This document shows positions 1 through 50,897 of a stretch of 50,897 bases of DNA, in pieces. Under the pieces are notes generated by a model. It saw only the letters and a list, made by a program, of their open reading frames with translations, did not search any database and was not told the DNA's origin. A program made the translations under genes and the position numbers. Each line of letters starts with the position of its first letter. Position 1 is the stretch's first letter. Source of the DNA: Candidatus Nitrosopumilus sp. (lineage in GTDB: Archaea > Thermoproteota > Nitrososphaeria > Nitrososphaerales > Nitrosopumilaceae); NCBI GenBank assembly GCA_028377625.1, contig JAONKT010000002.1, positions 1 through 50,897 on the forward strand, in the 5' to 3' direction.

Positions 1-775
1 TCTTTGAAGATCTACCATATGGTAAATCTGTAACAATACCATCAAAATTATTTGAAATTTTAATCAATTCTTGAAAATCTGATTTAAAAATTTTTGATTT
101 ATAATTATTAAAGTTAAGATTTTCTTTACTTATCTCACACATTTTTTCATCAAAGTCTATTCCTATTGCATTGATACCCATAGATTCAGATTCTAGTAAT
201 GTTGTGCCTGTACCACAAAATGGATCACATAAAGTTTGCCCTTTTTTCAATCCAATTAAATTTATCATAACTCTTGTCAATTTCCAATCTAATTCATGAG
301 GATATTTTTTACTTTTTTTAGGACGTTTCATTATTACATTTTTTTCTGCAAACCCAAAAAAATTTTCTTTATTTGTAAAAATCAGATATACTGTGATATC
401 AGGATTTTTCAAATTTACTTTTGCATGAGTAAATTTTGATATCATATCACCCATAGATTTTTCCAATTCTAATGTATTCAATTGATTTGCTGATAAATTA
501 ACTACTCTGCATACAAAACTTTTTGTATTTTTTAGAACTTGAAAATTTTCTTCATCTAAAAATAATCCTGACATTTTTCTCAATATTTGTCCAGAAGTTT
601 TTACAAATGTTGCACGTTCTGAAATTTTTTTCCAATTAGTTTTTGATTGAATAATTACTAGATTTGAAATTACTTTTATTTTTGCAAATCTATCATACAT
701 TTTTACTATTGCAATTATTTCATCAATTGCAAGTTCTAAATAGTCTTTAGATAAAATAAAAAAACTTTCTGGCAT
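1..775 (-). CDS. tRNA (guanine-N2) methyltransferase, TrmG10 type (partial)
   Basis: Class I SAM-dependent methyltransferase that probably methylates N2 of a tRNA guanosine (position 10 in the archaeal TrmG10/Trm11 family). The frame runs from ATG at 775 to the window edge, so the C-terminus is missing. The first ~150 residues fit a THUMP-type RNA-binding region. They are followed by the SAM motif DPFCGTGTTLLE and, near the cut end, the catalytic motif TDLPYG (the family D/NPPY motif). Its ATG shares one base with the stop of the upstream PRPP synthetase gene (TAATG), which indicates translational coupling. The family is clear; the exact target position is inferred. Confidence 0.85.
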   Translation of the reverse strand, partial: MPESFFILSKDYLELAIDEIIAIVKMYDRFAKIKVISNLVIIQSKTNWKKISERATFVKTSGQILRKMSGLFLDEENFQVLKNTKSFVCRVVNLSANQLNTLELEKSMGDMISKFTHAKVNLKNPDITVYLIFTNKENFFGFAEKNVIMKRPKKSKKYPHELDWKLTRVMINLIGLKKGQTLCDPFCGTGTTLLESESMGINAIGIDFDEKMCEISKENLNFNNYKSKIFKSDFQELIKISNNFDGIVTDLPYGRSSK

Positions 776-1653
776 TACATTATTGCCTTTGCAATAGCCT
801 TTGAAATATCTACTTTTGATGTTTTTCCTGGAATTGTATTTGTACTAATGATATTTGTAACTCCTGCTTTCTTTATTTTCTTTTCAGCATCATTCATTAG
901 TAATGCATGCGTACATGCAACATAGATTTTTTTACATTTTTGCTTTTTAAGAAATTGTGTAGCTTTGATAATGCTACCACCTGTACTTATCATATCATCA
1001 ACTAATATTAAATCTCTATTTTTAACTTGTTTTAGATTTTTTGTTTTAATTTTTACTGTACCTGTTTTTCTACTTCTTATTTTCTCTAGTGCGATATAAT
1101 CTAAATTGAATTCCTTTGCAAATTGCCTTGCCCTTTCTTTCCCTCCTTGATCTGGTGATACAACTAAGGGATTTTTTAGCCTCAATTTCTTAAAATATCT
1201 AACCAGATCTGGAATTGCAGTAATGTTTTTTGTTTTAATCTTAAAGTAGTTTAATCCCATTACACTATGAATATCAACAACAATTATTTTTGATGCCCCT
1301 GCACCCTTGAATAATTTACCGAGTACTTTCATGGTAACTATTTCTCCTGATAGAAATTCTCTATCTTGTCTTGCATATCCCATATATGGAATTACTACAA
1401 CTACTTCTGATGAATTTTCTTTAGCTTTAGTGATTAATGATAATGCTTGAACTAAGTTAGTATCAACAGGTGGGTAAATTGATTGTACCACAATAGATTT
1501 CTTTTTTGATATTTTTCCAACTAATGTAATTTTACTTTCACCATCAGGAAATACTCTAATTTCTGATTTTACAAAATTTGCTTTAATTTTTTTAGATAAT
1601 TCTTTTGCTAAATTTTCAGAAGATTTTCCTGAAATTACTGTTAATTTACTCAA
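775..1653 (-). CDS. prs: Ribose-phosphate pyrophosphokinase (PRPP synthetase)
   Basis: Makes 5-phosphoribosyl-1-diphosphate from ribose-5-phosphate and ATP for purine, pyrimidine, NAD, His and Trp synthesis in the cytosol. The protein has 292 residues, normal for the short archaeal form. It shows the N-terminal FPDGE motif, the regulatory-flexible-loop region around YARQDRE, the metal-binding segment VVDIHS, and the PRPP loop LVDDMISTGGS near residues 215-225. The start is TTG at 1653. It overlaps the following tRNA methyltransferase by one base, and the two are probably co-transcribed. Confidence 0.95.
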   Translation of the reverse strand: MSKLTVISGKSSENLAKELSKKIKANFVKSEIRVFPDGESKITLVGKISKKKSIVVQSIYPPVDTNLVQALSLITKAKENSSEVVVVIPYMGYARQDREFLSGEIVTMKVLGKLFKGAGASKIIVVDIHSVMGLNYFKIKTKNITAIPDLVRYFKKLRLKNPLVVSPDQGGKERARQFAKEFNLDYIALEKIRSRKTGTVKIKTKNLKQVKNRDLILVDDMISTGGSIIKATQFLKKQKCKKIYVACTHALLMNDAEKKIKKAGVTNIISTNTIPGKTSKVDISKAIAKAIM

Positions 1654-1700
1654 TAAGAAAATATGATTTGAAGGGATTCTTAAGTTTTGAGAAATTATTT

Positions 1701-3434
1701 CTATTCGTCGCCTTCTCCACGACCTATATCGCCTAATCCATACTCATCAATTACTTTATTTCTAAACTCTTCTTTTTCATCAATTTCTTTTTGCTCTTTC
1801 TTTTCGTCCCCTTGATATACAGTTCTAATTGGCCATGGTATTCTAATATCATATTTCTTGAACTCTTCATACATAATCATCCTTAGATCAGTTTTTGTTT
1901 TAAACTGGGCCCCATAATCTTTAACGTATAACCACATTGAAAAATCTAATGCGGAATCGTTGAATTGATTAAATCTTACCACTGGTTGTGAAATATCTAC
2001 GTGTAAATCCTTGTCACATCCACAACTTGATTTATTTTCATCTAAGTATGAACATCTGTTTTGTCTAACTAGGTGTCTTCCTTTACCATCTTTAATTTCA
2101 ATCATGCCACGTTTTCCAATTTTTACTAAAATTGCTGCAACTTGTTTAGGATCATTAAGATATGAAACACCTACAGTAACTACTGCAGGAACAAGTTTGT
2201 TTTCTTTTGTATAGTTGATAATTTGTGCTGTTACCAATTGTCTTGTAGGAATTATTGCTACAGACTCATGTAATCCATCTCTAACATATGTAACTCTAGG
2301 AGTAATTTTATGGACATATCCATTATATCCTGACTCCAATTGCACTCTTTCACCTTCTTTGAAAATATTGTCTTTTCTGATCATTAAATATGCAAAATAA
2401 TTTTGCATTGTTTCTTGTAATGCTAAACCAATACCAATGGCAAGTCCTCCTGTTGCAGTAGCTAATACAAACAAATCTACTCCCCACCAGGATACAACTC
2501 CAAGAATTGTTGCAGCAAAAATTCCTACAGGTAAAATTTGTTTAAATGATTTAGGAATTCCTTCTCTTTTTTTACGTGCGTATCCTACTGGTCGAGAACT
2601 TGGAATTAATGGCTCAAAACCATTTAACCTTTTTTCTTCTCTCCAAATATCAATTGCAAATATTTCATCTGGTTTTGCACCAGGTTTTAATTTTCTTCCT
2701 GATTGATTATTTCCAGTAATACAATTGTTAAAATATTTTAAATATTTCTTTCTTTCAGATTCTTTCCATTTTTCAAATGGATTAGTTACTAATTTTTCAT
2801 AACTTCCAATGGGATTTCCTTTTGAAGTGCGATACTGTTCTAACTTCATGATTCCTTCTTTTGTTTTACGGAGATTTTTAAATTCTTCGTCAGTAAAATC
2901 TTCAGGTGTTATAGTTGGTGGAATCCATTTGTATAATTTATGAAAAAGATCATCATCATCTGAAAAACCTTGCATATCATACCAAACTTGAAAATCTTGT
3001 TTTTCGAGAATTGATTTATCTCGTTTTGTAAGCATGATTGGAATTAAATGAGAAATTGTATAACCAATAACCAGAATGTTGAAAGTGTTGAGAATCTTTG
3101 CAAAAGTTTCTTCAGGAGTTAATTCCATTGTTGATAAATTTGTATCATTTTCAAATAATTCTGAAGTTTGAATATATGCATTAGTTGATGAGATTAAAGC
3201 AATTGCAAAAAATGGCAATACTGCATTTTGTACAAATTTTGATAAGTGTGGTCTAGTGTAAAATATTTTTTTTGATTTTATTAATGAGGAGAATGTTCTA
3301 TATGCAGCAACAATAATTATAATTCCAACTATCATTATGATGAAAGCTAATTGAAGTGATTCTGATGACGCCAATAATTGTGAAACAGTATCAAATTCAC
3401 CAACTGAAATTTGTGAAATATCTCCTTCGGCCAT
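1701..3434 (-). CDS. MscS-family mechanosensitive channel
   Basis: Predicted small-conductance mechanosensitive channel that releases solutes on hypo-osmotic shock. The 577-residue protein has an N-terminal hydrophobic helix (about 28-48), further helices near 70-88 and 113-135, and a long hydrophilic loop (about 140-295). The conserved MscS pore and beta domain lies near 300-400, with GLALQETMQNYFAYLMI matching the TM3 pore helix pattern and a following segment on RKDNIFKEGERVQ. The C-terminal cytosolic part ends in IRIPWPIRTVY, typical of the family. A Cys-rich insert (CSYLDENKSSCGCD, near residue 460) is unusual and could bind a metal. ATG start at 3434, divergent from the aminomutase-like gene. 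Confidence 0.88.
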   Translation of the reverse strand: MAEGDISQISVGEFDTVSQLLASSESLQLAFIIMIVGIIIIVAAYRTFSSLIKSKKIFYTRPHLSKFVQNAVLPFFAIALISSTNAYIQTSELFENDTNLSTMELTPEETFAKILNTFNILVIGYTISHLIPIMLTKRDKSILEKQDFQVWYDMQGFSDDDDLFHKLYKWIPPTITPEDFTDEEFKNLRKTKEGIMKLEQYRTSKGNPIGSYEKLVTNPFEKWKESERKKYLKYFNNCITGNNQSGRKLKPGAKPDEIFAIDIWREEKRLNGFEPLIPSSRPVGYARKKREGIPKSFKQILPVGIFAATILGVVSWWGVDLFVLATATGGLAIGIGLALQETMQNYFAYLMIRKDNIFKEGERVQLESGYNGYVHKITPRVTYVRDGLHESVAIIPTRQLVTAQIINYTKENKLVPAVVTVGVSYLNDPKQVAAILVKIGKRGMIEIKDGKGRHLVRQNRCSYLDENKSSCGCDKDLHVDISQPVVRFNQFNDSALDFSMWLYVKDYGAQFKTKTDLRMIMYEEFKKYDIRIPWPIRTVYQGDEKKEQKEIDEKEEFRNKVIDEYGLGDIGRGEGDE

Positions 3435-3579
3435 AATTTGTCTTGTTACTTAGTTTAATTTTCTAGAATAAAATGTTAAGCCATTTTGATTATTTAAAAA
3501 GAAAAATTCAACAATTTTTCATTTTTTCACGCCTAGAATTGTTGTAACATTTAACAAGGGTAAGGGCACTAATTACAAA

Positions 3580-4926
3580 ATGACCTATCAAAAATCAATA
3601 TGGAAAGATACCCCTTCCATGAAATCTTATACATTATCTAACTTTCGTCAACTTCCACAAATTCAACAACTTTCTGAAGAAAAACAGTTTGAAATGGAAG
3701 TTGTAGGAAATGTTTTACCTTTTAAAGCAAATAACTATGTAGTTGAACAATTAATTGATTGGAATAATATACCAAATGATCCAATTTTTGTTTTAACATT
3801 TCCTCAAAAAGGAATGTTGAAACCTGAGCATTATGAAAAAATGTCTACTGCATTAAAAAATAATGCTGATAAAAAAGAAATAGCAACCATTGCAAATGAA
3901 ATTCGTTTACAATTAAATCCACACCCAGCAGGTCAAATGGAACTTAACGTTCCAACATTAAAAGATGGAACTAAACTCTATGGTATGCAACACAAGTACA
4001 AAGAAACTTGTCTTTTTTTCCCTAGTCAAAGTCAAACATGCCATGCATATTGTAGCTTCTGTTTTAGATGGCCACAATTTGTTGGTATGGATGAAATGAA
4101 ATTTGCAATGCAAGAAGGTGAACAACTAGTTCAATATGTTAGAGAACACCCTGAAATTACTGATGTATTATTTACTGGTGGTGATCCAATGATCATGAAA
4201 GCAAAAATTTTCTCAAAATATATTGATACTTTAATTGAAGCAAATCTTCCAAATCTTAAAACTATTAGAATTGGAACAAAAGCACTAGCATATTGGCCTT
4301 ACAAATTTTTAACAGATTCAGATTCTCAAGAAATGTTAGATATTTTTAAGAAAATCACTGATAGTGGGTTACATCTTGCATTTATGGCTCATTTTAATCA
4401 TCTAAATGAATTATCTACTGATGCTGTAAAAGATGCAATTAAAGAAGTACGAAAAACAGGGGCTCAAATTAGAACTCAATCACCGCTTTTAACACATATC
4501 AACGATGATGCAGAAATGTGGGCAAAAATGTGGACAAAACAAGTTGAATTAGGTTGTATACCATACTACATGTTTGTAGTAAGAGATACAGGGGCTCAAC
4601 ATTACTTTGGAATTTCTTTAGTTAAAGCACATGAAATTTACAAAAAAGCATATTCTTCAGTAAGTGGAATAGCAAGAACTGTTCGTGGACCAAGCATGTC
4701 TGCTACACCTGGTAAAGTCCACGTAATGGGTACTACAACTGTAAATAATGAAAAAGTAATAGTTTTGAGGTTCATACAAGGCCGAAATCCTGATTGGGTT
4801 GATATTCCATTTTTTGCAAAATATGATGAAAATGCAATTTGGTTAGACGATTTAGAACCTATTTCTGATGAAAAATTCTTTTTTGAAGAGGGCATGATGG
4901 AATTTCAAAAAACTAAACTAAATTGA
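3580..4926 (+). CDS. Lysine-2,3-aminomutase-like radical SAM/PLP enzyme, probably different substrate
   Basis: A KamA-family radical SAM enzyme that would migrate an amino group between C2 and C3 of an amino acid. The [4Fe-4S] cysteines are C154, C158 and C161 (CHAYCSFC). The SAM-binding GGDPMIM follows, and K379 in ATPGK matches the PLP lysine. Aligned by eye with clostridial lysine 2,3-aminomutase, the two aspartates that hold the lysine side chain are not present: the first site reads R335 (in VVRDTG) and the second about S374. A positive residue there would suit an acidic substrate, as in glutamate 2,3-aminomutase. A glutamine synthetase gene follows 87 bp downstream on the same strand. 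ATG start. The family is firm; the substrate is inference. Confidence 0.85.
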   Translation: MTYQKSIWKDTPSMKSYTLSNFRQLPQIQQLSEEKQFEMEVVGNVLPFKANNYVVEQLIDWNNIPNDPIFVLTFPQKGMLKPEHYEKMSTALKNNADKKEIATIANEIRLQLNPHPAGQMELNVPTLKDGTKLYGMQHKYKETCLFFPSQSQTCHAYCSFCFRWPQFVGMDEMKFAMQEGEQLVQYVREHPEITDVLFTGGDPMIMKAKIFSKYIDTLIEANLPNLKTIRIGTKALAYWPYKFLTDSDSQEMLDIFKKITDSGLHLAFMAHFNHLNELSTDAVKDAIKEVRKTGAQIRTQSPLLTHINDDAEMWAKMWTKQVELGCIPYYMFVVRDTGAQHYFGISLVKAHEIYKKAYSSVSGIARTVRGPSMSATPGKVHVMGTTTVNNEKVIVLRFIQGRNPDWVDIPFFAKYDENAIWLDDLEPISDEKFFFEEGMMEFQKTKLN

Positions 4927-5013
4927 GACTAATTACCATAAAATTTACCTGACTTGATTGACAATTCTATCTTACTAGATAATATTAGTAAAATAATTTT
5001 TAAAATACAATAA

Positions 5014-6459
5014 TTGGATACTAAACAAGTTTTACAAACTATACAAGATGAAAACATATCTTTCATTGATTTTTGGTTTGTAGATATTTTTGGTGAACTT
5101 CATAATGTTGGGATGCCAAGCTATGCAATTGATGAAAATAGTTTTGTAAACGGTCTTGAAAAATTAGATGCTAGTTCAATTGTTGGATTTAAATCTGTAA
5201 ATAATTCTGATATGATTTTAATGCCTGATCCAAATTCATTTAAAATTTTACCCAATGATTATGATCCTGGACATAGAAAAAATGCACGCATATTTTGTGA
5301 TCTTTATGATGGTAGTACAAGAAAAGAATCACGATATAATAGAGATTCTCGAGGAATTGCACATAAGGCAGCTGAAAAACTAGGAGAATTTGGTTTTACT
5401 CATACAAACTGGGGTCCAGAAATAGAATTTTTTGTTTTTGATTCCATCAATGTTTACCCATCTCCTTATGCAGCAACTCATTCCGGTGGAGGTTCTGGTT
5501 ATTCCATTGAATCTAAAGAATCACCTTGGGCTAAAGGAAATGTTAGTACTGCAATCGATATCAAAGAAGGGTATTATCCATCACAACCAAAAGATACACT
5601 TGAAGGATTTCGAAAGGATGTATGTGATGATTTGTATAATTATTTTGGAATAAAAATTGAAGCTGAACATCATGAAGTTGCAACTTCTGGTCAATGTGAA
5701 ATCAATTTAGTTTATGATGAGATGATTGGTATGGCAGATAATGTAATTGCAGTTAAAAATTTAGTTAAAGTAAAAGCTAAAAGAAAAAATAAAGTTGCAA
5801 CTTTCATGCCAAAACCAATTTTTGGTGATAATGCATCAGCTATGCATACACATCAAAGCTTATGGAAAGAAAATAGTAATGTGATGTATGATCAAGATGA
5901 TCAAGTTGCACAAATGAGTCAAACTGGTAGATACTATGTTGGTGGAATTCTAAATCATGCATCAGCATTATGTGCAATTTCAAATCCTACTACTAATTCT
6001 TACAAACGTCTCGTTCCTGGATTTGAAGCACCGGTGAATGTTTGTTGGGGATTAGCAAATCGATCTACTGCGATCAGAATTCCAATGTATAATAGAAATC
6101 AAGAAAAAAGTAAAAGGATAGAATATCGTGTGCCTGATCCAACTGCAAATATCTATCTTTTAGAGGCTGCACTACTTTTAGCAGGATTAGATGGAATTAA
6201 AAATAAAATTGATCCTGGTGATCCTATTGAAGAAAATGTATACAAACTTTCTTCAGAAAAGAAAAGAGAATATAATATTGGTTCTTTACCAGTTTCATTA
6301 AAAGGTTCATTAGATTCTCTTGCAAGTGATTCTAAATTTTTAGAACAAGTCTTTACATCTGATTTTCTAGAAACATATTCTGAATTAAAATATAAAGAAT
6401 ATACTGCATTTGCACAAACACCCACAGCTTGGGAAGTTTCAATGTATGCAGATGCATAA
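5014..6459 (+). CDS. glnA: Glutamine synthetase family protein
   Basis: ATP-dependent amidation of glutamate (or an analogue) with ammonia. It has 481 residues, in the GSI range, with the N-terminal beta-grasp followed by the catalytic domain. Visible motifs are EIEFF for metal binding, HEVATSGQCEI, the glutamate/ATP loop NPTTNSYKRLVPGFEAP, NRSTAIRIP, and RIEYRVPDPTANIYL. The canonical NGSGMH segment reads NASAMH here (residues 273-278): two glycines next to the substrate pocket have become alanine. No Tyr adenylylation site was recognised. The start is TTG at 5014. Its position after the aminomutase-like gene suggests a shared role, but primary ammonia assimilation is equally possible. Confidence 0.9.
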   Translation: MDTKQVLQTIQDENISFIDFWFVDIFGELHNVGMPSYAIDENSFVNGLEKLDASSIVGFKSVNNSDMILMPDPNSFKILPNDYDPGHRKNARIFCDLYDGSTRKESRYNRDSRGIAHKAAEKLGEFGFTHTNWGPEIEFFVFDSINVYPSPYAATHSGGGSGYSIESKESPWAKGNVSTAIDIKEGYYPSQPKDTLEGFRKDVCDDLYNYFGIKIEAEHHEVATSGQCEINLVYDEMIGMADNVIAVKNLVKVKAKRKNKVATFMPKPIFGDNASAMHTHQSLWKENSNVMYDQDDQVAQMSQTGRYYVGGILNHASALCAISNPTTNSYKRLVPGFEAPVNVCWGLANRSTAIRIPMYNRNQEKSKRIEYRVPDPTANIYLLEAALLLAGLDGIKNKIDPGDPIEENVYKLSSEKKREYNIGSLPVSLKGSLDSLASDSKFLEQVFTSDFLETYSELKYKEYTAFAQTPTAWEVSMYADA

Positions 6460-6512
6460 TTGGTACAAATCTCAAAAAGAACATTTTTAAAATTAGATTT
6501 AATTTTCTCATT

Positions 6513-7190
6513 ATGAAATATTATTTTTTGCTTCTTTCATTATTACTCATTCCAAGCTTTGCTGGAATTGCATATGGACATACAGTTGATGCAGTTGGAG
6601 AATATCGTATAGAAATCGGTTGGATGAATGAACCAGTTATGTCTGGTGAAACAAATGGTCTTGAATTGTACGTTAGTCCGATAATAGATTGTCATGATAT
6701 TTCAATACCTATGGAATGTGCAAACTCACAAGAATTCCAAAATGGAATTGAGGGATTAAAAAAATTATTGAAAATTCAATTTGTATATGATAAAACAGAA
6801 ACAATTACTTTACCTCTAGTAGCTGATCATGATATTCCGGGAAAATACTATGCTTTCATTACTCCAACTGTATCTGGATACTTTCAAGCAAATTTGATTG
6901 GGAAAATTTTAGATACGCCTGTTAACTTATCCATGCATCCACCACCAATTTCAGAAAGATCTTATATTGAATTTCCTGAATCAGCTGATCTTGCATTAAA
7001 TGAAGTAATTAATGATAATACAAAACTTGTTGAACAAATTACTTCTCTAGAAAATAGTATCAAAAATCTAGAAAATTCTAGCAATCAAATTCAGGATGAA
7101 ATAGATGGATTGTATATTATAGTAATGCCCATAGGAATAATTGGTATTATTATAGCTATAATTGCTCTATTAAAAACAAGAAAAAATTAA
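6513..7190 (+). CDS. Exported membrane-anchored protein of unknown function
   Basis: The likely start is ATG at 6513, which gives 225 residues beginning with a clear signal peptide (KYYFLLLSLLLIP, cleaved near AYG). An in-frame ATG further upstream would put 28 residues before the signal and is less likely. The mature part is a probable beta-sandwich with two cysteines (in DCHDISIPMEC). A short coiled coil follows (about 170-200, LVEQITSLENSIKNLE), then a C-terminal transmembrane helix (IIVMPIGIIGIIIAIIALL) and a TRKN tail. It therefore sits outside the cell, anchored by its C-terminus. No family is recognised with confidence. Confidence 0.8.
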   Translation: MKYYFLLLSLLLIPSFAGIAYGHTVDAVGEYRIEIGWMNEPVMSGETNGLELYVSPIIDCHDISIPMECANSQEFQNGIEGLKKLLKIQFVYDKTETITLPLVADHDIPGKYYAFITPTVSGYFQANLIGKILDTPVNLSMHPPPISERSYIEFPESADLALNEVINDNTKLVEQITSLENSIKNLENSSNQIQDEIDGLYIIVMPIGIIGIIIAIIALLKTRKN

Positions 7191-7202
7191 TTTTATGAGT
7201 AA

Positions 7203-7209
7203 TTTTTTT
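7203..7209 (+). terminator. T-run terminator after exported-protein gene
   Basis: A run of seven T follows the stop codon at 7190 by about a dozen bases. This is the usual archaeal intrinsic termination signal. No strong hairpin is seen. Confidence 0.4.
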
Positions 7210-7298
7210 ATATAATTATCCAAATCATTGATATCTTGTTATGTAATAAACTACAAGTATAGTAAAATGGGTACTGATCCTAACTAGGTTGATGAAAA

Positions 7299-8453
7299 AT
7301 GGTTGAATCTAATTATGATATTTTAGGGATTGTAGAAGGAACAACAGAGAAAGAAATTAGAGATGCATTTAGAAGATTAGCTTTACAATTTCATTCTGAT
7401 CGTGGTGGAGAAAATGAACAATTTATTAAAATTAAACAAGCATATGATGATCTAAAAATTGGAAAAAAATATCCAGACACAGATATTGAAAAAATAAAAA
7501 ACTCTAGAGTTTTTTCGGATGAAACTGAAGAAGACGTTAGAAGAAAAAATCAGATTTTAGGTCAAGAATTATCTAAAGAAATGAAAAGTGCTGAAGAATG
7601 GGTTACTGCATTAAATGAATCAAATTCTACAGCAAGTAGATTATTTGGTTCAAAAACTCTCGGTGAAATTGAATTAGAAAGAAAAGCAACTGGTACTTTG
7701 TCCATTAAAGGAAATTTTATGGCTGGAAGTTTAACTTATGATGGTCCAATAATCATGCAAGGAAGTATTACTAGTCCATCGTGGACTCAAGAATTTAAAA
7801 CCAACATACATCTAACTAAAGGAGATTTCAAATTTATTGATCCATTAGAAAATAAATATAAAATTGAAAATGGAGCTAGAATTATTGTAGATAATGGTAA
7901 TGCTGTTATTGGTAATATTTATGGTAGAAAATATAGAGTTGAGGATAAAGAAGGTAGAGTTGGAATTTTTCAAATTCAAGAACATAGAACAAGCATTTCT
8001 GCTCCAAATGGAAAAATTATTGCTGAAGATATTGTAAATACTGTTTCTCTTGATGCTGATACTATCATGGTTCTTAATGTAGAGCAGGATTCAATATTAT
8101 CTGCTCGTGAAATTTTATTTTATGGAGGGAAATTAACTTTTGATTGTATTATTAAATTAAAAGAAAATGGTACAATAAGATTTTTTGAAAATTTTTCTAT
8201 ACAGGGTTTAAGTGGAGACGCAATAATTGAATTAGAAAATGGAAAAAAAATTAGACTCTTTGATCTTAAAACTAAAAAAATCAAAGATTTATCTGATGAA
8301 TTAATTTCAAATAAAGAAAATTATTCCAAAGATGCAACTTTAGTTGGAAATGGCTTTACAATTACATATGACATGCTAAACAATCTTTCAAAAAAACCAG
8401 AAACTAAACAAAAAAGTAGTTGGTCATCAAAATTTGGATTTTCTAAAAAATAG
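7299..8453 (+). CDS. J-domain protein with repetitive beta-rich C-terminal half
   Basis: Residues 1-55 form a J-domain (YDILGI at helix I, then EIRDAFRRLALQFHSDRGG), which normally recruits and stimulates Hsp70/DnaK. The invariant HPD loop reads H32-S33-D34, so the proline is lost and DnaK stimulation may be impaired or altered. The rest is not a canonical DnaJ: there is no Gly/Phe linker and no Cys-rich zinc domain. From about residue 120 onward there are short alternating hydrophobic strands (for example TLSIKGNFMAG, GSLTYDGPIIMQGSI). These resemble a right-handed beta-helix or bactofilin-like fold. The tail is basic and Ser/Lys rich. ATG start. The J-domain is clear; the beta-helix is inference. 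Confidence 0.8.
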   Translation: MVESNYDILGIVEGTTEKEIRDAFRRLALQFHSDRGGENEQFIKIKQAYDDLKIGKKYPDTDIEKIKNSRVFSDETEEDVRRKNQILGQELSKEMKSAEEWVTALNESNSTASRLFGSKTLGEIELERKATGTLSIKGNFMAGSLTYDGPIIMQGSITSPSWTQEFKTNIHLTKGDFKFIDPLENKYKIENGARIIVDNGNAVIGNIYGRKYRVEDKEGRVGIFQIQEHRTSISAPNGKIIAEDIVNTVSLDADTIMVLNVEQDSILSAREILFYGGKLTFDCIIKLKENGTIRFFENFSIQGLSGDAIIELENGKKIRLFDLKTKKIKDLSDELISNKENYSKDATLVGNGFTITYDMLNNLSKKPETKQKSSWSSKFGFSKK

Positions 8454-8538
8454 TTAATTTTTTCCTTATTTTGATAAATTGTACATTAAGATAGAAAAAT
8501 AAAATAATAAAAAATAAATTAAAAATTGTAGAACTAAT

Positions 8539-8838
8539 CTAATCGATTAATTCAGTCCAACCTTTAACGAAGACTGAGTCTTTGTGGAGTGGAACTGGTT
8601 GTCCAACAGTAAAGTCCATTGGTCTCATCCAAAAGATTGCTTTTGTTGGGCATACACCGATGCATGCTCCATCAGTAATACATCTCTCTGGGTAAAAGAC
8701 AAATGCTTTACCTCTTTTCCAGCCTTCGACTGGTTTTACTCTAAGGACATCTGGACCAAGTGTTGTACAGATTTCGACACATAGTGCGCATCCGATACAC
8801 ATTTGTTCACTGATGTCTGGAAGTATTGCTACAGGCAT
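8539..8838 (-). CDS. Ferredoxin with two [4Fe-4S] motifs
   Basis: A small electron carrier of 99 residues. Cluster motif 1 is CIGCALCVEIC (near residues 14-24). Motif 2 is CITDGACIGVCP (near 53-64), where CxxxxxC replaces the usual CxxCxxC spacing, so one cluster may be modified or a 3Fe-4S type. The C-terminal extension ends in VFVKGWTELID. ATG start at 8838 with a good TATA element about 30 bases upstream, so a nearly leaderless mRNA is expected. The gene stands alone on its strand, and direct repeats lie upstream of the promoter. The electron partners are unknown. Confidence 0.9.
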   Translation of the reverse strand: MPVAILPDISEQMCIGCALCVEICTTLGPDVLRVKPVEGWKRGKAFVFYPERCITDGACIGVCPTKAIFWMRPMDFTVGQPVPLHKDSVFVKGWTELID

Positions 8839-8862
8839 TATAAAATTAAATCGTGATTTGAG

Positions 8863-8874
8863 CTTAATATAATT
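8863..8874 (-). promoter_or_regulatory. TATA box of the ferredoxin gene
   Basis: Read on the minus strand this is AATTATATTAAG, centred about 30 bases upstream of the ferredoxin ATG. It predicts a transcription start within a few bases of the start codon. Confidence 0.6.
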
Positions 8875-8893
8875 TTCCTAAGTTTATGATGCT

Positions 8894-8931
8894 ATAACGC
8901 TGTTTCAAATTTAATAACGTCGTTTAAAATT
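8894..8931. repeat. Two 18-bp direct repeats upstream of the ferredoxin promoter
   Basis: ATAACGCTGTTTCAAATT (8894-8911) and ATAACGTCGTTTAAAATT (8914-8931) match at 15 of 18 positions and are exactly 20 bp apart, about two helical turns. Each contains an AAC-N3-GTT dyad. They lie 20-57 bp upstream of the ferredoxin TATA box, which fits an operator for a dimeric activator. That function is inferred. Confidence 0.5.
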
Positions 8932-8954
8932 AGATCGCTTGAAATTTTATTTTA

Positions 8955-9533
8955 CTATTGATCGATCTTTCTAATTTTAAGATGATTTTGAATTTTTTTG
9001 AGAAAATAGATGTTTGATTTCGGTGATTTCATAATGTGTTTTCCTCCTGGTGACAAAATCCATTCATTATTGTCTTTTTTTCTAGCCATTGCAGTAATTA
9101 CAACTGTGGAATTACTTTGTTTTCCTAAAGATGAAAGTAACATTATACATGAATTAACGAACCTCGCAGATTCCAAATCATCAAACAAATTGTAAATCCC
9201 ATTAAATGAATCAATTATAATTAAAAATTCTTTTTTTGATACTTTAGTAATAATTTCTGATAATTTTTTTTCCCAATTTTGTTTATTTGGTTGAAAAATT
9301 ACTAAATTTTCTCTTTTTTGAATCATTTTAGATTCAATATACCCTGAATATAACAAATCCATATCTACAAAAATAATTGGATTTTGTACAGAATTAATTA
9401 ATTTATTTAAAAATTCAATTTTATGAAAAGAATCTGAACATAATATCAAACTAGGTATGCCTTTACTAAATTCATTTTTGATATTTTCTAAATTACTCTC
9501 TAAAATTATCTCAGGATTTTTATCCAACAACAA
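8955..9533 (-). CDS. RecA/KaiC-superfamily-like protein lacking the P-loop
   Basis: A 192-residue protein resembling the core of RecA/RadB/KaiC-like ATPases. The Walker B-like strand FLIIIDSFNGI is present near residues 102-112, followed by VVITAMARK, as in the family sensor strand. At the place expected for Walker A the sequence is LILCSDSFHKIEFLN, without GxxxxGK[ST], so ATP hydrolysis is unlikely. This suggests a regulatory or structural pseudo-ATPase. The start is TTG at 9533 (a second TTG follows directly). It is divergent from the class V aminotransferase gene with only 23 bp between starts, so their promoters must overlap. Family placement is moderate. Confidence 0.6.
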   Translation of the reverse strand: MLLDKNPEIILESNLENIKNEFSKGIPSLILCSDSFHKIEFLNKLINSVQNPIIFVDMDLLYSGYIESKMIQKRENLVIFQPNKQNWEKKLSEIITKVSKKEFLIIIDSFNGIYNLFDDLESARFVNSCIMLLSSLGKQSNSTVVITAMARKKDNNEWILSPGGKHIMKSPKSNIYFLKKIQNHLKIRKIDQ

Positions 9534-9556
9534 AATAGGATTTTACAGATATAATA

Positions 9557-10705
9557 ATGAATTTGATGTCAAAAGATATTTCTGATGATTTTCCTTCAGC
9601 AAACAAAGTTTATCTAAATAATGCATCTGTGTCGTTAATGCCTTCTCAAAGTATTGATTCCATGAAGGATTTTTTAATTTCATACAATTCACTAGGTCCT
9701 GATTCTAAGGATTCAGAATTATTTATAACTGAAAAATTAGATAATATTAGAAAAATTATTGCAAAAATAATTTGTTGTAAACCTGAAGAAGTAATTTTAA
9801 CTCAAAGTACTACTGATGGAATTAATATTGTTGCAAATGGACTTTCATTTGGTAATTCATCCAATATAATAATTCGTGGAATGACTCATGAACATCATTC
9901 AAATTTTTATCCATGGATCAAATTAAAAGATCGAGTTTCAATTAGAAATCTTCCAATAGATGATGATGGATTTTTTGAATTGAATGACTTAAAATCAAAT
10001 ATTGATGATAAAACAAAATTAGTAGCTATAAGTCATGCTCTCTACAATACTGGCTCAATTTTACCAATAGAAAAAATTTCAAAAATTATTGATAATGAAG
10101 TTCCATTTTTTGTTGATAGTGCACAAACCATTGGTTGTATTGGAGAACATGATGTCTCTAAATTAAAATGTAATTTTATGTCCTTTAATGGCTCTAAATG
10201 GCTATGTGGGCCAATGGGAACTGGTTTATTTTACTGTAATAGAAAATCAAGTGAATTACTAGAACCAAAAACAATTGGTGGTGAATCTGCAATTATTGAA
10301 AATGATAATTTAATTTTTAAAGATTTACCAGATAAATTTCAAACTGGTTTTAGAAACTATGTTGGAATTGTAGGATTAGAATCTTCTGTAAAATATTTGT
10401 TAAATTTTGGTATGAATAATATTCATAAAAAAAATCAATATTTATCTAATCTTTTTAGAGAGGAATTAGAAAAATTACCTAATATTATTTTATACGGTCC
10501 AGATGATCCAAATAAACGAACTAGTATTGTATCATTTAACATTAAAGGTTTTGATTCACAAAAAATTGTAGATAAATTTGAAAAACAAAATATTATTTTG
10601 GCTGTCAGAGAAATAATGGAAAAAAAGATTATTCGTGTATCTCCTCATTTTTTTAATACTGAATCAGATATGCTTAAACTAATTGATGAAATAAAAAAAT
10701 TATAG
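9557..10705 (+). CDS. Class V aminotransferase, cysteine-desulfurase-like without the catalytic Cys loop
   Basis: A PLP enzyme of the NifS/CsdB fold, 382 residues. It shows the substrate-side YLNNASVSLMP, ILTQSTTDGIN for the phosphate, HEHHSNFYPW, FFVDSAQTIG for the pyridine-binding Asp, and the Schiff-base lysine in FNGSKWLCGPMGTG (about 215-228). In group II desulfurases the C-terminal region has RxGHHC. Here AVREIMEKKIIRVSPHFFNT runs straight through, so the Cys loop is missing. It is therefore more likely a lyase, epimerase or transaminase than a sulfur donor. ATG at 9557 (a second at 9566). The 3' end overlaps the convergent Lrp-type gene by 6 bp. Confidence 0.85.
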   Translation: MNLMSKDISDDFPSANKVYLNNASVSLMPSQSIDSMKDFLISYNSLGPDSKDSELFITEKLDNIRKIIAKIICCKPEEVILTQSTTDGINIVANGLSFGNSSNIIIRGMTHEHHSNFYPWIKLKDRVSIRNLPIDDDGFFELNDLKSNIDDKTKLVAISHALYNTGSILPIEKISKIIDNEVPFFVDSAQTIGCIGEHDVSKLKCNFMSFNGSKWLCGPMGTGLFYCNRKSSELLEPKTIGGESAIIENDNLIFKDLPDKFQTGFRNYVGIVGLESSVKYLLNFGMNNIHKKNQYLSNLFREELEKLPNIILYGPDDPNKRTSIVSFNIKGFDSQKIVDKFEKQNIILAVREIMEKKIIRVSPHFFNTESDMLKLIDEIKKL

Positions 10706-10957
10706 GTTTTCTTGTTCTTCAATTACCATCATAGTTAATGTTGATTGAACTTTGCTAATTTTTCTAATTCTATTTGTAATAATTGCTCGTAATTTTTCAG
10801 CATTATCTGATGATATTTTCAAAACTATATCATATACTCCATAAACCCCTCTTACTTCATATTCTACACTTTCTTCAGCAAGAATTTGTTTTATTTCAGT
10901 AATAATTGATACATCTGTACCTAAATCTGAATTCAATAACACATAAGCAGTAGGCAC
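10700..10957 (-). CDS. Stand-alone Lrp/AsnC ligand-binding (RAM) domain protein
   Basis: The 85-residue protein corresponds only to the ligand-binding domain of Lrp/AsnC regulators. It has the first strand AYVLLNSDLG, the turn VRGVYGVYDIVLKI typical of the RAM domain, and the last strands TLTMMVIEE. No helix-turn-helix precedes it: GTG at 10957 is the start and the upstream sequence is extremely AT-rich. Such proteins form oligomers that bind amino acids and can modulate full-length Lrp proteins. The effector is unknown. Confidence 0.85.
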   Translation of the reverse strand: MPTAYVLLNSDLGTDVSIITEIKQILAEESVEYEVRGVYGVYDIVLKISSDNAEKLRAIITNRIRKISKVQSTLTMMVIEEQENL

Positions 10958-11107
10958 AATTTTATTTTTAACAAAACAGTATTTAACTTTTCATAATTTA
11001 AAAATAAATTATTTTTGAATTACATTTTAATAATTTTAATTCAATTATATTATTTTTAATATTTTTTCGTAATGCTAAAAACATAGTAAATTTCATTACA
11101 TGATAAT

Positions 11108-11602
11108 ATGAGTAAACCTGGTAATATTTGGAGAAAAGTTCATGGAAAAATTACAAAAAAACCTACTAACTTTTCTTGGTTAATTGAAGAAAAATTAGCT
11201 GGTTCTGGAATTCCGACATCTATGGATGAATTTGATTGGCTACTAAATCAAGGAGTAAAATCCATTGTTACCATGACTGAAAATGCTTTACCTGGTGAAT
11301 GGACTAAAAAAATTGATTATCTCCATGTACCAACTGCTGATTTTCATGCTCCTGATATGGAAGGAATAGATTCTGCAGTAGAATTTGTTCATAATCAAAT
11401 TCAAAACAATCAATCAGTAATGGTTCATTGTGCTGCTGGATTGGGAAGAGCTGGAACAATTCTTGCATGTTATTTTATTAAATATGAAAAATATTCTGCT
11501 GTTCAAGCTATCGAAAAAATTAGAAAAGAGAGACCTGGTTCAATTCAGTCTGATGTACAAGAATTAGCTATAAGTTATTATGAAAAATATGTAAGAAATT
11601 AG
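11108..11602 (+). CDS. Dual-specificity/tyrosine protein phosphatase
   Basis: A 164-residue cysteine phosphatase. The signature HCAAGLGRAGT contains the nucleophile C108 and phosphate-binding R114 (CX5R). The general acid loop is probably VPTADFHAPD (about residues 76-85). The N-terminal segment FSWLIEEKLAGSGIPTS fits archaeal and eukaryotic cyclin-dependent-kinase-inhibitor-3-like or PRL-like phosphatases. ATG start in a strongly AT-rich upstream region. The substrate could be a phosphoprotein, RNA 5' phosphate or phosphoinositide; the sequence does not decide. Confidence 0.9.
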   Translation: MSKPGNIWRKVHGKITKKPTNFSWLIEEKLAGSGIPTSMDEFDWLLNQGVKSIVTMTENALPGEWTKKIDYLHVPTADFHAPDMEGIDSAVEFVHNQIQNNQSVMVHCAAGLGRAGTILACYFIKYEKYSAVQAIEKIRKERPGSIQSDVQELAISYYEKYVRN

Positions 11603-11603
11603 T

Positions 11604-11750
11604 TTAAACAAATTCAGAAACTAATTTTCCGTCAACATTTTTAATTTTCAATGTTATGTTTTCTTGAAAATGTAAAGTCAATCCACCTTCAGCATCTGGA
11701 TCTTCAACCTTTACCAATTCCAACATTTTGATTTTGTCAAATTTTCCCAT
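11604..11750 (-). CDS. Small 48-residue protein, tandem paralogue A
   Basis: A short ORF read directly from the sequence (ATG 11750, TAA at 11604). The translation begins MGKFDKIKMLELVKVEDPDA and ends KNVDGKLVSEFV. It shares a register with the neighbouring 50-residue ORF: E-[DE]-P-D-x-E-G-G-[LI]-T at residues 16-25 and VDGK at 39-42. This conservation between two copies strongly supports that both are translated. It probably forms a small beta-sheet protein. The stop is 1 base after the convergent phosphatase stop. Function unknown. Confidence 0.8.
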   Translation of the reverse strand: MGKFDKIKMLELVKVEDPDAEGGLTLHFQENITLKIKNVDGKLVSEFV

Positions 11751-11760
11751 TCATAATCAC

Positions 11761-11913
11761 CTATTCTGGAATTGATACGGTTTCAATTTTTCCGTCAACT
11801 GGTTTGATAAACATAAACCTGTTATCTTTTAAGATGAATGTAATTCCACCCTCTTTATCAGGTTCTTCAACTTCAAGAATTGGTTGTCCTAATAGACCAT
11901 CGTATTTTGCCAT
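11761..11913 (-). CDS. Small 50-residue protein, tandem paralogue B
   Basis: ATG at 11913, TAG at 11761. It starts MAKYDGLLGQPILEVEEPDK and ends VDGKIETVSIPE. It aligns without gaps to the downstream 48-residue protein over residues 12-42, with the EEPDKEGGIT segment and VDGK conserved. The pair lies 10 bp apart in one orientation, downstream of the 178-residue gene at 11944, and all three may form one operon. No known family is recognised. Confidence 0.8.
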   Translation of the reverse strand: MAKYDGLLGQPILEVEEPDKEGGITFILKDNRFMFIKPVDGKIETVSIPE

Positions 11914-11943
11914 TACTGATTTAAGAAAAAAGTTCCTTATATC

Positions 11944-12480
11944 CTAATTGATTGTAACTTCTATTTCATTAGAATTATTCTTTATACTTCCTGGTTCAGT
12001 ATAGTCATGTTTTTGCCATGATGAAAATACTTCTGCTCCAATCTTATGTTTACCTTTTCCTAAATCAGATGCTTTGAAAACAAATCTTTCATTAAAGTCA
12101 AGAAATTCTTCTCTAACTTCTTCTTCAGAAAGTCTGATAAATGGTTCAAAGTTTTTTGCTATTTGAACCCAAATTCTTCTATCTTTCATTGGATTTACTA
12201 ATTTTGGATTTCTTGTCCAAAAAATTGCGGCTTTTCGGTATGAATCAATAGTTCTTCCTAGTTCTTTCTTTCTAAATCCACCAGAAGTTAATTTTATACC
12301 ATATTTCAGTTTCATTGAAACATCATTGTTATTGTATGCTTTAGTCCAATTTGCTTCATTGAATGCATTTCTAAGAGCTCCTTCGATTGAAAATTGAACA
12401 TTTATCTCAATATTTTCATCTGATGAGTACTCTTCTTTAGATTTTACGAGCGTTATTTGTGAAATTTTGCTTTCTGCCAT
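11944..12480 (-). CDS. Hypothetical 178-residue soluble protein
   Basis: No signal peptide, no membrane segment. The pattern of strands (KISQITLVKSKEEYSSDENIEINVQF at the start, then FVFKASDLGKGKHKIGAEVF and a terminal EIEVTIN) suggests an immunoglobulin-like or arrestin-like beta-sandwich. A basic, aromatic central part contains AAIFWTRNPK and RRIWVQIAKN. ATG at 12480, divergent from rpo11 with 50 bp between starts, sharing one TATA-like element. Two small tandem paralogues follow in the same direction. Function not recognised. Confidence 0.75.
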   Translation of the reverse strand: MAESKISQITLVKSKEEYSSDENIEINVQFSIEGALRNAFNEANWTKAYNNNDVSMKLKYGIKLTSGGFRKKELGRTIDSYRKAAIFWTRNPKLVNPMKDRRIWVQIAKNFEPFIRLSEEEVREEFLDFNERFVFKASDLGKGKHKIGAEVFSSWQKHDYTEPGSIKNNSNEIEVTIN

Positions 12481-12497
12481 GACTACATTTCATATGA

Positions 12498-12505
12498 TTT
12501 ATATC
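12498..12505. promoter_or_regulatory. TATA element in the rpo11 divergent promoter region
   Basis: TTTATATC is centred about 29 bases upstream of the rpo11 ATG and predicts a transcript start 2-3 bases before it. Read on the other strand (GATATAAA) it lies about 22 bases before the ATG at 12480, so one element may serve both genes. Confidence 0.5.
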
Positions 12506-12530
12506 CGCAATAAGTGCTTTTTCTGAATAC

Positions 12531-12803
12531 ATGAATGCGCAAGTAATCAGTTCAGAAGCAAAAGAACTCAGTATTTCTATTAAAGAAACTGATATTGGGG
12601 TATTATACATAATTCAACACGAACTTCTAAATGCTTCAAATGTTGATTTTGCAGGTGTAATTGTTAAACATCCATTAACTAATGAGTGCTGGATGCGAAT
12701 TAATTCTAGTACCAAACCATTAACTGAAGTTAAAAAATCAGCTGAATCTGCAATTAAAATGGCTGAAGAGTTCAAAGAATTATTTAATTCAAAATTAAGG
12801 TAA
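12531..12803 (+). CDS. rpo11: DNA-directed RNA polymerase subunit Rpo11 (RpoL)
   Basis: The archaeal counterpart of Rpb11, which pairs with Rpo3 to form the assembly platform of RNA polymerase. The 90-residue length is normal. The family motif HELLNASNVDFAGVIVKHPL lies near residues 29-48, and the C-terminal helix KKSAESAIKMAEEFKELF makes the Rpo3 contact. ATG start immediately behind its promoter. It heads the run rpo11, tfs, pcn, aspartate kinase with gaps of 6, 34 and 35 bp. Confidence 0.93.
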   Translation: MNAQVISSEAKELSISIKETDIGVLYIIQHELLNASNVDFAGVIVKHPLTNECWMRINSSTKPLTEVKKSAESAIKMAEEFKELFNSKLR

Positions 12804-12809
12804 ATTAGA

Positions 12810-13127
12810 TTGAAATTTTGCCCCAAATGTGAGGTTAAACTAAAAAAAGGTGATTCTGGCCTTGAATGTTCAAAATGTGGGTATACTGAAGGAGAAAAAG
12901 TAAAACAAAAGAAAAAAACTACTACTGAAAATGAACCTGATTTTTCACTTCTTGCTTTTGAAGGGGATGAAGGTGAAGATACTAATCCTACAGTAAAGAT
13001 TGATTGTGAAAAATGTGGTCATGATGAAGCAGTGGCTTGGATGTTTCAAACTAGAAGTGCTGATGAACCAACAACTAGATTTTATCGTTGTCAAAAGTGC
13101 AAGTACACTTGGCGTGATTACACATAA
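12810..13127 (+). CDS. tfs: Transcription factor S (TFS, TFIIS-like cleavage factor)
   Basis: Stimulates transcript cleavage by stalled RNA polymerase. The N-terminal zinc ribbon is CPKC...CSKC (residues 4-7 and 20-23). The C-terminal TFIIS zinc ribbon is CEKC...CQKC, with the catalytic acidic pair in SADEPTTRFY that reaches into the polymerase active site. Its 105 residues are normal for the family. The start is TTG at 12810, six bases after the rpo11 stop. The Lys/Thr-rich linker at about 30-45 separates the two ribbons. Confidence 0.95.
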   Translation: MKFCPKCEVKLKKGDSGLECSKCGYTEGEKVKQKKKTTTENEPDFSLLAFEGDEGEDTNPTVKIDCEKCGHDEAVAWMFQTRSADEPTTRFYRCQKCKYTWRDYT

Positions 13128-13161
13128 GGTTTAACTGGAACTTATAGACAAGAAAATTAAA

Positions 13162-13908
13162 TTGACTTTCGGAGCTAAGACAAGTGGTTCAGATGATCTT
13201 AAAGCTATTATTTCTGCAATTTCTACATTAGTCGAAGAAGCAACTTTTGTTGCCACTGCTGAAGGAATTACTTTTAGAGGAATGGATCCGTCTCATGTTG
13301 CTCTTATTGACATATCTTGGCCAAATTCTGCATTTGAAAAATATGAATGTGACAGTGATATTAAATTTGGAGTTCGAATAGATGAATTTTCAAAACTTAT
13401 CAAACGTGCAGATAAAAAAGATAGTATTGAAATCAGTATTTCTGAAGAAAATATGTTACTTGTAACAGTTGGAAAAAATAAAAAATACAAAATACGTCTT
13501 ATTGAAAGTTCTGCAACTGATACACCATTACCAAAAATTCCTTATGATTCAAAAATAATTTTAACTTCATCAAAATTTGATAAAATTCTTGGTGATGTAC
13601 AAGTTGTATCTGATTATCTTACTATCAATACATCTGATTCTAAAGGTGATTTTTCTGGAAAAGGTGACTCTGGAGAAGTAATCATAGATCTTGATAAAAA
13701 TGCTGAGGATATTGAAGAAATTTCTTCAAAAGCTGATAGTGTTGGTACTTACAGCCTTGAATATCTTAATCCCGTAGTTAAAGCAGTAGGCAGTAATGCT
13801 GGTTTCATTACATGTGAATTTTCTAGTGCAAAACCGCTTAGAATTGAGTTCAAAGTTGCAAATATAGGCAGAATTCACTTTTACCTTGCTCCACGCGTGG
13901 AAAGTTAA
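13162..13908 (+). CDS. pcn: DNA polymerase sliding clamp (PCNA)
   Basis: A ring-forming processivity factor for replicative polymerase, Fen1 and ligase. The 248-residue two-domain clamp has KTSGSDDLKAIISAISTLVEEATF at the start, MDPSHVALIDISWP for the first domain and the interdomain connecting loop near IPYDSKIILTSS. It ends with RIHFYLAPRVES, the typical PCNA finish. The start is TTG at 13162. It is placed with rpo11 and tfs in an information-processing operon. Confidence 0.96.
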   Translation: MTFGAKTSGSDDLKAIISAISTLVEEATFVATAEGITFRGMDPSHVALIDISWPNSAFEKYECDSDIKFGVRIDEFSKLIKRADKKDSIEISISEENMLLVTVGKNKKYKIRLIESSATDTPLPKIPYDSKIILTSSKFDKILGDVQVVSDYLTINTSDSKGDFSGKGDSGEVIIDLDKNAEDIEEISSKADSVGTYSLEYLNPVVKAVGSNAGFITCEFSSAKPLRIEFKVANIGRIHFYLAPRVES

Positions 13909-13943
13909 AGCATTTAAACATTAAATAATTCAGTTAGTTTGAA

Positions 13944-15347
13944 TTGAAACTTATTTTAAAATACGGTGGAACTTCCATATCCAATACAAAAGACATTCAA
14001 GCAGTAGCTAAACATGTTAGTATCTTATCTAAAAAACATCAAATTGTATTAGTTTGTTCTGCAACAAGTGGAACAACTGATGATCTAATTGAAATATCAG
14101 AATCCATAAAAAAAGAAAATAAATCTAAAGCAGAACAAATTGCATCAAAAATCACAAATAGACATAAACAATTAGCAAAACAAACAATTAAAAAATCTGA
14201 TATACAAAAAAAATTATTACTAAAATTAAATGAAGATTTTACTGAACTTCTTGCACTAATAGATGGTTTAGTTTTGTTAGGAGAAGTAACATCAAGATCA
14301 ATGGATTATTTAATATCATTTGGTGAAAGATTATCTGCAAAATTAATTTCATCTGCATTAAATGATTTAGGAAAAAAATCAATTTCTTTAACTGGTAAGG
14401 AAGTAGGTATTGTAACTGATTCTAATTTTAGTGAATCAAAACCACTTATGGATACAACTAGATTAAGAGTATCAAAAAGTATAGATGCATTACTTTCTAA
14501 AAAAACAATTCCTGTAGTAGGTGGATTTTCAGGTGCAGATCAACATGGACATACAACTACATTTGGTAGAGGTGGATCTGATTATTCAGCAACAATAATT
14601 GGATCTTGTATAAAAGCAGATGAAATTTGGTTAATGAGTGATGTTGATGGATTAATGACTGCTGATCCAAAAATTGTTAAAAATGCAAAGTTACTCAAAG
14701 AAGTATCATACATTGAAGCAATTGAAATGGCTTTATTTGGTGCTAAACAAATTCATCCAAGAACATTTGAGCCTCTGTTAACAAAAAAAATTCCAATGAA
14801 AATTAGAAATTCATTCAGTACAAGTAATGAAGGAACTTTAGTTACTGCATCACCTTCAACATCTGTAAAAAATACTGTAAAATGTGTAAGTAATATTCGT
14901 AATAACGGATTAATTGATATCCGAGGTGGCAGTATGATTGGAACCCCTGGAACTGCAGCTAAAATATTTGCAACTTTAGCAAAAGCTGGAATTAACGTAA
15001 TGATGATTTCTCAAAACCCTTCTGAATCAAGTATTACTATTGTAGTAAAAAATACTGATCTTGATAAAGCTGTTAGTGCATTAGAGATGGATCTTTTAGG
15101 AAAAATCATTAAAAAATTAGAAGTAACAACTGGAGTGTCTATTATTGCATTAATTGGTTCTGGCATGAGAGGAACAATAGGTGTGGCATCTAAAGTTTTT
15201 GCTGCAATTGAGAAAAATAAGGTCAATGTATCTATGATTACTCAAGGTTCATCAGAACTTAATCTTGCATTAGTTGTAAAAAATTCTGATACTAATTCAG
15301 CAGTACGTGCAATACATGAGGCATTTACTCTTGATAAAATCAATTAA
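13944..15347 (+). CDS. lysC: Aspartate kinase with two ACT domains
   Basis: The first step of Lys, Met, Thr and Ile synthesis: phosphorylates aspartate. The N-terminal kinase domain has KYGGTS (residues 6-11), GEVTSRSMDYLISFGERLSAKL and TFGRGGSDYSAT. The two C-terminal ACT domains begin near GTPGTAAKIFATLAKAGINV and GMRGTIGVASKVFAAIEKNKVNV and indicate allosteric control by an end-product amino acid. Its 467 residues suit the monofunctional archaeal type. TTG start at 13944, 35 bp after pcn. Confidence 0.94.
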   Translation: MKLILKYGGTSISNTKDIQAVAKHVSILSKKHQIVLVCSATSGTTDDLIEISESIKKENKSKAEQIASKITNRHKQLAKQTIKKSDIQKKLLLKLNEDFTELLALIDGLVLLGEVTSRSMDYLISFGERLSAKLISSALNDLGKKSISLTGKEVGIVTDSNFSESKPLMDTTRLRVSKSIDALLSKKTIPVVGGFSGADQHGHTTTFGRGGSDYSATIIGSCIKADEIWLMSDVDGLMTADPKIVKNAKLLKEVSYIEAIEMALFGAKQIHPRTFEPLLTKKIPMKIRNSFSTSNEGTLVTASPSTSVKNTVKCVSNIRNNGLIDIRGGSMIGTPGTAAKIFATLAKAGINVMMISQNPSESSITIVVKNTDLDKAVSALEMDLLGKIIKKLEVTTGVSIIALIGSGMRGTIGVASKVFAAIEKNKVNVSMITQGSSELNLALVVKNSDTNSAVRAIHEAFTLDKIN

Positions 15348-15384
15348 GACAAATCATTTAAAGTAATAAAATTAGTCAAAATCA

Positions 15385-16845
15385 TTGAAAAAAATTATTA
15401 TTATTTTGATTATTGGAATTTTTATCACTAGTATAATTTCTGTTTCATCTTTTTCAGATCAATATGTTGATGCTGGTTCTACCAAAAAAGTTCACTTTAC
15501 GCAAACATTTTCATCTTTTCAGGATCCTGGATTGGGACATGAAAATTATCAATTAGCATTAATTTTATCTCCTAATGAGGGCACAATTTATGACGGTTCT
15601 ATGACATTCACGTCTAGTGAATCTGTCAAAGTAGTTGTTTTACATGAAATTAATTCTAATGATGTACAAGGTCAAGACATATGGACTGTTAATGAAAATA
15701 CAATTTATGGACTATCATTAATTGATCCAGAAAAAAAATCAGGTTCTTTTGAATTTACAGGAGCTGGAGTTGGATTACATTCAACTAATTCTAAAGAATT
15801 TACTACTACTGTTAGTGTTGATGGTTGGATTAGGGGACAACCTACTGAAATTCTTACACAAAAACTTGAATTTGAAAATGAAGATTCGTCATTATTACTT
15901 TCAAGAGTAAATGTTGCATCTACAATTCCAATGCATAAAGGAATGCATAATGGAAATGAACTTTTTTACATAATTACTGATGCTAGTGAAAAAAATTATG
16001 TTAATACTATTTCAGAAAAACAAAAATGGAATATTCAATTATCTAAATCTATACAAGATATTCCAGAGAATATTTCTCAAAAAATTTTTATTTTTAAAAA
16101 TGGAATTAAAGGTGATGGAATTTTTGGATTTCAAAATGAAATTTTTTCTAGTACACCTGAACAATCAGATTATTCAGCATTAGGATCCATTATCGAAGTT
16201 ACATGGAAAAAAGGTCAAAAGGAAATAATTTTTGAATCAGAATCAGATATAATTGATGCTGAAAAATCTGGTAGAATTGAATTTAATGAAACAAATGTAA
16301 TTGTTAATGCTCCTCAAATTAAGTGGCTAGATGGACAAATGAAAATACGCTCAGATAATCAAATTAATAATGAAATGTCATTTTCTGGAGGTCAAATTAC
16401 TGAAATAAATGAAGATGAACTTTTTGTAACTTTTGTAGCTCATAGAAGTTGGGATTCTGATGGAAGAACTATTTACTATATTGTTACTGATGCAACTCCA
16501 TTAGGACCAGCAGAATTAATGGGTGTTGCATATTCACCTACATCTTCAAACCTTTCAACTCATTCATCAGTAATTGATCTTTTTCAATTTAAAAATGGAA
16601 TCAAAGGATCTGGTTCATTAGGTTACCAACCAGAAGTCTCAAATTTTTCTTTTAATGAAGAAAATTACAGCCCACTTTCAGAAGTTTATCTTATAGAATG
16701 GAATAATTCTAAATTGGCAAAAATTCTACAAACAAAATCTGATATTGATTCATTTCAAAATGATGACTTACTTACTGTTAGTATTGCTCGACCAACAAAC
16801 AGCGAATACATCATTAATTCCCCAATAATAGATCCATTTCAATAG
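15385..16845 (+). CDS. Secreted protein with an internal duplicated domain
   Basis: 486 residues with a signal peptide (KKIIIILIIGIFITSIISVSSFS) and no clear C-terminal anchor. Two copies of one module are visible. Copy one (about 178-315) has GNELFYIITDAS, FIFKNGIKGDGIFGFQNEIF and ALGSIIEVTWKKG. Copy two (about 345-482) has GRTIYYIVTDAT, FQFKNGIKGSGSLGYQPEVS and PLSEVYLIEWNNS. The N-terminal 150 residues are a separate beta-rich domain with several histidines. TTG start. Probably outside the cell; it could be a metal-binding or surface-layer-associated protein. Function unknown. Confidence 0.82.
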   Translation: MKKIIIILIIGIFITSIISVSSFSDQYVDAGSTKKVHFTQTFSSFQDPGLGHENYQLALILSPNEGTIYDGSMTFTSSESVKVVVLHEINSNDVQGQDIWTVNENTIYGLSLIDPEKKSGSFEFTGAGVGLHSTNSKEFTTTVSVDGWIRGQPTEILTQKLEFENEDSSLLLSRVNVASTIPMHKGMHNGNELFYIITDASEKNYVNTISEKQKWNIQLSKSIQDIPENISQKIFIFKNGIKGDGIFGFQNEIFSSTPEQSDYSALGSIIEVTWKKGQKEIIFESESDIIDAEKSGRIEFNETNVIVNAPQIKWLDGQMKIRSDNQINNEMSFSGGQITEINEDELFVTFVAHRSWDSDGRTIYYIVTDATPLGPAELMGVAYSPTSSNLSTHSSVIDLFQFKNGIKGSGSLGYQPEVSNFSFNEENYSPLSEVYLIEWNNSKLAKILQTKSDIDSFQNDDLLTVSIARPTNSEYIINSPIIDPFQ

Positions 16846-16893
16846 GAGTTTCGCTAAACGGATAAATTAGTTAATAAAAAAATTATTTTAAAA

Positions 16894-17688
16894 TTGACTG
16901 GTAAACTCTACATTGTTGGTGTTGGTCCTGGACATCACGATCATATGACATTTCGAGCTAAAGAAGTAATTACTGAAAGTGATACAATTGTAGGATATGA
17001 AACCTATGTAAATTTAGTTCAAGATCTAATAAGTGGTAAAACTATTCATCGCTATGCTATGACACAAGAAGTTGAAAGAGCCCATCAATGTATTGATCTT
17101 GCAAAATCAGGAAAAATTGTTTCATTAGTTTCTAGTGGAGATCCTGGAATTTATGGAATGGCTGGATTGATTTATGAGACACTTGCAGCTACAGGTTGGG
17201 ATCCTTCTGATGATCTTAAGGTAGAGATAATTCCTGGAGTATCTGCATTGAATTCTTGTGCATCTATTGTTGGTTCACCTCTAATGACTGATTTTGCAGT
17301 TGTTAGTATGAGTGATCTTATGGTACCATGGGAAATTATTCAAAAACGTGTAAAATCAGCTGCACAGGGGGATTTTGTACTTGTAATTTACAATCCTAAA
17401 AGTCAGAAAAGAATTCATCAATTACAAGATACTCAAAAAATTCTTCTTGAATATAGGAAACCTACAACACCTGTTGCAATTATTAAAAGTGCATATAGAG
17501 AATCCGAAGCTATTGTGATGACAAATTTAGAAAATTTACTTAATTTTGATGAAGAGTTGGGAATGACTAGTACTGTCATTGTTGGTAACTCATCAACATA
17601 TACTTACAAAGATTTAATGATCAATCCAAGAGGATACAAATCAAAATATAATTTAGAAGAACAAACAAATCCAAATCTTAAAGTTTAG
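16894..17688 (+). CDS. cobJ: Precorrin-3B C17-methyltransferase (CobJ/CbiH)
   Basis: Cobalamin ring-contracting methyltransferase acting on (cobalt-)precorrin-3. The tetrapyrrole methylase fold is shown by LYIVGVGPGHHDHMTFRAK at the start, SSGDPGIYGMAG for the SAM loop, IIPGVSALNSCASIVGSPL and VLVIYNPKSQKR. 264 residues is normal. TTG start at 16894. It is isolated from other ring-building genes here, although bluB (lower ligand) lies about 10 kb away. The stop overlaps the convergent tyrS stop by four bases. Confidence 0.93.
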   Translation: MTGKLYIVGVGPGHHDHMTFRAKEVITESDTIVGYETYVNLVQDLISGKTIHRYAMTQEVERAHQCIDLAKSGKIVSLVSSGDPGIYGMAGLIYETLAATGWDPSDDLKVEIIPGVSALNSCASIVGSPLMTDFAVVSMSDLMVPWEIIQKRVKSAAQGDFVLVIYNPKSQKRIHQLQDTQKILLEYRKPTTPVAIIKSAYRESEAIVMTNLENLLNFDEELGMTSTVIVGNSSTYTYKDLMINPRGYKSKYNLEEQTNPNLKV

Positions 17689-18734
17689 AAACTTTTCTTA
17701 ATTGCTTCAGATATCTCTTCACTAAGATCTAGTTTTTCTCTAATTGGAGAAATCACTTTAACAAGATAATTACCAATAGTTTGTTTTAAATCTCCTGGGT
17801 GTATTTTTCCTTTTTCAAAATCATTTTTCAAATCTTTATAATTTGAATATGATACATTACCTCCAAATTTATCCGGTCTCTCAATATCTATTTCATTAAA
17901 TTCATGAAAAATTATTGTTTCAGCAATTGCTAATATGGGATTATTTTCTATAACTCCTTCATCACACCATGCTTTGTTAATTTTTTTCTTAATTTCATCA
18001 TCTGTATTGTGGATAAATATACCTGAATTTGGATCTGATTTACTCATTTTACTAAGTTCACCCCCAAATTCTTCATTTTCTTGTTTTTTTAATCCTGGAA
18101 GTAATTTATGATGAACAGAAACTGGAACTTTCCATTTCATTTTAGGAAAAATTTCTCTAACTAACATGTGTATTTTTCTTTGATCCATTCCAGCATGTGC
18201 TATATCTACATCCAAATAATGAATATCAACTGCTTGCATTGCAGGATAAAGTAATCTGGCAACATCAATTTTTTCATCACTTTCTGAACGTCCCATAATT
18301 GTTAAAGTTCTCATGGTTCTTTTCAATGACATATGTTTTGTAAATTTTACAAGATCTGACCAGTACTCTGGATTTTTTTCATACAACTCTGAACCTAAAA
18401 CAATTTTTGCATCTGGACAAACTAATTTGAAAGCATCTTGATAATATTTCGAAACTTTAGAAATTGTATCCCAATCACCACCTAGTTTATCGTTGATAAC
18501 TGTGTGCCAGTCTGCAAGAAAAATTGTGCAATTTACTCCAGCCTTAATAAAATCATTAATTTTAAAACCAGTACTAATTAAACTGCCTAGATGTAAAAAA
18601 CCAGAAATTTCTAAACCGATGTAATGATTTGGCGATGACTTTTCATCAAATAATTTAGTTAACTCCTCTTCAGTTACAATTTCATCTGTTGTTGGAGAGT
18701 TTTTAATCAAATTTACTTTTTCAACAGTATTCAA
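17685..18734 (-). CDS. tyrS: Tyrosyl-tRNA synthetase (archaeal type)
   Basis: Charges tRNA-Tyr. The 349-residue class I synthetase has the HIGH-like motif GFLHLGS near residue 45 and KMSKSDPNSGIFI (KMSKS) near 226. AHAGMDQRKIHML, as in archaeal and eukaryotic TyrRS, contacts the substrate. ATRGN-like ends are not seen. The C-terminal region is short, as in archaea, with no S4 domain. Start TTG at 18734. Convergent with cobJ. Confidence 0.94.
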   Translation of the reverse strand: MNTVEKVNLIKNSPTTDEIVTEEELTKLFDEKSSPNHYIGLEISGFLHLGSLISTGFKINDFIKAGVNCTIFLADWHTVINDKLGGDWDTISKVSKYYQDAFKLVCPDAKIVLGSELYEKNPEYWSDLVKFTKHMSLKRTMRTLTIMGRSESDEKIDVARLLYPAMQAVDIHYLDVDIAHAGMDQRKIHMLVREIFPKMKWKVPVSVHHKLLPGLKKQENEEFGGELSKMSKSDPNSGIFIHNTDDEIKKKINKAWCDEGVIENNPILAIAETIIFHEFNEIDIERPDKFGGNVSYSNYKDLKNDFEKGKIHPGDLKQTIGNYLVKVISPIREKLDLSEEISEAIKKSF

Positions 18735-18826
18735 ATCAAAACAACTTTTAAAATCTAAGCCTATAAAGTTTTCAAAATTATTACTATATTTTGAATCTTT
18801 GAATATGGGATAATTTTACAATATTT

Positions 18827-19018
18827 ATGACTCTTGAAGAAGGACTGGAATTAATTAATAATTATAAAAAAGGCTTAGAAAAATTTTTAGAAACATTACC
18901 TGAACAATCAGTTCAATTAGGCTCTGAAATGATTCAAACTCTTGCTTTAAATTCTAAAAACCAAATTGCAAATTTAGAAGCAATTGAAAAATCACTAAAA
19001 AGACCTGCAAAATCTTAA
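18827..19018 (+). CDS. Small helical protein, unknown
   Basis: 63 residues, ATG start, read as two or three amphipathic helices (LEEGLELINNYKKGLEKFL, then SEMIQTLALNSKNQIANLEAIEKSL). No membrane segment or cysteine. It is transcribed away from tyrS and faces the convergent zinc-finger gene. Codon use and clean composition support a real gene, but no family is recognised. Confidence 0.6.
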   Translation: MTLEEGLELINNYKKGLEKFLETLPEQSVQLGSEMIQTLALNSKNQIANLEAIEKSLKRPAKS

Positions 19019-19039
19019 TCTGTTTAATTTTTAGAGTAA

Positions 19040-19228
19040 TTACTTACAATTTTTTTTATGTTTTCTTAATTCTTCACTATAATCAAATTCAGCACCACAT
19101 GCACGACACATTTCTTTTTTCTTATTGTGGGCTTTTTCTTGATGTTTTTTCAGTCTTTCAGAATCTGGTAATGTAGTTCCACATTTTTTACATTTTAAAT
19201 CATCTTTACTGGATCCAAATAATCCCAT
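19040..19228 (-). CDS. Two-finger C2H2 zinc-finger protein
   Basis: 62 residues with two C2H2-type fingers: CKKCGTTLPDSERLKKHQEKAH (Cx2C-x12-Hx4H, residues 13-34) and CRACGAEFDYSEELRKHKKNC (Cx2C-x12-Hx4C, residues 41-61), where the last ligand is Cys. Classical fingers of this kind are common in Thaumarchaeota and could bind nucleic acid or protein. ATG at 19228. The targets are unknown. Confidence 0.85.
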   Translation of the reverse strand: MGLFGSSKDDLKCKKCGTTLPDSERLKKHQEKAHNKKKEMCRACGAEFDYSEELRKHKKNCK

Positions 19229-19321
19229 ACTATTCTAAATATCTAATACTATAAAAAATAATTTTGTATAGATTTTTTTTAAAATAATTTCAATAAATTA
19301 TAAAATTTTATGTTAAAATTA

Positions 19322-19900
19322 TTAATCATCTAAGCTTTTTCTAGGTTTTATACTTAGATAAAATGCATGTGCACTAATAATAAATCCAGCAAGAAAAATT
19401 TTTGTTGCAAAAACTAAATTCCATGGACGATCGGGATCTGGATAAGCTACTGACAACATATCAATATCTGGAACTATTCCATTGATTACACCTGCTGTAA
19501 TCTGTGCATTCAGAACTGTAAAGTTGTATAAAACTTCATAGAAAGCAATTATTGTAAATCCAAGTAACATTAATTGGAGTAAAGCCATTCTAGTTCCAAT
19601 AATTTTATCTCCAGCAGTTCTTCTCCAACCAATTCTAGTAACACAATACCATCCAATTATTGTCGAAAAGAATATCCAAGTAGAAACCCTTGCAAAATTT
19701 TCAAAAGGAATGGTTGTATTGTGTATTACTTCACCCATAACATATGTTCCATTTGCTAACCATTCTAACATCGTTGCATAAACACCAAAAACTAATGATG
19801 AAATCATTATAGCTCCACAAGTGTAGAAAATATACAAATACACTTTGTAACCAGCATCAGTTTTTTCTAAATGTCTAGGTTTCATTCTATGATTTGCCAA
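19322..19900 (-). CDS. Four-helix integral membrane protein, unknown
   Basis: 192 residues with four predicted membrane helices: about 22-44 (YLYIFYTCGAIMISSLVFGVY), 70-90 (STWIFFSTIIGWYCVT), 105-128 (ALLQLMLLGFTIIAFYEVLY) and 162-183 (LVFATKIFLAGFIISAHAFYL). An extracellular loop contains NGTYVMGEVIHNTTIPFENF. TTG start at 19900. No known motif was recognised. The length and topology are reminiscent of subunits of membrane oxidase or ammonia monooxygenase complexes, but nothing here proves that. Confidence 0.8.
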   Translation of the reverse strand: MANHRMKPRHLEKTDAGYKVYLYIFYTCGAIMISSLVFGVYATMLEWLANGTYVMGEVIHNTTIPFENFARVSTWIFFSTIIGWYCVTRIGWRRTAGDKIIGTRMALLQLMLLGFTIIAFYEVLYNFTVLNAQITAGVINGIVPDIDMLSVAYPDPDRPWNLVFATKIFLAGFIISAHAFYLSIKPRKSLDD

Positions 19901-19967
19901 TTTTTGAAATATAAAAATTCATACATGTTAAATCAGATTTATAGCGTAACTGTTATGAGACTAATTA

Positions 19968-21050
19968 TTGGAAATACCCATAAACATTCCTTTTCTAGGC
20001 AAGGAAGAAATTTCAGTAGTTACTTCTATTCTTAAAACAGGCAAATTAACCTCTTCTTCAAATCATGGTGGAAAATATGTTCAAGATTTTGAAAAATCTG
20101 TTTCATCATTTGTAAATTCAAAATATACTGTTGCTGTAAATTCTGGTACTGCAGCATTACAAGCAGCACTATATGCATTAGATATTAAATTTGGAGATGA
20201 AGTACTAATCCCATCTTTCACTTTTGTTTCAACGGCAAATTCTGTCACTTCTACTGGTGCAAAACCTGTTTTTGTTGATATTTTAAAAGAAAATTTTACA
20301 ATGGATCCAGATGATCTTAAGAAAAAAATCACAAAAAAAACTAAAGCAATAATCCCTGTACATCTTTATGGTAATGTAGCTTATTTAGACAAAATTTCTG
20401 AAATTGCTAAAAAATTTAGTATACCAATTATAGAAGATTCAGCACAATCATTGGGTTCTACCTATAAGAAAAAACATACAGGAACATTTTTTGAAATGGG
20501 GTGTTTTAGTATGTATCCTGCAAAAGTAATGACTGCAGGGGAAGGTGGATTTATTGTTACAAACAATAAAAAATTTAGAGACAAATTACTAATGATTAGA
20601 AATCATGGAATATTGAATGGATCTGATACAAGATTACTTGGTCTTAATCTAAGATTACCTGAAATTAATGCAGCAATTGCAACAGTACAAATGAAAAAAT
20701 TACCAAAATTTTTACAAACTAGACAGAAAAATGCAGATTTGTTGTCCAAATTACTTTCTAAATTGAATCTTAATCTTCCACAACAACGAAAAAATGAAAA
20801 AGTTAATTGGTATCTGTACACAATTACAACATCAAAACGTAATACTCTTTTAAAAAAACTTAATGCAAAAGGAATAGGTGCAACTTCATATTATCTAAAA
20901 CCTGTACACAAAACACCATTGTATAAATCTAAAATCAAATTACCAATTACTGATTGGGCCTCTTCACATGTGCTCTCTTTACCAATTCATCCTAAAGTAA
21001 CTCAAAAAAATATTGAATTTATTGCAAAAACAATTTCTGAAATAATATGA
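19968..21050 (+). CDS. DegT/DnrJ/EryC1/StrS sugar aminotransferase
   Basis: A PLP-dependent transaminase of the family that aminates keto-sugars of nucleotide sugars for glycans and S-layer or lipid decoration. 360 residues. Motifs are VNSGTAALQAALYAL for cofactor phosphate, IPVHLYGN and IIEDSAQSLGSTYK (Asp to the pyridine N). The Schiff-base lysine lies in CFSMYPAKVMTAGEGG, and LRLPEINAAIATVQ follows. Start TTG. Its TGA overlaps the ATG of the next gene (ATGA), so the two are translationally coupled. The substrate is not determined. Confidence 0.9.
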   Translation: MEIPINIPFLGKEEISVVTSILKTGKLTSSSNHGGKYVQDFEKSVSSFVNSKYTVAVNSGTAALQAALYALDIKFGDEVLIPSFTFVSTANSVTSTGAKPVFVDILKENFTMDPDDLKKKITKKTKAIIPVHLYGNVAYLDKISEIAKKFSIPIIEDSAQSLGSTYKKKHTGTFFEMGCFSMYPAKVMTAGEGGFIVTNNKKFRDKLLMIRNHGILNGSDTRLLGLNLRLPEINAAIATVQMKKLPKFLQTRQKNADLLSKLLSKLNLNLPQQRKNEKVNWYLYTITTSKRNTLLKKLNAKGIGATSYYLKPVHKTPLYKSKIKLPITDWASSHVLSLPIHPKVTQKNIEFIAKTISEII

Positions 21051-21523
21051 ATAAACTAGGTGATACTATTGGTAAAATTTGTGAAAAACTATTACCAATT
21101 TCTGAAGAATTCTATATTGGTAATACTGATTCATCAATCTGTATATGTACGCTATCTAGTATTAAATTATTAAAAGAAATAAAAAATTCTGAAATTATTG
21201 ATAAAATTGCAATTGTTGGAAGACTATTTACTGAAAACAAAGGAATTGACTCAATGATACAGCATGTAAATCAAAATAAAAAAATTAAAACAATTATTGT
21301 ATGTGGAAAAGAAGTTTGGGGTCATAAATCTGGACATTCATTATTTCAATTATATCAAAATGGAATTGATGAAAAAAATAGAATAATTAATTCAACAAGT
21401 CCTGATCCAATTTTGACTGTATCAAAGTCAGAAATACAGTATTTTCAAAAAGAAATTACTCTTGTAAATTTAATTAACGAAACAAATATTCAATTAATTA
21501 TTAATAGAGTTCAGAAAAATTAG
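21047..21523 (+). CDS. MtrA-like protein (H4MPT S-methyltransferase subunit A family)
   Basis: 158 residues resembling the corrinoid-binding subunit A of methanogen methyl-H4MPT:CoM methyltransferase. It keeps IAIVGRLFTENKGIDSMIQ, IIVCGKEVWGHKSGHSLFQL and NGID, the order seen in MtrA. H93 in GKEVWGH is a candidate cobalt ligand. It lacks the C-terminal membrane helix of MtrA, so it would be soluble. The other Mtr subunits are absent, so methanogenic methyl transfer is not its role. It may sense or transfer a corrinoid or methyl group. The ATG overlaps the DegT gene stop. Convergent overlap of 4 bp with the next gene. Confidence 0.75.
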   Translation: MNKLGDTIGKICEKLLPISEEFYIGNTDSSICICTLSSIKLLKEIKNSEIIDKIAIVGRLFTENKGIDSMIQHVNQNKKIKTIIVCGKEVWGHKSGHSLFQLYQNGIDEKNRIINSTSPDPILTVSKSEIQYFQKEITLVNLINETNIQLIINRVQKN

Positions 21524-21864
21524 TAACCATTTTTTTGTCTTTCGTGATTAATTTGGTTTTTTCTCTTGTATTCCTCTAAAATATCATCTGGGGTTAATTT
21601 CAATTCTAATGATGCTTGAACTACAAAATGCCATATGTCAATTAATTCCTCTCTAGCCTCATTTTGATTAAATTCAGTAGGTGTTTTCCACCATTTCCAA
21701 TTTGTAGTTCTTTGTAATTCAACAGCTTCATGCATTATTGCAGTGCATAATGCAGAAACTCTACCCTCTGTATCTTTTGGATATCTATCTAATTTCATTA
21801 TTTCAGACAAACCTTTCTGAAGTTTGAAAATTTCATCTAATCTATCTTCATTTTTTTCTGACAT
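21520..21864 (-). CDS. MazG/dimeric dUTPase-like NTP pyrophosphohydrolase
   Basis: An all-alpha nucleotide pyrophosphohydrolase of 114 residues, probably cleaning up dUTP or another non-canonical dNTP. Metal-binding helices are MHEAVELQ and ARE-ELIDIWHF (E..E and ExxD patterns). The C-terminal KNQINHERQKNGY matches the end of the dimeric dUTPase family. Tryptophans in TTNWKWWKTP are typical. ATG at 21864. Confidence 0.85.
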   Translation of the reverse strand: MSEKNEDRLDEIFKLQKGLSEIMKLDRYPKDTEGRVSALCTAIMHEAVELQRTTNWKWWKTPTEFNQNEAREELIDIWHFVVQASLELKLTPDDILEEYKRKNQINHERQKNGY

Positions 21865-21900
21865 GATAATTTATTTTTAAAATTATTTACTTAAGTCTTT

Positions 21901-22794
21901 TTAGAATTGGATCATTTTTTCATATGATTTTAAACGTCTTGCTATGTCTCCTTTTTTTATTTTAAGTAAACCATCTAAACCATATCTTTCAACTGCAAAT
22001 GAACCAAGTACGTTTCCATATACTACAGCCTTTTTTATTTCTGAAACTTTTATTGTTTTTTTACTTGCAAGATATCCAATCATTGCACCTGCAAATGAAT
22101 CACCTGCACCTGTAGGATCTACAACATTTTCTAATGAAAATCCTGCTGTAGGAAAAACTACATCATCAAAAAACATCAAAGAACCATGTTCACCTTTTTT
22201 AATTATAACATATTTTGCACCCCACTGTCTCATTTTTTTTGCACATTTGATTAGATTATGTTCTTTTGTGAGTAGTTTAGCTTCTTCATCATTTATTACA
22301 ACTGCATCTACATTTTTTATCATTTTAATTACTGCATCTCTTTTTGTTGAAATCCAAAAATCTATAGTATCACACATTGAAAATTTCACATTATCAAATT
22401 CTTTAATTAATTTAGTATTTTGTTCTGGGTCATTATTTGCAAGATATACAAATTGTGATTTTTTATATTCATCTGGAACAACTGGTTTAAAATTTTCAAG
22501 AACATTTAATTCTGTTTTTAAAGTAGATCTTGTGCTTAGAGTATTGTCATATTTTCCATCATAACGGAAAGTTTTTCCTTTGTTTATTGCTAATCCCTGT
22601 AAATCTAGATATTTTGATAAAATATTATGATTCTTTTTTGAAAAATCATCTCCAACTACTGCAATTAACCCAGTTTTTACAAAATTACTTGATGAAATTG
22701 CTGCATATGTTGCAGCCCCTCCTAAAACATTTTTTAGAGTTTTACTAGGTGTTCGAATTGTATCATAAGCAGTTGATCCAAAAACAGTAAGCAT
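21901..22794 (-). CDS. PfkB-family carbohydrate/nucleoside kinase
   Basis: A ribokinase-fold kinase of 297 residues. The N-terminal GGAATYAAIS (about 26-35) is the substrate motif. The C-terminal signature DPTGAGDSFAGAMIGYL (near 227-243) contains the catalytic Asp and anion hole. The family covers adenosine, ribose, fructose and inosine kinases, and the sequence does not fix the substrate. ATG at 22794. 36 bp upstream of the dUTPase-like gene on the same strand, so the two may be in one nucleotide-salvage unit. Confidence 0.9.
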   Translation of the reverse strand: MLTVFGSTAYDTIRTPSKTLKNVLGGAATYAAISSSNFVKTGLIAVVGDDFSKKNHNILSKYLDLQGLAINKGKTFRYDGKYDNTLSTRSTLKTELNVLENFKPVVPDEYKKSQFVYLANNDPEQNTKLIKEFDNVKFSMCDTIDFWISTKRDAVIKMIKNVDAVVINDEEAKLLTKEHNLIKCAKKMRQWGAKYVIIKKGEHGSLMFFDDVVFPTAGFSLENVVDPTGAGDSFAGAMIGYLASKKTIKVSEIKKAVVYGNVLGSFAVERYGLDGLLKIKKGDIARRLKSYEKMIQF

Positions 22795-22811
22795 TTGATA
22801 AGAAATTAAAT

Positions 22812-23249
22812 TTATTGTATAAATTTCCTTGTTTGTTCTTCATTTGGATAGTAATCAAATGGAATACTAATTGATGTTATCAATAAATCATATTTTGTGA
22901 TTCCTGATATTTTTACAGATTTAGAACCATCTGAATTAGAATTTGTTTTAAAAGTTCCTTTTACAAAACTTGTACTTACTGGATATAATGTAAAAGATTC
23001 TAAATGACCTTCCCCTACTGTTTCGTCATCATAAAATACAAAGAATTCAGTTTTACCTGCTGGCAGTGTTAACAGTGATGGATTTTTAAATTCTAATTCA
23101 ATTTCATAATTTGATTCTTTTTCATTAATGATCGCATTTTCAGAAAGATTAACTGATATTTGTGATGCTGATTGAATTTGTGAATATCCTAAGAAACCAA
23201 CTAATAGTAAAAATAGAATTATTACACTTTTTTTCTTTAATGATGTCAT
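22812..23249 (-). CDS. Membrane-anchored or exported beta-sandwich protein
   Basis: 145 residues. The N-terminal hydrophobic segment VIILFLLLVGFLGYSQ is a signal peptide or membrane anchor. It is followed by an Ig-like region with NYEIELEFKNPSLLTLPAGKTEFFVFYDD, resembling LEA14/WHy-type water-stress domains. ATG at 23249. The stop is 17 bp upstream of the PfkB start on the same strand. Family assignment is tentative. Confidence 0.7.
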   Translation of the reverse strand: MTSLKKKSVIILFLLLVGFLGYSQIQSASQISVNLSENAIINEKESNYEIELEFKNPSLLTLPAGKTEFFVFYDDETVGEGHLESFTLYPVSTSFVKGTFKTNSNSDGSKSVKISGITKYDLLITSISIPFDYYPNEEQTRKFIQ

Positions 23250-23382
23250 GTTGAACTCTCAAATTTTTTTCTTTTAAGCCAAAATTGCTAAAAAATCCTA
23301 ATTATTTGTGTAAAATTTTTGATTTAATCTTAAATCTCATTAGAGCTATCTCAATAAATCAAAATTAACCCAATTATTCTCA

Positions 23383-23853
23383 TTGGCACGAATTAAACTC
23401 AAACTTGGTGAGAATGAAATTGAAGTTGATTCAAGAGATTTCTATGTTGATAATCAGACATTAGGTGAAATTATAGATAATATCTCTCAATATATGCCAG
23501 AAAACCAGGGCAAAATTGTTTATGAATCTGACATTAAATCTACTTCAAATACTATTGAACACGGTTTAGAAAATTTAGATGATGCAGAGACTTTTGAACC
23601 AGAATTTAGTGAACCAACATATATCAATAATAATGAAATTGAATCAAAACTAAAAATTCTAGAAACTAGTAAATTTTTTGATTCACCAAGAACAGTTGGT
23701 GAAACTGTTCAACAACTTAGAGAATATGGATGGGCTACAAGCTCATTAGATGTCTCAAAATCTTTAGCAAAAATGGCTTTAAATAAGAAATTTACAAAGA
23801 GTTCTACTGAAAATAAAATCTGTTATTTTATTGAACAACCAATATCTAATTAG
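23383..23853 (+). CDS. Hypothetical protein with possible C-terminal winged helix
   Basis: 156 residues, TTG start. The first ~40 residues (ARIKLKLGENEIEVDSRDFY) form two strands and a helix. After an acidic linker, residues 95-152 (FFDSPRTVGETVQQLREYG, then SKSLAKMALNKKFTKS and ICYFIEQ) look like a winged helix domain. It could be a DNA- or RNA-binding regulator. The last 8 bp overlap a convergent zinc-ribbon gene. Function is unknown. Confidence 0.7.
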   Translation: MARIKLKLGENEIEVDSRDFYVDNQTLGEIIDNISQYMPENQGKIVYESDIKSTSNTIEHGLENLDDAETFEPEFSEPTYINNNEIESKLKILETSKFFDSPRTVGETVQQLREYGWATSSLDVSKSLAKMALNKKFTKSSTENKICYFIEQPISN

Positions 23854-24037
23854 AAGAATAATTACATTTTAAACAGTTAGAAAAAATTTCTCCATCTAAA
23901 TGATTAAAATGTGTATTACATTGTTGACACGTATGATGCATATCAAAATATCCGTCTTTTTCTATAACTCCTATCTTATTTGATTCAAGATTTGTGCTTT
24001 TACACTTTATACAATGACAACCACATTCTATTTTCAT
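23846..24037 (-). CDS. Small zinc-ribbon protein
   Basis: 63 residues with eight cysteines and several histidines. CGCHCIKC lies near the N-terminus, HHTCQQC in the middle and NCLKC near the end. The spacing suits one or two zinc ribbons. ATG at 24037. It overlaps the 3' end of the convergent gene at 23383-23853. It may be a nucleic-acid-binding adaptor. The role is not known. Confidence 0.7.
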   Translation of the reverse strand: MKIECGCHCIKCKSTNLESNKIGVIEKDGYFDMHHTCQQCNTHFNHLDGEIFSNCLKCNYSSN

Positions 24038-24085
24038 AATTTCTCTCAGATAATCTATGTATAGTTTCTGTATCTATACAAATCA

Positions 24086-24241
24086 TTGGATAAAAAACGT
24101 GAAGTACCAATAGAAATTGATGATCATTTCAAACTTTTTGGAAAAGAACCATGGGAAGTAGAATATGGTGAAAAATGTCCCGTATGTGAAGTTAGAATAG
24201 ATGAATATGGTTTTTGTTCATGTGGGTCTAGCGGAGACTAA
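24086..24241 (+). CDS. Small zinc-ribbon-like protein (51 residues)
   Basis: TTG at 24086, TAA at 24239-24241. The translation starts MDKKREVPIEIDDHFKLFGK and contains EKCPVCEVRIDEYGFCSCG, a CxxC-x9-CxC zinc site. Its charge pattern and motif support a real protein. It is divergent from the zinc-ribbon gene at 23846 (48 bp apart) and overlaps the convergent exported-protein gene by 14 bp. Confidence 0.7.
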   Translation: MDKKREVPIEIDDHFKLFGKEPWEVEYGEKCPVCEVRIDEYGFCSCGSSGD

Positions 24242-25139
24242 TCTTTTTCATAAATGGAACAGTCAAAATTATCAAAAACCCCATTATTAAAGGAAGAAAC
24301 ATTGAAAATTCTGGTATTACAGTAGTTCCAATAATTGTAATTTGTCCTAATGATTCTGGTTTTATAGTAAGTGAAGTACTATTTTCATTATTAGAATATT
24401 TACTATATTGAATTTTTTCGTCATTTAATAATACTACATATGGTCCACCCAACAACTTATGTTCCATATTCACAGTTACAAATTTATTTTTTTCATTAAC
24501 TTTAAAACTAATACTTTTTGTTATTTGATCAAAATTAAATTCATCAATTTGAGACTCTGTTATAATTTCTACATTAAATTTGTCTTCTTCCCAGTTAACC
24601 TCTTTTGTTAATTTTGGAATTTCTGAATAATACTCCACATTAACATATCCTCCGCTGTTTATTGTAACTCCTCTATTATCTCCAAAATTTATTATGTTGT
24701 TATTTAGATAAATAAATTCTATTTTTTCAGAGAATAAAATAGAAAATGTCTTAGGATATCCAATATTTAATGTGAGAAGATTATCTGATTGTCTTAAAAT
24801 ATTTTTTAAATTATATTTAACAATTGTATCGCCACTTGTATTGTCACTTGATGAAAAAATTGTTATGGCACCATAGTCAGAATTATTATTTATTCCAAAT
24901 TCAATTTCTTTTCCATTTTCATCTGTTACTGTAATGCTATCTTGTATGGCACCTTCAAACATATTTACCATTATTAGTTTATTTGAAGATTCGATAACAT
25001 GCATAGCTTGAATATTTTGCGATTCATCTATTATCACTTGAGTTGATTTTTGATATGCTGGTGTTCCAAATTGAGCATTAGCTACAGGTATTGCTATTAG
25101 AGTAAGAATCATTAAACTTGTAATAATTATTTTATTCAT
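24228..25139 (-). CDS. Exported protein with PEF-type C-terminal anchor
   Basis: 303 residues. The N-terminal signal peptide (IIITSLMILTLIAIPVANAQ) is followed by a beta-rich extracellular domain with many Asn. The C-terminus VIPEFSMFLPLIMGFLIILTVPF then basic MKKISLR resembles the PEFG-CTERM sorting signal of Thaumarchaeota, but reads PEFS. This suggests processing by an archaeosortase-like enzyme, or simply a membrane anchor. The ATG is directly preceded by the TAA of the cyclophilin gene on the same strand (zero gap), so they are coupled. Confidence 0.8.
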   Translation of the reverse strand: MNKIIITSLMILTLIAIPVANAQFGTPAYQKSTQVIIDESQNIQAMHVIESSNKLIMVNMFEGAIQDSITVTDENGKEIEFGINNNSDYGAITIFSSSDNTSGDTIVKYNLKNILRQSDNLLTLNIGYPKTFSILFSEKIEFIYLNNNIINFGDNRGVTINSGGYVNVEYYSEIPKLTKEVNWEEDKFNVEIITESQIDEFNFDQITKSISFKVNEKNKFVTVNMEHKLLGGPYVVLLNDEKIQYSKYSNNENSTSLTIKPESLGQITIIGTTVIPEFSMFLPLIMGFLIILTVPFMKKISLR

Positions 25140-25616
25140 TTATTCCAGACTAACTTTTATCATTTCAACTTTTTGTAATGGACAATCGTTTCCATCTCTT
25201 TGTTCATTAACAATCTTATCAGCAACATCCATTCCCTCTTTTACCTGACCAAATACAGTATATTCTCTATCTAAAAATGCACTATCTGATGTTACTATGA
25301 AAAATTGCGAGCCTGCACTGTTAGGATCTTGTGATCTTGCCATTGAAACAATACCTCTTAAATGTGATCTTGAACTAAATTCTGCTTTAATATTATATCC
25401 TGGTCCGCCCATTCCCCAGGAACTTTTGTTATCTGTTTTTGTATTAGGGTCGCCTCCTTGAATCATAAATCCTGGAATTACTCTATGAAATAAAGTTCCA
25501 TCATAAAATCCATCTTTAGCTAATTTTTCAAAATTTCTAACAGTTTCAGGTGCTAATTCTGATAATAACTCAAAAGAGATTTTCCCATGATTAGTTTCAA
25601 TATTAACTGTAGTCAT
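25140..25616 (-). CDS. Cyclophilin-type peptidyl-prolyl cis-trans isomerase
   Basis: A protein-folding enzyme of 158 residues. Active-site signature FHRVIPGFMIQGGD (near residues 44-57) carries the catalytic Arg; SAGSQFFIVT and the usual GKVKEGMDV-like segment GQVKEGMDVADKI follow. No signal peptide, so cytosolic. ATG at 25616. The downstream exported-protein gene begins at the very next base. Confidence 0.94.
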   Translation of the reverse strand: MTTVNIETNHGKISFELLSELAPETVRNFEKLAKDGFYDGTLFHRVIPGFMIQGGDPNTKTDNKSSWGMGGPGYNIKAEFSSRSHLRGIVSMARSQDPNSAGSQFFIVTSDSAFLDREYTVFGQVKEGMDVADKIVNEQRDGNDCPLQKVEMIKVSLE

Positions 25617-25814
25617 AAACTTGCAGAGATTAAATTATCATAAAAGTCTTTTTATAAAATCATATGAATTTTTTTTATATTTTATTATTTTTTTTAAAAT
25701 AATTTCAACTTTTTTTAATTTACATTAATCTAATTGAAGACTTTAATTTTTGTTAATAAGAATATTGAAAATAATTTTTTGATATGTTATTTTTTTGTTA
25801 ACAAAGTTATAGTG

Positions 25815-25821
25815 TTATATA
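25815..25821 (+). promoter_or_regulatory. TATA box of the small HTH gene
   Basis: TTATATA is centred 26 bases upstream of the TTG start at 25844, the textbook distance for a leaderless archaeal transcript. The rest of 25617-25843 is very AT-rich with T-runs and no other feature seen. Confidence 0.65.
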
Positions 25822-25843
25822 GATCGGTTAGAATTTACATATA

Positions 25844-26074
25844 TTGAATCGTACAAACCAAAGCACGATAATTAAAGAAGCAATTAATTCATATCTTGAC
25901 AACGGTGTAACTGACAAACAAGATATCTATACAAAAGTAGTTGATGAACTCGGTGTTCCAAGACCTACAGTAAGAAGGGTCGCAAGAGATCTAAGAACTG
26001 AATTATTACAAAAAATTCAAATCTTACAATCTGATATGCCTAAAACCTCTGTTGCCTCTGAAGAAACTGAATAA
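25844..26074 (+). CDS. Small helix-turn-helix protein
   Basis: 76 residues, TTG start preceded by a well-placed TATA box. STIIKEAINSYLDNG followed by KQDIYTKVVDELGVPRPTVRRVARDLRTEL is a helix-turn-helix of the type used by transcription regulators, with the recognition helix at RPTVRRVARDL. It has no ligand domain; the tail is Ser/Thr/Glu-rich. It is likely an abundant small DNA-binding protein or regulator. The target is unknown. Confidence 0.8.
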   Translation: MNRTNQSTIIKEAINSYLDNGVTDKQDIYTKVVDELGVPRPTVRRVARDLRTELLQKIQILQSDMPKTSVASEETE

Positions 26075-26157
26075 TTCGACTCCCTTTTATTTTTAATTTA
26101 TACTATATTGTGATTTTTTGCATTACTATTATAAAGAATGAATTTTTGCAATTAATT

Positions 26158-26625
26158 ATGGGATATTGGCGTAATCATATGGCAACTATCATTACAGGTG
26201 CTTTTGCTATTGTTCTAACCGGACTTTGGGTACCATTTTATGATTATGCACCAATACTAAATTTCGTCTTTATCATGGCAGTACCAATAACTTGGTTCAT
26301 GGTTCTCACTTGTTGGTTATCTCAAAAAAGTGCGGACTATGCACATAATCATGGACATGAACATGTAGTTCATCAAAAAAAAAGCTTGAGTGATACACAA
26401 ACAGTTCAAGTTGAAATTCCTAAAAAAATTGATCTTTCAGAGATTAAACAAATTCAAGATGAATTATCTATTGAACTAAATGAAGTAAAATCATCTGTAG
26501 AACTAAAAGACAGTGAAATTGAAAGATTAAACCAAGAAATTACAAATCTAAAAACTTTAGTACAAATTGAGTCACTAAAAGCTGAATTGGCTAATTTAAA
26601 AATATTATCCTCAAAAAGAAAATAA
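26158..26625 (+). CDS. Two-helix membrane protein with His-rich linker and coiled coil
   Basis: The start is taken as ATG 26158 (MGYWRNHM), giving 155 residues; the longer frame upstream adds 16 residues that weaken the hydrophobic pattern. Two membrane helices (IITGAFAIVLTGLWVPFY and LNFVFIMAVPITWFMVLTCW) are followed by AHNHGHEHVVH, a possible metal-binding patch. A long charged coiled coil (about 85-150) ends in basic residues. The coiled coil presumably lies in the cytosol. No family recognised. Confidence 0.75.
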   Translation: MGYWRNHMATIITGAFAIVLTGLWVPFYDYAPILNFVFIMAVPITWFMVLTCWLSQKSADYAHNHGHEHVVHQKKSLSDTQTVQVEIPKKIDLSEIKQIQDELSIELNEVKSSVELKDSEIERLNQEITNLKTLVQIESLKAELANLKILSSKRK

Positions 26626-26627
26626 TT

Positions 26628-26747
26628 TCAATCTTTACAGTGACAAGTAACTACACCATGATTCTTTTTACAACTAGGACAACTTACAGCCCCACCATAA
26701 TGACATTTACATGAACATAATTCAGTTGGATCTTTTTTTAAAATCAA
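26628..26747 (-). CDS. Cys-rich 39-residue putative metal-binding peptide
   Basis: Frame from TTG at 26747 to TGA at 26628-26630. The peptide has CSCKCH, CPSC and CHC: seven cysteines and several histidines in 39 residues, as in small zinc or iron-sulfur binding proteins. It ends 2 bases after the convergent membrane-protein gene. There is no ATG, and it is very short, so translation is likely but not proved. Confidence 0.5.
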   Translation of the reverse strand: MILKKDPTELCSCKCHYGGAVSCPSCKKNHGVVTCHCKD

Positions 26748-26824
26748 TATTACTAGTTTATAGTGATACTATTTGACTTTTACAAAATTAAATTAATTAT
26801 TTCAAATATTTTTAATGTAAATAA

Positions 26825-27355
26825 TTATTCTTTTTTTAGTTTAGATGCAATTTGTAGAGTTTCATCAACCATTTCTTTCAATCTATCTTTTGCACTTTCA
26901 TCTGAAATTTGATTATCTGTAAATATTTCTGTAGTTAGATAAACTGCTTTTGGATTTGTTATTACTCTAAAGTATGATAACAATTGTGTAATGACTGTTT
27001 GAACATCAACAAAACCAATATTTCCAGCAGCTAAAATTGCCATACCTGCAACTTTACCTTCTGTTTTTTTGTAATCAACATATTCAAAGAGATTTTTTAA
27101 TGCAGAACTAAAAAATGAATTATAAATTGGAGAGCCAATTAGCCACACATCTGCTTCCATAATGTCTTTTGCAGCATTTTTAGTTGCTTCATTATACTCT
27201 ACGTCAAATCCTCTATAACATTCAATTTCTCCATCTGAAAGATTGATAAATTTTGTTTCTGAATTTTTTGATTTTGTATATTCATTAACATATTTCATAA
27301 TTATCTGTGTATTTGCAGTTTTTCTAGGACTAGCTGAAATAACTACAATTTTCAT
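26825..27355 (-). CDS. NADPH-dependent FMN reductase-like flavoprotein
   Basis: A flavodoxin-fold reductase of 176 residues. The phosphate loop ISASPRKTANT (residues 6-16) binds FMN. VWLIGSPIYNSFFSSALKNLFEY matches the FMN_red family. The substrate may be quinones, iron chelates or azo compounds. ATG at 27355. Just downstream of the tRNA-Arg gene on the same strand. Confidence 0.88.
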   Translation of the reverse strand: MKIVVISASPRKTANTQIIMKYVNEYTKSKNSETKFINLSDGEIECYRGFDVEYNEATKNAAKDIMEADVWLIGSPIYNSFFSSALKNLFEYVDYKKTEGKVAGMAILAAGNIGFVDVQTVITQLLSYFRVITNPKAVYLTTEIFTDNQISDESAKDRLKEMVDETLQIASKLKKE

Positions 27356-27406
27356 AATTTTAACTATTATCCTTTGTATTTAATTCCTGCAAATTATAAA
27401 ATAAAA

Positions 27407-27499
27407 CGGGCTTGGAGGGCTTCGATCCCTCGACCTGTAACTTAGGAGGCTACTGCGCTATCCATGTTGCGCGTCAAATTGACTCTGCGCTACAAGCCC
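27407..27499 (-). tRNA. tRNA-Arg (CCU anticodon) with D-arm insertion
   Basis: Read on the minus strand: acceptor GGGCTTG pairs with CAAGCCC, discriminator G. The anticodon stem GTAGC/GTTAC (one G-U) holds loop CTCCTAA, anticodon CCT. The T-arm is GAGGG-ATCGAAG-CCCTC. The gene is 93 nt, whereas the arms predict about 75. The excess of about 18 nt lies in or at the D-arm, where GCGC occurs three times (two pairs possible) with a 5-base GCGCA repeat flanking the extra segment. This fits a noncanonical intron removed by the splicing endonuclease. The exact splice points are ambiguous because of the repeat. Confidence 0.88.
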
Positions 27500-27529
27500 A
27501 GCAGAAAAAATATTCTAAATTATTTAAGC

Positions 27530-28234
27530 CTAATCAAGATTTGTTTGAATTAAATCTTGAATTTCTTTCCAATCTGAATTTTCTTTATGTTCCCATTTTT
27601 CATAATATACTACATCTTTTAGATCTAATCTTGGTAACCAACGTGCAGTTTCAAGATCTGGTTTATCAGCAAATTCATTTACATATCCTAAACACAAGTA
27701 TGCAACAGGAACTACATGTTCTGGTAATCCCAAAGTTTCTTTTAGAATGTCGTTTGAAAGAATACTGACCCAACCTAATCCTATTCCCTCTGTTCTTGCT
27801 GATAACCATAAATTTTGAATTGCACAACATACGCTGTACAAACCAGCTTCTGGAATACTTGATCTACCTATTACAAATGGACCAAATTTGGTTGGATCAT
27901 ATGTTACACAAAGATTGACAGGAGATTCTAAAATGCCTTCAAGCTTAAATGATAGATATTTTGATTTTTTTGGTTCTTCTACTATTTGAGATGAACGCTT
28001 TTTCTCTTCATCAAATGATTCTTTAATTTTCTTTTTAGTGACTTGATCTTTAATTAAAATGAAATTCCATGGTTGAGAAAAGCCTACTGATGGTGCATGA
28101 TGTGCAGCATGGAGGATTTTTGATAATTTCTCTTCTTCAATTGGTTTTGAGATAAAATGTGATCTAACATCCCTTCGTGAATAAATTGCCTTATAGAATC
28201 CTCTTTTTTCCTCATCAGTAAAATTAATTTCCAA
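27530..28234 (-). CDS. bluB: 5,6-dimethylbenzimidazole synthase (BluB)
   Basis: A nitroreductase-fold enzyme that breaks down FMNH2 with O2 to make the lower ligand of vitamin B12. 234 residues. Recognised by AIYSRRDVRSHF near the start, HHAPSVGFSQPWNF (about 54-67), and GRSSIPEAGLYSVCCAIQNLW followed by EGIGLGWVSIL, which match BluB better than other nitroreductases. TTG start at 28234. It works with the cobJ gene in this window to support cobalamin rather than pseudocobalamin. Confidence 0.9.
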   Translation of the reverse strand: MEINFTDEEKRGFYKAIYSRRDVRSHFISKPIEEEKLSKILHAAHHAPSVGFSQPWNFILIKDQVTKKKIKESFDEEKKRSSQIVEEPKKSKYLSFKLEGILESPVNLCVTYDPTKFGPFVIGRSSIPEAGLYSVCCAIQNLWLSARTEGIGLGWVSILSNDILKETLGLPEHVVPVAYLCLGYVNEFADKPDLETARWLPRLDLKDVVYYEKWEHKENSDWKEIQDLIQTNLD

Positions 28235-28316
28235 TATTTACACTCATTTTCTCTTTTTATTCAGCCTTTCTTTTCTTAAACGTTAATAATGTCTGAACCT
28301 TGCTTTCAACTTCAAT

Positions 28317-28390
28317 GGGCCTGTAGTCTAGCTGGTTAGGATACCGCCTCGACATGGCGGTGATCATGAGTTCGAATCTCATTAGGCCCA
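28317..28390 (+). tRNA. tRNA-Val (GAC anticodon)
   Basis: 74 nt. Acceptor GGGCCTG with TAGGCCC (one G-U) and discriminator A. D-arm GTCT-AGCTGGTTA-GGAT. Anticodon arm CCGCC-TCGACAT-GGCGG with anticodon GAC. T-arm ATGAG-TTCGAAT-CTCAT. No intron. Position 33, before the anticodon, is C instead of the near-universal U. The 3' CCA is not encoded. Confidence 0.95.
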
Positions 28391-28391
28391 C

Positions 28392-28396
28392 TTTTT
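28392..28396 (+). terminator. T-run after tRNA-Val
   Basis: Five T residues begin two bases after the discriminator base, a typical terminator of archaeal tRNA genes. Confidence 0.5.
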
Positions 28397-28397
28397 A

Positions 28398-28886
28398 TTA
28401 TTTTTCAGTTCTGAATTCATTTTCAGCAACACTCCATGTACTTTGAGTGATAATCATGCCTTCCGCAACAAAATTAGTTACTTCATTATTTATTATGGAT
28501 TGATACATTTCTGAACCTACTTCTGATTTATTTAAAATGAATGTATTTTTCAAAGGAACTTCAGCACCTCCAAAAATTTGTGCTCTTCCAGGTAACGCAA
28601 CATCTTCAGTAGAATATTTTCCAGAACCTAATAACACATCATCACCATAGAGTTGGTATTCAATTACTGGAACTACGTATATTTTTTCACTAGAATTTTT
28701 TACGAGAAATGTAAGAGTTAATTTTGTTTCATTCTCTCCAGATTCTCTTAATGTAACATCTGTTAATTCAACTTCAACTTGATCAAGTGATACATTATCT
28801 AAACTTGCATAGTAAACAATTCCTCCCATTAAAGCTAAAACTCCAGCTATTGCTGCATAAACTGTAAGTCTACTTTGAAGTGCCAT
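28398..28886 (-). CDS. Membrane-anchored LEA14-like protein
   Basis: 162 residues with one N-terminal membrane helix (YAAIAGVLALMGGIVYYAS). The rest is a beta-sandwich resembling the LEA14/WHy domain: VSLDQVEVELTDVTL, TKLTLTFLVKNSSEKIYVVPVIEYQLYGDDVLLGSG. It probably faces outside the cell. ATG at 28886. Convergent with tRNA-Val, ending within 8 bp. The exact role is unknown. Confidence 0.75.
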   Translation of the reverse strand: MALQSRLTVYAAIAGVLALMGGIVYYASLDNVSLDQVEVELTDVTLRESGENETKLTLTFLVKNSSEKIYVVPVIEYQLYGDDVLLGSGKYSTEDVALPGRAQIFGGAEVPLKNTFILNKSEVGSEMYQSIINNEVTNFVAEGMIITQSTWSVAENEFRTEK

Positions 28887-28967
28887 TTCAATATGATTCT
28901 TAATCTACAAGTAAAAAACGTTGTCAAGATCCAAATACATAATATTTGATATGATATTTGATAAAAT

Positions 28968-29465
28968 ATGGCTGCAATAGAACAAGCAATTTTAACTTGG
29001 ATTCATCTTGTTTCAGCTGCAATATGGGTGGGGGGTTCACTTTTTATTGGAATTGTATTTTCTCCACTTTTAAAAACTATGACTAGCACTCTTCAAGAAA
29101 GAATGCAAATAATGATCAGAGTTGGAAAACGATTTAACATAATTGCAGTACCTGCATTAATTATTATGATGATAACTGGTCTGTATAATTCCCATTTAAT
29201 ATTAGGTAAACCAAATATTCTTTTTGAAACAAGTTATGGACAATTTTTAGTAATTAAAATCATACTTGTTATTGTATTAATTATTGTATACGCAATACAT
29301 GTTAGAGTAATTCGTAAAGATGTTGAAGAAAAAATTATGTCAAATCAAATGTCTGAACCTGAAATACAAAAATTAAGAAAAAAAATTATTATCCTTGGTG
29401 AAATAACGGTTGTAATTTCTTTGGTGATTCTATTTTTAGCATCATTACTTGATGCTGGAGTTTGA
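28968..29465 (+). CDS. CopD-like four-helix membrane protein
   Basis: 165 residues with four membrane helices. The first (ILTWIHLVSAAIWVGGSLFIG) carries the His-x(6)-W-GG pattern of CopD/DUF2269-type proteins, with a possible metal or haem ligand His. Two further helices, IIAVPALIIMMITGLYNSHL and LVIKIILVIVLIIVYAIHV, lie before a charged loop and the last helix ITVVISLVILFLASLL. Copper import is one possibility; the low similarity leaves this open. The end overlaps the rtcA gene by 21 bp. Confidence 0.75.
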   Translation: MAAIEQAILTWIHLVSAAIWVGGSLFIGIVFSPLLKTMTSTLQERMQIMIRVGKRFNIIAVPALIIMMITGLYNSHLILGKPNILFETSYGQFLVIKIILVIVLIIVYAIHVRVIRKDVEEKIMSNQMSEPEIQKLRKKIIILGEITVVISLVILFLASLLDAGV

Positions 29466-30470
29466 TACTCCTTCAATAATTACTTCAAATCCTTCTGATA
29501 TTTTTCCAATCCCGTATTTACAACCTGTAATTTTTGATGTTACAAACAGATTTGTTTCTAAATGATTTGTAATTTCTTTAACTCGGAATACTGTTTTGCC
29601 TTCTGCTAAACTTGCAGGTACTACAATCATATCAGCTAATTTTTCATCTAACCCAAGTGAATTATTCATAAATTTATTAAAATTTAAATCAAAATTCTGT
29701 GTTTTTTTATTAAACAATGTATCAACCCCCATAATTGAATTATCATCAATACTATACATTAACAATGAAGCTCCAGAATCAATTGCTTTTTCTTCTTTAA
29801 TTATAATTTCTACATTATTTTTTTCTTTACAAATTTTTTCTTTTATTTTTTCTATTTCTTCTTCTATTATTATCAATGGAATTTTTGAAAATGTACAAAT
29901 TAATTTTACATTATTTGTTTTTCTTTCAAAAAAATTCACTAATTTTATTTTTGCTGGATATACTTCTAATTTTATTTCCCCACCGCCCTTTGGGTAGTAC
30001 CCTCTGTTAGTTATTTCAATTGAAAAGTTAATTCCCATTCTAGAATATGCTTCTTTGAGTATATACTGAGTATAATCCATTGATGGACTCCAAAGAACAT
30101 CTGTACCACCTTTAATTGTTAAACTAAGTTTTTTTTGTGAAATTGATACAACCGGAATTAAAACTTGAAGAATTAATGAAATACTTCCTGCTGTTTTAAC
30201 ATCTTCAATTAATTCTAAACTTTCTATATTGCGTGGAATAAATTTTAATTCTGTAGAACCTATTTCAGCTCCAATTACATCTGCATTTGTAATTTTTTGT
30301 AAAATTTTAATTGCAGTTAGATGTTGTGGTTTTAAACCACTATTCTTTCTATTCTTTCTAATATTTTCTAGATGAATTGGTTGGTTTGTTATACATGATA
30401 ATGTAATTGCTGAGCGTACTATCTGTCCACCACCTTCACCATGAGCTCCATTAATTTTTAAAAAATTCAT
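29445..30470 (-). CDS. rtcA: RNA 3'-terminal phosphate cyclase
   Basis: ATP-dependent conversion of RNA 3'-phosphate to a 2',3'-cyclic phosphate. 341 residues. Motifs include GAHGEGGGQIVRSAITLS (residues 8-25), LKPQHLTAI, GRGYYPKGGGE-like NRGYYPKGGGEI and, near the C-terminus, VKEITNHLETN, which contains the catalytic His region. ATG at 30470. Single gene, overlapping the convergent CopD-like gene. Confidence 0.93.
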   Translation of the reverse strand: MNFLKINGAHGEGGGQIVRSAITLSCITNQPIHLENIRKNRKNSGLKPQHLTAIKILQKITNADVIGAEIGSTELKFIPRNIESLELIEDVKTAGSISLILQVLIPVVSISQKKLSLTIKGGTDVLWSPSMDYTQYILKEAYSRMGINFSIEITNRGYYPKGGGEIKLEVYPAKIKLVNFFERKTNNVKLICTFSKIPLIIIEEEIEKIKEKICKEKNNVEIIIKEEKAIDSGASLLMYSIDDNSIMGVDTLFNKKTQNFDLNFNKFMNNSLGLDEKLADMIVVPASLAEGKTVFRVKEITNHLETNLFVTSKITGCKYGIGKISEGFEVIIEGVSNSSIK

Positions 30471-30531
30471 ATTTTTAACTAGTTTGTACTCTTTATGATA
30501 GTTTTTTAAAAAGAAATTTCCTATATTTTGT

Positions 30532-31026
30532 ATGAATGGTTTGTTGATAGGAAGATTTCAACCATTTCACTTGGGTCATCTTGAAGCATTAAAATTCGCA
30601 TTGTCTCAAGTGGATAAACTTTGGTTGGGTTTAGGAAGCTCAAACAGACCTATTGAAAGAAACAATCCGTTTTCTGCTGAAGAAAGAAAGAAAATGATCT
30701 TATCTTCAATTGATGATTCAATCAAAAATAAAATTACAATTTATTTTATTCCTGATTTAGATAATCATGTAAAATGGATTGAAAAAATTGATACTATAGT
30801 ACCAAATTTTGATATTATTTTTTCTAATGATCCATTAACTGATCATCTGTATTCAAAAAGAGCAACTCAAGTAATGGCTATTCCATTTTTAAAAAGAGAT
30901 CAATTATCTGGTACTAGAGTTAGGAATCTGATTAAAAGCGATCAAAAATGGGATGATTTAGTTCCCTCTGGTACTAAACTAATTTTAGAAAATTTGGATT
31001 CAAAAAATCGGCTACAAATTCTTTAA
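30532..31026 (+). CDS. nadM: Nicotinamide-nucleotide adenylyltransferase (archaeal NadM)
   Basis: Joins NMN and ATP to form NAD. 164 residues, archaeal type. GRFQPFHLGHLEA (HxGH nucleotide-binding motif, residues 7-19), SSNRPIERNNPFSAEERKKMI, and SGTRVRNLI (ISGTxxR-like) are seen. ATG start. A likely monocistronic gene followed by the aminotransferase after 39 bp. Confidence 0.93.
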   Translation: MNGLLIGRFQPFHLGHLEALKFALSQVDKLWLGLGSSNRPIERNNPFSAEERKKMILSSIDDSIKNKITIYFIPDLDNHVKWIEKIDTIVPNFDIIFSNDPLTDHLYSKRATQVMAIPFLKRDQLSGTRVRNLIKSDQKWDDLVPSGTKLILENLDSKNRLQIL

Positions 31027-31035
31027 TTATAAATA
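31027..31035 (+). promoter_or_regulatory. TATA box of the alanine-glyoxylate-type aminotransferase gene
   Basis: TTATAAATA immediately follows the nadM stop and is centred about 35 bases before the TTG start, giving a leader of around 9 bases. Confidence 0.5.
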
Positions 31036-31065
31036 AGCCTGAGCATAATCAATTTTGAAGATATT

Positions 31066-32223
31066 TTGGAATATTTAGTAATGTTACCAGGACCTACAAA
31101 TGTCCCTGAACGTGTTACTCGAGCAATGATCGAACCTTCAATTAATCACAGAAGTGATGATTTTGTAAAACTTTACGAAGAATGTGTAAATAATACAAAA
31201 AAAGTTTTTGATACTCAAGGGGATGCTGTTTGTTTATCTGCATCTGGTACTGGTGCTGTTGAATGTTCTGTTGTTAATTTAGTTAAAAAAGATGATAAAG
31301 TAATAATCCCTGTTAATGGTGAATTTAGTACTCGTTTAGCACAACAAATTGAATGGGCTGGTGGACAAACAATTAGAATTGAAACTGAACCAGGTGTTAA
31401 CCCTACATATGATCAAGTAAAAGAAGCATTTGATAACAACAAAGACGTAAAAGCATTCTATTGTGTTTGGAATGAAACTTCTACAGGCACTATGATTAAT
31501 TATCTTGATAGAATTAAAGATCTAACTTCTAGAAATGATTCCTATTATGTCTTGGACGGTGTCTCTATAGTAGGCGGAGAAGAACTTCACATGGATAAAT
31601 GGGGAATTGATATTGCAATGACTGGTGCACAAAAAACATTTGCATGTCCTCCAGGAATTTCACCAATCTGTATTAATTCTAGAACTAGAAAATACATGGA
31701 AGCAAATCCTCCAAATACAATGTATTTCAATTTACCAAGATATTTCAAATATTATGATGAAGCTAAACACACTCCATTTACTCCTGCATTACCAGTTCTT
31801 TTTGCATATAGAGAAGCAATGAGAATTATGTTTGAAGAGGGAATTGAACAAAGAATTCAACGTCACAGAATCTGCTCTGACGCTCTATATTCTGGTTTAT
31901 CAGCACTTGGATTAACACCATTTGCTAAGGAAGATTCACGTTCAACTGTAGTTATTGCATTAAATTATTTAGATGGATTAGAAGATAAAATATTCCGTGA
32001 TACATTAGCTAAAAAATTCAGAATTTTGGTTGCAGGTGGATTTGGTAATCTAAAAGGTAAAGTTTTCCGAGTTGGATGTATGGGTGAAGTAAATGCATCA
32101 CATGTTATGAGATGTATTTCTGGCATTGGTTCAACATTATCTATGATGGGATATGATACAGATTCACAAGCAGGTCTAAAGATCGCAGAAGATAAACTAA
32201 AGGCTCTTCCTAACCCTTCTTAA
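31066..32223 (+). CDS. Class V aminotransferase, alanine-glyoxylate / serine-pyruvate type
   Basis: 385-residue PLP enzyme. LVMLPGPTNVPERVTRAM at the start, SGTGAVECSVVNLV for the phosphate, YVLDGVSIVGGEELHMD for the pyridine Asp, and the Schiff-base lysine in TGAQKTFACPPG. The family transfers amino groups between alanine or serine and glyoxylate or pyruvate, linking glycine/serine metabolism. TTG start at 31066. The exact donor-acceptor pair is not determined. Confidence 0.9.
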   Translation: MEYLVMLPGPTNVPERVTRAMIEPSINHRSDDFVKLYEECVNNTKKVFDTQGDAVCLSASGTGAVECSVVNLVKKDDKVIIPVNGEFSTRLAQQIEWAGGQTIRIETEPGVNPTYDQVKEAFDNNKDVKAFYCVWNETSTGTMINYLDRIKDLTSRNDSYYVLDGVSIVGGEELHMDKWGIDIAMTGAQKTFACPPGISPICINSRTRKYMEANPPNTMYFNLPRYFKYYDEAKHTPFTPALPVLFAYREAMRIMFEEGIEQRIQRHRICSDALYSGLSALGLTPFAKEDSRSTVVIALNYLDGLEDKIFRDTLAKKFRILVAGGFGNLKGKVFRVGCMGEVNASHVMRCISGIGSTLSMMGYDTDSQAGLKIAEDKLKALPNPS

Positions 32224-32269
32224 GTTTGAGAACGTTTAACTAATATAAGGAAATTCGAAAACGATCACA

Positions 32270-33031
32270 TTGACTTTTGATAAAGGCTCATTAATTTTAG
32301 TAGATTATACTGCAAAAGTAAAAGATGATGATGAGGTTTTTGATACAACTATTGAAGCAGATGCAAAAAAATATTCACTTCATGAAGAAAATGCCAAATA
32401 TCATCCTAAACTAGTTTCTATTGGTGAGACATCTTATCCTGTTCTAAAAGGATTTGATGAAGCACTTGCAAAAACAGCTGTTGGTGATAAACTAACAGTT
32501 GAAGTTACACCTGACAAAGGTTTTGGTGCAAGAGATTCTGGTAAAGTTAGAATGATCCCACTTAGAAAATTAGGTGAGGATGCAGAAAAAGTTTCAGTAG
32601 GTGATACAATTGAAGTTGATAATAAAAGAGGAATTATCCGTTTTATTGGATCTGGTAGAGTTCAAATTGATTATAATCACAGATATGCAGGAAAAACTAT
32701 TCTCTTTGACGTTAATGTACTCAAATCACTTGACTCACCAAAAGACAAAGTTGATGCAATTTTAAAAGAAAGACTTCCTGTTGAAGATGATAAAATTACT
32801 TCTGAATTAAAAGATAAGGAAGTAAGTATAACAATTCCTGAAGAAATTTTACGTGCTGATGGTTTACAAATAATGAAACACTTTATCCAAATGGATATTT
32901 TCAAATTTGTTAATACTTTAGAAAAAATTAGTTTTGTTGAAACTCATATTAACAAACAAGCTCCTGTAAAGAAACCTGAAACAAAAAAACCTGAAACAAA
33001 AAAACCTGAAACAAAAGAAAAAACTGCTTAA
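32270..33031 (+). CDS. FKBP-type peptidyl-prolyl isomerase with KPET repeat tail
   Basis: SlyD-like archaeal FKBP, 253 residues, chaperone and prolyl isomerase. LILVDYTAKVKDDDEVFDTT begins the FKBP domain, YPVLKGFDEAL is the core, and the IF-domain-like insert covers about 90-150 (FGARDSGKVRMIPL, YNHRYAGKT). A further domain to ~240 is followed by KKPETKKPETKKPETKEK, encoded by three perfect 15-bp repeats. TTG start at 32270. Confidence 0.9.
   Translation: MTFDKGSLILVDYTAKVKDDDEVFDTTIEADAKKYSLHEENAKYHPKLVSIGETSYPVLKGFDEALAKTAVGDKLTVEVTPDKGFGARDSGKVRMIPLRKLGEDAEKVSVGDTIEVDNKRGIIRFIGSGRVQIDYNHRYAGKTILFDVNVLKSLDSPKDKVDAILKERLPVEDDKITSELKDKEVSITIPEEILRADGLQIMKHFIQMDIFKFVNTLEKISFVETHINKQAPVKKPETKKPETKKPETKEKTA
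32972..33016 (+). repeat. Three perfect 15-bp tandem repeats within the FKBP gene
   Basis: Units AAACCTGAAACAAAA at 32972-32986, 32987-33001 and 33002-33016 are identical and stay in frame, encoding the KPETK tail. This is a likely site of copy-number change between strains. Confidence 0.9.
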
Positions 33032-33032
33032 A

Positions 33033-34097
33033 TTAAATTACTTTAGTAATTTTTGCAAGATTCATTGCAACTTTTTTAGTCATTTTGATTTCTTTCAAAA
33101 TTGTATATCGTTCTGGTCTTAACTCTTGTGCAATCATTAATGCTTCAATAATCATATTTGATTCAAGCCCAATTTGTTTTGCTGTAGTTGGTGCACCTAC
33201 ATCTTTTAATGTTTTAATAATTTTTCTCCAATCTTGTCCTTGCAATTTTGCCATCATTATAGATCCAATCCCACATTTTTCTCCATGAAGTCCAATCCCT
33301 GGTGCAATTTTATCAAGTGCATGTGAAATAAGATGTTCGGCACCAGAACATGGTCGGCTACTTCCTGCAATACATGATGCAACTCCTGCACTGATCAACC
33401 CTTCTACAATTACACGCTCATCTAATCCTTTTTTTGCAAACTCTGAAGAATTTTCCATAACAATTTTGGCACTCATCATTGCTAAATCTGCAGCATATCT
33501 TCCATAGTACTCTTTTTTTCTTTTATGTCCTAATTGCCAATCTTTTACGGCAATAATATTTGCAATGAGATCTCCACAACCACTAGCTAGTAACTTTGAT
33601 GGTGCTTTTTTAATTATATCAATATCTACAAAAACTCCCATAGGTGCAGATGCTACAATTGAATGAGGTTTGTCACTTTTTACAGAAACAAATGGACTTG
33701 CCATTCCATCATGTGATGCAGCAGTTGGTAAACTTACAAATGGAATTGATAAATTGTATGAAATTAATTTTGCAGTATCAACAGAACGGCCACCGCCAAT
33801 TCCTACAATTAAATCTGAATTATCTTGTTTAACATTTTTTTTAATTTTATTAATTGATTTAATTTGGTTATCTGTTGATGTATGCCAAACAAATCTGATT
33901 TTTTTGATTTTTAATGATTTTTCTACTTTAATTTTTAATACTTTTTGAACATTTGTACCACAAATCAACGAAACTTTTTTTGGCTTATTTAATGACTTAA
34001 GAAATTTTCCAAAATCCCCTATATTTTTCTCACCTATTTCTATGAGTCTGGGTAATTCCATTGTGTGTGATTGCATGCGATCTTCATTTTTTAACAT
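33033..34097 (-). CDS. egsA: sn-Glycerol-1-phosphate dehydrogenase
   Basis: Reduces dihydroxyacetone phosphate to sn-glycerol-1-phosphate, which sets the archaeal lipid stereochemistry. 354 residues. GIGGGRSVDTAKL (about residues 97-109) binds NAD(P), and AASHDGMASPF is the substrate region. The zinc ligands are the Asp in SGCGDLIANI and the His in HLISHALDKIAPGIGLHGEKCGIGS. ATG at 34097. Divergent from psmB with about 75 bp between starts. Confidence 0.94.
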   Translation of the reverse strand: MLKNEDRMQSHTMELPRLIEIGEKNIGDFGKFLKSLNKPKKVSLICGTNVQKVLKIKVEKSLKIKKIRFVWHTSTDNQIKSINKIKKNVKQDNSDLIVGIGGGRSVDTAKLISYNLSIPFVSLPTAASHDGMASPFVSVKSDKPHSIVASAPMGVFVDIDIIKKAPSKLLASGCGDLIANIIAVKDWQLGHKRKKEYYGRYAADLAMMSAKIVMENSSEFAKKGLDERVIVEGLISAGVASCIAGSSRPCSGAEHLISHALDKIAPGIGLHGEKCGIGSIMMAKLQGQDWRKIIKTLKDVGAPTTAKQIGLESNMIIEALMIAQELRPERYTILKEIKMTKKVAMNLAKITKVI

Positions 34098-34124
34098 TAT
34101 TTATCATTTCAAAGGATCAAAAAG

Positions 34125-34134
34125 TTATTTAAAA
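34125..34134 (+). promoter_or_regulatory. TATA box of psmB
   Basis: TTATTTAAAA, centred about 44 bases before the chosen TTG start, predicts a transcription start near 34155 and a leader of roughly 18 bases. Confidence 0.45.
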
Positions 34135-34172
34135 GGGTGACATGCCATTTACTTTATCTTAAAAGGTGTATT

Positions 34173-34805
34173 TTGTCAAATAACGTTGAAGAAAAAATTT
34201 TGCATGGGACTACCACTGTAGGTATTAAGGCTAAAGACGGTGTCGTATTGTGCGCAGATATGAGAGCAAGTGCAGGATATTTTATAGCAAATAACAATAC
34301 TATGAAAATTCAACAAATTGACTTGCATGCAGGCTTAACTTTGGCTGGTGGTGTTGCAGATGCCCAAAATATTGTTGATGTATTACGATATCATTCTAAT
34401 TTACACAGAGTTGACAAACAAAATTCAATATCCATTCACTCTTTAGCAAGACTCTGTTCTTTGATTTTCCATCAAAATAGAGGATATCCGTTTATGGCTG
34501 ATATTTTACTTGGTGGTTATGATGCAAATGGTCCTGCATTGTTTAATGTTGACATGTTTGGTTCTGTTGAAGAAAAATCTTATGTAACAACTGGTAGTGG
34601 TTCACCAGTAGCTTATGGTTTACTTGAAGAAGAATATAGAAATGACCTCACAGTTGAAGAGGCAAAAAAAATAGCTTTACGAGCTGTTAAAGCTGCAATC
34701 GTTAGAAACATTGGTACTGGTGATGGAATAAACATCTCAGTAATGGACAAAGATGGATTCCGTCTATTAACCGATGAGCAAAAGAAAGCAGTTATCGAAC
34801 TTTAG
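34173..34805 (+). CDS. psmB: Proteasome beta subunit
   Basis: Catalytic subunit of the archaeal 20S proteasome. The start is taken as TTG 34173, giving MSNNVEEKILHG as a short propeptide before the catalytic Thr (T13 of TTTVGIKAKDGVVLCADMRAS). An ATG 36 bases upstream would add 12 residues of poor fit, with cysteines and hydrophobics. GGVADAQNIVDVLRYH and GSGSPVAYGLLEEEY confirm the family. Self-cleavage at Gly12-Thr13 is expected. It is followed immediately by aCPSF1. Confidence 0.93.
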   Translation: MSNNVEEKILHGTTTVGIKAKDGVVLCADMRASAGYFIANNNTMKIQQIDLHAGLTLAGGVADAQNIVDVLRYHSNLHRVDKQNSISIHSLARLCSLIFHQNRGYPFMADILLGGYDANGPALFNVDMFGSVEEKSYVTTGSGSPVAYGLLEEEYRNDLTVEEAKKIALRAVKAAIVRNIGTGDGINISVMDKDGFRLLTDEQKKAVIEL

Positions 34806-34812
34806 TGATTTA

Positions 34813-36753
34813 ATGCAAAGAAAACAATCTCAAAGAGAATTACCTAATAGTAGCCAGAATGTTATGGCAACCATACTGCAAAGTATGCCCAAAGAAGCAA
34901 GTATTACAAAAATAGAATATGAGGGACCAAGAATTGCACTTTATACAAATTCTCCTAGATATTTACTAGAAAATAATGAAACAATTTCAAAATTAGTTAG
35001 TGTAATCAAAAAACGAATTGTAATTAGAACTGATGAATCAATTAGAAAACCTGAAGATGAATGTAGAAAAATTATTGCAGAACATGTTCCAAAAGAAGCA
35101 AATTTACAAGCAACTCTGTTTGATACATCTACTGGTGAAGTTTCAATTGAAGCTAAAAGACCATGGTTATTACAAAGAAATGCAAAAGAATTCAATCATG
35201 CTGATCTTACTGAAAAAATAGGATGGGTATTAAGAATAAGAAAAGCCACTACTATACCATCACGTACTATTCAAACAATTAATGCAACTTTAAAACAAGC
35301 TTCTACTGAAAGAGGAAAACAAATGAAACAAGTAGGTGATGATATTTTTAGATCTAAATTATCACAAAGAACTGAGGTTTCTCTTCATACACTTGGTGGT
35401 TTTGGACAAGTTGGTAGATCATCAATGTTACTATCAACTCCAGAAAGTAAAATTTTAGTTGATTGTGGAATTAATCCTGGTGCTCGTTCTCCAATGGATG
35501 CATATCCAAGACTTGATTCTTTAGATATTACATTAGATGAACTTGATGCTGTAGTTATTGGCCATGCTCATTTAGATCATACAGGATTTTTACCTGCATT
35601 ATGCAAATATGGTTACAAAGGTCCAATATACTGTAGTGAACCAACACTACCTATGATGAATTTAATTCAATTAGATGCAATCAAAGTTGCAGCTGCTCAA
35701 GGTAGAACCCCGATTTATGCAGAACGAGACGTTAAACAAGTAATGAAACAAACAATTACTTTACCATATGGAAGCGTAACTGATATTTCTCCTGATATCA
35801 AATTAGTTCTTGCTAATGCTGGTCATATTCTTGGTTCAGCATTGTGTCATTTTCATATTGGAAATGGTGATCATAATTTTGTTTATTCTGGAGATATTAA
35901 ATTTGGAAAAAGTATTTTATTTGAAGCTGCAAGTTGGAATTTCCCTAGAGTAGAAACACTGTTGATTGAAAGTACTTATGGTCTTAGGGAAGATGTTCAA
36001 CCAACTAGGCAACAAGTAGAATCATCTTTTATCAATGCAGTTAACAATACTTTGGCAGATGGAGGAAAAGTATTGATCCCAATTCCTGCAGTAGGACGTG
36101 CACAAGAAATTATGATGGTAATTGATCACTATATGAAATCAGGTGAAATGGTTGAAGCACCAGTATTTACAGAAGGTATGATTTCAGAGGCATCAGCTAT
36201 CCATGAATCTTATCCTGAATATCTTGCAAGAGAACTAAAACAAAAAATTTTAGAAACAGATGATAATCCATTTGATTCTGAATACTTTACAAATATTGAA
36301 CATGCAGATGCTAGAGAAGAACCAATGAGAGAAAATTCCCCATGTATTATTTTGGCAACATCTGGAATGTTAGAGGGTGGACCCGTTTTGGAATATTTCA
36401 AAAATATTGCACCAGATCCAAAAAATAAAGTCTTGTTTGTTTCTTATCAAGTAAATGGAACTATGGGAAGACGTGTACTGGATGGCTCTAAACAAGTTTC
36501 TATGTTAGGTAAAGAAGGTAAAATTGAAGTTGTTTCTGTTGGTTGTGGTGTTGAAAAACTAGATGGATTTAGTGGACATAGTGATTACAATCAATTAATG
36601 TCATTTGTACAACGGTTAAGACCAAAACTTCGCCGTGTTTTGGTTAATCACGGTGAACGTTCAAAATCAGAGAATCTAGCTATGAATATTCGTAGAATGC
36701 ATAAATTACCTGCTCATTACCCTCAAGTTCAAGAAGCAATAAAATTATTTTAA
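34813..36753 (+). CDS. aCPSF1/FttA KH-domain beta-CASP ribonuclease
   Basis: Archaeal transcription-termination and RNA-processing nuclease. 646 residues from ATG 34813, 8 bases after the psmB stop. An upstream in-frame ATG at 34774 would overlap psmB by 32 bases. The N-terminal KH region spans about 20-180. The metallo-beta-lactamase motifs are HAHLDH (motif 2) near residue 258, SGDIKFG and ESTYG. The beta-CASP part has LATSGMLEGGP and FSGHSDYNQL, and ends with VNHGERSKSENLA. It is the archaeal counterpart of CPSF73. Confidence 0.92.
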   Translation: MQRKQSQRELPNSSQNVMATILQSMPKEASITKIEYEGPRIALYTNSPRYLLENNETISKLVSVIKKRIVIRTDESIRKPEDECRKIIAEHVPKEANLQATLFDTSTGEVSIEAKRPWLLQRNAKEFNHADLTEKIGWVLRIRKATTIPSRTIQTINATLKQASTERGKQMKQVGDDIFRSKLSQRTEVSLHTLGGFGQVGRSSMLLSTPESKILVDCGINPGARSPMDAYPRLDSLDITLDELDAVVIGHAHLDHTGFLPALCKYGYKGPIYCSEPTLPMMNLIQLDAIKVAAAQGRTPIYAERDVKQVMKQTITLPYGSVTDISPDIKLVLANAGHILGSALCHFHIGNGDHNFVYSGDIKFGKSILFEAASWNFPRVETLLIESTYGLREDVQPTRQQVESSFINAVNNTLADGGKVLIPIPAVGRAQEIMMVIDHYMKSGEMVEAPVFTEGMISEASAIHESYPEYLARELKQKILETDDNPFDSEYFTNIEHADAREEPMRENSPCIILATSGMLEGGPVLEYFKNIAPDPKNKVLFVSYQVNGTMGRRVLDGSKQVSMLGKEGKIEVVSVGCGVEKLDGFSGHSDYNQLMSFVQRLRPKLRRVLVNHGERSKSENLAMNIRRMHKLPAHYPQVQEAIKLF

Positions 36754-37023
36754 ATCGTATTCAGGTTTCCAGATCTTTATACTGGATGGTGTAACAATAA
36801 TTCTTTCTTCACCTAATCTTGCAATTTCTGCATCTGCTGTTTTAGCAATTGAATACAAATCTTCAACTACTTTACGTAATTGATCCACATCCTTTTGTGC
36901 CAATGGTGTGACTCTTAGAATTAAAATTATTCCTTTTTTGATATCTTCTTTTATAGAATGAACATCACTACTATCCCTGATTGTTATGGCCTTTAGATAT
37001 GTGGGATTCTCTTGCTTTTGCAT
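36745..37023 (-). CDS. sepF: SepF-like cell division protein
   Basis: Membrane-tether partner of FtsZ in archaea. 92 residues. The SepF core reads YLKAITIRDSSDVHSIKEDIKKGIIL, with the dimer helix DVDQLRKVVEDLYSIAKTA and the last strands RIIVTPSSIKIW. A long basic N-terminal amphipathic helix is not obvious: the protein begins MQKQENPT. ATG at 37023. Overlaps the convergent aCPSF1 gene by 9 bp. Confidence 0.85.
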   Translation of the reverse strand: MQKQENPTYLKAITIRDSSDVHSIKEDIKKGIILILRVTPLAQKDVDQLRKVVEDLYSIAKTADAEIARLGEERIIVTPSSIKIWKPEYDLK

Positions 37024-37095
37024 TATGATTGAAAAAGATCCTACTCCTTCAAAAACTCTTCCTTAGTTTTAACTAATTTTTTCAATTTTTTATGC

Positions 37096-38106
37096 CTACA
37101 TTCTAAATTGAATGTAAGACTCTTCTTCTGCACTTTGAGAAGCAATTTCTTCAACTAATTCATTATCTTTGATAGAAACAATCGCTTGTTCATCATTTGG
37201 TGCATCTGAATATCTTAAAGTTATTGATGATGCAAATTTTAAATGTTTTTTTGCATTATAACCTCGTAAAATTGAAACAGGTCCTACAAAATCTTTAGCT
37301 TCAAGTAATATGTCTCCCGGTAATGAAATTGCTTTAATCATTTCATTTTCATCTTTATTTCTTCCAACAATAAATTTAGTTTCTTCATCTAATCTAAAAT
37401 GCCTTCCAATTTTTAAAAGATCAATATCATTTATGGTTGGGTTTTCTGTATGTGAAAACAAATCTTTAGCTTTAATTCCAAAATGTGGTTCTGTTAACAA
37501 ACAACCACCACCTGCATTAGGCGGATTCTCAATTCCATATTTTTTTGCCATATCTAATTGATTCCTTCTTGTTCTTCCTCTAATCATTCCAAGATTTTCT
37601 CTTTTGATTAATCCATCTTTTTCTGGATCTGTTTCTGGTAACAATGCAGCTGATAATGGTCTTACAATTTTTCCAACTAAATCTGATTCGTTTTCAATTG
37701 TTCTTAATGCAGGTGCATGTTGACTCATTGGTCTTTGTCCTAATACTTCACCTGAAATAATAAATTCTGCACCAATTTCTTGCATGTGTTTCTTTGCAGC
37801 ATCAAACATCATAGATCTACAATCAATACATGGATTAAATCCTGCACCAATTCCATGTTTTGGGTGTTTTAACATTTCAATATACTCATCACCAAGATAA
37901 ACTGTTTTTAGATTTACATCCAGATCATCAGCTCGTTCTCTAATTTCAAAACCACATCCTCTTCCACAATCAAAATCACAAAATGGAGTTTTTATTGCAA
38001 CTGCAGAAACATCAAATCCTTGTTCTTGCATCATTTTAATTGCAAGTTGACTATCTAAACCACCTGAAAGTAATGCAACTACTTTCTTCTTTTTCTCTTC
38101 GGACAC
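37096..38106 (-). CDS. PP-loop tRNA thiolation-like protein
   Basis: An ATP-pyrophosphatase-fold protein of 336 residues with the PP-loop LLSGGLDSQLA (residues 12-22). Cysteine pairs CDFDCGRGC, CIDC (about 91-94) and GGGCLLTEP resemble MnmA/TrmU-like and ThiI-like thiouridylases (DUF814-like C-terminal part). It probably inserts sulfur into a tRNA uridine. GTG start at 38106. The exact position modified is not shown. No other sulfur-relay gene lies beside it. Confidence 0.8.
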   Translation of the reverse strand: MSEEKKKKVVALLSGGLDSQLAIKMMQEQGFDVSAVAIKTPFCDFDCGRGCGFEIRERADDLDVNLKTVYLGDEYIEMLKHPKHGIGAGFNPCIDCRSMMFDAAKKHMQEIGAEFIISGEVLGQRPMSQHAPALRTIENESDLVGKIVRPLSAALLPETDPEKDGLIKRENLGMIRGRTRRNQLDMAKKYGIENPPNAGGGCLLTEPHFGIKAKDLFSHTENPTINDIDLLKIGRHFRLDEETKFIVGRNKDENEMIKAISLPGDILLEAKDFVGPVSILRGYNAKKHLKFASSITLRYSDAPNDEQAIVSIKDNELVEEIASQSAEEESYIQFRM

Positions 38107-38177
38107 TCAAATCTTTTTTAAAATTGCTTATACAAACTTTACATCATACATAAATTAAGATTATACAAAATTTTATT

Positions 38178-39242
38178 ATGAAACAAAGAAGAAAAAATCT
38201 TCTAAAATATGCTAAAAAGATAGATTGTGATACTTTAGTAACATTTGAGCCTGAGAATCTATTCTATATGACTGGTTTTTGGGGAGAAGCTATTGGATTA
38301 CTTGAAAAAAATGGAAAAACAACTATCATTGCTCCAGAACTAGAAGTGGGAAGAGCAAAAGATGAATCCGAAGACTGTGATGTAATTACTGCCGAACGTG
38401 GATCTGGATTAATTTCTACATTAATAGAAAAAATAAAAAAAAATTATGTATGTACAGATTGCCAAAATTATTCAACTATGCTTAGCTTAAAGAAATCAAT
38501 TTCAAGTCTAAAATCTTCTACAGAACCATTTTACAATGCTAGAATAATAAAAGATGAAAATGAAATTAAAATCTTAAAAAAAGCTTCTAAAATTATTGAT
38601 GAAATGTTTGATATTTGTTTTAAAAGAATGAAAATTGGACAAAAAGAATCAGAATTACAAACAATTTTGATGACATATGCCATGGAACAAGAAATGTTTG
38701 ACACTGGTTACAAATCTACACTTAATCCATTAATTATTGCTGGAGGTCCAAATGGTGCACTTCCACATGCTCAAGTAAGTCAAAGAAAATTCAAAAATGG
38801 TGATCTTGTTGTAACTGATCTAACATTAAGATACAAAGGATATGTTTCAGATGCAACTAGAACATTTGGATTAGGAAAAATTTCCTCGCAAGCTAATGAT
38901 GCATATGAAGTTGTTAAAGAATCACAAAAACTTGGTTTAAAATCAGTTAAACCGAATATTGATTGTAAAGATGTTGATTCTGCATGTAGAAAATACATTG
39001 AAGAAAAAAATTATGGTAAATATTTTATTCATTCAACTGGACATGGAATTGGATTAGAAGTACATGAGTTTCCAACTGTTTCTTATCGAAGTAATACCAA
39101 ATTAAAAGAAAACATGGCAATCACTGTAGAGCCTGGAATTTATATTGAAAATAAATTTGGAATTAGAATAGAAGATTCACTTATTGTAAAGGATAGACCA
39201 ATTATAATGCATAAATTTACAAAAGATCTACTAACAATCTAA
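38178..39242 (+). CDS. M24-family aminopeptidase (Xaa-Pro dipeptidase-like)
   Basis: Removes N-terminal residues or cleaves Xaa-Pro dipeptides. 354 residues. The creatinase-like N-terminal domain covers about 1-120. The pita-bread domain has the metal ligands in VVTDLT, DATRTFG, STGHGIGLEVHE (His), VEPGIY (Glu) and IRIEDSL (Glu). ATG at 38178. Its stop overlaps the convergent gene by 4 bp. Confidence 0.93.
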   Translation: MKQRRKNLLKYAKKIDCDTLVTFEPENLFYMTGFWGEAIGLLEKNGKTTIIAPELEVGRAKDESEDCDVITAERGSGLISTLIEKIKKNYVCTDCQNYSTMLSLKKSISSLKSSTEPFYNARIIKDENEIKILKKASKIIDEMFDICFKRMKIGQKESELQTILMTYAMEQEMFDTGYKSTLNPLIIAGGPNGALPHAQVSQRKFKNGDLVVTDLTLRYKGYVSDATRTFGLGKISSQANDAYEVVKESQKLGLKSVKPNIDCKDVDSACRKYIEEKNYGKYFIHSTGHGIGLEVHEFPTVSYRSNTKLKENMAITVEPGIYIENKFGIRIEDSLIVKDRPIIMHKFTKDLLTI

Positions 39243-39724
39243 TCATAAAAGTCTACGATGTTTATGATATATTTTGATTCAGGGTTATTTGATTTAATTT
39301 CTTTAGAATCTATATTTACATTCCAATCATAATTAATATCATCACCTTTATCCGATTTGAAATTTAATATGACTTGATATTCTTGTAAATTGATATTTGT
39401 TACGACTACATGTATTCTAGTATTTCTATCATCAAATATTTTCATATTAGGATATTCTTCATTTATTTTATTTTCAATCGCATCTTTTACATTTAATCCT
39501 GATTCATTAGGACCATTATATTGCATTAAAATATCTACTACAATTTGTTCCTCCTCTGAAAGATCAATTAAAAAATTATCCAGATGCTTTTCTGATAAAA
39601 CACCATTTGCACTAATAACAATTAACGCAATTCCTGCAAGATATAGTGGAGCTCTTTTTTTAAGAAAAGCTTTAAGATTATTCTTTTTTGGTTTTTCTTC
39701 TTCTTTTTTATCTTTTTTACCCAT
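39239..39724 (-). CDS. Single-pass membrane protein, unknown
   Basis: 161 residues. A very basic, Lys/Glu-rich cytosolic N-terminus (MGKKDKKEEEKPKKNNLKAF) is followed by one helix (PLYLAGIALIVISANGVLS, about 31-49). The external part has no recognised motif; it contains an EEEQIVVDILMQYNG segment and a beta-rich end. ATG at 39724. Confidence 0.7.
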   Translation of the reverse strand: MGKKDKKEEEKPKKNNLKAFLKKRAPLYLAGIALIVISANGVLSEKHLDNFLIDLSEEEQIVVDILMQYNGPNESGLNVKDAIENKINEEYPNMKIFDDRNTRIHVVVTNINLQEYQVILNFKSDKGDDINYDWNVNIDSKEIKSNNPESKYIINIVDFYD

Positions 39725-39803
39725 TTTAATCCCTGTAAATAATTAATTATTTGAAGTTATTATTAACTAAACTCCTCATTCTAATTTATCAATAAATTTA
39801 GTT

Positions 39804-39980
39804 TTAATCTTCTTTGATTAATGATTTGATACTTGCAATGTTTTCAGAATTTAATTCAATTTCTTTATGTTCTGCTAAAACATGTTCTGTAACTTGAGTC
39901 ATCAATTCTTCCACACTTTTTGCTGATGCCGACCAATTACAATCCTTTCCTGCATCTTTACAACTAATTGATTTTACCAT
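39804..39980 (-). CDS. DUF1059-like small protein
   Basis: 58 residues, ATG 39980, TAA at 39804. It starts MVKSISCKDAGKDCNWSASA, then EELMTQVTEHVLAEHKEI. The CKDxGxDCxW pattern followed by a V..H....H helix matches the DUF1059 family of small zinc-site proteins. Molecular role unknown. It is divergent from the zinc-finger-like gene at 40096. Confidence 0.8.
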   Translation of the reverse strand: MVKSISCKDAGKDCNWSASAKSVEELMTQVTEHVLAEHKEIELNSENIASIKSLIKED

Positions 39981-40095
39981 AGTTCTTTGATTTCTTATGG
40001 TTATTTAGGAAATTCGTTAATTTTCATGCCTAGATTTTACAAATACTTGTTTCCATATGTTGTCTTTTTTTACTTGATTCATACTACTACAATTA

Positions 40096-40287
40096 TTGAA
40101 TGTAAATTGTATTTTTTCGTCTTGTGATTTTAAACGTAATAATATTGAGGAAAAAGACTTTCTAAATCATTTGAGTGAAAAACACTCTGATGAAATGTTA
40201 GAAATTTCTAAAAAAGAAAATATGTCTATTAAAGCAGTAGAAATGATTTCTATGTCAAATTCAATTGTATTCATTAATTCTAATTAA
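40096..40287 (+). CDS. Small C2H2-like zinc-finger protein
   Basis: 63 residues from TTG 40096. NCIFSSCDFKR then FLNHLSEKHSD gives a Cx4C...Hx4H pattern typical of a single C2H2 finger. The C-terminal 30 residues are helical. Divergent from the DUF1059-like gene, 115 bp between starts. Confidence 0.65.
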   Translation: MNVNCIFSSCDFKRNNIEEKDFLNHLSEKHSDEMLEISKKENMSIKAVEMISMSNSIVFINSN

Positions 40288-40299
40288 GATGAAAAGGGA

Positions 40300-40351
40300 A
40301 GAAATGAGAAGAGGTAAAGGTACTAAAATGACTCCTGTTCTTCTCATTTCT
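40300..40351. repeat. 13-bp perfect inverted repeat downstream of the zinc-finger gene
   Basis: AGAAATGAGAAGA (40300-40312) and its exact reverse complement (40339-40351) are separated by 26 bases. They lie in the 147-bp gap between convergent genes at 40287 and 40435. The arms are not GC-rich and there is no long T-tract directly after. A bidirectional processing or termination structure, a small RNA, or a protein site are all possible. A 29-codon frame (40289-40378) crosses it. Confidence 0.55.
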
Positions 40352-40434
40352 ATGATCGGTTATTCATATTTAATTTAATTTAGATAATAACAAATTGGTA
40401 CATTTAATGAATGAATTATAAAAAATTAAATATT

Positions 40435-41280
40435 TTAATTATTCTTAGCAGTTAGAATAAGAACTTGCCATGGAAATATTATGTCTCCATTCTTTTTTGT
40501 ATATTGAAGAGTTTTTTCTTTAACAGAATTTTTGAATTCCTTACGTTTTGAATATTCTAATTCATTTAATTTTGTTTTTAGAGGTTTTGCAATGTATTTG
40601 ATATAATTTTTCCAATAGTCTTCAAATTTACCTGGACTATAATTAAAAACAAATTCTTTTACAACAATATTTGAAAATCCTGCTTTTCTAATTTCTAATT
40701 TTAATGCAGTTTTATTTCCAAATCTGTCTAAATTTGGTGTACCTGGAGGAACATAATCTGGTATGTATTTTACAGCAGAATCTAAAATGCTACTAAAAAA
40801 TGGAACATTATCTTTACTCCCATGAACTGAAATTCCTATTTTACCAGATTTTCTAAGACTATTTTTCATATTTTTCAATGCTTTTTGTGCATTGGGAAAA
40901 AAAAACAATGCATATTGGCAAGTAATTATATCAAATTTTTTTGAAAAAGTAAAATTCTCTGCATCTGTATTGATAAAATCTAAATTTTTATTTTTTTGAT
41001 TCCATTTTTTTGCTATTTTGATTGCAGTTGTTGATGTATCAATTCCTACTACATAACCATACTTACCAATTTTTTTTTGGATTTGTTTTGTAACTACTCC
41101 AGTTCCACATGCAACATCTAATACTAAATTTTTTTTATTAATTTTTACTAAATCAATTAATTTTTTTGTACTTTGAAATGGTCCTTTATTTACACTTGCC
41201 CATCTTTTATGATATCTTGGTGCAACTTCATTCCAAATTTTCATATTTCTTTGCTTATATTGTGAATGAATTACTTTCAT
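40435..41280 (-). CDS. SAM-dependent methyltransferase, UbiE-like
   Basis: Class I methyltransferase of 281 residues. SAM-binding motif I LDVACGTGVVTKQIQKK (about residues 54-70), acidic VVGIDTSTTAIKIAKK and motif II FDIITCQYALFFFPN. The substrate is not evident. The gene follows coaBC with a 4-base ATGA overlap, which ties it to the CoA operon, although its function there is not obvious. Confidence 0.85.
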   Translation of the reverse strand: MKVIHSQYKQRNMKIWNEVAPRYHKRWASVNKGPFQSTKKLIDLVKINKKNLVLDVACGTGVVTKQIQKKIGKYGYVVGIDTSTTAIKIAKKWNQKNKNLDFINTDAENFTFSKKFDIITCQYALFFFPNAQKALKNMKNSLRKSGKIGISVHGSKDNVPFFSSILDSAVKYIPDYVPPGTPNLDRFGNKTALKLEIRKAGFSNIVVKEFVFNYSPGKFEDYWKNYIKYIAKPLKTKLNELEYSKRKEFKNSVKEKTLQYTKKNGDIIFPWQVLILTAKNN

Positions 41281-42518
41281 TGTATTTTTGATTCAATTTG
41301 TTTTTTTATAATTTTTGCAATTTTTTCCTTTTTCATCCAACCTGTAGTAATTTTTTTTTCTGAATCTATTATTATGATTTGATTATTTTGAGAATTTTTT
41401 TTATATCTAGATGTTCCAATGTCATTTGCTATGATAATATCTGACGATGATTCTTTTAATTTCTTTTTAGCAGATTTAATTAATTGAGCATTTGTGACAT
41501 TTGTTTCTGCTTTAAATCCAATCAATAGAACATTTTTTTGTATTTTTTTAATATGATCTATAATTTTAGGGGATTTTTTGAGGCTAATTGTAAGATTAGT
41601 TTTTGAACTTTTAATTTTTTTAGTACTTGGATTTTTAGGAATGTAATCAGAAACTGCAGCTGCCATTATAACAATATCAAATTTATTTTTTAATTCTTTT
41701 TTTACAACATCAAACATTTCCTTACTTGTTAGAACATTGATGATTTTTGCACCTTTTGGTGGAATTTCATTTCCTGGTCCATAAACAAATGTAACTTTAG
41801 CACCTGCAGAAACTAATTCTTTTGCTAAACTTACTCCTGTTTTACCAGAACTTTGATTTGTAATTGCTCTAATAGGATCAATTTGTTCAATTGTTGGTCC
41901 AGCAGTCATCAAGATTTTTTTCCCAAGTAATTTGGATGATAATCCAAATTTCTTTAAGACAAATTCAAGAACTTCCTCTGGTTCTGATGCTTTTGCTTTT
42001 CCTTCTATCATATTTGGTGTAATAAAATCTATTTTATTTTTTAGAAATAAAATATTTTTTTTAACTGCAATATTATCATACATTGATGCATGCATTGCAA
42101 GAGCCATCAAAATTGGAGTTTTAGAACCAAATCCTACTGTAAGTACTGTTGAAATCGGTGTATCATCAATTCCATTTGCAAGTTTTCCTAATGTATTTGC
42201 AGTTGCTGGATATACAATAATGAGATCTGATCTTTTATAATCTGCAATATTGATGTGTTCTAATTTTCCTGTTAGTTTTGTGATAACATCATTTCCTGTT
42301 GCCCATTTCATGTAATCAGGTTGGATCATTTTTGTTGACGCTCCACTCATTACACAGGTAACTTTTGCCCCATGTCTCATTAGTAATCTTGCTAATTCAA
42401 TTGATTTGTATGCGGCAACACTTCCTGCAACACATAACACAATTTTTTTACCAGAAAGTTCTGTTCCTTTTGATTCCACTATGTCTAATGATGGATGTTC
42501 TAATTTTCTTTTAGACAA
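41277..42518 (-). CDS. coaBC: Bifunctional CoaBC (phosphopantothenate-cysteine ligase / PPC decarboxylase)
   Basis: 413 residues. The N-terminal flavoprotein decarboxylase domain (about 22-190) has IVLCVAGSVAAYKSIELARLL and ALAMHASMYDN. The C-terminal ligase domain (about 198-410) has MTAGPTIEQIDPIRAITNQSSGKTG and NDIGTSRYKKNSQ. Adds cysteine to 4'-phosphopantothenate and decarboxylates it. TTG at 42518, overlapping panB by 8 bp; its stop overlaps the methyltransferase start. Confidence 0.95.
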   Translation of the reverse strand: MSKRKLEHPSLDIVESKGTELSGKKIVLCVAGSVAAYKSIELARLLMRHGAKVTCVMSGASTKMIQPDYMKWATGNDVITKLTGKLEHINIADYKRSDLIIVYPATANTLGKLANGIDDTPISTVLTVGFGSKTPILMALAMHASMYDNIAVKKNILFLKNKIDFITPNMIEGKAKASEPEEVLEFVLKKFGLSSKLLGKKILMTAGPTIEQIDPIRAITNQSSGKTGVSLAKELVSAGAKVTFVYGPGNEIPPKGAKIINVLTSKEMFDVVKKELKNKFDIVIMAAAVSDYIPKNPSTKKIKSSKTNLTISLKKSPKIIDHIKKIQKNVLLIGFKAETNVTNAQLIKSAKKKLKESSSDIIIANDIGTSRYKKNSQNNQIIIIDSEKKITTGWMKKEKIAKIIKKQIESKIQ

Positions 42519-43326
42519 GTTCTTTCCTCAGTTTATTATATTCAGTTTCATCCATTTGAAATTCATTTTCAATTGCAGGAAATTTTTCATCTTTAACTTC
42601 TACTACATATGATTTTACAGCATTTCTTATTTCTTCAGATAATGACAGGTATCTTTTTGCAAATTTTGGTTTTAATTTTTCAAATAGTCCTAACATATCA
42701 TGGACTACCAAAACTTGTCCATCACAATCTTTTCCCGAACCAATCCCTATTGTTGGTACAGAAATTTTTTCTGTAATTAATTTTGCAACTTGACTAGAAA
42801 CCATTTCTAAAACTATGCTAAATACGCCTGATTCTGTAATGATTTTTGCATCTTCAATTAATTTAATTGCATCTTCTTTTGTTTTTCCTTGAACTGTGTA
42901 TTTTTCAGCAGTCTGAGGTAATAATCCTAAATGTCCCATCACAGGTATCTTTGATTCTGTAATTGATTTTATTATTTTACCAACTTCTCTTCCACCTTCT
43001 AATTTTACTGCATCAGCACCAGCTTCAATTAATTTTAATGAATTTGTTACAGCATCTTTTTCATTTTGATATGAATTAATTGGTAGATCTGAAACAATTA
43101 ATGAATTTTTTCTTGCATTTTTTACAGCAGTTGTAAATCTAATCATATCATCCATAGTCACTGAAGATGTATTTTCATATCCGAGCATAACCATTCCTGC
43201 ACTATCTCCTACTAGAATTACATCTACTTCTTCACATAATGTTGCCATTGTAGAGTCATATCCTGTTAAAACAGTAATTTTCTCTTTTCTTTTCATGTCT
43301 ACAATATTTTTGATTGTTTTATGCAT
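42511..43326 (-). CDS. panB: 3-methyl-2-oxobutanoate hydroxymethyltransferase (PanB)
   Basis: Makes ketopantoate from 2-ketoisovalerate and a one-carbon donor. VILVGDSAGMVMLGYENTSSV (about 33-53), LKLEGG-like AVKLEGGREVG, PVMGHLGLLPQTAEK, and IGIGSGKDCDGQVLVVHDMLGL are typical. The start is taken as ATG 43326; GTG at 43335 would add three residues and increase the overlap with the upstream gene to 17 bases. Confidence 0.93.
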   Translation of the reverse strand: MHKTIKNIVDMKRKEKITVLTGYDSTMATLCEEVDVILVGDSAGMVMLGYENTSSVTMDDMIRFTTAVKNARKNSLIVSDLPINSYQNEKDAVTNSLKLIEAGADAVKLEGGREVGKIIKSITESKIPVMGHLGLLPQTAEKYTVQGKTKEDAIKLIEDAKIITESGVFSIVLEMVSSQVAKLITEKISVPTIGIGSGKDCDGQVLVVHDMLGLFEKLKPKFAKRYLSLSEEIRNAVKSYVVEVKDEKFPAIENEFQMDETEYNKLRKELV

Positions 43327-44059
43327 TCTTTGCACGCCTCTCTAAATTTTTTTTAATTTCTATAATACACACTTTAAGATTTTTTTTATTATCATATTTA
43401 GATAATTTTCTATTTTTCTTTTTTGATTCAATCACAAGTAGCTTCATTGCACGTGTTACATTATCCACAATTGTAATATTTGCTGTTTGAGCAGTTCTAG
43501 AAAGTGGATTTAAGTCAAATGTAATTATTTTCTTTTTTGCTTTTTTTAATGCAATTGTTCTATCACCGTCTTCTAAAGGAACTAAAACAACATCTGCTGA
43601 AAATATTCCATTTTTATCAACAATTCTGCGTGCACTATCAATTTCTAATAATTTTGTAGATGATTTTTTATTTATTCCTAAAATTTCTTCTGCCCCTGAT
43701 TTTCTTAAAATCTTTGTAATTGCTTTTTTACGTTTTTCACTAGAATAAAATAAATTCACTTCAATTTTTGAATTAGTAGTTTTTGCTAATTGAACTATTT
43801 CTTTAGGACACAAAGCCGCAAAATTTCCATTAACAGAAATCACAGAATTTTCTGCGTTTTTGAGCATAAATGCTGCTGCTTTTATGGCCTCTTTAGCAGA
43901 TTTTGAAGTTTTTTCACCTATAAGATAATCAAATGCTTCACCTCTTCCATGAGCCAAAAGCCCTTCTTTAGCCACTAAATTATCGTCAAATCCTTTAACT
44001 AGTTTTTCACGAATTAATAACGAATTTAATCTGGGATGTGATTTGGGAATTAAAGTCAT
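43319..44059 (-). CDS. 4-phosphopantoate--beta-alanine ligase (archaeal PPS)
   Basis: The archaeal replacement for bacterial pantothenate synthetase, acting after pantoate kinase. 246 residues. IPKSHPRLNSLLIREKLVKG at the start, AHGRGEAFDYLIGE, SVNGNFAALCP and VPLEDGDRTIALKKAKKKIITFDLNPLSRTA correspond to the PPS family (DUF137). ATG at 44059, nine bases after pantoate kinase ends, overlapping panB downstream. Confidence 0.92.
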   Translation of the reverse strand: MTLIPKSHPRLNSLLIREKLVKGFDDNLVAKEGLLAHGRGEAFDYLIGEKTSKSAKEAIKAAAFMLKNAENSVISVNGNFAALCPKEIVQLAKTTNSKIEVNLFYSSEKRKKAITKILRKSGAEEILGINKKSSTKLLEIDSARRIVDKNGIFSADVVLVPLEDGDRTIALKKAKKKIITFDLNPLSRTAQTANITIVDNVTRAMKLLVIESKKKNRKLSKYDNKKNLKVCIIEIKKNLERRAKNA

Positions 44060-44068
44060 GATTCTTAA

Positions 44069-44965
44069 TTAATTATTAAGAACTCTTGCACCTGTATCAT
44101 CTAATTCTGATTTAATGATTATACCATCAGAAAATTTTTCTAATATTTTTAAAACTTTATTTTCATTTTCTTTTGGAATCATTGAAAAAATTGTTTCACC
44201 AAATAATGCAATTCCACATTTAATATTATTTTGAGATAATTCATCAACAACTTTATTCATTCTTGGTGTCATTACATTAACATATTTTGCAAATTCTAAA
44301 GACATTTCTTGAAAATGTTCATAGTTTTTTGATTCTAATAATTTATTTACCATTTTTCCTCCAAGACCGTTAATTTGTGGTAATTTTTCTTTGATAAATT
44401 TACTAGTTGAAATTGGGGAAAAGCATATCATAATTATAGAAATTTTATTTAAGGTAATTTTTTGAACGTGTCCAATACCCGGTGCTCCTGGTTTATCTCT
44501 AATTTCAAATCCACCATAATATGATGCTAAAACATCTCCTAATCCTGTTTTACATTCTATTTCAACATCATGTGCTATTTGTGCTACTTGAATTTTAGAT
44601 AATTTACAATCTAATGCATCATTTAATGCAATAGCTAAAGACAATGCAACTGCTGCACTACTACCAAATCCATATCCAACAGGAACATCAATTTCATGCG
44701 TAACATTCAGATATTTATTTTTTGTAGAAAATTTACTGAGAACTAATTCAGAGACTTTCATATCTCCTGATTCAAAACCATTTACTTTAATTGTAAAATT
44801 AGAAATGTCATGTTTTGTTTTATTTCTAATCGTTACTGTAGTCTTAACCCCTTTTTGAATAGAAAACCCTGCACCTAACGAACCTAATTGTTTTGAGTCT
44901 TTTTTGTTTAATTCAGCTTTGAAAAAACCTGTGATATGTGCTGGACAAAATGCCGTTGCCATCAT
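44069..44965 (-). CDS. Pantoate kinase (GHMP family)
   Basis: Archaeal pantoate kinase, first enzyme of the archaea-specific CoA segment. GHMP signature VPVGYGFGSSAAVALSLAIALND near residues 95-117 binds ATP, and ATAFCPAHITGFF is the N-terminal motif. The start is taken as ATG 44965; ATG 44962 and TTG 44971 are alternatives. It heads the operon pantoate kinase, PPS, panB, coaBC. Ketopantoate reductase and phosphopantetheine adenylyltransferase are not in this window. Confidence 0.92.
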   Translation of the reverse strand: MMATAFCPAHITGFFKAELNKKDSKQLGSLGAGFSIQKGVKTTVTIRNKTKHDISNFTIKVNGFESGDMKVSELVLSKFSTKNKYLNVTHEIDVPVGYGFGSSAAVALSLAIALNDALDCKLSKIQVAQIAHDVEIECKTGLGDVLASYYGGFEIRDKPGAPGIGHVQKITLNKISIIMICFSPISTSKFIKEKLPQINGLGGKMVNKLLESKNYEHFQEMSLEFAKYVNVMTPRMNKVVDELSQNNIKCGIALFGETIFSMIPKENENKVLKILEKFSDGIIIKSELDDTGARVLNN

Positions 44966-45004
44966 GATCAAATTTGCTATATTTGGAAAATATTAATACT
45001 TGGC

Positions 45005-45011
45005 TTAAATA
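45005..45011 (+). promoter_or_regulatory. TATA element before the AbrB-PhoU gene
   Basis: TTAAATA, centred about 21 bases before the TTG start at 45029. This fits a leaderless transcript, though it is slightly closer than usual. Confidence 0.35.
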
Positions 45012-45028
45012 ATATAAATTAGTATAAA

Positions 45029-46006
45029 TTGACTACGTTTACACGACGACTACAAAAGATTGGAAGTAGTATCCTCGTCTCACTTCCAAAAGAGTGGATT
45101 GATGCAAATAATCTAAACAAAAGTCATCAAGTTGAAATTGAAACGAATCAAAATAATCTGTCAATTCGAACACAATTAAGCAAAAGACCCTCAAAAGAAG
45201 TTGAAATTTCATATCCATTATCAGAAGGTGAAGGCATTGTACCGACAATTACTGGTGCATATCTTTTAGGATTTGATATTATTCGTATTGTTGGAAAATC
45301 TTCTATCTCAATTATTGATAGAGAAAGTGTTCGTGGTTCAATGAGAAAATTAGTTGGACTTGAAATTATTGATGAGGATGCAACAAATATCTCTGTTCAA
45401 TTTTTACTTGATGAGACATCAATTAATCCACAAAATATCTTAAAGAGGATGAGTTCAATTGCACTTGGAATGTTTAATGATGTTGTTTTAGCTCTAAAAA
45501 GTGGAGATAAAACAAATCTTGAAACAATTGCAAATCGTGATTCTGAAATAAATAGACAATACTTTCTTCTTGTTAGATTAATTCGAAGTACTATAATGGA
45601 TACCAGGTTAGCTGGTATTTTTAATTTAGAAAATATTGATATTCTTGATTATAGAATTGCTGCAAATACACTTGAAATCGCAGGTGATACTGTTGTTGAA
45701 TTATCTAAGTCATTGATTAAATCAAATTTATCTAAAGCCGAATTAAAAAAATTATACGATTTTGCAAAAGATATAGATGAAATTCAAATTAAATCAATTG
45801 ATTCTTTTATTTCTAATGATAGAATGCTTGCAATTAATGCAATTAGATTACAAAGAACTAATTCAACAAAAATTTTAAAAATTCGTTCTTCTTTAGAGAG
45901 TGAAAAACAAATATCCTTACCATTATTTGATTTAATCTATATGTTTGAAAAAATTTTACAATCTTGGTCAGATATTACAGATTTAGTTAAACCAAGTTAT
46001 CAATAA
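45029..46006 (+). CDS. AbrB-PhoU phosphate-type transcription regulator
   Basis: 325 residues. The N-terminal AbrB/SpoVT DNA-binding domain (RRLQKIGSSILVSLPKEWID, residues 5-24, then a second strand to about 55) is followed by helical PhoU-like repeats (about 115-215 and 215-320, for example GMFNDVVLALKSGD and EIAGDTVVELSKSL). This architecture is used by archaeal phosphate-uptake regulators. TTG start. No phosphate transporter lies beside it in this window. Confidence 0.88.
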   Translation: MTTFTRRLQKIGSSILVSLPKEWIDANNLNKSHQVEIETNQNNLSIRTQLSKRPSKEVEISYPLSEGEGIVPTITGAYLLGFDIIRIVGKSSISIIDRESVRGSMRKLVGLEIIDEDATNISVQFLLDETSINPQNILKRMSSIALGMFNDVVLALKSGDKTNLETIANRDSEINRQYFLLVRLIRSTIMDTRLAGIFNLENIDILDYRIAANTLEIAGDTVVELSKSLIKSNLSKAELKKLYDFAKDIDEIQIKSIDSFISNDRMLAINAIRLQRTNSTKILKIRSSLESEKQISLPLFDLIYMFEKILQSWSDITDLVKPSYQ

Positions 46007-46044
46007 AATAGAATTATACTTTTAGTTACTGATAAAAAAACTAA

Positions 46045-46572
46045 TTACAATAATTTTTTCTTTGCAGCATAAATCATTACTGCACAAATTGTTTTTGAAT
46101 CAATAATTTTTCCAGATTTAATCATTCCAATTAATTTTTTAATATCCATTTTCACAACTGTGATAAATTCATCATTATCTAATTTTAATTCAAATTTCTT
46201 TTTTGTTCCTGATGCTACAAAAATGTTAATTTCTTCTTTGTTGTAGCCTACTGAAGGGAAATATGAGATCAGTTTAGTCATTTTTTTGGCCTCATAACCA
46301 GTTTCTTCAATAATTTCTCTGTATGCACAATCAATAGGTTTTTCCCCTTTTTCTAAAGTACCAGCTGGAATTTCTAAAATATACCCATGTGGAAATCGAT
46401 GTTGTTTAACTAGCAATACTTTGCCCTTTTCATCGAATGCAAGCATTGCAGCTGCCCCTGGATGTTCAATAACTTCTCTTCTAACTTTTCTATGTTCTAC
46501 TTGCATATAGTATGCATTTAATTCAAATAATTTACCTTTGTACAGTTTTTCTTTTTTCACATTAACTTTCAA
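46045..46572 (-). CDS. Nudix hydrolase (ADP-ribose pyrophosphatase-like)
   Basis: 175 residues. The Nudix box GTLEKGEKPIDCAYREIIEETGY (near residues 71-93) fits GX5EX7REUXEEXGU. VLLVKQHRFPHGYILEIPAG before it is the ADP-ribose type signature, consistent with ADP-ribose or a related nucleotide-sugar substrate. TTG start at 46572. Confidence 0.92.
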   Translation of the reverse strand: MKVNVKKEKLYKGKLFELNAYYMQVEHRKVRREVIEHPGAAAMLAFDEKGKVLLVKQHRFPHGYILEIPAGTLEKGEKPIDCAYREIIEETGYEAKKMTKLISYFPSVGYNKEEINIFVASGTKKKFELKLDNDEFITVVKMDIKKLIGMIKSGKIIDSKTICAVMIYAAKKKLL

Positions 46573-46584
46573 AAGTATTATTAT

Positions 46585-47487
46585 TTAATTTATTTGGTAT
46601 GATAAATGTAATTTAGATGATTTTTTGAAATCAATAATTGCTTTTTTTAACCACTTATTATAAAATGAAATTTTTTTAGGAATAAATAAATCTGCAGATT
46701 TTACATTTTCTAAATTTCTAACTTTTTGTGTTAATTCATCTATTTTGTAAATATTATTACTATACATAAATAAAACAATTTGATTTTTTGCAATAAATGG
46801 AATTTGTAAATAAGTATTAGAAAATTCTTTATTCATTTGTTTTAATGTTTCTTTTAAATTACTTTCTATCCATGTAATTATTGCATATGGAATAAATTTC
46901 TTAATTTTTTTTGGATCATAAATTGTAGTAAATTGAATTCCTTCGTTTTTTTGTAATTTTTCAATACATCTTGTGATTGTTTTTGTTGACATTTTTGTTT
47001 TTTTTGCAATTGTTTCAATTTTTTGTCTTGGATCTTTAATTAACTCTTCTAAAATTTCTAAATCTGTTTTTGTTAAATCTGTTTCAAATCCTGGATTCTC
47101 TGCTTCAAAAATTGATAAAACTTTAAAATCTTTCATTAATTTTTTTGCAAGTTCGATTTTTTGATCTAAATTCTCTTTCACAATTATACTACAAACGGTA
47201 ATCCCACCAACACAGGGTGCTACAAAATGAGGTTCTCCTACTAGACTAACTTGTTCTAAAATTTCTTTCATATTTTCTCCAGAGATTACAAAATACAAAA
47301 TATCGTATCCTAATACTGGTGGTTCAACTTTAATGATAAATTCCTCCACAATCTCTAATTTTTGCATTTTACGTATTCTTGCATTAACTGCTCCTCCAGA
47401 CATTCCTAAATCAATCCCAATTTGTCTGTCTGATTCTCTACAATTGTTTAGTAATTTACTTAGAATTCTAATATCAAAATTGTCCAT
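46585..47487 (-). CDS. Lrp-like regulator with two helix-turn-helix domains
   Basis: 300 residues from ATG 47487 (MDNFDIRILSKLL); the longer frame adds 24 unlikely residues. The first HTH covers about 8-50 (ESDRQIGIDLGMSGGAVNARIRKM). A ligand-type domain follows, then a second HTH near 140-185 (ETIAKKTKMSTKTITRCIEKLQ) and a second alpha-beta domain. It is probably a tandem duplication of the Lrp fold, so one chain may act as a dimer-like unit. Divergent from the ABC export cassette, 115 bp between starts. Confidence 0.8.
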   Translation of the reverse strand: MDNFDIRILSKLLNNCRESDRQIGIDLGMSGGAVNARIRKMQKLEIVEEFIIKVEPPVLGYDILYFVISGENMKEILEQVSLVGEPHFVAPCVGGITVCSIIVKENLDQKIELAKKLMKDFKVLSIFEAENPGFETDLTKTDLEILEELIKDPRQKIETIAKKTKMSTKTITRCIEKLQKNEGIQFTTIYDPKKIKKFIPYAIITWIESNLKETLKQMNKEFSNTYLQIPFIAKNQIVLFMYSNNIYKIDELTQKVRNLENVKSADLFIPKKISFYNKWLKKAIIDFKKSSKLHLSYQIN

Positions 47488-47602
47488 TATGTAACTTTTA
47501 GAGCCTCCATAAAATATAGAAATAACTATTATCATATAAAATTGTCTGTAATTTAGCACTAGGAATAATATGTGTTAAATATTAGACTTTTTCAATTATT
47601 TT

Positions 47603-48790
47603 ATGGATTACCGAATGAAATTAGCAAAAAGAATGCTTTTCAATAAAAGAGGTAGTTTGTTTGGTGCAGTTTTAGCTGTAACAATTGGAATTTTAGTAAT
47701 TCATGTAAATTTTGTAATATTTCAGGGTCTTTTTGATGCAATTGTAAGAGACATCAGTGAATATCGAAATGGTGATGTTCTTGTAACTAATGAGGATGAT
47801 TACATCAATAAATCCGATTCAACAATTGTAAGATTTTTTGAAAGAATTTCATATGTTGAAGCGGCGACACCGCGGCTTTCATCGACGGCAGAAATGGAAA
47901 TTACCAAAAATGGAAAATTAATTGAAAAAACTAGAATACCAGTAGTCGGCGTTGATCCATTTACTGACATTAGAGCATCCACTGTATATGAAACTGTTAC
48001 AGAAGGAACTTATGTCTTCTCAAGAAACTCTATTGTGTTAGGAAACACTGTAGCAAATGATCTTGGAGGAGCTGTAGTTGGGGATAATGTTAAAGTCATG
48101 ATTATTGACAGATGGGGTGAAGAACAAACTAAAAGATTTACTGTATCTGGAATTGCCAAGTCACCTGGTGGTCAAGGATTTGATTATAGTGCAGTTATGC
48201 ACATTGATACATTACGTGATATGACAGATAGAATAGATCAAACAGGATCAATTATGGTAAAATTAAATGATCCAAGTATGGCATTTGAAGTAAAAGAATT
48301 TTTCTTAGCATCATTTCCAAATGATGATTTCTTAGCAGAAACAATAGAGGAATCAGCTGAACAACAGCTTGCTGGTTTTAGATCAGGTATAGCAATGATT
48401 AACATGATTGGATATTTTGGAATGATGTCTTCTGCATTTGCGATTGTTACAATTCAAATGATGTTAGTAAATGGAAAAACTAAAGAAATTGGTGTAATGA
48501 GGGCAATTGGTGCTAAAAGAAAAGACATTTTAATAATTTTTATTTTTCAAGGAATGTTAATTGGAGCAATTGGTGCTGGAGTTGGAACTGCAACTGGATT
48601 AGGATATACTATTTATGCAAAAGAAACAAAGATGTCATTCAATAATAGTTTACCACTTGAAGTAACTTACAATTGGGAAAAAATTATTCAAACTGCTTTG
48701 GCTTCATTTGTTTTAGCTATAATTGCATCATTGTATCCATCGTATCGAGCTACAAAATTACTACCTGTGGAGGCGATGAGATCTGGCTAG
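47603..48790 (+). CDS. ABC transporter permease, FtsX/MacB-like
   Basis: 395 residues. An N-terminal helix (about 17-38) is followed by a large periplasm-facing domain (about 40-265). Three C-terminal helices come next: GYFGMMSSAFAIVTIQMMLVN, FIFQGMLIGAIGAGVGTATGLGY and IIQTALASFVLAIIASLYPSY. The family motif KTKEIGVMRAIGAKRKDIL is present, and it ends RATKLLPVEAMRSG. Such permeases work with lipoprotein- or exoprotein-handling ATPases. ATG at 47603. Overlaps the ATPase gene. Confidence 0.9.
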   Translation: MDYRMKLAKRMLFNKRGSLFGAVLAVTIGILVIHVNFVIFQGLFDAIVRDISEYRNGDVLVTNEDDYINKSDSTIVRFFERISYVEAATPRLSSTAEMEITKNGKLIEKTRIPVVGVDPFTDIRASTVYETVTEGTYVFSRNSIVLGNTVANDLGGAVVGDNVKVMIIDRWGEEQTKRFTVSGIAKSPGGQGFDYSAVMHIDTLRDMTDRIDQTGSIMVKLNDPSMAFEVKEFFLASFPNDDFLAETIEESAEQQLAGFRSGIAMINMIGYFGMMSSAFAIVTIQMMLVNGKTKEIGVMRAIGAKRKDILIIFIFQGMLIGAIGAGVGTATGLGYTIYAKETKMSFNNSLPLEVTYNWEKIIQTALASFVLAIIASLYPSYRATKLLPVEAMRSG

Positions 48791-49487
48791 AGTTCTAGAG
48801 GTTAATAATTTAACCAAAATTTATGGTGATGGAGATAACAAAGTAAAAGCTCTTGATGATGTATCTTTTTCAATTGAACGTGGTCAAGTTGTTTTAATTG
48901 TTGGAAGTTCAGGTTCTGGAAAATCTACATTATTAAACATGATTGGACTTTTAGATAGTCCAACAAATGGTAATATTTTCATTGATGAAATTAATACTAC
49001 AACTCTTAATGATAGTCAAATTTCCTCCTTTAGAAATAAAAAATTAGGATTTATTTTCCAATTTTCTAATCTTTTAAGCGATCTTTCAGTATTAGAAAAT
49101 ATATTATTACCAATACAAATTGCAGGTACTAATTCTATTGCTGAAAAAGATGCTATAGAATTACTAAAAGCAGTAGGATTAGAGGATCAAATACATAAAC
49201 GTGCAAATAAAATTTCAGGTGGTCAAGCTCAAAGAGTAGCTATAGCCAGAGGTTTAATCAATAAACCTTCAATTGTTTTAGCTGATGAACCAACTGGCAA
49301 TCTTGATTCAGTTACTTCACAAACAATAGTTGATTTAATGAAATCTATGGCAAAAAATCTTAATCAAACTTTTGTTATTGTTACTCACGATAGAGCACAT
49401 TTTGGAGATGTTGATAAAGTTATTACAATTAAAGATGGAAAAGCATTTGAAGGAGAGGAACCTTCAACAATGGAGATTACTGTATAA
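48783..49487 (+). CDS. ABC transporter ATPase, LolD/MacB type, apparent CTG start
   Basis: 234 residues if read from CTG 48783. The domain needs the upstream part: VLEVNNLTKIYGDGDNKVKALDDVSF precedes Walker A (GSSGSGKST, residues 41-49). The Q-loop is FIFQFSNLLSD, signature SGGQAQRVAIARG, Walker B VLADEP, H-loop VTHDRAH. No ATG, GTG or TTG occurs in frame before the Walker A lysine; the first ATG comes just after it. The stop upstream is at 48777. CTG therefore is the best candidate, 8 bases inside the end of the permease gene. Confidence 0.85.
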   Translation: MARVLEVNNLTKIYGDGDNKVKALDDVSFSIERGQVVLIVGSSGSGKSTLLNMIGLLDSPTNGNIFIDEINTTTLNDSQISSFRNKKLGFIFQFSNLLSDLSVLENILLPIQIAGTNSIAEKDAIELLKAVGLEDQIHKRANKISGGQAQRVAIARGLINKPSIVLADEPTGNLDSVTSQTIVDLMKSMAKNLNQTFVIVTHDRAHFGDVDKVITIKDGKAFEGEEPSTMEITV

Positions 49488-50794
49488 TGAATTTCAAATT
49501 TGTATTAATATTATTTTTAATTGGATTTGTTCCATTTATTTTTACAAATTCATATGCTGATTGGAAAGATGGGCCAATTGAGTCAGGAAATTTTGGTGAT
49601 ACTCCATTTGAAAGAAAATTTGGCGATGTTAAATTACTGGATGCATACTTTGGTACACTTGATAATAAAATAGAAGTTGAATCAGGAGACAGTAATGTTC
49701 CGTTTACAATTGTATTAGCAAATGTAGGAACTCAAGATATTACAGGAATTAAAGGTAAATTGGCATTGCCATTAGGTTTTTCAGGCTCAGATGGTCCAGG
49801 TACAACAATTAATGCTAATACAAATACAAATTCTCTAGCTGGTACAAATTTTTCTTTAACTTTCTATGTAAATTTAGATAAAAATGTAGAAATTCAACAA
49901 TATTCAGGAACTGTAAAAGTTGACTATTCAAGATTAAGAGAATCTGGAGTTAGATCAGCATTCTCTACTTTTGATTTTAAAGTGACTGGAGATAGTACTA
50001 TCAATGTAAGATCATCAGATTCATTTCTTACATCATTAAAATCAAATAAAATTATTGTAGATATTGTTAATGATGGAACTGCTCCAATTTCTGCAGTTGA
50101 CGTAATTATTGATAATGCCCAAACATCACTTTCGTCAAATACCGCATCAATTACAAATATTGAAAATGTTTTAATTTTAGAATCAAGCTGGGATCTAGGC
50201 AATATTGTTGGTAATTCTTACACTTCTTTTATTGCAGATGTGTATGTTCCTGAGTCGTTAAAAGGTGATACTTTACGAATTCCTTTATCCATTTCGTATT
50301 ATAATACACATGGTGATAAAGAAACTATTTCCAAAATACTTGATTTCTATATTAGAGGTTTAATTGATCTTACAGTTTTCAATGTAAAAGTTATTGAATT
50401 ATCTGGCACACAAATGGTAATTGGTGAAATAATTAATGAAGGAAATGAAGATGGATTATTTGGATTTGTAACTCTTGATGCTAATGGAGATTCTAATATT
50501 AAATCAAACACTCAATTTATAGATGAAATTGAAACTGATGCCCCAGTTCCATTTAATATTCCAATTGAATTTGATGGCGAACCAGAATATGGTGAGCATG
50601 ATATTACAATTACTGTAAGATACAAAGACAGTGTAAGAGATGAAATTTTCTTACCTTATGAAACTACAATTTTAGTCAATGAAATATCTGAATTTGAGGA
50701 AGATACATTTGATCCTACAATGATTGTTATTCCAATAATTCTAGTTATTGGTGTTGCAATTTTTATTATTCGTAGGCGTAAAAAGGCAGAGTAA
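49487..50794 (+). CDS. Membrane-anchored exoprotein of the ABC cassette
   Basis: 435 residues. Signal peptide FVLILFLIGFVPFIFTNSYA, then a long extracellular region with repeated Ig-like or CARDB-like strands (FTIVLANVGTQDITGIKGKL, KIIVDIVNDGTAPISAVDVII, VIGEIINEGNEDGLFGFVTL). The C-terminal helix MIVIPIILVIGVAIFIIRRRKK anchors it. The ATG shares its A with the ATPase stop (TAATG), so it is translated with the permease and ATPase and may be their dedicated substrate or adaptor. Confidence 0.82.
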   Translation: MNFKFVLILFLIGFVPFIFTNSYADWKDGPIESGNFGDTPFERKFGDVKLLDAYFGTLDNKIEVESGDSNVPFTIVLANVGTQDITGIKGKLALPLGFSGSDGPGTTINANTNTNSLAGTNFSLTFYVNLDKNVEIQQYSGTVKVDYSRLRESGVRSAFSTFDFKVTGDSTINVRSSDSFLTSLKSNKIIVDIVNDGTAPISAVDVIIDNAQTSLSSNTASITNIENVLILESSWDLGNIVGNSYTSFIADVYVPESLKGDTLRIPLSISYYNTHGDKETISKILDFYIRGLIDLTVFNVKVIELSGTQMVIGEIINEGNEDGLFGFVTLDANGDSNIKSNTQFIDEIETDAPVPFNIPIEFDGEPEYGEHDITITVRYKDSVRDEIFLPYETTILVNEISEFEEDTFDPTMIVIPIILVIGVAIFIIRRRKKAE

Positions 50795-50834
50795 TCAGTA
50801 TAATTTAAAATCTAAAAAGTGTTAATGATATAAA

Positions 50835-50897
50835 ATGAAAATAAGATTAACAATTGCAATTTTAATAATTGTGTTAACTGTAGGTAGTATAGTTATT
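50835..50897 (+). CDS. Start of a gene cut by the window end
   Basis: ATG at 50835 opens a frame of 21 codons to the edge: KIRLTIAILIIVLTVGSIVI. This is a signal peptide or membrane helix. The gene lies 40 bp after the exoprotein gene on the same strand, so it may be the fourth gene of the export cassette. Nothing more can be said. Confidence 0.6.
   Translation, partial: MKIRLTIAILIIVLTVGSIVI

Follow-up and report, generated by a model that had tools for sequence, protein, structure and literature searches.

A probable IdnL4-like glutamate 2,3-aminomutase encoded beside mechanosensitive channels in the Nitrosopumilaceae

We have identified a radical-SAM aminomutase, kept by most of the ammonia-oxidising archaea (AOA) in the family Nitrosopumilaceae, that is probably an IdnL4-like glutamate 2,3-aminomutase; it would produce beta-glutamate as an osmolyte, and an MscS-type channel would serve as the release valve. 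Our confidence is based on a changed substrate pocket, homologues in a gene set known for beta-glutamate, a published metabolite measurement and a repeated pairing with channel genes. On a more speculative reading, which we consider less likely than not, this is the first assigned archaeal aminomutase route to beta-glutamate, and marine ammonia oxidisers depend on it as their main osmolyte system.

Background

Beta-glutamate is an achiral, non-protein amino acid that accumulates as a compatible solute. Beta-glutamic acid was the top identified metabolite of N. maritimus SCM1, with a cellular concentration of 730 mM, and its abundance in the ocean is higher at depth (Heal et al. 2021; PMC8269262). 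According to a 2024 study, in which trehalose was detected, few AOA encode ectoine synthesis and alternative osmolytes had previously been unidentified (PMC11428151). In sediment AOA, pathways for several known osmolytes were reported to be missing, except that for di-myo-inositol phosphate. No paper in the open literature that we searched names the beta-glutamate synthase of these archaea or the aminomutase gene, and searches with N. maritimus locus tags likewise gave no matches.

Results

The window analysed here is a 50,897-nucleotide stretch of a Candidatus Nitrosopumilus contig. The aminomutase gene lies at positions 3580-4926 of its forward strand and encodes 448 amino acids, which were characterized through the open reading frame, profile scores, alignments, a phylogenetic tree and a structural model. 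The protein has the three features of the KamA superfamily: the CxxxCxxC iron-sulfur motif (C154, C158 and C161, encoded together with R163 at 4039-4068, forward strand), an alpha-carboxylate arginine (R163, which we take to be the equivalent of R134 of lysine 2,3-aminomutase, KAM) and a PLP lysine (K379, codon 4714-4716, forward strand, aligned with KAM K337). The cysteine motif and R163 are also found in bacterial relatives. In an alignment of 80 orthologues, C154, C158, C161, R163, R335, S374 and K379 showed zero variation, in agreement with a sequence-only reading of the locus in which the radical SAM cysteines and the PLP lysine had been described as kept. Both the family and the cofactor residues can thus be assigned from sequence. 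The score against the KamA subfamily model TIGR00238 was 138.1 bits, below the cut-off of 199.2; the protein is a divergent relative, hence the name KamA-like. The sole PDB sequence match in a phmmer search was lysine 2,3-aminomutase 2a5h. The AlphaFold model was likewise closest to 2a5h_A (Z 19.3, rmsd 4.7, 296 residues aligned; next row Z 11.9), and with a mean pLDDT of 67 and low confidence at residues 336-343 it was not read for pocket geometry.

The substrate pocket departs from that of KAM, in which D293 and D330 bind the amino group of lysine. In the phmmer alignment with 2a5h, R335 (codon 4582-4584, forward strand) stands opposite D293, with the preceding PYY(M/I)(F/Y) stretch aligned free of gaps, and a wider alignment that took in relatives from bacteria and archaea gave the same result. 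S374 (codon 4699-4701, forward strand) falls opposite D330 in that wider alignment, where genuine lysine aminomutases from this phylum (L128-L132, L134) served as a positive control and keep Asp at both positions. Residues 362-379 contain no acidic residue, so the second Asp is not restorable by plausible realignment. D336 directly follows R335, and pairing it with D293 needs a gap and breaks the invariant R-D-T-G column that is common to the bacterial proteins. R335 and S374 are present in nine bacterial homologues as well as in the 80 orthologues. The earlier proposal that R335 and approximately S374 replace both lysine-binding aspartates held, and neither Asp returned to the lysine site. 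In a separate KamA-like group from other Thermoproteota (L120-L127, L133), the first pocket residue is also Arg (QCRP), and the second is Ser or Ala.

These alignments bear directly on whether the enzyme is a lysine 2,3-aminomutase, the name that automated annotation gives to its bacterial relatives. The archaeal protein has the fold, cysteine motif and PLP lysine in common with that enzyme (2a5h, AblA); it differs in its substrate pocket, in insertions at the cluster loop and in an identity of only about 22-24%. It scored 119.8 bits against the AblA model TIGR03820 (cut-off 525.4), and no ablB-like gene was present among the neighbours examined. Because the Asp pair is absent we rejected this identity for the ORF, which we regard as extremely improbable.

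The nearest relatives outside the Nitrosopumilaceae are bacterial. Searches of plasmids with tblastn returned full-length homologues from Streptomyces, Nocardia, Rhodococcus, Amycolatopsis, Nonomuraea, Burkholderia and Mycetohabitans, with 43-51% identity to the aminomutase in alignment. All nine that were aligned carry R335, S374, K379 and insertions near the cysteines. The archaeal and bacterial members formed one clade (support 100/100), within which the archaeal branch had a support of 96/100. The tree splits Arg-type from Asp-type proteins; its deeper placements are uncertain owing to several long branches. On one Rhodococcus plasmid (L097, 11989-17578), the gene for an IdnL4-like aminomutase adjoins genes of the cupin, flavin monooxygenase and tRNA-ligase-like types in a cluster that plausibly makes a hydrazine-type natural product.

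One homologue, from Streptomyces NBC_00334 (L094; 45% identical, full length), lies between type I PKS genes together with a hydrolase, an aminotransferase-fold enzyme and an AMP-dependent ligase. The best PDB match of this stand-alone ligase was 5jjq (617 bits), presumably IdnL1, and the next entries are named beta-aminoacyl-ACP synthetase. For the proline-iminopeptidase-like hydrolase it was 3wmr, which we take to be VinJ. Two papers on this type of starter-unit gene set describe IdnL4 as a glutamate 2,3-aminomutase that converts glutamate to beta-glutamate, and IdnL3 as its decarboxylase; the IdnL4 step is supported by feeding and gene disruption, and the expected in vitro activity was not seen. 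The archaeal enzyme was placed in an IdnL4-like subfamily on the basis of its clade with bacterial proteins, including one encoded within a beta-aminoacyl starter cluster, and of its R-D-T-G and GPxMS motifs, with the IdnL4 type judged by gene neighbours and IdnL4 itself outside the tree. The likeness to IdnL4 of the incednine-type 3-aminobutyrate macrolactam clusters rests on the Streptomyces homologue, which is encoded with the matching starter-unit genes and shares R335, S374 and the additional residues near the cysteines. The settings differ: IdnL4 works with a decarboxylase in making an antibiotic, whereas the archaeal aminomutase has osmotic neighbours and no adjoining decarboxylase.

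A second point of comparison is the glutamate 2,3-aminomutase of Clostridium difficile, reportedly described by Ruzicka and Frey in 2007. It too belongs to the KamA superfamily and lacks both lysine-binding aspartates, the first of which is replaced by a basic residue. Its two pocket positions hold Lys and Asn, in contrast to Arg and Ser in the archaeal protein, which belongs to another subfamily. The Clostridium-type family was ruled out for the ORF by a score of 93.6 bits against TIGR04368 (cut-off 650), and because of this score subfamily naming leaves the substrate unsettled.

The sequence-only reading had proposed an acidic substrate, and this is now well supported by the pocket, by the IdnL-type bacterial homologues and by the 730 mM beta-glutamate of N. 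maritimus. The same Arg-pocket enzyme could instead have a different substrate (glutamine, 2-aminoadipate or a neutral amino acid), with beta-glutamate coming from elsewhere. The difference between R335/S374 and the Lys/Asn pair of Clostridium would fit such a substrate, as would the presence of Arg in the separate KamA group of other Thermoproteota and Rhizobium. We nevertheless consider it unlikely, given that beta-glutamate is the beta-amino acid for which very high levels are reported in N. maritimus and that a bacterial homologue lies in a gene set in which beta-glutamate is a known intermediate.

Divergent from the aminomutase is a gene for an MscS-type mechanosensitive channel of 577 amino acids (1701-3434, reverse strand; PF00924 and PF21082 above cut-off). 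The intergenic region between the two (3435-3579) is, from its coordinates and sequence, the presumed promoter region, with a putative role in regulation. Of the 76 loci with sufficient flanking sequence, 72 have this channel as the immediate divergent neighbour of the aminomutase. Among the 200 family genomes, 113 of the 115 with the large channel also carry the aminomutase, the two exceptions being drafts. The channel is a closer-tied neighbour than the glutamine synthetase gene on the other side (GS2, described below) and was overlooked earlier.

Genomes of genus g2 without the large channel have a different MscS of approximately 280 amino acids, located after the aminomutase and a DUF432-type gene and before GS2 where that is present (L101 8437-9273, L103 4304-5152, L104 4151-4999 and L105 4128-4997). 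The large and small channels are just 24-29% identical, over part of their length, and the small one is the only PF00924 match in genomes G053 and G061. In one further g2 genome (G003) neither channel adjoins the aminomutase. Two g8 genomes without a channel at this position have a Na+/H+ exchanger gene near or beside the aminomutase, recognized by PF00999 in L107 and by sequence likeness in L108. The strongest sign that the aminomutase has an osmolyte role is that it is paired with channel genes again and again. Na+/H+ exchanger genes (PF00999) near the aminomutase were located, in genera g2 and g8, at L107 1359-2702, L101 10995-12296 and L103 935-2248. A ribose-phosphate pyrophosphokinase gene (775-1653 in the window) follows the channel in most loci and has no evident functional link.

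Across 398 genomes sampled from the whole phylum, orthologues with at least 65% identity were confined to the Nitrosopumilaceae; the other listed members of the order had none. The aminomutase was present in 128 of the 200 family genomes, many of which are incomplete, as against 12 of 200 for ectoine synthase. The single-contig genome G102, taken here as N. maritimus SCM1, carries the aminomutase, GS2, the channel and ectoine synthase. Three metagenome-assembled genomes (L072, L078, L081) named for the sediment AOA clades reported to lack several osmolyte pathways also have the aminomutase. So do genera suspected to be non-marine, which counts against the favoured reading. As a salinity proxy, protein charge around GS1 was compared in 20 genomes; the presumed-marine genomes were the most acidic, and genomes lacking the aminomutase were more basic in g8 but not in g4. 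Conservation, gene neighbours and co-occurrence of the aminomutase are thus documented at the level of genome sequence.

Labelling in methanogens excluded a glutamate aminomutase as the source of beta-glutamate (PMC1224877), so another route to this compound is possible. A methanogen-like hydroxyglutaryl/glutaconyl-CoA route in Nitrosopumilus would leave the aminomutase with some other job. Set against this are the acidic-substrate pocket, the osmotic neighbours and the finding that the aminomutase is the only KamA-family match in each genome, no second one having been found in the family genomes; we judge the CoA route to be quite improbable.

The gene that follows the aminomutase in the window (5014-6459, forward strand) encodes a type I glutamine synthetase of 481 amino acids, GS2, which on the basis of TIGR00653 and co-occurrence is a possible beta-glutamine synthetase. 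It scored 521 bits against TIGR00653 (cut-off 429), keeps the catalytic residues and is a family-restricted paralogue, 46% identical, of the universal GS1. The motif NASAMH, noted in the earlier reading, was found at residues 273-278 (5830-5847, forward strand), where Salmonella GS has NGSGMH (264-269), and is conserved in every GS2 checked. To call the enzyme atypical on this account, as had been done, was too strong. All catalytic and substrate residues listed for Salmonella GS are kept. Other Thermoproteota have NASGMH in their ordinary GS, so the first Ala (265) is not specific to GS2. A sequence-atypical GS2 was therefore rejected, the active site being ordinary; NASAMH is a GS2 signature, though its first Ala occurs elsewhere. 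The housekeeping GS1 departs further from Salmonella GS than GS2 does, with Ala or Ser at Asn264 and Asn at His271 in Salmonella numbering (L135-L138, e.g. G000:C15 1575-2975).

Of the 74 loci of sufficient length, 53 have GS2 adjoining the aminomutase; the synteny on which the earlier reading depended is conserved in these. GS2 was present in 81 of the 128 genomes with the aminomutase and in 1 of the 72 without it, the latter a 140-contig draft (G567); counts alone are quoted, as Fisher tests on co-occurrence ignore shared ancestry. In the genera that are mixed for the aminomutase (g4, g8), the presence of GS2 tracks it, and six genomes have GS2 apart from the aminomutase. GS2 was missing from 47 of the 128, including nearly all of genus g9. 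Some copies look broken, with residues 304-356 or thereabouts missing in L026 and L119 (possibly one genome) and an internal stop in L009/G068, which is consistent with GS2 being dispensable.

A functional link between GS2 and the aminomutase is likely, and that GS2 acts on beta-glutamate is a conjecture. The pathway put forward in the earlier reading, in which the two enzymes make beta-glutamine as the main osmolyte, would add to our explanation and not compete with it. Adjacency, co-occurrence and the persistence of unlinked copies speak for it, as does a methanogen GS that makes beta-glutamine from beta-glutamate (PMC1224877). The ordinary GS2 residues, with Ala at 265 also in other GS, and the 47 genomes without the gene speak against it, and no report of beta-glutamine in these archaea was found in the literature searched. 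The beta-glutamate half of that proposal stands on the pocket, the homologues and the metabolite; the beta-glutamine half is weaker, and we hold the full pathway to be somewhat doubtful.

Discussion

We infer that glutamate is the substrate and beta-glutamate the product of the aminomutase, that the product serves as an osmolyte and that the channel acts as its valve. In the proposed mechanism, L-glutamate would have its amino group shifted by the enzyme from C2 to C3, yielding beta-glutamate (3-aminoglutarate). A 5'-deoxyadenosyl radical from the C154/C158/C161 cluster would initiate the shift on the external aldimine, with PLP held by K379 and the alpha-carboxylate bound by R163. The distal carboxylate would be bound by R335, with S374, where lysine aminomutase has its two aspartates. 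On hypo-osmotic shock, the divergent MscS channel may open as an emergency release valve, and GS2, where present, could turn part of the beta-glutamate pool into neutral beta-glutamine.

More tentatively, an IdnL4-like radical-SAM enzyme, a type otherwise met here in bacteria and partly in biosynthetic clusters, may have been acquired by an ancestor of the Nitrosopumilaceae and become part of an osmolyte module consisting of a beta-glutamate synthase, a dedicated MscS valve and a charge-tuning beta-glutamine synthetase. On the favoured reading of the aminomutase as a beta-glutamate synthase, the gene would offer a one-enzyme test for the AOA osmolyte gap and a genetic marker of beta-glutamate production in metagenomes. 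It would also point to where a nitrogen-bearing compound that is released by these highly abundant marine microbes may come from.

The ectoine synthase genes of some Nitrosopumilaceae are likewise osmolyte genes with an MscS gene nearby (G102, G307), although their chemistry is unrelated to that of the aminomutase. The one in G307 (G307:C5 39304-42423), approximately 1 kb from ectoine synthase, is a paralogue of the large channel encoded in the window and 55% identical to it.
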